Origin: Limnohabitans sp. Rim8
Lineage (GTDB): Bacteria; Pseudomonadota; Gammaproteobacteria; Burkholderiales; Burkholderiaceae_C
Assembly: GCA_945897465.1 (NCBI GenBank)
Contig: CAMDFK010000029.1
Coordinates: 1 to 32,328, forward strand
Length of the DNA stretch: 32,328 nt
Direction: 5' to 3'
Under the pieces are notes generated by a model that saw only the letters and a list, made by a program, of their open reading frames with translations, was not told the DNA's origin and ran no database searches. Numbering within the stretch: position 1 is the first letter of the stretch; the number at the start of each line of letters is the position of its first letter. Made by a program: the position numbers and the translations under genes. Below, in pieces: positions 1 to 32,328 of the stretch.

Positions 1-1044
1 TTGACCAAGGCCAACTTCGAGTCGATCCGCCAGCGTTACTTGGGCTTGAACGCGATGCAAAGTCGCTTGCAGGCGGAGCAAACCGGTGCGGACAAAGTGA
101 CGTTTTCGGCCGAACTGATGGCCGCGACGGTGGATCCGTTCATTGCCCAACAGGTGAACAACCAGCGGCGATTGTTTGATTCGCGCAGGCAGGCTTTGCG
201 TGCGGACTTGCAGAGTTTTGAGGAATCGATGCAAGGGGTGCGTGCACAGCGTGAGGCCGCCCAGGCGGTGGTGGTTCAGCGCCAGCGTCAATTGGCCATC
301 CTCAATGAGGAGTTGGCCAATATCCGTGATCTGGTCAAGGATGGGTATGCCCCGCGCAACCGCCAAATGGAAATCGAGCGAATGGTGGCTGATGTGCAGG
401 CGTCTTTGGCCGATTTGAATGGCAATTTGCTGCGTGCGGGCAGCGCGATTGCCGAGATGACGCAGCGCAGTTTGGCCAGGCAGTCCGAGTACCGCAAGGA
501 AGTGGAGTCGCAGTTGGCCGATGTTTCGCGCGAAGTGCAGGCGGATGCCGAGAAATTCAATGCCTTGCGGGCAGATTTACAACGGGTGGACATTCGGGCC
601 CCGGCCGATGGTCAGGTCGTAAGCCTGGCTGTACAAACTGTGGGGGCAGTGGTCCAGCCTGGCCAGAAACTGATGGACATCGTGCCCGAGCGTCAGGTAC
701 TGGTGCTGGAAGCACAAATTCCTCCACATTTGATTGACAAGGTTCATGCGGGCCTGCCCACGGACATCCGATTCAATACCTTCGCCCATACCCCCCAGTT
801 GGTGGTGGAAGGCAAAGTGATGTCGGTGTCGGGTGATTTGTTGACCGACCCAGCCAATCCTCAGATCAGTTACTTTTTGGTGCGCATGGAAGTCACCCCT
901 GAAGGGATGAAGACCTTGGGCAATCGCCAAATGCAGGCGGGCATGCCTGCCGAAGTGGTGATCAAGACGGGCTCGCGTTCTGTGCTGACATACATGTTGA
1001 ACCCCTTGCTCAAGCGCTTGGCTGGTTCCATGAAGGAGGAGTGA
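1..1044 (+). CDS. HlyD-family type I secretion periplasmic adaptor, C-terminal part (5' end outside the window)
   Basis: Membrane fusion protein that links an inner-membrane ABC exporter to a TolC channel in type I secretion. The 347 visible residues hold a long glutamine/alanine-rich coiled coil (about residues 45-195), then the second lipoyl half-motif (DIRAPADGQV near residue 197) and the beta-barrel and membrane-proximal segment typical of PrtE/HasE/AprE-like adaptors. Family members usually have 430 residues or more with an N-terminal membrane helix. That helix and the first lipoyl half are missing here, so the TTG at base 1 is only the window edge and not the start. The stop codon overlaps the start of the TolC-like gene, so the two are translationally coupled. 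The ABC exporter and the substrate gene should lie upstream, outside the window. The family call is firm; the exported substrate is unknown. Confidence 0.9.
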   Translation: MTKANFESIRQRYLGLNAMQSRLQAEQTGADKVTFSAELMAATVDPFIAQQVNNQRRLFDSRRQALRADLQSFEESMQGVRAQREAAQAVVVQRQRQLAILNEELANIRDLVKDGYAPRNRQMEIERMVADVQASLADLNGNLLRAGSAIAEMTQRSLARQSEYRKEVESQLADVSREVQADAEKFNALRADLQRVDIRAPADGQVVSLAVQTVGAVVQPGQKLMDIVPERQVLVLEAQIPPHLIDKVHAGLPTDIRFNTFAHTPQLVVEGKVMSVSGDLLTDPANPQISYFLVRMEVTPEGMKTLGNRQMQAGMPAEVVIKTGSRSVLTYMLNPLLKRLAGSMKEE

Positions 1045-2381
1045 TGGCTTTGAAGGTTCAACACACTTTGCTGGGATGGGTTTTGACCGCCATGTGCTCG
1101 GCGGCCCCGGCCATGAATTTGCTGCAAGCTTACGAGGCGGCTTTGGAGCAGGATGCAACCGTTCGCGCTGGACGTGCGGCATTGGCTTCGGGCCTGGAGC
1201 GTTTGCCGCAAGCACGCTCCCAATTGCTGCCTTTGGTGAGCGCCAACATTGGCCGAAACCGTAACCAGCTGTCCACCACGTCGGTGAACATTTTGGGCAA
1301 TGAATCGGTTGCCCGCGATGACTATTTCAGCTTCAACCAATCCTTGTCGCTGCGCCAGCCGCTGTTCAATTTGCCCCGTTACTACCAGTTTAAGCAGGCC
1401 CAGGACTTGGTTGAGGAGTCCCAGGCCAATTACGAACGGGAAGTCCTTAGTTTGGTGGTGCGCGTAGGGGGGGCCTACATGGAAGCCCTGCTGGCAGCCG
1501 AGGGGCTGAAATTGGTGGAAGCCCAAAAACGGCAGTACACCACGGTGGTTGAGGCTGCGCGCCGGGCTTTCAGTGCAGGCACAGGCACCCGAACCGACAT
1601 TGACGATGCCCAATCGCGCCTGGACATGGCGCTGGCCAATGAGTTGGAGGCACGTCAAAACGAAGACTTCACACGCCGACAACTGGAGGTGCTGGTGAAT
1701 CTGCCCGTGAGGTCATTGTCTGGCCTCAGCGCACAAGGCGTGGCGGCTTTACCGGACGTGATCAGAGCGCTGCCCGAGTGGGTGGAGTTGGCACAAACCG
1801 GCAACCCAGAGGTCAAGGCCTTGTTGGCGCGCATGGAGGCGGCCGACAAGGAGGTGCTCCGTGCCAAATCCGCACATGCCCCGACTCTGGAGGCCGTGGC
1901 CCAATGGTCAGACAGTGGCAACGAGAACGTGACACGCATCAACTCAAGTTTCGAGAACAAGGCCATCGGCTTTCAGCTGACCGTGCCGCTGTATCAAGGC
2001 GGGGCCGTCAGCTCTCAAGTTCGCCAAGCGGTGGCCGAAAAAACCCGCGTGACCGAGTCCCTGGAGGCTTTGCGACGCGATTTGGGACTGAGGGTGCACA
2101 AGGAGTACCGCGGCATCACGGAGGGGACGCTTCGCATTTTGGCGCTGGAGCAAGCTCAGCGCTCGGCAAACCAGATGTTGGACTCGACAATCAAGTCCCA
2201 ACGTGCAGGGGTTCGGTCGATTTTGGATGTGCTCAATGCCGAGCAACAGGTGGCCACTGTCAACCGCGATTTGATACAGGCGCGATATGTCTACCTGATT
2301 TCACGCCTGCGCCTCAATACCTTGGCCGGCCTGGACCCCTTGGCGACCGTGACAGAAATCAACCGTGCTTTTGCCCCTTGA
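1044..2381 (+). CDS. TolC-family outer membrane efflux/secretion protein
   Basis: Outer-membrane trimeric channel subunit of a type I secretion system, 445 residues. The first ~24 residues look like a Sec signal peptide (Lys near the start, hydrophobic core, small residues before about position 24). The rest shows the two repeated OEP halves of alternating coiled-coil and strand segments, starting with LLQAYEAALEQD and, in the second half, ending with a typical SILDVLNAEQQV stretch. I chose ATG at 1044 rather than GTG at 1041, because the strong Shine-Dalgarno AAGGAGGA (1033-1040) ends right at that GTG. The ATG shares its A with the TGA of the HlyD gene (TGATG), so the two form one operon. 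TolC paralogues inside secretion operons usually serve one dedicated exporter, and that is the likely role here. Confidence 0.93.
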   Translation: MALKVQHTLLGWVLTAMCSAAPAMNLLQAYEAALEQDATVRAGRAALASGLERLPQARSQLLPLVSANIGRNRNQLSTTSVNILGNESVARDDYFSFNQSLSLRQPLFNLPRYYQFKQAQDLVEESQANYEREVLSLVVRVGGAYMEALLAAEGLKLVEAQKRQYTTVVEAARRAFSAGTGTRTDIDDAQSRLDMALANELEARQNEDFTRRQLEVLVNLPVRSLSGLSAQGVAALPDVIRALPEWVELAQTGNPEVKALLARMEAADKEVLRAKSAHAPTLEAVAQWSDSGNENVTRINSSFENKAIGFQLTVPLYQGGAVSSQVRQAVAEKTRVTESLEALRRDLGLRVHKEYRGITEGTLRILALEQAQRSANQMLDSTIKSQRAGVRSILDVLNAEQQVATVNRDLIQARYVYLISRLRLNTLAGLDPLATVTEINRAFAP

Positions 2382-2393
2382 GGGCTTGGCCTT

Positions 2394-2417
2394 TGAGCCA
2401 TGACCCGTCAGGGCTCA
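2394..2417. terminator. Possible bidirectional stem-loop between convergent tolC-like gene and slmA
   Basis: TGAGCCATGAC and GTCAGGGCTCA form an 11-bp stem with one mismatch and a very small loop, so the inner pairs would open in practice. It lies between two convergent genes and its right arm covers the slmA stop codon. No clear T-run follows on either strand, so termination is inferred mainly from position. Confidence 0.4.
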
Positions 2418-3035
2418 CAGCACCCGCGCCAAAGCCGCCTGCAATTGCTCGGATGGCAAGCGCTTGAAGCCCGTGCGGGCAAAGCGCTGCAAGCGCCCTT
2501 GCATGAAGGCGACCAACACTGAAGCGGTCACTTGCGCATCAGCGGTAGGGGTGGTGGAGTCGCTTGTTTTAAGTGCTTGGCGCAGCTGCGCCTCGATTTT
2601 GTCGAACAGCAGGTTGATGCGCTCTTGGAGGCGTTCGTGCTCGAGCACCAGCGCGTCGCCAATCATGACGCGGCTCATGCCGGGGTTTTTCTCGGCAAAT
2701 TGAAACAACAGCGCCACGATGCGGGCAGCCTGTTGGGGGCCGGGGGGTTCGCGGTCGGTGACCTGGCGGATCAGGCCCATGGTGGACTGGTCAACAAAGT
2801 CAATCAGCCCTTCGAACATTTGGGCCTTGCTGGCAAAGTGGCGGTACAGGGCGGCTTCGCTCACGCCAATTGCCGCGGCCAAGCCGGCTGTGGTCACGCG
2901 TTCGGCGCCGGGCTGCTCGAGCATGGCGGCCAAGGTTTGCAAAATTTGCAAACGGCGCTCGCCCGGTTTGGGACGCTTGCGCGTGGTGGCTGGCGCATCG
3001 TCGGCCACGGGCGTGTGAAGTTCTTTCTTGGGCAT
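2415..3035 (-). CDS. slmA: TetR-family nucleoid occlusion factor, SlmA-like
   Basis: DNA-binding protein of 206 residues that, by analogy with SlmA, would bind the chromosome and block FtsZ ring assembly over it. After a basic, disordered N-terminus (about 1-28) there is a TetR-type helix-turn-helix (about 28-75: AGLAAAIGVSEAALYRHF, then the SKAQMFEGLIDF helix). The C-terminal all-helical domain carries the SlmA-type features FAEKNPGMSRVMIGDALVLE and LQERINLLFDKIEAQLRQ. It follows argB on the same strand after 50 bp, an arrangement seen in many Burkholderiales, so it is probably cotranscribed from upstream. The length matches the family. SlmA in beta- and gammaproteobacteria share this architecture; the cell-division role is inferred from homology. 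Confidence 0.85.
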   Translation of the reverse strand: MPKKELHTPVADDAPATTRKRPKPGERRLQILQTLAAMLEQPGAERVTTAGLAAAIGVSEAALYRHFASKAQMFEGLIDFVDQSTMGLIRQVTDREPPGPQQAARIVALLFQFAEKNPGMSRVMIGDALVLEHERLQERINLLFDKIEAQLRQALKTSDSTTPTADAQVTASVLVAFMQGRLQRFARTGFKRLPSEQLQAALARVL

Positions 3036-3085
3036 GTCATCCCCCTGTTTTGTTGTTCGAACCGCTCAGGTATGGTCGAGCTGAT

Positions 3086-3985
3086 TTACCGGCTGCGGAT
3101 CATGGTGCCGAAGGCCTGTTCCGACAAGACTTCGAGCAGCATGGCGTGGGGCACGCGGCCGTCGATGATGTGCACCGCGTTCACGCCGCTCTTGGCCGCG
3201 TCCAAGGCGCCGGCAATTTTGGGGATCATGCCGCCGCTGATGGTGCCGTCGGCACACAGCTCGTCGATGCGGTGGGGGGTCAACTCGGTGAGCAAGTTGC
3301 CTTCTTTGTCGAGCACGCCACGGATGTTGGTGAGCATGAGCAGTTTTTCAGCTTGCAGCACGGTGGCGAGTTTGGCCGCCACCACATCGGCGTTGATGTT
3401 GTAGCTCTCGTTGTGCTCGCCAAAACCGATGGGGCTGACCACCGGGATGAAGGCGTCGTCTTGCAAGCACTGAAGGATCGAAGGGTCAATGCTTTCGATC
3501 TCGCCGACTTGGCCCACATCGTGTTCTTTGCTCGGGTCTTGGCTGTCCACCAGGCGCAGTTTTTTGGCACGGATCAGGCCGCCGTCACGGCCCGTGAGGC
3601 CCACGGCTTTGCCGCCTGCGCGGTTGATCATGCCCACGATGTCTTGCTGCACTTCGCCGCCCAGCACCCACTCAACCACTTCCATGGTCTCGGCATCGGT
3701 CACGCGCATGCCCTGGATGAATTCACCGGTTTTGCCCAGGCGCTTCAAAGCCGTTTCGATTTGCGGGCCACCGCCGTGCACCACCACCGGGTTCATGCCC
3801 ACCAGTTTGAGCAGCACCACGTCTTCGGCAAAGGCTTGCTGCAAGGCCGGGTCGGTCATGGCGTTGCCGCCGTATTTGATGACCAGGGTCTTGCCGTGGA
3901 ACTTGCGGATGTAGGGCATGGCCTGGGCCAGGATCTGGGCCTGGTCGTGCGGCGCAACAGTGGGGACGGCGTTGGATTCGGTCAT
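3086..3985 (-). CDS. argB: Acetylglutamate kinase
   Basis: Cytoplasmic enzyme that phosphorylates N-acetyl-L-glutamate with ATP, the second step of arginine biosynthesis. The 299 residues show the amino-acid kinase fold motifs in order: the phosphate-binding VIKYGGNAM (about 35-43), the substrate glycine loop VVHGGGPQI (about 68-76), the substrate-binding NINAD (about 196-200) and the C-terminal GGMIPKI (about 251-257). The N-terminal helix before the kinase core (about 15-28) is of the type present in arginine-inhibited hexameric enzymes, so feedback inhibition by arginine is plausible. It lies between rfbD and slmA on the same strand. Start ATG at 3985 gives the usual family length. Confidence 0.97.
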
Positions 3986-4042
3986 GGCGAAGAAGCTTCA
4001 GCAAATGGACAGTGGATAAGAGCCGGGCGATGGCAAACACAC

Positions 4043-4073
4043 CCATGCGCACAATTGTGCCGCAAGCGCATGG
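4043..4073. repeat. Nested inverted repeat in the rfbD-argB gap
   Basis: CCATGCGC (4043-4050) and GCGCATGG (4066-4073) are perfect inverted arms. The perfect 12-bp palindrome GCACAATTGTGC (4049-4060) partly overlaps the left arm. It lies just after the rfbD stop and before argB on the minus strand. It could be an operator, a transcript-processing hairpin or a weak terminator separating the two genes; no T-run follows. Confidence 0.4.
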
Positions 4074-4077
4074 CGCA

Positions 4078-4968
4078 TCAGAGCACCTCGGCCAGCATGC
4101 GGTTGACGCCCTGCTGCCAAGGCGGCAGCACGAGGCCAAAGGCTTCTTGCAGCTTGTGGGTGGCCAGGCGCGAATTGAGCGGGCGCTGCGCGGGTGTGGG
4201 GAAGGCCGAGGTGGGCACAGCGGCGATCTCGCCCACCTTCAGGGCCAGACCGGGCTGGGTGAGCCGGGCCTGCGCGATCACATGGCTGGCGTAGCCGTGC
4301 CAAGTGGTCTGGCCCGAGGCCACCAAGTGGTAGAGGCCGCCGAGCGCGGGCTGCATCAAAGTGGCACGGATGGCGTGCGCCGTGACGTCGGCGATCAGTT
4401 CGGCCCCGGTGGGTGCGCCGTGCTGGTCGTCAATGACGGTGAGGCGTTCGCGCTCGGCGGCCAGGCGCAGCATGGTTTTGGCAAAGTTACCACCCCGCGC
4501 GGCATAGACCCAGCTGGTGCGAAAAATCAGGTGCGCACAGCCGCTGGCCACGATGGCCTGCTCGCCTTCGAGTTTGGTCTGGCCGTACACACTGAGCGGC
4601 CCGGTGGCGCTGACCTCTTGCCATGGGCTTTGGCCTTGGCCGTTGAACACGTAGTCGGTGGAGTAATGCACCAGCAAAGCCCCGATTTGCGCGGCCGCCT
4701 GCGCCAGCGCGGCAGGCGCGGTGGCGTTGAGGCCGCGGGCCAGTTCGGGCTCGCTTTCGGCTTTGTCCACGGCAGTGTGCGCGGCGGCGTTCACAATGAC
4801 ATCGGGTTGAAAGGCCCACACCGTTTGCGCCAAGCGCTCGGGCTGGCTCAGGTCACCGCAAAAGTCGCTGCTGTGCCGGTCCAGCGCCAACACCTCGCCC
4901 AAAGGCGCCAGGCTGCGCTGCAGCTCCCAGCCGACTTGGCCGTTTTTACCCAAAAGAAGGATTTTCAA
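4078..4968 (-). CDS. rfbD: dTDP-4-dehydrorhamnose reductase
   Basis: Last enzyme of dTDP-L-rhamnose synthesis: NAD(P)H-dependent reduction of dTDP-4-keto-L-rhamnose, feeding O-antigen or other surface polysaccharide. The 296 residues form an extended short-chain dehydrogenase: nucleotide-binding GKNGQVG (7-13), the NAAAHTAVDKAE stretch (60-71), the active-site STDYVFNG (103-110) and the catalytic pair Y128/K132 in YGQTK. The start is TTG at 4968, with Shine-Dalgarno GGGAG at 4975-4979 (plus-strand numbering); no ATG nearby gives the conserved N-terminus MKILLLGKNGQVG. It lies downstream of rfbB, and the whole leader between them is a palindromic repeat array (4982-5094). The other two pathway genes (rfbA, rfbC) are not in the window. 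Confidence 0.95.
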   Translation of the reverse strand: MKILLLGKNGQVGWELQRSLAPLGEVLALDRHSSDFCGDLSQPERLAQTVWAFQPDVIVNAAAHTAVDKAESEPELARGLNATAPAALAQAAAQIGALLVHYSTDYVFNGQGQSPWQEVSATGPLSVYGQTKLEGEQAIVASGCAHLIFRTSWVYAARGGNFAKTMLRLAAERERLTVIDDQHGAPTGAELIADVTAHAIRATLMQPALGGLYHLVASGQTTWHGYASHVIAQARLTQPGLALKVGEIAAVPTSAFPTPAQRPLNSRLATHKLQEAFGLVLPPWQQGVNRMLAEVL

Positions 4969-4981
4969 AGAAAGCTCCCAA

Positions 4982-5094
4982 CGTCAAGGCGAGGCAAGAA
5001 GCGATCCATGGATTGCCGCGCTTCGCTCGCAATGACAGACTTTGGAGCCGCACTCGACGTACCATCGTCATCGCGAGGCACGAAGCGATCCATG
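4982..5094. repeat. Palindromic repeat array in the leader of rfbD
   Basis: A 55-bp imperfect palindrome (4982-5036) consists of one half-site of the form CGTCATCGCGAGGCACGAAG followed by GCGATCCATG (slightly degenerate here) and a second half-site of the form ATGGATTGCCGCGCTTCGCT then CGCAATGAC. After a 29-bp spacer a single first-type half-site follows (5066-5094). The outer arms (GTCATYGCGAG against its complement) and the centre (ATCCATGGAT) can pair. The same element occurs inside rfbB at 5825-5953. On the minus strand the array ends a few bases before the rfbD ribosome binding site, so its hairpin would sit in the rfbB-rfbD transcript. It looks like a dispersed, non-autonomous repeat; no transposase is nearby. 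Confidence 0.85.
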
Positions 5095-5124
5095 ACCTGA
5101 TGCGCCTGACTTGCCAGGCTGTAT

Positions 5125-6318
5125 TCACGCATATTGCTTGTTCACCCACTCGCGGTAAGCGCCGCTTTGCACATGCTGCACCCACTCGGGATTGGCCAGG
5201 TACCACTCGACGGTTTTGCGGATGCCGGTCTCAAAGGTTTCGGCCGGCTTCCAGCCGAGCTCGGCTTCGAGTTTGCGGGCGTCGATGGCGTAGCGGCGGT
5301 CGTGGCCGGGGCGGTCGGTCACGTAGGTGATTTGGCTGGCGTAGCTCGTGCCGTCGGCTTTGGGGCGCATCTCGTCGAGCAACTTGCAGATGGTTTGCAC
5401 GATCTCGATGTTGGGCTTTTCGTTCCAGCCACCCACGTTGTAGACCTCGCCCAAGCGCCCGGCTTCGAGCACACGGCGAATCGCACTGCAGTGGTCTTTG
5501 ACGTAGAGCCAGTCGCGGATTTGCATGCCGTCGCCATACACCGGCAAAGGCTTGCCCGCCAAGGCGTTGACGATCATGAGCGGGATGAGTTTTTCGGGGA
5601 AGTGGTAAGGCCCGTAGTTGTTGCTGCAGTTGGTGGTGAGCACCGGCAGGCCATAGGTGTGGTGCCAGGCGCGGACCAGGTGGTCACTGGCGGCCTTGCT
5701 CGCGCTGTAGGGGCTGTTGGGCTCGTAGCGGTGGGTTTCGGTGAAGGCCGCATCGCCCTTGGCCAAGGAGCCGTAGACCTCGTCGGTGGAGACATGGAGG
5801 AAGCGGAAACCTTCTTGGGTCACCATGGATTGCCGCGCTTCGCTCGCAATGACAGCTGCACCGTCATCGCGAGGCACGAAGCGATCCAGGGATGGCCGCG
5901 CTTCGCTCGAAATGACATCTGCACCGTCATCGCGAGGCACGAAGCGATCCATAGCTTCTTGGGGCAGTTGGCGCCAATAGCCCCGCACCGCCTCGAGCAG
6001 GTTGAAGGTGCCCACGATGTTGGTCTGGATGAACTCGCCAGGGCCATGGATGGAGCGGTCCACATGGCTTTCGGCGGCGAAGTTGACCACCGCGCGCGGG
6101 CGGTGCTCGGCCAGCAGGCGGCTGACCAAGGCGCTGTCGCCAATGTCGCCTTGCACCAACTGGTGGCGAGCGTCGCCTTGCAGGCTGGCCAAGGTTTCGG
6201 GGTTGCCCGCGTAGGTCAGTTTGTCGAGGTTCACGACAGGCTCATCGCTGGCAGCCAGCCAGTCCAGCACGAAGTTGGCGCCAATAAAACCTGCGCCGCC
6301 GGTCACCAAAATGGTCAT
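5125..6318 (-). CDS. rfbB: dTDP-glucose 4,6-dehydratase carrying an in-frame palindromic repeat insertion
   Basis: NAD-dependent enzyme that makes dTDP-4-keto-6-deoxyglucose in the dTDP-rhamnose pathway. I start it at ATG 6318, since [16 protein letters not shown] is the family N-terminus; an upstream in-frame start at 6357 would only add 13 non-conserved residues. Motifs: GGAGFIG (7-13), the [12 protein letters not shown] stretch (about 79-90), the catalytic STDEVYG (177-183) and Y204/K208 in YSASK. The protein has 397 residues against about 350-360 for the family. The surplus is residues 123-165, two similar 21-residue units ([17 protein letters not shown]) encoded by the repeat array at 5825-5953. 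The insert falls between the helix ending LLEAVRGYW and the strand [13 protein letters not shown], a short surface loop in known relatives, so all catalytic motifs remain intact and the enzyme may still work. Confidence 0.95.
5811..5963. repeat. 9-bp direct repeats flanking the repeat insertion in rfbB
   Basis: CTTCTTGGG occurs at 5811-5819 and again at 5955-5963, exactly 144 bp apart, bracketing the palindromic array. On the coding strand both copies read CCCAAGAAG, encoding Pro-Gln-Glu or Thr-Gln-Glu. The spacing equals 48 codons, so insert plus one repeat copy is a whole number of codons. This is what a target-site duplication would look like. A chance match or microhomology cannot be excluded from this one site. 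Confidence 0.6.
5825..5953. repeat. Two 63-bp tandem units of the palindromic element inside rfbB
   Basis: Unit A (5828-5890) and unit B (5891-5953) differ at about five positions. Seen as half-sites the order is second, first+second, first, with 8-bp spacers AGCTGCAC and ATCTGCAC. The central 5862-5916 is a full 55-bp imperfect palindrome like that at 4982-5036. Read on the minus strand the array is open in the rfbB frame and adds 43 residues. The other two minus-strand frames are not used. The 63-bp period is divisible by three, so gain or loss of units keeps the frame. Confidence 0.92.
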
Positions 6319-6432
6319 GGGATGTGAAAAGTCTGGGCGCAACGGGCGCTGCACCACCTGTGCTGGATTTTAGAAGCTTTCGTCTCGCATCAGGCTCAGG
6401 TTAAAGTGGCGGCAACATTCAGGAAATGACCC

Positions 6433-6933
6433 ATGGCCACATCCAAGTCCACCCCCCCAAAAGCCCCCCCCGCGCAGCCCACCGACGAGGCCTTTGCGCC
6501 ACCCGCACACCAGGTGTGGCTGGCCGGCTTGGGGGCCATGGCCAAAGCGCAAGAGCAAGGCAGCAAAGCCATCGAAATCCTGCTCAGCGATGGCCTGGCC
6601 TTTCAACGCAAAAGCCAGGCCGAAGCCCAGCAGCGCCTGCAAGAAGCGACAGAGCGGCTGAGCCATTTGGCCAGCGATTTTGGGCAAAGCGCTACCGGGC
6701 GTGTGGACAAACTCGAGCACCTGTTTGAAGACCGCGTGGCCAAAGCACTGCACCGGTTAGGCATGCCTTCTTTGCTGGACATCCAGATGCTCGGCGAACG
6801 TGTGGCGCAACTGGAGTCGCAATTGCAGGCACTGCAAGGCCCAACCACCCAGGCTTCACCAGCGGCCAGGAAAACTGCAGCCAAGGCGAGGACTGCAAAA
6901 CCTGCGGCTGCATCGCGCAAAAAATCTGCCTGA
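6433..6933 (+). CDS. Polyhydroxyalkanoate granule-associated protein (phasin family)
   Basis: Small helical protein expected to coat polyhydroxyalkanoate storage granules. The 166 residues have a proline-rich start (about 5-25), a helical amphipathic core (VWLAGLGAMAKAQEQGSKAIEILLSDGLAFQR, about 28-60, then coiled coil to about 85), the motif RVDKLEHLFEDRVAKALHRLGMP (about 95-118) typical of the PHA granule-associated/PhaI-like family, a leucine-zipper-like segment (QMLGERVAQLESQLQAL) and an Ala/Lys-rich tail like that of histone H1. The Shine-Dalgarno AGGA lies at 6421-6424. It is divergent from rfbB and followed after 33 bp by a TetR gene on the same strand. The family call is good; granule binding is inferred. 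Confidence 0.85.
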   Translation: MATSKSTPPKAPPAQPTDEAFAPPAHQVWLAGLGAMAKAQEQGSKAIEILLSDGLAFQRKSQAEAQQRLQEATERLSHLASDFGQSATGRVDKLEHLFEDRVAKALHRLGMPSLLDIQMLGERVAQLESQLQALQGPTTQASPAARKTAAKARTAKPAAASRKKSA

Positions 6934-6966
6934 AGCCCGCCTAAAGCTCGCCACAGTAGCCCGCCC

Positions 6967-7635
6967 ATGGCCAAAAAAGCCCCCCGCCGCACCGCCGAGC
7001 GCATTGCGCTGGTGACGCTGGATTTGTTCAACCGTTTTGGCGAGCCCAATGTCTCGACCACAATGATTTCGGCCGAGTTGGGCATCAGCCCGGGCAATCT
7101 GTATTACCACTTCCCGTCCAAAGACGCCCTGGTCAACCAGCTGTTTGACCAGTACGAAGTGGCCATCTTGTCTTTGCTCGAGGCGGCGCCCGACGTGCGG
7201 GATGTGGAAGACACCTGGTTTTTCCTGCACTCACTGTTTGAGCAAGTGTGGAACCACCGCTTTTTGTACCGCGACCTGAACAACCTGTTGTCGGGCAACC
7301 GCCACCTGGAGACGCACTTCCATGCGGTGCTGGAGCGCAAGACCTTGGCCTTTCGGCAGATGCTGGAGTCCTTGGGCGCAGTGGGCCTGATGCGCATCGA
7401 TGCCGACCACATCGAGACCCTGTCGGCGAGCCTGTCGGTGATGGTGACCTATTGGCTCAGTTACGAGTATGTGCGCAACCCACGACAGGCCATGGAGCCG
7501 GCCAGTGCCGGACTGGCTTTGACGCGGGGGGCGCAGCATGTGCTGGCCCTGCTGACACCTTACATGGCCGACCCGCAGGTGCAACAGCACCTGCAGGCCT
7601 TGACCGCCGCCTACAGCGCACCCGGCCCGGCTTGA
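6967..7635 (+). CDS. TetR/AcrR-family transcriptional regulator
   Basis: A 222-residue one-component regulator. The N-terminus has the TetR helix-turn-helix: ALVTLDLFNRFGEPNVSTTMIS, then ELGISPGNLYYHFPSKDALV (about residues 13-60). The C-terminal domain (FFLHSLFEQVWNHRFLYRDLNNLLSGN, about 86-112, and onward) belongs to the TetR type common next to phasin genes in betaproteobacteria. It sits 33 bp after the phasin-like gene, probably in the same transcript, so it may regulate polyhydroxyalkanoate granule or lipid metabolism genes; that role is inference from position. The ligand is unknown. The gene converges on coaX with 26 bp between stops. Confidence 0.88.
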   Translation: MAKKAPRRTAERIALVTLDLFNRFGEPNVSTTMISAELGISPGNLYYHFPSKDALVNQLFDQYEVAILSLLEAAPDVRDVEDTWFFLHSLFEQVWNHRFLYRDLNNLLSGNRHLETHFHAVLERKTLAFRQMLESLGAVGLMRIDADHIETLSASLSVMVTYWLSYEYVRNPRQAMEPASAGLALTRGAQHVLALLTPYMADPQVQQHLQALTAAYSAPGPA

Positions 7636-7661
7636 GCCCAGCCAAGGACCAGGAAACAGGT

Positions 7662-8426
7662 TCAGGCAAAGCGCAGGGCCGCCAGCGCCAGCAAGCCATC
7701 AAAAATCAGGTTGTCCACCAACTCGAAACGCACCGACATGCTGGGGGCCATTTTCCAACCCGCACCACCGGTCATGATGCACACGGGCTCTTGGCCGGTG
7801 TGCTCGCGCAGGTGCTGCACCATGCGCTCGCAGGCCCCGGCAATGGCGTAGGTGCCGCCGCTGGTCAGGGCGTCGCTGGTGTTGGTCGGAAAGGGCCTGA
7901 CATCGCCTGTGGGCACATGCAAACCAGCTGTTCCTGACTCGAGCGCTCGCAGCATGATGCCGTGGCCCGGCAGAATCAGACCACCCAAAAACCGGCCCTG
8001 CGCGTCGATGGCCTCCACCGTCACGGCCGTGCCGACCATGACCACCACCAAAGGGCGCGATGGGCCCGTGGCCAGCAGGCGGTGACGCGCCCCGATCATG
8101 GCCACCCAACGGTCTGCGCCCAAGCGCGATGGGTGGTCGTAACCGTTGCTCAGCCCCGCCTCTTGTGCACTGGGCACCACCCACTGGGGGGTGAAATCCC
8201 AGAGGTCCATTTGCTCTTGCACGCGGCGTTTGATGGCGTCACCGGCCACCACGCAGCCCAGCATCTGGTCCGGCTTGGGCAAATTGGACCAAGGGCCTTC
8301 GGAGAGACGATCAATGTTTTCAAGGAACTCTGCACCCTGTGCGAGCAATTGGCCCTGGGGGCTCGGTTGGTGGTACAGGGCCCATTTCAGGCGTGTGTTG
8401 CCCACATCGATGGCTAAAAAGGTCAT
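7662..8426 (-). CDS. coaX: Type III pantothenate kinase
   Basis: Catalyses the first step of coenzyme A synthesis, ATP-dependent phosphorylation of pantothenate, by the potassium- or ammonium-dependent type III enzyme. The 254 residues carry the ASKHA-fold signatures: phosphate-1 loop [10 protein letters not shown] (6-15), [12 protein letters not shown] (about 105-116) and the phosphate-2 region [11 protein letters not shown] (about 129-139). I start at ATG 8426 because [11 protein letters not shown] is the family N-terminus; an upstream in-frame ATG at 8453 adds only nine non-conserved residues. In many Burkholderiales coaX is next to birA; here it follows a bactofilin gene with a 78-bp gap, and birA is not in the window. 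Confidence 0.95.
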
Positions 8427-8504
8427 CTGGCGATGATAATGAATTTCAGCCACCGAAACGGCTGGACCAAGCGGCTTTGAATCCAGCCAAAGATCAGCGC
8501 TGAA

Positions 8505-8960
8505 TCAGCTGTTCAGGCCGGCGTTTTGTGCCTTGCGGATGGCGTCCTGGGCATCCCGGTCAGAACGTGTGGGAGAGTCCGTGCCATCCACTTGCAAAAG
8601 CAGACCCAGGAGCTTGGCCCCGTGCTCGACGGCCATGGAGGCGTATTTGATGTCCCCCTGGACCAATGCACTGGCCATCAGCTCGACCCGCTCAAAAGCA
8701 TGGATGTTGCCCGACACTTTGCCCGCCACAATGATCCGCCCGGCCAACACATCACCTTGTACCTCGCCTTCGGGGCCAATGACCACATAGATTTCCTGGC
8801 CTCTGTCGGCCTCGATATTGCCCACCACTTTGCCATCGATGCGCACATTTTCTTTCAAGCGCAAAGAACCATGGATCTCGGCATGGCGCCCGATCAGGGT
8901 GTTGAATTTTTCCTGCCCCACCTGCAAAGGGGTGAGCTTGCTTGTCTTTTTGCCAAACAT
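8505..8960 (-). CDS. Bactofilin (polymer-forming cytoskeletal protein)
   Basis: Bactofilins self-assemble without nucleotides into filaments that position enzymes or shape the envelope. The 151 residues have a short charged N-terminus (FGKKTSK), then the beta-helical DUF583 core made of hydrophobic repeats at about six-residue spacing (LIGRHAEIHGSLRLKENVRIDGKVVGNI, about 20-47, to about 115), and a charged tail. ATG at 8960 is chosen because it follows a good AAGGAG ribosome binding site; the 41 codons open upstream lack family similarity. It precedes coaX on the same strand. Which envelope process it serves cannot be told from this context. Confidence 0.93.
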   Translation of the reverse strand: MFGKKTSKLTPLQVGQEKFNTLIGRHAEIHGSLRLKENVRIDGKVVGNIEADRGQEIYVVIGPEGEVQGDVLAGRIIVAGKVSGNIHAFERVELMASALVQGDIKYASMAVEHGAKLLGLLLQVDGTDSPTRSDRDAQDAIRKAQNAGLNS

Positions 8961-9174
8961 GGGTAACTCCTTTTTGGGAAATTCATGGTGTCCGGAACCT
9001 TGTCCTGCCAACAAGGCAAAGCCGGAAGCCCGGCTCATCGGGTTCAAGTCATTTCGTAATATAAATGAATCCTGTCCATCCAAGCGGAGTTTTCCAAAGT
9101 GACCAGATCAACTGTGGCCGGTTAGGCCCATGAAGCCAAGCGCTTGAACGCCGCCACAACTCAGGCCCAGCACT
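8961..9174 (-). promoter_or_regulatory. Gap upstream of bactofilin with a possible promoter
   Basis: This 214-bp stretch between the amidase stop and the bactofilin start holds no gene I can support. The only AT-rich patch is at about 9051-9069 (ATTTCGTAATATAAATGAA). Read on the minus strand it offers a TATATT-like -10 about 90 bp before the bactofilin start. No convincing -35 at normal spacing is visible. A small hairpin (AGCCGG-N4-CCGGCT, 9020-9035) would lie in the leader. Confidence 0.3.
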
Positions 9175-10593
9175 TCACAAAGCGGGCCTGACCACGGGCA
9201 TCACCGACTCGTAAGCCCGGGCTGCACGCAGCACCATGGCGTCGCCAAACATGGGGCCCACGATCTGCAGGCCCATGGGCAGCCCGCTGCGGGTCAGGCC
9301 ACAGGGCACGGTGATCGCGGGCTGTTGGGTGAGGTTGAAGGGGTAGCTGAAAGGGGTCCATCCCAGCATGGACACCGGGTTCATGGCGACAGTGCCGGCC
9401 GCACGCGCCTCAAAAGCCGGGATCGACACCGCAGGTGTGACCAGCAAATCAAAGCGCTGCATGAACTGGCGCATGTGCGAACCCAGCACGCCGCGGCGCT
9501 GGTTGAGTTGCTGGATCTGCAAGGCGCCCAGTTGCGCCCCGAATTCAGCCTCGGCTTGGAAGTCGGGATCGGCCACGGCCTGCTGCTCGGCGCTCAAGCC
9601 TTTCCAGACGGTGTAAGCGCCCAAGAACCAAAGCCCTGTGGTGATCTCCAAGGGGTCTTCGAAACCCGGGTCAACCTGCTCCACATGGGCACCCAAGGCC
9701 TGCAGCTGCTGCACAGCGCCATGCACCGCAGCCGCGATTTCGGGGTCCACGTTTTGGGCATAACCCAAGGTGGGCGAGTAGGCGATCTTGAGGCCGCGGA
9801 TGCCGTCTTCCAGGCCCACGGTGTAGTCGCTCGCGTCGGGGGGCAGGGACGTCCAGTCACGGGCATCGGGCTGCTTGAGCACATTGGTCATCAAGGCGGC
9901 GTCGCGCACGCTCATGGTGTGTGGCCCCAAGTGCGCCACCGAGCCAAAAGGTGACAAGGGGTAGGCGGGCACGCGGCCGAAACTGGGTTTGAGGCCCACG
10001 TTGCCGCAAAAAGCGGCCGGGATGCGCACGCTGCCCGCGCCGTCGGTGCCCACGCCAATGGGCCCGAGGCCTGCGGCCACCGCAGCGGCCGTGCCGCCCG
10101 AGGAGCCACCGGGGGTGTGGTTCAGGTTCCAGGGGTTGCGGGTGATGCCGGTGGCGGGTGAATTGGTCTCGCCCTTGCAGCCAAACTCAGGGGTGGTGGT
10201 TTTGCCCAACAAGACCGCCCCCGCTTCACGCAGGCGGGCGGTGGCCGGAGCATCCACATCCCAGGGCTGGTTCGGGTCGATGGTGCGGCTGCCGCGCAAA
10301 GTGGGCCAGCCTTGGGTCAGGATCAGGTCCTTGATGGAGGTGGGCACACCGTCCAATGCGCCCACGGGCGTGCCTTGCTGGCGGTGCGCCTGCCAACGGG
10401 CTTCACTGGCCTGGGCGCTGGCCATGGCCGCTCTTTCGTCCACCAGACAAAAGGCGTTGATTTGTGGGTTGAGACGTTCAATGCGCTGCAGCACCGCCCG
10501 GGTGACTTCGACGGGCGAGGCCTGGCCGCTGCGGTACAGCGTCAGCAGTTCGTGGGCGGGGGCCTGGGTCAGGTCTTGGGGTGTCGTGCTCAT
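9175..10593 (-). CDS. Amidase of the amidase-signature family
   Basis: Hydrolyses a carboxamide to the acid and ammonia or an amine; the natural substrate is not evident. The 472 residues contain the complete Ser-cisSer-Lys triad: K88 in TSIKDL, S164 in the GGSSGG loop (162-167) and the nucleophile S188 in GTDGAGSVRIPAAF. Length and motifs match GatA/AS-family hydrolases rather than a glutamyl-tRNA amidotransferase, as no gatB or gatC is near. A Shine-Dalgarno AAAGAGG precedes ATG 10593. It is the last gene of the run that begins with the ABC binding protein at 17255, 47 bp after the M81 peptidase gene, so it probably acts on the imported compound or a product of the peptidase. Confidence 0.92.
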   Translation of the reverse strand: MSTTPQDLTQAPAHELLTLYRSGQASPVEVTRAVLQRIERLNPQINAFCLVDERAAMASAQASEARWQAHRQQGTPVGALDGVPTSIKDLILTQGWPTLRGSRTIDPNQPWDVDAPATARLREAGAVLLGKTTTPEFGCKGETNSPATGITRNPWNLNHTPGGSSGGTAAAVAAGLGPIGVGTDGAGSVRIPAAFCGNVGLKPSFGRVPAYPLSPFGSVAHLGPHTMSVRDAALMTNVLKQPDARDWTSLPPDASDYTVGLEDGIRGLKIAYSPTLGYAQNVDPEIAAAVHGAVQQLQALGAHVEQVDPGFEDPLEITTGLWFLGAYTVWKGLSAEQQAVADPDFQAEAEFGAQLGALQIQQLNQRRGVLGSHMRQFMQRFDLLVTPAVSIPAFEARAAGTVAMNPVSMLGWTPFSYPFNLTQQPAITVPCGLTRSGLPMGLQIVGPMFGDAMVLRAARAYESVMPVVRPAL

Positions 10594-10640
10594 GGGTGTG
10601 CCTCTTTAGAAAATGTCAAAAGCCCGGCTGCCGAGCCACG

Positions 10641-12140
10641 TCAAGGTCGGGTGCGGGTGTTCGGACTGAGTTTTTTCCAGGGCAAGTCGCCCGGATCGGC
10701 GGCCATGGGACCGGCCGCTTTGGCCACCAGCACGCGGCTGGCGATGGGGGTGAAGTCGGCGCGGAAATGGTTGGAGCTTTTGACCACCAGCAGCTTCATC
10801 TGCTCGGGGTGGATGCCCACGGCGCGGAACAGTTCGCGGTCGAGCATTTGGCATTTGCCGCTGGACACGGCGATCAGTACGCCATCGATTTCGAGGCACG
10901 CACAAGGGCCGATGTGGACTTTCATGCCGGTCATCATTGGGCCTTTGAGCTCGCAATCATCCGGCCCCAAGGCACGCACCGTGAAGCGCCCTTGCAAAGG
11001 TGGGTCGCTTGCCTCGCCGGTGAAAGTGGGCACAGCCTTGCCCAAAGCCAGCTGCAAGCTGGCCCCTATGCCTGCAGCATGGGCCATGCGGGCCGCCGCG
11101 GGATCAAACAACAAGCCAACGGCCACTTGACCGGGCCAGCGCTTTCCAGCGCCTTGCTGCAACAAGGCATGCAGCATGCCGGTGGTGTTGCTGTCACCGC
11201 CTGCGCCTGGGTTGTCTTGTGTGTCGGCCATGACCACGGGGGCGGCTGACACCTCGGCCGTGGCCAAGGCTTGCGTGACTGCTTCGCGGGCGGGCAACAC
11301 ATCGGGTCGCCACTGACCGGGCTCGGCCACGCGCTCAAACAAGCGCTGCACCGCCGATTCAGCCTGCGGGCCATGGCCCCAAACCACGGGCCCGCATTCG
11401 GCAAAGTCGGACGCCGGAAAGCCCATGCAAAAACTGAGCATGCAACCGGTTTGCGACTCCAGCGCGATCATCTCCTCGTAGAGGTCTTTGGCCGGGGCCA
11501 TCCAGGTGCTTTGGGCGTTCAGAGGAATCAAAAACGGCAGGCGACGCGCCTGCATGGGGCGTTTGCCGCCTGCACGCCAATGCTCACACAGCAGCATGGC
11601 GGCGCGCTCGCCGGTCTCGGCCATGTCGATGTGCGGGTAGGTGCGGTAGGCGACCAAGCCATCGGCCAGCTGCAGCATGCGATCGGTGACGTTGGCGTGC
11701 AGGTCCAGGCTGGCCACGATGGGCAGCTTGGGGCCGACCACGGCGCGGATGCGGGCGATCAACTCGCCTTCGCTGTCGTCGGCGTTTTCGGCCACGGCCG
11801 CGCCGTGCAAATCGAGGTAGACCCCGTCCAGGCCCTGCACCAAGGCCGCGCGAACGTCTTCCACAATGGCAGCGCAAATGCGCTCAAACGCGTCTTGTGT
11901 CACATACGACGAAGGTGTGGCGCCTGCCCAGGCCGAGGGCACCAGCTGCCAGCCTTCGCGCCGCGCCGCGTCGATGAAGCCGCCCGCGGGGATGTTCACG
12001 CCCGTCATCTGCTCGATCAGGGCCTGCCCGCGCACATAGGCCGGAAAGGCCTCGCCACTTTGAAAGGCCGCCCAATCGGCCAGGCTGGGGGCAAAGGTGT
12101 TGGTCTCGTGCTGGTAACCAGCGATCAGGATACGGGTCAT
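10641..12140 (-). CDS. M81-family metallopeptidase (MlrC/microcystinase C-like)
   Basis: Member of the M81 family, named after MlrC, which hydrolyses linearised microcystin products in Sphingomonas. The 499 residues show the N-terminal GYQHETNTF (8-16), DLHGAAV (110-116), the metal-site SLDLHAN with D146 and H148, TYPHIDM with H170, and the C-terminal-domain signature DTQDNPGAGGDSNTTG. These are the conserved positions of the family, so it should bind zinc. No signal peptide is visible, so it acts in the cytoplasm. It lies 60 bp after the ABC ATPase gene and 47 bp before an amidase gene on the same strand. Most M81 proteins have unknown substrates; microcystin degradation is not implied, as mlrA, mlrB and mlrD are absent here. 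Confidence 0.92.
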   Translation of the reverse strand: MTRILIAGYQHETNTFAPSLADWAAFQSGEAFPAYVRGQALIEQMTGVNIPAGGFIDAARREGWQLVPSAWAGATPSSYVTQDAFERICAAIVEDVRAALVQGLDGVYLDLHGAAVAENADDSEGELIARIRAVVGPKLPIVASLDLHANVTDRMLQLADGLVAYRTYPHIDMAETGERAAMLLCEHWRAGGKRPMQARRLPFLIPLNAQSTWMAPAKDLYEEMIALESQTGCMLSFCMGFPASDFAECGPVVWGHGPQAESAVQRLFERVAEPGQWRPDVLPAREAVTQALATAEVSAAPVVMADTQDNPGAGGDSNTTGMLHALLQQGAGKRWPGQVAVGLLFDPAAARMAHAAGIGASLQLALGKAVPTFTGEASDPPLQGRFTVRALGPDDCELKGPMMTGMKVHIGPCACLEIDGVLIAVSSGKCQMLDRELFRAVGIHPEQMKLLVVKSSNHFRADFTPIASRVLVAKAAGPMAADPGDLPWKKLSPNTRTRP

Positions 12141-12200
12141 GAAAGGCCGTGGTGAGGGTTCAAATCAAACCGCCTTCATGAGCGGCATTCAGGGTAGGCA

Positions 12201-13829
12201 TCAAACAGCAACATCCATGGGCGGCAAAGCCGCAGGTGCCGCATGCAAAAGACGGCGTGTGTAGTCTTGTTGGGGGTTGGCGTAGAGCTCAGCGGTTGGG
12301 CCTTCTTCGACAATGTGGCCTTGGTGCATCACGATCACGCGGTCACACAGCTGGGCGGCCACACGCAGGTCATGGGTGATGAAGAGCAAACTCAGACCCA
12401 GCCGGCCCTGGATTTCGCGCAGCAAATTCAGAATCTGTGCCTGCACGCTCACGTCGAGGGCGCTCACCGCCTCGTCGGCCACCAGCACCTGGGGACGACA
12501 GGCCAGTGCACGGGCAATGGCCAGACGTTGCCTTTGTCCACCGCTGAATTGGCTGGGGTAGCGCTGCAGCGCTTCGACGGGCAGGCGCACTTGTTTCATC
12601 AACTCGGCGGCCAAGGCCTCGGCCTCGGCCCGTGACTGGCCAAAGTTCATGGCCCCTTCGACCATGGACTGGCCCACCGTGCGGCGCGGGTTGAGCGAGC
12701 GGTTCGGGTCTTGAAACACCACTTGCACACGGTTGCGCAGAGGCCGCAAACGGCCTTCGGGCAAGGTGGCCACCTCGTCGTCGCCCCACAAGATGCGGCC
12801 CTCGGTCGGGTCGATCAGGCGAATGAGGCAACGGGCAAACGTGGACTTGCCCGAGCCGGACTCGCCCACAATGCCCACAGTCTCACCTGCGTGCACCGCC
12901 ACATGGGCGTTTTGCAGCGCGGCAGTGGCGCGGTTGCGACCCAACCAGTCGCGGCTGGCGTAGGTTTTACCCACCCCTTGGCCCGACAACAAAGCCGGGC
13001 CACTGAAGGCGGACTTGGCCGCAGGCGGCGTCATGCCCGGCACGGCGGCGAGCAACTGTCGCGTGTAATCGGCTTGGGGTCTGCGCAAGACCTGCTCGCA
13101 AGGACCCCCTTCAACGGCTTCACCCTGGTTCATCACCAGCACATCGTTGGCAATTTCGGCCACCACGCCCATGTCGTGGGTGATGAAGAGCACCGCACTG
13201 CCCTGCTCGCGTTGCAGGTCGGCAATCAGGCGCAATATTTCTTTTTGTGTGGTCACATCGAGCGCGGTGGTCGGCTCGTCGCAAATGATCAAGGCAGGCT
13301 TGAGCACCACGGCCATGGCGATCACGATGCGTTGGCGCTGACCGCCACTGAGCTGGTGCGGGTAGCTGCGCAGCATGCGCTCGGGATCGGGCAGGCGCAC
13401 CCGTTCGAAGATGCGCAAAATTTCGGCGCGACGCTGGTCGCTGGGCCAGTCGGTGTGGGTTGAGAGCAACTCGTCGACCTGGTCACCACAGGTCATGACC
13501 GGGTTGAGCGCGGTCATGGGTTCCTGAAACACCATGCCCATGCTGCGCCCGCGCAAAGCCCGCAAACGCGCTGCCGAGGCGCCCAGCAAGGATTCGCCTT
13601 GCAGCACGATCTCGCCACCGCTGGGGCGCAATTCTTTGGCCAGCAGGCCCATGACGGTGGTGGCCATGACCGATTTGCCCGAGCCCGACTCGCCCACCAC
13701 ACACAAGGTCTGTCCAGGCAGGATGCTGAGCGACACCTGGTGCACCGCATGCGCCCGGTCCCCGCCCGCAGGCAGGGCCACTGAGAGATCGCGGATGGAC
13801 AGGACCGGTTGAGGAGAAGCTGTGCTCAT
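12201..13829 (-). CDS. Peptide/opine-type ABC importer ATPase with two fused nucleotide-binding domains
   Basis: Energy-coupling subunit of the importer, equivalent to DppD and DppF joined in one chain (GsiA-like), 542 residues. Domain 1 (about 8-260) has Walker A GESGSGKS (46-53), the signature LSGGQRQRIVIAMA and Walker B/D-loop ICDEPTTALD. Domain 2 (about 280-530) repeats Walker A GESGSGKS, FSGGQRQRLAIARA and VADEAVSALD, plus the oligopeptide-type C-terminal extension after each domain. I start at ATG 13829, which shares a base with the TGA of the permease gene (TGATG), giving translational coupling. The open frame continues upstream to 14120, but that stretch only overlaps the permease gene and has no similarity to the family. 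Confidence 0.95.
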   Translation of the reverse strand: MSTASPQPVLSIRDLSVALPAGGDRAHAVHQVSLSILPGQTLCVVGESGSGKSVMATTVMGLLAKELRPSGGEIVLQGESLLGASAARLRALRGRSMGMVFQEPMTALNPVMTCGDQVDELLSTHTDWPSDQRRAEILRIFERVRLPDPERMLRSYPHQLSGGQRQRIVIAMAVVLKPALIICDEPTTALDVTTQKEILRLIADLQREQGSAVLFITHDMGVVAEIANDVLVMNQGEAVEGGPCEQVLRRPQADYTRQLLAAVPGMTPPAAKSAFSGPALLSGQGVGKTYASRDWLGRNRATAALQNAHVAVHAGETVGIVGESGSGKSTFARCLIRLIDPTEGRILWGDDEVATLPEGRLRPLRNRVQVVFQDPNRSLNPRRTVGQSMVEGAMNFGQSRAEAEALAAELMKQVRLPVEALQRYPSQFSGGQRQRLAIARALACRPQVLVADEAVSALDVSVQAQILNLLREIQGRLGLSLLFITHDLRVAAQLCDRVIVMHQGHIVEEGPTAELYANPQQDYTRRLLHAAPAALPPMDVAV

Positions 13830-14704
13830 CACGCGCCCCTTTTTGCAAACTTGGGATCGAGCACGTCGCGCAAACCATCTCCCAGCAAATTCACGGCCAG
13901 CACCGTGGGCACCAAAAACAAGGCGGGGTACAGCACGTTGCCGGGGTACTGGCTGAACTGCACGCGCCCCTCGGCCATGATGTTGCCCCAGGTGGGAATG
14001 TCTGGCGGCAGGCCCAGGCCCAGAAAGCTCAGAATTGCTTCGGTCAGCACCGCCGAAGCGGCCACAAAAGTGCCCTGCACGATCAGCGGCGCCAAGGCAT
14101 TGGGCAAGATGTGACGCCACAAAATCACGGGCGTTGGGGTGGCCAGTGCACGGGCTGCCTCCACAAAAGGCTCTTCACGCAAGCTCAGCACCAGTGAACG
14201 CACCAGGCGCGTCACACGCGGCACCTCGGGGATGGCGATGGCCACCACCACCGTGGCGACCTGAGCGCCTAAAGCCGCCACCAACGCTATGGCCAACAAG
14301 ATGGCAGGGATGGCCATCAAACCGTCCATGAAACGCATGAGAACCGCATCGACCTGCCGAAAGTAACCCGCGAGCATGCCCAAAAAGCCGCCCAGCGCCA
14401 GCGCCAGCACCGCGGTACAACCGCCCACCAGCAAGGACACCTGCGAACCATAGACCACACGGCTGTACAGGTCGCGGCCAAAGCTGTCGGTACCCAGCCA
14501 AAAAATGTGGGCCACGGTGCTGCCATCGACCAGGGTGAAATCCCCCTTCAAGCCCGCAGGCTTGTTGATGAAGTTGGAGTCCATGGCGGCCGGGTCCAGT
14601 GTGCCCAGCCAAGGCGCCAGCAAGGACACCAAGACCATGAAGCCGAGCACCACGGCACCAAAGCGGATGGAGCCATTGGCCCACAAACGATGAGCGACTG
14701 ACAT
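13829..14704 (-). CDS. ABC importer permease, DppC-like
   Basis: Second inner-membrane permease of the peptide-class importer, 291 residues. It begins with one hydrophobic segment (about 14-34), followed by a periplasmic stretch with the class motif FWLGTDSFGRDLYSRVVYG (about 68-86), and then about five more membrane segments. The EAA loop that contacts the ATPase is visible as EAARALATPTPVILWRHILPNAL (about 183-205). Its start overlaps the stop of the upstream permease by one base, and its stop overlaps the ATPase start, so the three genes form a tightly coupled set. Confidence 0.94.
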   Translation of the reverse strand: MSVAHRLWANGSIRFGAVVLGFMVLVSLLAPWLGTLDPAAMDSNFINKPAGLKGDFTLVDGSTVAHIFWLGTDSFGRDLYSRVVYGSQVSLLVGGCTAVLALALGGFLGMLAGYFRQVDAVLMRFMDGLMAIPAILLAIALVAALGAQVATVVVAIAIPEVPRVTRLVRSLVLSLREEPFVEAARALATPTPVILWRHILPNALAPLIVQGTFVAASAVLTEAILSFLGLGLPPDIPTWGNIMAEGRVQFSQYPGNVLYPALFLVPTVLAVNLLGDGLRDVLDPKFAKRGA

Positions 14705-15657
14705 CAGTATCGGATCCTCGGATCAAGAAAGAGGTAGCTCAAATCGACCAATAGATTGATGAACACGTAAGCGCACGAGAACAGCAGAACCAGCCCCTGA
14801 ATCACCGGGAAGTCGCGGTTGAGCACCGCATCCACCGTGAGCATGCCCAAGCCGGGAATGGCGTACACCGTCTCGGTCACCACCACGCCGCCAATGAGCA
14901 GGGCCACACCAATGCCGATGACGGTGACAATGGGCACGGCCGCGTTGCTCAGGGCGTGGCGCAGCAGTACCACACGCTCGGTCAGGCCCTTGGCCCTCGC
15001 TGTGCGGATGTAGTCCTCGGTCAGGGCCTCGGACACACTGGCCCGGGTCACCCGCGCAATCAGGGCCACATAAATCATGGCCAGCGTCATCCACGGCAAG
15101 ATGAGTTGCCGCATCCAATCCCACATCCCGACACTGCGCGGGCCGAACAAGGTTTTGTAACCCTGCACCGGCAGCCAGTCCAGGCGTATGGCAAAAAGGT
15201 AAATCAGCAAATAGCCGATCACAAACACCGGCACCGAAAAACCGGCCACCGAAAAACCGGACAAGATTTTGTCAAGCCAGCCCCCCATGCGCCAAGCGGC
15301 AATGGTTCCCAAAGGAATGGCCAGCGCAATGGCCAGCACCAAGGTGCCCGCTGCCAGGGACAAGGTGGGCTCAATGCGCTGCGCAATCAACTCGGTCACG
15401 GGCTTGCTCAGGTAATACGAATAACCCAGATCACCCTGAAACACCCGTCCGATCCAAATCAGGTACTGGGAGATGATGGACCGGTCCAGACCCAACTGCT
15501 GGCGGATGCGGTCAATGTCTTCGTTGGTGGCGCTGTTGCCGGCAATGACCGCTGCCGGGTCGCCTGGGGCCAGCCTCAAGATGAGGAAAACCACCAGCGA
15601 CACGACAAACAAGACCGGCAGCACCGCCAGCAGGCGGCGCAAAACGAATTGAAACAT
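14704..15657 (-). CDS. ABC importer permease, DppB-like
   Basis: First inner-membrane permease of the importer, 317 residues with six predicted membrane segments. The N-terminal signature RRLLAVLPVLFVVSLVVFLI and LAPGDPA (about 7-36) is that of the DppB/OppB group. The EAA loop is visible as DYIRTARAKGLTERVVLLRHALSNAAVP (about 219-246). The C-terminus ends in FLDPRIRY, the usual end of the family. It starts 14 bp after the binding-protein stop and is coupled by a one-base overlap to the DppC-like gene. Confidence 0.95.
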   Translation of the reverse strand: MFQFVLRRLLAVLPVLFVVSLVVFLILRLAPGDPAAVIAGNSATNEDIDRIRQQLGLDRSIISQYLIWIGRVFQGDLGYSYYLSKPVTELIAQRIEPTLSLAAGTLVLAIALAIPLGTIAAWRMGGWLDKILSGFSVAGFSVPVFVIGYLLIYLFAIRLDWLPVQGYKTLFGPRSVGMWDWMRQLILPWMTLAMIYVALIARVTRASVSEALTEDYIRTARAKGLTERVVLLRHALSNAAVPIVTVIGIGVALLIGGVVVTETVYAIPGLGMLTVDAVLNRDFPVIQGLVLLFSCAYVFINLLVDLSYLFLDPRIRY

Positions 15658-15671
15658 CGGTCAAGAATTGA

Positions 15672-17255
15672 TCAGTTTTTCTTGATGTTCCACATGACCG
15701 GGATGCCGGGGGTTTGCAAAATGCCACTCACGTTGCTGCGGACCACAGTGGGCTGACGGTACTGGCCCAAAGGTGCATGGGTGGCCGTCTCAAAGGCCAC
15801 AGCCTGAATCTGGCTGGCCAATTTCTTTTTCTCTTCGGTGGTGCCTGCACGGGCGAAGCTGGCCTTCAAGCTCTCGATCCGTGGCTCGTTTTGCCAGCCG
15901 AACCAACCGGTGTCACCTTTGGCGTTGAGCATGGCCATGGCCAGCGGGTTGGAGATGTCACCCGCAGTCCAGGCGGTCAGGAAGATGTTCCAACCACCCG
16001 CTGCAGGCGCGTCTTTCTTGGCACGGCGAGCGAGCAAGGAAGCCCAGTCCATTTGCTGGAAGTCCACTTTGAAGCCAGCGGCTTCGAGTTGCTGCTTGGC
16101 CACCAAAGGGATCTTGGCGATCGAGGCCAAGTCGGTGGGGCGCATCAAGACCACAGGGGTGTTGTCATAACCCGCTTCTTTGAGCATTTCGCGGGCTTTG
16201 GCGGGGTTGGCCACGCCGGTGAAGTAACCCGTGTTTTCATCGGCATACACCGTGCCGCAAGGAAAGATGCTGCGGCACAACTTGCCCAACTCGGGCACGC
16301 CAATTTGGGTGTTGATGTAGGCTTGCTGGCCCATGGCCACCATGGCCGCTTGACGGATTTTGGGGTTGTCAAACGGCTTGTGCAGGTGGTTGAAGCGCAA
16401 GATGAATTGCAAGCCCGCGGGCGAGAAGTCATCGATTTTCAAACCTTCGGTTTTCTTGAGGGTTTCGTACTGCTCGAAGCTGGGCTGCTCGACCATGTCC
16501 ACTTCACCCGCCTTGATGGCGTTGAACTGGGTTTGGGGGTCGCGGATGATGACCCATTCCACACGGTCAAAGTTGACCGGACGGCCACCGGCCATGCCGC
16601 TGGGCGCTTCAGCACGGGGCTTGTATTTGGTGTTGCGCGTGTACACCGCCAGTGCACCGGGCTTGAACTCGTCGGCCTTGAAGATGAAGGGGCCTGAACC
16701 AATGTGTTCCTTGATTTGTTCGGCGCCAGGCGTGGCCGCAATGCGGGCGGGCATGATGAAGGGCACGTTGGACGAGGCCTTGCCCAAAGCGTCGATCACG
16801 ATGCCGCTGGGCTCCTTGAGGACCATCCGGAAAGTGTTGGCATCAGGGGTTTCATAACGATCGATGAAGGTGTTCAAGATGCCGCCCATGGCGTCGCGGC
16901 TGGCCCAACGCTTGAGCGAGGCCACCACGTCTTCACTGGTCACAGGCTTGCCATCGTGAAACTCTAAGCCACTGCGCAATTTGAAGGTCCAAGTCTTGCG
17001 GTCGGGCGAGGTGGTGTAGGTGTCCACCATCTGAGGCTTGATGTTGCCCTGTGCGTCTTCAGAGAACAGGGTGTCGTAGATCATGTAAGCGTGGTTGCGC
17101 GTCACATAGGCCGTGGTCCAGATCGGATCGAGCACCGCCAAGTTGGCGTGCGGCACAAAACGGAACACTTTGTTGTCTTGGGCTTGGGCCACCACAGGGG
17201 CCAGCATGCTCAATCCCAACAAACCCGTGGCAGCAAACAGAACACGTCTTTTCAT
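15672..17255 (-). CDS. Periplasmic solute-binding protein of a peptide-class ABC importer (SBP_bac_5)
   Basis: Captures the substrate in the periplasm and delivers it to the permeases. The 527 residues begin with a Sec signal peptide (MKRR, hydrophobic core, cleavage likely after AQA at about residue 25). The mature protein shows the family 5 pattern: LDPIWTTAYVTRNHAYMIYDTLF (about 42-64), then LRSGLEFHDGKPVTSEDVVASL (about 93-114) and later GSGPFIF. No lipobox cysteine is seen, so it should be soluble. A GGAG ribosome binding site lies before ATG 17255. As first gene of the operon it suggests strong expression. The ligand cannot be read from the sequence; the neighbouring peptidase and amidases suggest a peptide or amide. 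Confidence 0.95.
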   Translation of the reverse strand: MKRRVLFAATGLLGLSMLAPVVAQAQDNKVFRFVPHANLAVLDPIWTTAYVTRNHAYMIYDTLFSEDAQGNIKPQMVDTYTTSPDRKTWTFKLRSGLEFHDGKPVTSEDVVASLKRWASRDAMGGILNTFIDRYETPDANTFRMVLKEPSGIVIDALGKASSNVPFIMPARIAATPGAEQIKEHIGSGPFIFKADEFKPGALAVYTRNTKYKPRAEAPSGMAGGRPVNFDRVEWVIIRDPQTQFNAIKAGEVDMVEQPSFEQYETLKKTEGLKIDDFSPAGLQFILRFNHLHKPFDNPKIRQAAMVAMGQQAYINTQIGVPELGKLCRSIFPCGTVYADENTGYFTGVANPAKAREMLKEAGYDNTPVVLMRPTDLASIAKIPLVAKQQLEAAGFKVDFQQMDWASLLARRAKKDAPAAGGWNIFLTAWTAGDISNPLAMAMLNAKGDTGWFGWQNEPRIESLKASFARAGTTEEKKKLASQIQAVAFETATHAPLGQYRQPTVVRSNVSGILQTPGIPVMWNIKKN

Positions 17256-17413
17256 GATCAGATCTCCAAAAAAGGAACAGTTGAATCACCATGATGACAG
17301 CTTTCAGACCGAACAAGCGTCACCTTTGCGCAAAACGAAGTCGGGGTTTTCACCAGTGGCTCCATGCCATTCGACCGCTTTCATAATACAAATAAAACCG
17401 AGAACAACACCCC
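17256..17413. promoter_or_regulatory. Divergent control region between the ABC importer operon and the second amidase
   Basis: A 158-bp gap between two gene starts that point away from each other, so promoters for both must lie here or just outside. The only AT-rich patch is at 17381-17397, where CATAAT (17382-17387, plus) and TATTAT (complement of 17383-17388, minus) offer overlapping -10-like hexamers. I see no good -35 for either and no obvious operator palindrome. Confidence 0.35.
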
Positions 17414-18844
17414 ATGGTCAACCCTGATACCTCCGCCATAGATTTGTCCCGCGCCATCCACCTCAAGCAGGTGTCGTGCCAGGAAGCGATGCTGTCCACC
17501 CTCGACCGCATTGCGCAACTCAATCCGCAGTCCAACGCCATCGTCAGTTTGCAAGAACCCGAGCTTTTGTTGGCACAAGCCCGCGAACGTGACGCCCAAC
17601 TGGCCCGGGGCGAGTCGATGGGTTGGATGCACGGCATGCCCCAAGCCATCAAAGACCTGGCCCATGCACAAGGCCTGCGCACCACTTTAGGCAGCCCCTT
17701 GATGAAAGACTTTGTGGCCAGCGAAGACGGGCTCATGGCCAGCCGGATGAAGGCTTCTGGGGCCATCGTCATTGGCAAAACCAACTCGCCCGAGTTTGGC
17801 CTGGGCTCGCACACCTTCAACGAGGTGTTTGGCCCCACCCGCAACGCCTGGGACCCGGGCAAATCGGCGGGCGGCAGCAGCGGCGGTGCGGCCGTGGCAC
17901 TGGCCCAGCGCTTGTTGCCGGTGGCCGACGGTTCGGACTTCATGGGCAGCTTGCGCAACCCAGCCGGCTGGAACCATGTATTTGGCATGCGCCCCTCACA
18001 AGGCCGCGTGCCCATGTCGCCCGCACAAGACGTGTACATGGCCCAACTCGCCACCGAAGGCCCCATGGGCCGCCATGTGCGGGATGTGGCCATGCTGCTG
18101 TCGGTGCAAGCGGGTGCCCACCCAGCCAGCCCGCTCAGCTTGACGGATGACCCGGCGCAATTTGCTGGCGCACTGGACAGCGACCCCCAAGGCCAGCGCA
18201 TAGGTTGGCTGGGCGATTTGCAGGGCTATCTGCCCATGGAGCGCGGGATTTTGGCGATCTGCCAATCGGCCTTGAACAGCTTGTCGGGCATGGGTTGCAC
18301 GGTCGACGAAGCGCGTTTGGGCATGCCACCCGAGCAGATCTGGCAAGCCTGGCTGGTGTGGCGGCAGGCCTTGGTGGGGCCGCGCATCGCACCATTCCTG
18401 GTCAACCCGGCCAACCGCGCTCAGATCAAACCCGAGGCGCTGTGGGAGCATGACCAGTCGCTGAACTTGACCGGCTCGCAATTGATGGCCGCCAGCGCCA
18501 GCCGCACGCGCTTTTACCTGAGCATGCTGGCTTTGTTCGAGCAATTCGATGTGCTGGCCATACCGGTGTCTCAAGTCTGGCCCTTTGACATCGGCCTGCG
18601 CTGGCCTCAAAGCGTGGCGGGCCGAGACATGGACACCTACCACCGCTGGATGGAGGTGGTGATTTACGCCACCTTTGCAGGCTTGCCCTCGATCAGCGTG
18701 CCGGCCGGCTTTGGCGAGAACGGCCTGCCCATGGGCCTGGCGCTGATTGGCAAACCCCAAGGGGATTTGGCGCTGCTCAAGCTGGCCCACGCCTACGAGA
18801 TGGCCAACCAGGACATGATCAACCGCCGCGCGCCGGGCGTGTGA
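17414..18844 (+). CDS. Amidase of the amidase-signature family (second copy, divergent type)
   Basis: A 476-residue amide hydrolase, only distantly similar to the amidase at 9175-10593. The triad is complete: K80 in QAIKDL, S155 in GGSSGG (153-158) and the nucleophile S179 in GSDFMGSLRNPAGW. The DFMGSLRNPA form, in place of the usual TGGSIRIPA, marks a subgroup that includes several linear and cyclic amide hydrolases. No signal peptide is seen, so it is cytoplasmic. It is transcribed away from the importer operon and shares its control region, which suggests joint regulation and a shared pathway. It converges on the rhodanese gene, 25 bp apart. The substrate is unknown. Confidence 0.92.
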   Translation: MVNPDTSAIDLSRAIHLKQVSCQEAMLSTLDRIAQLNPQSNAIVSLQEPELLLAQARERDAQLARGESMGWMHGMPQAIKDLAHAQGLRTTLGSPLMKDFVASEDGLMASRMKASGAIVIGKTNSPEFGLGSHTFNEVFGPTRNAWDPGKSAGGSSGGAAVALAQRLLPVADGSDFMGSLRNPAGWNHVFGMRPSQGRVPMSPAQDVYMAQLATEGPMGRHVRDVAMLLSVQAGAHPASPLSLTDDPAQFAGALDSDPQGQRIGWLGDLQGYLPMERGILAICQSALNSLSGMGCTVDEARLGMPPEQIWQAWLVWRQALVGPRIAPFLVNPANRAQIKPEALWEHDQSLNLTGSQLMAASASRTRFYLSMLALFEQFDVLAIPVSQVWPFDIGLRWPQSVAGRDMDTYHRWMEVVIYATFAGLPSISVPAGFGENGLPMGLALIGKPQGDLALLKLAHAYEMANQDMINRRAPGV

Positions 18845-18869
18845 AGTATCGCAGCGCCAAGCCGCGCGC

Positions 18870-19304
18870 TCAGTTTTGCTGCCAGGGCAGCCCGCGGAAG
18901 CGCCAGCCGCCCTTGAGGCCCCGGTGGGCCTGCTCGTTCGGGTCGCCCTCAAAGCCTTCGAGGATGTTGTAGGCCAACAAGCCCAGTTCGGTGGCGCGTT
19001 GGGCGGCGGCAATCGAGCGCACACCGCTGCGGCACAGCAGCACCAGCTTTTTGCCACCTGCACCCAAAGCCTGCATGCCTGCGTCAAAACCCGGGTTCAT
19101 CGCCATGCCGGGCCACTGCTTCCAGGCCAGTGCGTGGGCACCGGGCACGAAGCCCACCCAGGCGCGTTCGGCGTCGGTGCGCACATCCACCAATTCGGCC
19201 TCGCCCGATTGCACCCAGGCCCAGGCCTGTTCTGGCGAAATGTCGCCTGCATAACCGGTGGCGGGTTGCATGGCAGGAAGTGTTGCTGGTGCTGGTGAAG
19301 TCAT
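18870..19304 (-). CDS. Single-domain rhodanese-like protein
   Basis: Putative sulfurtransferase of 144 residues. The single rhodanese domain includes VDVRTDAERAWVGFVPGAHALAW (about 39-61) and the active-site loop with C91 in CRSGVRS, whose cysteine would carry the persulfide; the loop length fits a sulfurtransferase rather than a phosphatase. I start at ATG 19304 (MTSPAPATLP). The open frame upstream to 19394 has no similarity and would overlap the icmF promoter region. No signal peptide, so cytoplasmic. It is divergent from icmF; no functional link between the two is evident. Confidence 0.88.
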   Translation of the reverse strand: MTSPAPATLPAMQPATGYAGDISPEQAWAWVQSGEAELVDVRTDAERAWVGFVPGAHALAWKQWPGMAMNPGFDAGMQALGAGGKKLVLLCRSGVRSIAAAQRATELGLLAYNILEGFEGDPNEQAHRGLKGGWRFRGLPWQQN

Positions 19305-19401
19305 GGGGTGTTCATCCAAAAGGTTTGACAGGGTCTGCGCAAAGGAAGCCAGTCCAAATGATAGCTTTGACCTGGCATGAAGTCCGCACACCAAAGTGTC
19401 C

Positions 19402-19457
19402 GTGACAGGACAAGCCGCAACGGCTAAGATGCGGGTTTTGGTTGACGTTTACGTCAA
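19402..19457 (+). promoter_or_regulatory. Likely icmF promoter with a palindromic operator
   Basis: GTGACA (19402-19407) and TAAGAT (19425-19430), 17 bp apart, form a plausible sigma-70 promoter. Directly after the expected start point lies TTGACGT-TT-ACGTCAA (19442-19457), a perfect inverted repeat with a two-base centre. A further CGTCAA follows. The site resembles the boxes described for the MerR-type LiuR regulators of branched-chain amino acid and acyl-CoA catabolism; that match is from memory and uncertain. Its position would fit repression by blocking transcription. Confidence 0.55.
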
Positions 19458-19499
19458 CGTCAAAGCCCCCCAGACCGCCCGCCCACGGAGACGCCCCCC

Positions 19500-22400
19500 A
19501 TGACCGACCTGTCCGCCGAATTCAAAGCTTTGGCCGAATACCGCCCGACCCACAAGGTCCGCTTTGTCACCGCAGCCAGCCTGTTTGACGGCCACGACGC
19601 CGCCATCAACATCATGCGCCGTATTTTGCAAAGCATGGGCGCCGAAGTCATCCACCTGGGCCACAACCGCTCGGTGGACGAGGTGGTGACGGCTGCGCTG
19701 CAAGAAGACGCCCAGGGCATCGCCATCAGCTCTTACCAAGGCGGGCACAACGAATATTTCAGCTACATGGTCGACCTGCTCAAAGCCCGTGGCGGCGAGC
19801 ACATCCAGGTCTTTGGCGGCGGCGGCGGCGTGATCGTGCCCGCCGAAATCCGCGCCCTGGCCCATAAAGGCGTGCGGATTTTCAGCCCCGAAGACGGCCA
19901 AAAAATGGGCCTGGCCGGGATGATCGGCGAGATGGTCATGCGCTGCGACCAGGATGTGAGCCACTTGGCCCCGAAAAGTGTGGAAGCCATCCAGGGCCAC
20001 AACGAGATGAACTGGCGTGCGCTGGCACAACTGATCACCGCCCTTGAGAACGGCCAAGCCGATGCGAAGTTGTTGGCGTCTGTCCGCGAACAAGCCGCGC
20101 AAAAGAAAGTGCCCGTGCTTGGTATCACCGGCACCGGTGGCGCCGGAAAGTCCTCGCTCACGGATGAATTGATCCGCCGCCTGCGTCTGGACCAGGGCGA
20201 CGCGCTGCGTGTGGCCGTGATCTCGATCGACCCCTCGCGCCGCAAGAGCGGTGGTGCGCTGCTGGGCGACCGCATCCGCATGAATGCGATCAGCCCCTGG
20301 TCACAAGGCCCCCGCGTGTTCATGCGCTCGCTGGCCACGCGTGACTTTGGCAGTGAAATTTCAGCCGCCCTGCCCGACGTGGTGGCGGCCTGCAAGGTGG
20401 CGGGCTTTGATGTGATCGTGGTCGAGACCTCGGGCATTGGCCAGGGCGACGCCGCCATCGTGCCGCATGTGGACGTGCCCATGTACGTGATGACACCCGA
20501 GTTTGGCGCAGCCAGCCAGCTCGAAAAGATTGACATGCTGGACTTTGCAGAGTTTGTCGCCATCAACAAGTTCGACCGCAAAGGCGCGTCGGATGCCCTG
20601 CGCGATGTGGCCAAGCAGGTGCAACGCAACAAGGAAGCCTGGACCGTGCCGACCGAGCAGATGCCGGTGTTTGGCACCATGGCCGCCCGCTTCAACGACG
20701 ACGGCGTGACGGCGCTCTACCAAGCGCTCAAAGCCCGCCTGGCCGAGCTGGGCATGAACACCACTGAAGGCCGCTTGCCGGTGGTCAAGGTGCGCTACAG
20801 CACCCACCAAAACCCGGTGGTGCCGTCTTCCCGCACCCGTTATCTGGCCGAGATCAGCGACACGGTGCGCGGCTACAAAAAGCGCGCCATTGACCAGTCT
20901 CGCCTGGCCCGCGAAATCCAACAACTGCGTGCCGCGGCCCGCATGCTCGAAGTGGGCAAGTCCGGCCGCGCCAAAGCCGCCGAAGCCGCGATTGACCTGG
21001 CCGTGAACCGCGAGCAAACCCAAGACCCCACCGCCCGCAAACTGTTGGCCCAGTGGCCTGACATGCAAAAAGCCTACGCGGGCGACGAGTACGTGGTGAA
21101 AATCCGCGACAAAGAGATTCGCACGGCGTTGACCACCCAGAGTCTGAGCGGCACCACCATCCGCAAGGTGGCCCTGCCGCAGTACGAAGACCACGGCGAA
21201 ATCCTCAAGTGGTTGATGCTGGACAATGTGCCGGGCAGCTACCCCTACACCGCAGGCACTTTTGCTTTCAAACGCGAGGGCGAAGACCCGACCCGCATGT
21301 TCGCCGGCGAAGGCGATCCTTTCCGCACCAACCGCCGTTTCAAATTGGTCAGCGAAGGCTTGCCCGCCAAGCGCTTGTCCACGGCGTTTGACTCGGTCAC
21401 GCTGTACGGCAACGACCCCGATCTGCGTCCGGACATCTACGGCAAGATCGGCAACTCGGGCGTGAACGTGGCCACGCTCGACGACATGAAGGTGCTGTAC
21501 TCAGGCTTTGACCTGTGCAACCCGACCACCTCGGTGTCCATGACCATCAACGGCCCCGCGCCCTCCATCCTGGCCATGTTCATGAACACGGCCATTGACC
21601 AAAATCTCGACAAGTTCAAGGCCGAGAATGGCCGCGAGCCCACCGAAACCGAAGCCGCGAAGGTCCGCGAATGGGTGCTGCAGAATGTGCGCGGCACGGT
21701 GCAGGCTGACATTCTGAAAGAAGACCAAGGCCAGAACACCTGCATCTTCTCCACCGAGTTTTCGCTCAAAGTGATGGGCGACGTGGCGCAGTATTTTGTA
21801 CACCATGATGTGCGCAACTTCTACTCGGTGTCCATCAGCGGCTACCACATCGCCGAAGCCGGGGCCAACCCGATCAGCCAGTTGGCCTTCACGCTGTCCA
21901 ACGGCTTCACCTTTGTGGAAGCGTATCTGGCGCGTGGCATGCACATCGACGACTTTGCACCGAATTTGTCGTTCTTCTTCAGCAACGGCATGGACCCCGA
22001 GTACACCGTCATGGGTCGTGTGGCCCGCCGCATCTGGGCGGTGGCCATGAAAGAGAAATACGGCGCGAACGAACGCAGCCAAAAGCTCAAGTACCACATC
22101 CAAACCAGTGGTCGCTCGCTGCACGCCCAAGAGATCCAGTTCAACGACATCCGCACCACACTGCAAGCGCTGATCGCGATCTACGACAACTGCAACAGCC
22201 TGCACACCAACGCGTTTGACGAAGCCATCACCACGCCCACCGAAGACTCGGTGCGCCGCGCCATGGCGATCCAGCTGATCATCAACCGCGAGTGGGGCCT
22301 GGCCAAAAACGAGAACCCCAACCAAGGCGCTTTCATCATCGACGAGCTCACCGAACTGGTGGAAGAGACCGTGCTGGCCGAATTCGAGAAGATCGCCGAG

Positions 22401-22790
22401 CGTGGTGGTGTATTGGGCGCGATGGAAACCGGCTACCAACGCGGCAAGATCCAAGACGAATCGATGCACTATGAGATGCTCAAGCACACCGGCGAGCTGC
22501 CCATCATCGGCGTCAACACCTTCCGCAACCCCAAGGGCAATGAAGTGCTCGAAAGCCTGGAGTTGGCCCGCTCGACCGAGGAAGAAAAGCAGTCGCAACT
22601 CCAGCGCCTGCACGACTTTCACACCCAACACGCCGCCGAATCGCCCGCCATGCTCCAACGCCTGCAACAAGCCGTGATCGACAACGGCAACGTGTTCGAG
22701 GTGCTGATGGACGCGGTGCGGGTCTGCTCTTTGGGCCAGATCACCAATGCGCTGTTTGAGGTGGGTGGTCAGTACCGACGCAATATGTGA
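19500..22790 (+). CDS. icmF: Fused isobutyryl-CoA mutase (adenosylcobalamin-dependent, with built-in G-protein chaperone)
   Basis: Interconverts isobutyryl-CoA and n-butyryl-CoA, linking valine-derived and straight-chain acyl-CoA metabolism. The 1096 residues have the IcmF order: N-terminal B12-binding domain (about 18-150, cobalt-ligand histidine H32 in [11 protein letters not shown]), MeaB-like GTPase domain (Walker A GTGGAGKS at 211-218, NKFD at 356-359), then the large mutase TIM-barrel domain from about 540. The fusion itself separates it from methylmalonyl-CoA mutase. In the motif aligned to methylmalonyl-CoA mutase RGPYATMY there is Phe (F588, TAGTF), and where that enzyme has Arg in VRNTY there is Gln (Q745, GQNTC). 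Phe/Gln is the pair known for isobutyryl-CoA specificity. ATG 19500 gives the usual family length. A likely promoter and operator lie just upstream. Confidence 0.97.
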
Positions 22791-22821
22791 GGTGCTCGGC
22801 GGTTCAATCACCGCTGAAGCC

Positions 22822-22857
22822 AAATGGTCTGTACATCCGCGTATGTACAGACCATTT
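22822..22857. repeat. Perfect 15-bp inverted repeat upstream of vapBC
   Basis: AAATGGTCTGTACAT (22822-22836) and ATGTACAGACCATTT (22843-22857) are exact inverted copies around a six-base centre, CCGCGT. The inner part, TGTACAT/ATGTACA, recurs in the smaller palindrome at 22871-22884. It also follows the icmF stop by 31 bp and could act as a terminator hairpin, but no T-run follows. I favour an operator bound by the VapB/VapBC complex. Confidence 0.75.
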
Positions 22858-22884
22858 CATTCTTGTTAAGATGTACACGTACAT
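22844..22884 (+). promoter_or_regulatory. Likely vapBC promoter with a second operator palindrome
   Basis: TGTACA (22844-22849) and TAAGAT (22867-22872), 17 bp apart, form a plausible promoter that leaves room for the ribosome binding site CAGGAGC before vapB. The -35 lies in the right arm of the large inverted repeat. The -10 overlaps the palindrome ATGTAC-AC-GTACAT (22871-22884). A protein bound to these sites would cover the promoter, which fits the self-repression usual for vapBC operons. Confidence 0.55.
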
Positions 22885-22901
22885 CCATTATCAGGAGCGA
22901 T

Positions 22902-23138
22902 ATGGCCAACACCAAACTCTTCAAGAACGGCAATTCCCAAGCCGTTCGCATTCCGGCCGAGCTGGCTTACGGCAGCTGGGACATCGATCTGGACATCGAA
23001 CGCATCGGCGATGAATTGCGCATTCGCCCTGCCCGCAAACGCATGGGTGATGTGATGGGCAAGCTGGCCCAGTTTTCTCCGGGTTTCATGTCCGAGGGGC
23101 GTGGTCTCAACACCCAAGGCGAGCGCGAGGCCTTATGA
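22902..23138 (+). CDS. vapB: Antitoxin VapB (AbrB/MazE-type DNA-binding)
   Basis: Antitoxin of a type II toxin-antitoxin pair, 78 residues. The N-terminal swapped-hairpin motif KLFKNGNSQAVRIPAEL (5-21) is the VapB/AbrB DNA-binding fold. The C-terminal part (about 45-78) would wrap the toxin. It is expected to neutralise the nuclease VapC and, with it, bind the operator upstream. ATG 22902 follows a CAGGAGC ribosome binding site; the open frame upstream covers the operator and is not used. The stop overlaps the vapC start by four bases (ATGA). The pair is inserted between icmF and the BKACE gene with no link to either. Confidence 0.92.
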   Translation: MANTKLFKNGNSQAVRIPAELAYGSWDIDLDIERIGDELRIRPARKRMGDVMGKLAQFSPGFMSEGRGLNTQGEREAL

Positions 23139-23545
23139 AACCCAAGTACATGCTGGACACCAACATCTGCATTTACTTGATGAAGCACCAGCCACCGCAA
23201 GTGCAAGCGCGATTTTCCGAATGTTTTGTGGGTGATGTGGTGATGTCGGCCATCACGCTGGCCGAGCTGGAATATGGCGTGGCCTGCTCTGGGGATGCGC
23301 AGGCCCACAACCAGGCCTTGCTGAGTAGCCTGCTCGAGGATATTCCAGCCGCCCCTTTTGAGGGCCGAGCCGCACGCATTTATGGGCCGCTGCGCGCTTC
23401 TCACAAAGAACGTCAAAAAGACGCGCTCGACAAACTGATCGCCGCGCACGCCCTGTCATTAGGGGTGACTCTGGTCACCAACAACGAGGCCGACTTTCGG
23501 GAATTTAACGGCCTTCGCATCGAAAACTGGGTCAACGCGCACTGA
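23135..23545 (+). CDS. vapC: Toxin VapC (PIN-domain ribonuclease)
   Basis: PIN-domain endoribonuclease of 136 residues; VapC toxins typically cut tRNA or rRNA when released from VapB. The acidic metal-binding residues are in place: D8 (MLDTN), E44 (TLAELEYG) and D99 (DKLIAAHAL), followed by the TNN motif at 115-117 near the C-terminus. It is therefore predicted to be active. The start overlaps the vapB stop. Its stop lies only three bases from the stop of the convergent BKACE gene, with no room for a terminator. RNA target unknown. Confidence 0.93.
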   Translation: MKPKYMLDTNICIYLMKHQPPQVQARFSECFVGDVVMSAITLAELEYGVACSGDAQAHNQALLSSLLEDIPAAPFEGRAARIYGPLRASHKERQKDALDKLIAAHALSLGVTLVTNNEADFREFNGLRIENWVNAH

Positions 23546-23548
23546 ACC

Positions 23549-24481
23549 TCAAAAATTTACTTTATCCGCACCCTTGAGCGCCAGCATGCTGCGGGCCTCA
23601 TCGGGGGTGGCGATCTCCAGGTTCAGGGCTTCGAGCACGGTGCGGATTCGCTGGACCTGTTGAGCGCTGGACTCGGCCAATTTTCCTGGGCCAATCCACA
23701 GCGAGTCCTCCAGCCCCACGCGCACGTTCGAGCCCATGGCCGCGCCGATGCTGGCCAGTGCAATCTGGCCTTTGCCTGCGCCCAAAATTGACCACTGGTA
23801 ATCGTTGCCAAACAATCGGTCGGCCGTTCGGCGCATGTGCATCAGGTCTTCGGGGTGCGGGCCGATGCCACCCAAAATGCCGAAAACCGACTGCACGAAC
23901 AACGGCCCCTTCACCAAGCCCCGATCGCGGAAATGCGCCAGGTTGTACAGGTGGCTGATGTCGTAGCACTCGAACTCAAAACGCGTACCGTTTTCGGTGC
24001 CCAGGCGCAAAATGGTTTCGATGTCCTTGTAGGTGTTCTTGAACACCAGATCGCGGCTTTTTTCCAGGTGCTCGCGTTCCCACTCGTGCTCAAAGGTCTT
24101 GAAGCGGTCGAGCATGGGGAACAGGCCGAAATTCATCGAGCCCATGTTGAGCGAAGCCACCTCGGGCTTGAAGGTCAGGGCCGGTTGCATGCGCTCGTGC
24201 ACCGTCATGTGCGGGCTGCCGCCTGTGGTCAGGTTGATCACAGCCTTGGTGTGGGCTTTGATCTTTTGCAAAAACGGCACAAAGAACGCCGGGTCTTGCG
24301 TGGGACGACCGTCTTTCGGATCGCGCGCATGCAGGTGCAAGATGGCCGCGCCCGCCTCGGCGGCGGCAATGGCCGCGTCGGCGATTTCGTCGGCCGTCAC
24401 CGGCAAATGCGGCGACATGCTGGGCGTGTGGATGGCCCCTGTGGGTGCGCAGGTGATGATGACTTTGCGGGCTTGGCTCAT
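23549..24481 (-). CDS. BKACE-family beta-keto acid cleavage enzyme (3-keto-5-aminohexanoate cleavage-like)
   Basis: Zinc-dependent enzyme that condenses a beta-keto acid with acetyl-CoA, giving acetoacetate and a new CoA ester. The 310 residues show the family pattern: VIITCAPTGA (about 7-16), the metal-binding ILHLHARDP with H49 and H51, INLTTGG, and C-terminal SILGAGKGQ and VGLEDSLW. A strong AAGGAG ribosome binding site precedes ATG 24481. Founding members (Kce) act in lysine fermentation, but the family covers many beta-keto acids, including some from carnitine catabolism, and substrate cannot be assigned from the motifs alone. The neighbours give no clear pathway. It is divergent from amn and convergent with vapC. 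Confidence 0.92.
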   Translation of the reverse strand: MSQARKVIITCAPTGAIHTPSMSPHLPVTADEIADAAIAAAEAGAAILHLHARDPKDGRPTQDPAFFVPFLQKIKAHTKAVINLTTGGSPHMTVHERMQPALTFKPEVASLNMGSMNFGLFPMLDRFKTFEHEWEREHLEKSRDLVFKNTYKDIETILRLGTENGTRFEFECYDISHLYNLAHFRDRGLVKGPLFVQSVFGILGGIGPHPEDLMHMRRTADRLFGNDYQWSILGAGKGQIALASIGAAMGSNVRVGLEDSLWIGPGKLAESSAQQVQRIRTVLEALNLEIATPDEARSMLALKGADKVNF

Positions 24482-24690
24482 GAAGCGTCTCCTTGAAATG
24501 ACTGGTCAGATTATCTGGCTTTCAATCGATGTCAGCATGCCCGACCCACCGACTTCTTGAGGTCACCCAGGCAACATGTGGCCCTCCAGTACGGATCATC
24601 AGGGCGGGGTCGGCCACACCCCGGTCACGCACCTGCCGCAAAATGGTCAAACCGAGCCTCTGCACTTAACAGACCCTTTCAGGACAAGCC
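24482..24690. promoter_or_regulatory. Divergent control region between BKACE and amn
   Basis: A 209-bp gap between two divergent starts. Near the BKACE start there is a small palindrome, CAGAT-T-ATCTG (within 24504-24518), which includes a GATAAT-like -10 on the minus strand. A hairpin CGGGGT-N7-ACCCCG (24605-24623) lies upstream of amn. No complete promoter or open frame of note is seen. Confidence 0.3.
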
Positions 24691-26187
24691 ATGCATCATC
24701 TGCCGCCCTTCATCGCCCCATCCGAGCACCAGGATGCCGACAGCGCCTTGGCGCAAATTCAGCACATTTACCAGCACAGCGTGAACCACCTGCGCCAGGC
24801 CATGCGCGAGTTTGTGGCGGGTGCTGACATGGCGGGCACCCGGGTGCGGGCGTTCTACCCCTTTGTTCGGGTGCAGGTCAGCAGCGCCAGCCGCCAAAGC
24901 GCGGGGCTGGACAGCCGCCTGAGCTATGGCTTTGTGGCCGAGCCCGGCCGCTTCGAAACCACCCTCACCCGGCCTGACCTGTTTGCTTTTTACATCCGTG
25001 AGCAACTGGCGCTGCTGCTCAAAAACCACAGCACGAGCCTTCAGGTGGGCACCAGCAACCAGCCGATCCCGATCCACTTTTCATTTGCCGATGACGAGCA
25101 CATGGAAGGCAGCCTGAGCCCCGAGCGACAGGCCCAGATGCGCGAGGTGTTTGACCTGCCCGACCTGACCACCATGGACGACGGCATCGCCAACGGCACA
25201 CACGAGCCCGCCGCCTCCGAGGCGCGGCCGCTGTCGCTGTTCACTGCGCCGCGCATCGATTATTCGCTGCAGCGCCTGCGCCACTACACAGGCACCTCGC
25301 CGCGCTGGTTTCAGAACTATGTGCTGTTCACCAATTACCAGTTTTACATCGATGAGTTCATCGCCCTGGGCCACGCCGAAATGAACAACCCGGACAGCGA
25401 ATACATCGCCTTTGTCGAACCCGGCAACTTGGTCACCCGCCGTGTGGGCCTGGCAGCTGAGGACGTGGACGCGTTGGGGCAAACACCGCCGCGCCTGCCG
25501 CAAATGCCCGGCTACCACTTGGTGCGCAAGGGCCACAGCGGCATCACCATGGTCAACATTGGCGTGGGCCCGGCCAACGCCAAGACCATCACCGACCACA
25601 TCGCTGTGCTGCGCCCACATGCTTGGCTGATGCTGGGCCACTGCGCGGGCCTGCGCACCACACAGCTGCTGGGCGACTACGTGCTGGCCCACGCCTATGT
25701 GCGCGAAGACCATGTGTTAGACGAAGAACTGCCGCTTTGGGTCCCCATCCCGGCGTTGGCCGAGGTGCAGGTGGCGCTGGAGCGGGCCGTGTCCGAGGTC
25801 ACGGGTTGTCATGGGGCTGACCTCAAACGCCTGATGCGCACCGGCACCGTGGCCAGCACCGACAACCGCAACTGGGAACTGCTGCCCGACAACAAACCGC
25901 AGCGGCGCTTCAGCCAAAGCCGGGCCGTGGCGCTGGACATGGAAAGTGCCACGATTGCGGCCAACGGTTTTCGCTTTCGGGTGCCCTACGGCACCTTGCT
26001 GTGTGTGAGCGACAAACCCCTGCACGGCGAGATCAAGCTGCCCGGTATGGCCAACCACTTTTACCGCGAGCGGGTGAACCAGCATTTGCAAATCGGCATC
26101 CGCGCGGTGACGCTGCTGCGCGACGCAGGGCCCGAGCAACTGCACAGCCGCAAGCTGCGCAGCTTTGCCGAAGTGGCTTTCCAGTAA
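24691..26187 (+). CDS. amn: AMP nucleosidase
   Basis: Hydrolyses AMP to adenine and ribose 5-phosphate, regulating the adenylate pool; cytoplasmic. The 498 residues have the AMP-nucleosidase N-terminal domain (about 15-175, with RVRAFYPFVRVQVSS near 51) and the nucleoside phosphorylase-type catalytic domain: SGITMVNIGVGPANAKT (about 286-302), LMLGHCAGLR (about 315-324), the ribose-contacting ALDMESATIA and the late VSDKPLHGEIKLPGM. An AGGAC ribosome binding site precedes ATG 24691. It is followed by gshB after 48 bp, probably in one transcript. Confidence 0.95.
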   Translation: MHHLPPFIAPSEHQDADSALAQIQHIYQHSVNHLRQAMREFVAGADMAGTRVRAFYPFVRVQVSSASRQSAGLDSRLSYGFVAEPGRFETTLTRPDLFAFYIREQLALLLKNHSTSLQVGTSNQPIPIHFSFADDEHMEGSLSPERQAQMREVFDLPDLTTMDDGIANGTHEPAASEARPLSLFTAPRIDYSLQRLRHYTGTSPRWFQNYVLFTNYQFYIDEFIALGHAEMNNPDSEYIAFVEPGNLVTRRVGLAAEDVDALGQTPPRLPQMPGYHLVRKGHSGITMVNIGVGPANAKTITDHIAVLRPHAWLMLGHCAGLRTTQLLGDYVLAHAYVREDHVLDEELPLWVPIPALAEVQVALERAVSEVTGCHGADLKRLMRTGTVASTDNRNWELLPDNKPQRRFSQSRAVALDMESATIAANGFRFRVPYGTLLCVSDKPLHGEIKLPGMANHFYRERVNQHLQIGIRAVTLLRDAGPEQLHSRKLRSFAEVAFQ

Positions 26188-26235
26188 GACGCTCCGGCGT
26201 CACGGTTTTCACCTTTTTTGAGGCACAGTCCTGCC

Positions 26236-27177
26236 ATGCACATTCTTTTCATTGCCGACCCGCTCGAATCCTTCAAGATTTACAAAGACACCACCTTCGC
26301 CATGATGCGCGAAGCGCAAAAACGCGGCCACCAAGTGGTGGCCTGCCAGATGACCAATGTGCGCTGGCAGCGTGGCGAGGCCGTATCGGCCCAAGTTCGC
26401 CACATCACACTCACCGGGCAGCCGGACACGTGGTTCACCGAGACTTCTTCGAGCCGCGCCAACCTCAAGGACTTTGGCGCGGTCATCATGCGCACCGACC
26501 CGCCTTTTGACAGCGAATATTTCTACGCCACGCACCTGCTGAGCCAGGCCGAACGCGAAGGCGCCAAGGTCTTCAACAGCCCGGCCGCACTGCGCAACCA
26601 CCCCGAAAAGCTGGCGATTCTGGAGTTTCCGCAGTTCATCGCGCCGACCTTGGTCACGCGCAGCGAGTCTGACATCCGCGCCTTCCACGCCGAGCACGGC
26701 ACCATCATCTTGAAACCCCTGGACGGCATGGGCGGCACGGGCATCTTCAAGGTGGGTGCCGACGGCCTGAACCTGGGCGTGATCATCGAGACCCTCAACC
26801 AGGGCGGCGCACAAACCATCATGGTGCAAAAGTTTTTGCCCGGCATCGCACAAGGCGACAAGCGCGTGTTGTTGATCGGTGGCAAACCCGTGCCCTTTTG
26901 CCTGGCCCGCATCCCGCAAGGCGGCGAAGTGCGCGGTAACCTGGCCGCAGGCGGCAAGGGTGTGGCCCAACCGATTTCAGCGCGTGACCGCGAAATCGCC
27001 GAAGCCTTGGGCCCAATCCTCTTCGCACGCGGCCTGATGCTGGTGGGTCTGGACATCATTGGCGAGAGCCTCACCGAGATCAACGTGACCAGCCCCACCT
27101 GCTTTCAGGAAATCACCGACCAGATGGGCTGTGATGTGGCTGCGCTGTTTTGGGACTCGGTGGAAGCGGCGCTGTAA
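26236..27177 (+). CDS. gshB: Glutathione synthetase
   Basis: ATP-grasp ligase that adds glycine to gamma-glutamylcysteine, completing glutathione; cytoplasmic. The 313 residues include the N-terminal fold MHILFIADPLESFKIYKDTT, the MRTDPPFD substrate region (about 90-97), the ATP-binding loop KPLDGMGGTGIF (about 162-173), and the metal-binding end DIIGESLTEINVTSPT. I start at ATG 26236 because this gives the conserved N-terminus; a TTG at 26218 would add six non-conserved residues. It follows amn closely. gshA is not in the window, which is common where the two genes are separated. Confidence 0.95.
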   Translation: MHILFIADPLESFKIYKDTTFAMMREAQKRGHQVVACQMTNVRWQRGEAVSAQVRHITLTGQPDTWFTETSSSRANLKDFGAVIMRTDPPFDSEYFYATHLLSQAEREGAKVFNSPAALRNHPEKLAILEFPQFIAPTLVTRSESDIRAFHAEHGTIILKPLDGMGGTGIFKVGADGLNLGVIIETLNQGGAQTIMVQKFLPGIAQGDKRVLLIGGKPVPFCLARIPQGGEVRGNLAAGGKGVAQPISARDREIAEALGPILFARGLMLVGLDIIGESLTEINVTSPTCFQEITDQMGCDVAALFWDSVEAAL

Positions 27178-27194
27178 AGCCTCAACCCACAGAT

Positions 27195-27216
27195 TGAACC
27201 CCCCGCTACGGGTTCA
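27195..27216. terminator. Possible terminator stem-loop after gshB
   Basis: TGAACCC (27195-27201) and GGGTTCA (27210-27216) form a perfect 7-bp stem with an eight-base loop. It lies 17 bp after the gshB stop and 19 bp before the stop of the convergent small gene. There is no T-run on either strand, so function as a terminator is inferred from position and stem. Confidence 0.45.
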
Positions 27217-27235
27217 GATCGACGCTCTCAAAGTC

Positions 27236-27418
27236 TTACAAGCGCTTCCGCTCGAAGGCCTCCCAAGCCTTGTCCGTGTTCAAAGGCGCAGTCACGACCA
27301 CCAACACCTGTTCGGTCTCTCGGGTGTGGCCGGTGATGCCACCGCGCTGCACAAAGCCGATGAAGGTCACATCGGTGCAGGGTTTCCAGTGCAGTCGAGC
27401 AGTTGGCACAGGGTTCAA
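27236..27418 (-). CDS. Hypothetical small protein overlapping the CWC gene
   Basis: An open frame of 60 residues that I do not recognise. The sequence is protein-like rather than random (RLHWKPCTDVTFIGFVQRG, then ETEQVLVVVTAPLNTDKAWEAF): it has alternating hydrophobic strands and a predicted C-terminal helix. The only early start is TTG at 27418, which overlaps the TGA of the CWC gene (TTGA), consistent with translational coupling but also with a frameshift joining both frames. It is convergent with gshB. Confidence 0.4.
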   Translation of the reverse strand: MNPVPTARLHWKPCTDVTFIGFVQRGGITGHTRETEQVLVVVTAPLNTDKAWEAFERKRL

Positions 27419-27630
27419 GTCCTCACCGCCGGTTCAGTGGTCGCGCAGCGTTGGCAGATACAAGCTCGGTTGCGTGCCGCTTCGGGCACTTGTTTCAGCA
27501 ATTCGGCGTCGAACTGAACCAGCGTGCACCAGCAGGGCTCTGTGACCGCTTGGTCACCGCAAGCCATGGCGCACGCATTGGGCTGCCCGCACAAGGGGCA
27601 GCGGCAAGGGTCAAGTTCAGGCAGGGTCAT
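27415..27630 (-). CDS. Cysteine-rich CWC-family protein
   Basis: A 71-residue protein of the Cys_rich_CWC family, function unknown. Cysteines occur as CRCPLCGQPNACAMACG near the start (residues 9-25), then the family-naming CWC (33-35), and CICQRC near the end (about 57-62). Such spacing suggests a metal-binding knuckle, probably zinc. ATG 27630 follows an AAGGA-like ribosome binding site located around the stop of the preceding small membrane-protein gene, 11 bp away. It is likely cotranscribed with that gene. Confidence 0.8.
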   Translation of the reverse strand: MTLPELDPCRCPLCGQPNACAMACGDQAVTEPCWCTLVQFDAELLKQVPEAARNRACICQRCATTEPAVRT

Positions 27631-27641
27631 GAAAAGAAGGC

Positions 27642-27875
27642 TCAGTCCTTGCCCTGGCGGCGGCGCTGCGTGTCACGCCACAGGCGAATGGCCAGCACCA
27701 CCATGGGCATGGTGTGTAAGAAGAAATCAAAAATGTCGATGGGTTTGCTCAAGCTGCCTTGCAGGAGCATGCGCCACTTCTCGACCAAATGCGGCTCGGG
27801 CATAAACGGGGCCCCCGCCAAGTAAACGGCAATGCCCACAAGCCACAACATCGGAATCCGGTCTATCCAGCGCAT
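27642..27875 (-). CDS. Small inner-membrane protein of unknown function
   Basis: A 77-residue protein with two hydrophobic segments (PMLWLVGIAVYLAGAPF, about 7-23, and FFLHTMPMVVLAIRLW, about 51-66) joined by a loop with PEPHLVEKWRMLLQG. Similar short proteins occur widely in Burkholderiales, and some database entries call them RND-transporter related, without experimental support that I know of. I chose ATG 27875 because a clear AGGAG lies upstream of it; an earlier in-frame ATG at 27908 lacks one. It is followed by the CWC gene. Confidence 0.7.
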   Translation of the reverse strand: MRWIDRIPMLWLVGIAVYLAGAPFMPEPHLVEKWRMLLQGSLSKPIDIFDFFLHTMPMVVLAIRLWRDTQRRRQGKD

Positions 27876-27931
27876 CGCGCACTCCTGAAAACCCTTATTT
27901 TCAGGCATGCCCGGTGCCGCAACGCATGACC

Positions 27932-27961
27932 CACAACAAAACGGCGCCCGAAGGAGCCGTT
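27932..27961 (-). terminator. Rho-independent terminator after malate synthase G
   Basis: On the minus strand AACGGC pairs with GCCGTT around a ten-base centre (stem-loop 27940-27961), directly followed by a T-rich tail (TTTTGTTG, the complement of 27933-27940). It lies 26 bp beyond the glcB stop and before the small-gene operon, so it should end glcB transcription. Confidence 0.72.
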
Positions 27962-27987
27962 CTTCAAAGTGACAGACCTGCTCAAAA

Positions 27988-30219
27988 TCAGGCCGCTTTG
28001 ACCTTCAAGCGCCAAGCGTGCAGCAGCGGCTCGGTGTAGCCGCTGGGTTGCGCCTTGCCTTTGAAGACCAGGTCACAAGCCGCTTTGTAGGCCGCCGACT
28101 TGGCAAAGTTACCGGCCATGGGCTGGTACGCCGCGTCGCCCGCGTTTTGTGCATCGACCACCGCAGCCATGCGCTCCATGGTCTGCTTGACCTGCTTTTC
28201 GGTCACCACGCCGTGCTGCATCCAGTTGGCCATGTGCTGGCTGCTGATGCGCAGCGTGGCGCGGTCTTCCATCAGGCCCACGCCGTTGATGTCGGGCACT
28301 TTGGAGCAGCCCACGCCTTGGTCCACCCAGCGCACCACATAACCCAAGATGCCTTGGGCGTTGTTGTCGAGTTCTTTTTGCTTGTCTTCTTCGGACCAGT
28401 TGGCGGCGTCTTTGGCAACCACAGGGAACTGCAACAAAGCGTTGAGCGTGTCTTCGCGCAATTGTTTCGGGTCTTGCTTGGCAACCGCTTTTTCCATCTG
28501 CTTTTGCAGCGCGGAGACATGAACTTGGTGGTAGTGCATGGCGTGCAGCGTGGCGGCCGTGGGGCTGGGCACCCAAGCCGTGTTGGCACCAGCCATAGGG
28601 TGGCCAATTTTGGCTTTCAACATGTCGGCCATCAGGTCGGGCATGGCCCACATGCCTTTGCCGATCTGGGCACGGCCGCGCAAGCCGCAGGCCAGGCCCA
28701 CGTTGACGTTGTTCTTCTCGTAAGCGCCCAGCCAGGTGCTGTTCTTGATGTCGCCCTTGCGCATGACGGGACCGGCCAACATGCAGGTGTGCATCTCGTC
28801 GCCGGTGCGGTCCAAGAAGCCTGTATTGATGAAGGCCACGCGGCTCTTGGCGGCAGCGATACAGGCTTTCAAGTTGGCGCTGGTGCGGCGCTCTTCGTCC
28901 ATGATGCCCAGCTTGACGGTGGAGGGCTTCATGCCAATGACTTTTTCGACGCGGCCAAACAGCTCGTCGGCGAACGCGACTTCGGCGGGGCCGTGCATTT
29001 TGGGCTTGACGATGTAGACGCTGCCGGTGCGGCTGTTGCGCAGGGGGTGCGAGGATTTTTTCTGCAGGTCCACCAGCGCGCAGGTCACGGTGACCATCGC
29101 GTCCAAGATGCCTTCAGGAATCTCTTTGGTGCTGCCGTCGGCGGTTTTGTAGAGGATGGCGGGGTTGCTCATCAGGTGACCGACGTTGCGCACAAACATG
29201 AGCGAGCGGCCGTGCAGCTTGACGCTGCCCTTACCCGCGGGTTTGGTGTACGCGCGGTCACCGTTCATGGTGCGGGTGAAGGTCTTGCCGCCCTTGTGCA
29301 CTTCTTCGCTCAGGGTGCCTTGCAAGATGCCCAGCCAGTTGGCATAGGCCAGCACTTTGTCTTCGGCGTCCACTGCGGCGACCGAGTCTTCAAGGTCAAG
29401 GATGGTGGACAAAGCGCTTTCAGCGATCAGGTCGGACACGCCCGCCGGGTCGGTTTGGCCAATGGGCGTGCTCTTGTTGATTTGCAGGTCGAGGTGCAGG
29501 CCGTTGTGCACGAACAGCACCGAAGCCGGGGCCTTGGCGTCACCGGTGTAGCCCACGAACTGCTTGGCATCGGCCAAGGTGGTGTTCTTGCCGCTGGCCA
29601 GAGTCACCACCAGCTTGCCCGCTTTCACGGCGTAACCCTTGCTGCCCACGTGCGAACCGGTTTTCAGAGGTGCGCAGCGGTCGAGCACGTTGCGGCAGTA
29701 GTCGATGACTTTGGCGCCGCGTTGGGGGTTGTAGCCCGAGCCTTTTTCACAGCCATCGGCTTCGCTGATCGCGTCTGTGCCGTACAGCGCGTCATACAAG
29801 CTGCCCCAACGGGCGTTGGCGGCGTTCAGGGCGTAACGGGCATTCAAAATGGGCACAACCAGCTGAGGGCCCGCCAGCTTGGCCAGTTCGGCGTCCACGT
29901 TGGCGGTGGTGGCTTGGGCGTTGCGGGGCTCAGGCACCAGGTAACCGATTTGCGACAAAAACTTGCGGTAGGCCTTCATGGCCTTGCCTTCGGCCACGGG
30001 GCCGGGGTTGGCGGTGTGCCATTCGTCCATGGCGGTCTGGATGCGGTCGCGCTCGGCCAGCAAGGCGATGTTTTTCGGAGCCAGGTCGGCCACGATGTCG
30101 TTGAAGCCTTTCCAGAACTTGTCTTTGTCCACGCCAGTGGCGGGCAGCATCTGGTCGTTGATGAAGCTCAGCAGTGGGTTGGCCACTTGCAGGTTATGAA
30201 TCGCGGTGCGTGCAGTCAT
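27988..30219 (-). CDS. glcB: Malate synthase G
   Basis: Condenses glyoxylate with acetyl-CoA to malate, in the glyoxylate shunt or for growth on glycolate. The 743 residues match the large single-chain G isoform (about 720-730 in relatives) rather than the shorter A isoform. Recognisable parts: the [18 protein letters not shown] segment, the [12 protein letters not shown] stretch, [14 protein letters not shown] (magnesium-site aspartate) and [26 protein letters not shown] start at ATG 30219 ([16 protein letters not shown]); the open frame upstream to 30300 lies in the promoter region. A terminator follows, so it is a single-gene transcript. Isocitrate lyase is not in the window. Confidence 0.97.
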
Positions 30220-30308
30220 GAAAACCTCTGGGGTCAAGTCAAAAAAACGGGGATAAGCCCAGTGCGCTGGCAAACAGATGCACGCAGGCCAAAGTGACAA
30301 AGCACTCT

Positions 30309-30322
30309 ATTCTAAATTTAGA
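30309..30322 (-). promoter_or_regulatory. Palindrome overlapping a possible glcB -10
   Basis: TCTAAATTTAGA (30311-30322) is a perfect 12-bp palindrome in the divergent gap between glcB and the HMG-CoA lyase gene. On the minus strand TAGAAT (complement of 30309-30314) is a good -10 candidate for glcB, with a leader of about 80 bases, though no -35 at normal spacing is convincing. A regulator bound to the palindrome would cover this promoter. Confidence 0.4.
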
Positions 30323-30427
30323 CGCAGATAAACCCGCGAAAACTTCATTGACCCATGACTTTTAAGCACAAATCACGGCCAGGATGGGCTTGATGGAACT
30401 GGCCGCGCACTGAGGTTTAATTCAGGC

Positions 30428-31357
30428 ATGACACGTCCATCAAGTCCTGAAATACTGATCAGCGAAGTCGGCCCACGCGATGGCCTGCAATCGGTCAAAG
30501 CCACCATGCCCACCGCCGACAAACTGCGCTGGATCGACGCGCTGGCCGCCGCAGGCTTGCGCGAGATTGAAGTCGCCTCGTTTGTGCCCGCCCATCTCTT
30601 GCCGCAAATGGCCGATGCCGCGCAGGTGGTGCAGCACGCACTGCGCCACAGCAGCGTGCGGGTGATGGCCTTGGTGCCCAACTTGCGCGGCGCAAAAGCG
30701 GCGCTGAAGGCCGGGGCGCAAAAGATCACGCTGCCCGTGTCGGCCAGCCCCGCGCATTCCCTGGCCAATGTGCGCAAAACGCCCGAAGCCATGGTCGAAG
30801 AAGTGCGGGCCGTTTTGCGGCTGCGCGACGACGTCGCACCCGGCGTGCCGGTGGAGGTGGGCATGTCCACCTCCTTTGGTTGCACCCTGCAGGGCTTGGT
30901 GCCCGAAGGCGATGTGCTGCGCCTGGCGGTTCAACTGGCGCAAGCAGGTGTGAACGAGATCGGCCTGTCGGACACCACCGGCATGGGCAACCCGGCGCAG
31001 GTCACGCGCTTATTCAAAGCCCTGTTCAACGAGATTGGCCCCTTGACGGGCGCGGCCCACATGCACAACACCCGGGGCTTGGGACTGGCCAATTGCCTGG
31101 CCGCTTACGAGGCGGGCGTGCGCACCTTCGACAGCTCGCTGGGCGGCCTGGGCGGCTGCCCCTATGCGCCCGGCGCTTCAGGCAATGTGGTGACCGAAGA
31201 CCTGGTCTTCATGTTCGAGGCCATGGGCGTGAACACCGGCATCGACCTGGTCCGGCTCATGGCGGCTCGTGCGCCGCTCCAAGCCGGGCTGCCTGGCGAG
31301 CCGCTGTATGGCATGACGCCTGAAGCAGGTTTGCCCAAAGGGTGGCCCACCCCTTAA
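30428..31357 (+). CDS. Hydroxymethylglutaryl-CoA lyase family protein
   Basis: Splits 3-hydroxy-3-methylglutaryl-CoA into acetoacetate and acetyl-CoA, the last step of leucine breakdown, or a close analogue such as citramalyl-CoA cleavage. The 309 residues form the HMGL TIM barrel with EVGPRDGLQ (13-21, catalytic R17 and D18), the metal-binding H211 and H213 in HMHNTRGLGLAN, and the mobile catalytic loop GGLGGCPYAPGASGN with C244. All lyase active-site residues are present. The other leucine genes (liu cluster) are not adjacent, so the physiological substrate is less certain than the family. It is followed by a LysR gene on the same strand. Confidence 0.9.
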   Translation: MTRPSSPEILISEVGPRDGLQSVKATMPTADKLRWIDALAAAGLREIEVASFVPAHLLPQMADAAQVVQHALRHSSVRVMALVPNLRGAKAALKAGAQKITLPVSASPAHSLANVRKTPEAMVEEVRAVLRLRDDVAPGVPVEVGMSTSFGCTLQGLVPEGDVLRLAVQLAQAGVNEIGLSDTTGMGNPAQVTRLFKALFNEIGPLTGAAHMHNTRGLGLANCLAAYEAGVRTFDSSLGGLGGCPYAPGASGNVVTEDLVFMFEAMGVNTGIDLVRLMAARAPLQAGLPGEPLYGMTPEAGLPKGWPTP

Positions 31358-31410
31358 ACGCACGGTTATCGCATCAATCAAGCGCCACAATGACCGCATT
31401 GCAACCTTGA

Positions 31411-31426
31411 ACCCGCATAATCGGGT
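31411..31426 (+). promoter_or_regulatory. Small inverted repeat around a -10-like hexamer before the LysR gene
   Basis: ACCCG-CATAAT-CGGGT (31411-31426) has perfect 5-bp arms around CATAAT. The gene starts only a few bases later (31430) with no visible ribosome binding site. If CATAAT is the -10, transcription would begin almost at the ATG. The palindrome could also be a self-binding site. Confidence 0.35.
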
Positions 31427-31429
31427 CAC

Positions 31430-32328
31430 ATGGACAAGCTCAAAGCCTTCGAAACCTTTGCCTCGGTTGCCACCAAAGGCAGCCTGACCGCTGCAGCCCG
31501 GGCCGAGGGTGTGGCCCCGGCCATCATCGGCCGCAGGCTCGATGCGCTGGAGGAAAGCTTGGGCGTCAAGCTCTTGGTGCGCACCACACGGCGCATCACC
31601 TTGACCCACGAAGGCAGCGCTTTTTTGGAAGATTGTCAGCGACTGCTCTCGGATGTGGCCAATGCCGAAGCCAGTGTGTCGGCAGGCGGCGTCAAGGCCA
31701 GCGGCCATTTGCGCATCACCGCCCCAGCCGGGTTTGGCAGGCGCCATGTGGCCCCTTTGGTGCCGCGTTTTCAGGAACTGCACCCCGATGTCACGATCTC
31801 GCTCAACCTCAGCGACCGTGTGGTCGACCTGGCCGCCGAAGGCTTTGACTGCGCGGTGCGTGTGGGCGACCTGCCCGACTCTTCGCTGGTGAGTGTGCGC
31901 ATGGCCGACAACCGCCGCCTGTGCGTGGCCACCCCAGCTTATTTGGCGCGGCGGGGCACACCCTTGCAGCCTTCGGACTTGCTGCAACACGACTGCCTGA
32001 CCTTGTCGAGCGATGCTTCGCAGACCCGGGGCTGGGCCTTTCGCAACCCCGCGCAAGGCCAGGACGTGGTGCACCTTCGCCCGGGCGGGCCACTCGACTG
32101 CTCAGACGGACAGGTGCTGCACGACTGGTGTCTGGCCGGTTACGGCATCGCTTGGCGCAGCACCTGGGAAGTGGAGGGTGAAATCCGCTCGGGTCAATTG
32201 GTGGCGGTGCTGGAAGATTTTGCGGCGCCCCCGAACGGGATTTTTGTGGTGTTTTCCCAGCGCAAGCATTTGCCGCTGCGTGTGCGCTTGTGGATCGACC
32301 ACCTGAAACACCATTACGCGCAACCCGG
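31430..32328 (+). CDS. LysR-family transcriptional regulator (3' end outside the window)
   Basis: DNA-binding regulator with a small-molecule sensing domain. The frame stays open from ATG 31430 to the window end, 299 codons, close to the full family length of about 300, so only the very end is missing. Residues 1-60 are the winged helix-turn-helix (LKAFETFASVATKGSLTAAARAEGVAPAIIGRRLDALEESLGVKLL); from about 88 the periplasmic-binding-like effector domain begins (GHLRITAPAGFGRRHVAPLV), of the group often called AaeR/CrgA-like. It follows the HMG-CoA lyase gene by 72 bp and may control it or genes further on. Target and effector are unknown. Confidence 0.92.
   Translation, partial: MDKLKAFETFASVATKGSLTAAARAEGVAPAIIGRRLDALEESLGVKLLVRTTRRITLTHEGSAFLEDCQRLLSDVANAEASVSAGGVKASGHLRITAPAGFGRRHVAPLVPRFQELHPDVTISLNLSDRVVDLAAEGFDCAVRVGDLPDSSLVSVRMADNRRLCVATPAYLARRGTPLQPSDLLQHDCLTLSSDASQTRGWAFRNPAQGQDVVHLRPGGPLDCSDGQVLHDWCLAGYGIAWRSTWEVEGEIRSGQLVAVLEDFAAPPNGIFVVFSQRKHLPLRVRLWIDHLKHHYAQP

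Follow-up and report, generated by a model that had tools for sequence, protein, structure and literature searches.

Our analysis of a window of 32,328 nucleotides from Limnohabitans sp. Rim8 raises the question of how a palindromic repeat comes to lie in frame within the gene of a sugar-nucleotide enzyme, and whether the peptide that it would encode has any role there. The gene, rfbB (or rmlB), lies on the reverse strand (5128..6318) and encodes a dTDP-glucose 4,6-dehydratase of 397 amino acids, insert included. This assignment is based on the list of open reading frames (ORFs), a Pfam match (GDP_Man_Dehyd, 2.7e-92) and a structure match, the nearest solved structure being RmlB of S. enterica. 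The sequence-only reading had reported 43 extra residues (123-165) derived from two 63-bp repeats, and the repeat search and the alignment confirmed them. Its coordinates (5825-5953) pointed to the correct insert but were one base off, as the 43 codons occupy positions 5824..5952 of the reverse strand. The insert consists of two 21-residue units plus one residue. The two palindromic 63-bp units (repeat family D2) are 94% identical: the first on the forward strand (unit 2 in the protein) is found at 5823..5885, and the second (unit 1 in the protein), a frame-keeping tandem copy, at 5886..5948. Bases resembling CCCAAGAAG flank the insert on both sides, as judged by eye and with no true empty site for comparison, and are at most a candidate for the target-site duplication that, with terminal inverted repeats and a cognate transposase, marks a MITE. 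The ORF directly downstream of rfbB (4078..4968, reverse strand, from the ORF list) is a putative rfbD. Elsewhere in the window, two adjacent forward-strand ORFs (22824-23545) read by eye like a VapB/VapC toxin-antitoxin pair, and a 1,096-residue ORF (19500-22790) reads, also by eye, like a cobalamin-dependent acyl-CoA mutase fused to its GTPase.

The insert is not a regular part of the enzyme family. Residues 123-165 are absent from the three solved RmlB relatives in the displayed alignment and from 28 of the 30 rows of the first alignment, where the remaining rows are the window protein and that of genome G028, which has one unit; seven of the 28 rows have other extra residues at this position. 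The search of 90 genomes of Limnohabitans, a genus of freshwater bacteria, gave 87 readable RmlB copies in 82 genomes and none in eight. The spacing between the GTF motif and STDEVYG is 29 to 30 residues, i.e., without any insert, in 64 of the 87 copies, and the window element is found in four, three of which have a single unit. Most relatives thus lack the 43 residues, and a place for them in the enzyme family was discarded given the solved structures and these 64 empty copies. In the AlphaFold2 model, the pLDDT falls below 50 at residues 122-163, between a helix (88-116) and a strand (172-178), and the remainder folds as RmlB. The insert peptide is accordingly predicted to be disordered. This model agrees with the earlier placement of the insert in a loop between helix and strand, and the catalytic STDEVYG and YSASK stretches are intact. 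A second RmlB match was not found in the window genome at an E value of 1e-80, so the insert-bearing RmlB is probably the only one of this genome (a 99.5% complete draft).

Pattern searches resolved each 63-bp unit, equivalent to 21 codons, into a beta half-site (26 nt), a 9-bp linker and an alpha half-site (28 nt, starting with GTC and ending with CCA). These form a head-to-head dimer, and both units of rfbB have this orientation. Within the insert, alpha half-sites on the reverse strand (5826..5853 with no mismatch, 5889..5916 with three) alternate with beta half-sites on the forward strand (5863..5888 and 5926..5951, both with no mismatch). The same element had been reported from non-coding DNA at 4982-5094, and we indeed found half-sites spanning 4983-5092 in the intergenic stretch downstream of rfbB: a forward beta (4983..5008, three mismatches), a reverse alpha (5009..5036, no mismatch) and a forward beta (5067..5092, no mismatch). 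Sites of this kind also lie just downstream of rfbB in G028. With up to three mismatches, the window genome has 78 alpha and 45 beta half-sites, against none with reversed control patterns. This copy number is far above chance and bears out the idea of a dispersed palindromic repeat.

The copies read in detail (77 of the 78 alpha and 44 of the 45 beta; one of each was absent from the stretches examined) share the marks of CGTC REPs. The CGTC or TGTC tag is found in 72 of the 77 alpha and 42 of the 44 beta copies and the consensus tail is CCA, these scores being biased upward because tag and tail bases are part of the patterns used to retrieve the copies. The alpha stem has 5 bp, an internal loop and 3 bp; the beta stem has 5 bp and a 10-nt loop. 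The first stem pair is A-T in all 77 alpha and in 41 of the 44 beta copies, and the second is T-A in 67 and 42, respectively. The third alpha pair is T-A in 48 copies, C-G in 14, G-C in 10 and broken in 5. Both sides have thus changed in 24 of the 77 copies and pairing is lost in 5: the stem changes of the alpha copies are compensated. As to the machinery that might insert the element, movement by a repeat-flanked tyrosine transposase is unsupported. Both Y1_Tnp genes found in the window genome have their own 26-bp inverted repeats, no alpha or beta site was found within the 3.3 kb around each of them (up to six mismatches), and the search of this genome thus gave no Y1_Tnp transposase that goes with the element. 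The two genes (L237 and L238, on contigs C17 and C1 of the same genome) each lie between two 26-bp arms of perfect complementarity (TTTAATTGGGGTCAGATCCCAATTAA), a TIR-type arrangement unrelated to the CGTC repeat.

The count of the element inside reading frames showed that rfbB is one of several such genes. Among the 78 repeat clusters of the window genome, 15 sit within ORFs of 12 Pfam-supported genes, and the reading frame is open through the repeat in all 12. They encode SelO, DUF1365, a pyridine nucleotide oxidoreductase, RecC, UvrD, an alpha/beta hydrolase, RmlB, a CP_ATPgrasp/Alpha-E protein (repeat between domains), a NuoF-like protein (repeat in the C-terminal tail), a 2-oxoacid dehydrogenase E2 (repeat between lipoyl domains), UvrA (four clusters) and a radical SAM protein of the YgiQ type. 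The census took closed ORFs with a margin of 60 bases at either side and tested 32 proteins; the other spanning ORFs were mostly shorter than 160 amino acids, plus three of 196-264 that overlap tested genes. Left out of the count was an Fe-ADH whose repeat (residues 34-74) may precede the real start. Absence in relatives was compared for RmlB and SelO, and the latter has repeats in the same loop in 3 of the 30 genomes viewed, out of 84 with a match. The UvrA-like ORF, of 2,156 amino acids (L132 803-7270, contig C14 of the same genome), has more degenerate repeat-coded stretches adjoining some of its four in-frame clusters.

The RmlB loop itself is filled in a minority of the Limnohabitans copies, and by different elements. 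We found at least eight extra residues at this place in 23 of the 87 copies, from 22 genomes (for G023 and G029, where the script matched a later GTL, the loops were taken from the alignments). Sorted by eye, the occupants fall into five classes, i.e., the loop holds at least five kinds of palindromic repeats within the genus. Type A, the CGTC alpha/beta element of the window, is present in four copies: the window genome (G000) with two tandem units, and G028, G089 and G068 with one unit each. Type B (two copies, G063 and G105) is a CGTC element with a GGATCCTCGGG..GATGAC palindrome, and type C (one copy, G072) a CGTC element with ATGGATCCCCGCG..GATGAC. Type D (11 copies from 10 genomes) is GTAG-like and heterogeneous, and type E (five copies) is a long GTGGGAGCGGTCTCTGACCGCGA inverted repeat. 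Three members of type D are weakly assigned as REPs, since the inserts of G022 and G104 are short and have few similar sites genome-wide (3 and 1), and that of G102 is degenerate. Two of the 23 copies are not full ORFs, one at a contig end (G101) and the other with a short N terminus (G063). In the latter case (L046, contig C1), the gene with the type B insert gives an ORF of 314 amino acids and an insert-free second copy is found elsewhere in the genome; it is possibly a decaying duplicate. The loop also tolerates microsatellite growth: one RmlB (L047; G081, contig C92) has a short tandem LSELSELSELS, encoded by CTTTCGGAA-like units, beside a GTAG-like insert. No insert of at least eight residues was found in the 76 relatives not recognised as members of the genus, the largest having five residues; these were the best 80 named relatives among those listed, minus four (L157, L160, L163 and L170) that were set aside as genus contigs, and the 76 may include further, unnamed members of the genus.

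Hosts tend to be rich in the kind of repeat that fills their loop. In the four type A hosts, alpha sites number 78, 108, 95 and 60, rfbB copies included, which places these hosts in the top five of the 90 genomes (Mann-Whitney test over 82 genomes, P = 1e-4, uncorrected for relatedness). The type D hosts are also repeat-rich (P = 1e-4, likewise uncorrected). The five type E hosts have 35, 32, 6, 9 and 17 sites matching the type E pattern, although two of the 6 and of the 9 sites, in G086 and G080, are the rfbB copy itself. For types B and C, a generic CGTC pattern gave 33 sites in G063, 4 in G105 and 23 in G072. Siblings of type B are scarce, with one close site in G063 besides the rfbB copy and none among the four of G105, and G072 has several siblings of type C. 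Repeat abundance does not force insertion, as loops are empty in G026 (114 alpha sites), G025 (143 GTAG-like sites) and G071 (116 GTAG-like sites). G026, the genome with the most alpha copies, has them in repeat arrays with regular spacing of about 58 bp or 160-230 bp (C33:14536-14852, and also C4, C5 and C37).

The presence of several unrelated palindromic repeats at the same place in related species makes the RmlB loop look like a recurrent landing site. The reading that we favor, with fairly good confidence, is that selfish in-frame REPs are tolerated passengers in a permissive loop of RmlB, where they land recurrently and from which variants are apparently exchanged between species. The insert is a head-to-head dimer of a CGTC-tagged REP, in frame in the loop, which stands twice in tandem in the window genome, its 63 bp keeping the frame. 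Its translation would yield a disordered peptide and leave the RmlB fold unchanged, and what selection maintains would be the enzyme and an uninterrupted frame rather than the peptide sequence. Within Limnohabitans, the occupant of the landing site would often be of a kind plentiful in the host genome, and the loop variants would then be exchanged between species as stretches of about 100 bp. The in-frame copies in 12 Pfam-supported genes of the window genome, and those in the SelO loop, speak for tolerance in general. The pattern of selection is consistent with a passenger. Purifying selection acts on the rfbB gene body, whose dN/dS is 0.02-0.10 in 12 pairs, insert-bearing genes included, and is not visible in the insert. 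Between the two window units there are no synonymous and four non-synonymous changes, and unit 1 differs from the unit of G028 by one and two, respectively.

The history of the insert was assessed on an rfbB gene tree built without the loop, from which G101 and G111 were excluded because of their length. Presence or absence of an insert requires at least 17 changes, at least 12 of them forced by starred branches. Shuffled labels required 19.7 changes on average, and because 35 of the 500 shuffles were as low as observed, the trait is close to scattered, only slightly clustered. Type A shows 4 changes for its 4 members, which leaves plain vertical descent of this type unsupported. Comparisons of loops with their flanks suggest that exchange lies behind some of this scatter. 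Between G028 and G089, 3 of 102 loop bases differ, against 30 of 180 flanking bases, and G068 shares 72 identical bases with G004 up to the loop, after which the loops are unrelated. Judging from these sequences, the segments that species exchange appear to be short, about 100 bp. The loop must have received at least five element types, and exchange, loss and replacement can mimic further gains. A bolder version, in which REP cassettes repeatedly reach the loop by insertion and very short interspecies recombination and thereby diversify a core enzyme, possibly affecting rfb expression or surface sugar, can be offered only tentatively. The main rival on history is a single ancient insertion, basal to the clade, with many later replacements, decays or losses and no recurrent landing. 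Flank residues common to several types could speak for it (LPQE-like before and TQxxF-like after the insert in types A-C, APTxxxF-like in types D-E). We regard it as unlikely, since the palindromes differ from type to type, most genomes with type A, D or E have multiple copies of it, and empty loops are the rule and adjoin filled ones on the gene tree.

On function, the main rival to a tolerated passenger is a role at the RNA level, whereby the dimer hairpin in the rfbB message would tune decay or elongation and the peptide would be a by-product. One window unit and one type E insert have strong predicted folds (-35.2 and -51.9 kcal/mol, respectively), and REP sites recur just downstream of the gene, as described above. 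Moreover, the insert varies less between species than do the synonymous sites of the gene body, a likeness that could result from constraint on DNA or RNA but is accounted for equally well by exchange. The fold of a type D insert is weak (-6.4 kcal/mol), the element type varies by species and 64 of the 87 copies do without any insert, all of which make such a role quite improbable.

Recruitment of the peptide, e.g., for oligomerisation or partner binding, seems very unlikely. The seven CGTC inserts (types A, B and C) do share one orientation and frame and encode hydrophilic, charged peptides (e.g., DPRVRGDD); yet only four to five of the six frames are open through these elements, which limits both where they can survive and the choice of frame. 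The predicted disorder and the unrelated peptides that fill the loop in other species also argue against recruitment, as do the type A units, in which non-synonymous differences equal or exceed synonymous ones in 10 of 10 comparisons, with about equal rates per site (the numbers are small). Finally, repeats can collapse or chimerise and the window genome is a draft of 48 contigs, but G028, G089 and G068 have the element at the same place with their own variants and an open frame, which rules out an assembly or sequencing artefact for it. The chance of an artefact is negligible and concerns the exact count of two units, which comes from one draft assembly.

These loops add to the scattered single cases of protein-coding palindromes a natural replicate series within one genus, in which a single loop of a single enzyme has at least five kinds of repeat and 64 copies are insert-free. 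Such a series makes it testable whether translated selfish repeats do something or are merely tolerated, and the RmlB loop may be where CGTC REPs can be observed as they move. In-frame insertion of REPs is itself of a published kind; what is new is the repeated filling of one enzyme loop by different repeats in a single genus.

The sequence-only reading had regarded translated palindromes as otherwise a phenomenon of Rickettsia, unusual in a betaproteobacterium. Thauera is a betaproteobacterium too. This view overstated the novelty, since the literature already has in-frame REPs from unrelated genes: the consulted portions of Di Nocera et al. (2013; PMC3733652) describe GTAG and CGTC REPs within genes of several species, Thauera included. 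According to the same portions, genes for uvrA, uvrD and recBCD are among the REP carriers, different REPs lie at about the same site of recB in X. campestris and X. oryzae, and no dedicated transposase was found for CGTC REPs. We found in them no description of one enzyme loop occupied by several REP families, and the open-licence literature, taken without the supplementary intragenic list of PMC3733652, gave no report of REPs in rfbB or in Limnohabitans.

As far as the consulted text of PMC3733652 allows comparison, the window element resembles the CGTC superfamily in its CGTC/TGTC tag (TGTC and CCTC being allowed), its AT-rich stem base and its CCA tail. The head-to-head dimer in rfbB, the many dispersed copies, some of them in frame within genes, and the lack of a linked tyrosine transposase are further likenesses. 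It differs from CGTC families 1-4, which have stems of 8-9 bp and loops of 4-5 nt, in its alpha stem of 5 + 3 bp and its beta stem of 5 bp with a 10-nt loop. Since these sizes do not fit, the element is a putative member of the superfamily by its tag only and of none of the four families. The GTAG REPs and TIR elements of that paper, as described there in part, resemble by eye and by pattern the types D and E of other Limnohabitans rfbB genes and are not of the kind of the window insert. The Rickettsia palindromic elements (RPEs; Ogata et al. 2000, 2002, as cited in the parts consulted of PMC3733652 and PMC10969869) are found in frame in many unrelated genes, measure about 150 bp and form ten families (PMC10969869), and the former paper equates RPE-6 and RPE-4 of R. 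conorii with CGTC-1 and CGTC-4 repeats. On these partial descriptions, the window element is like them a palindromic repeat with frames open through many unrelated genes, and is set apart by size, as a 63-bp dimer in a betaproteobacterium.
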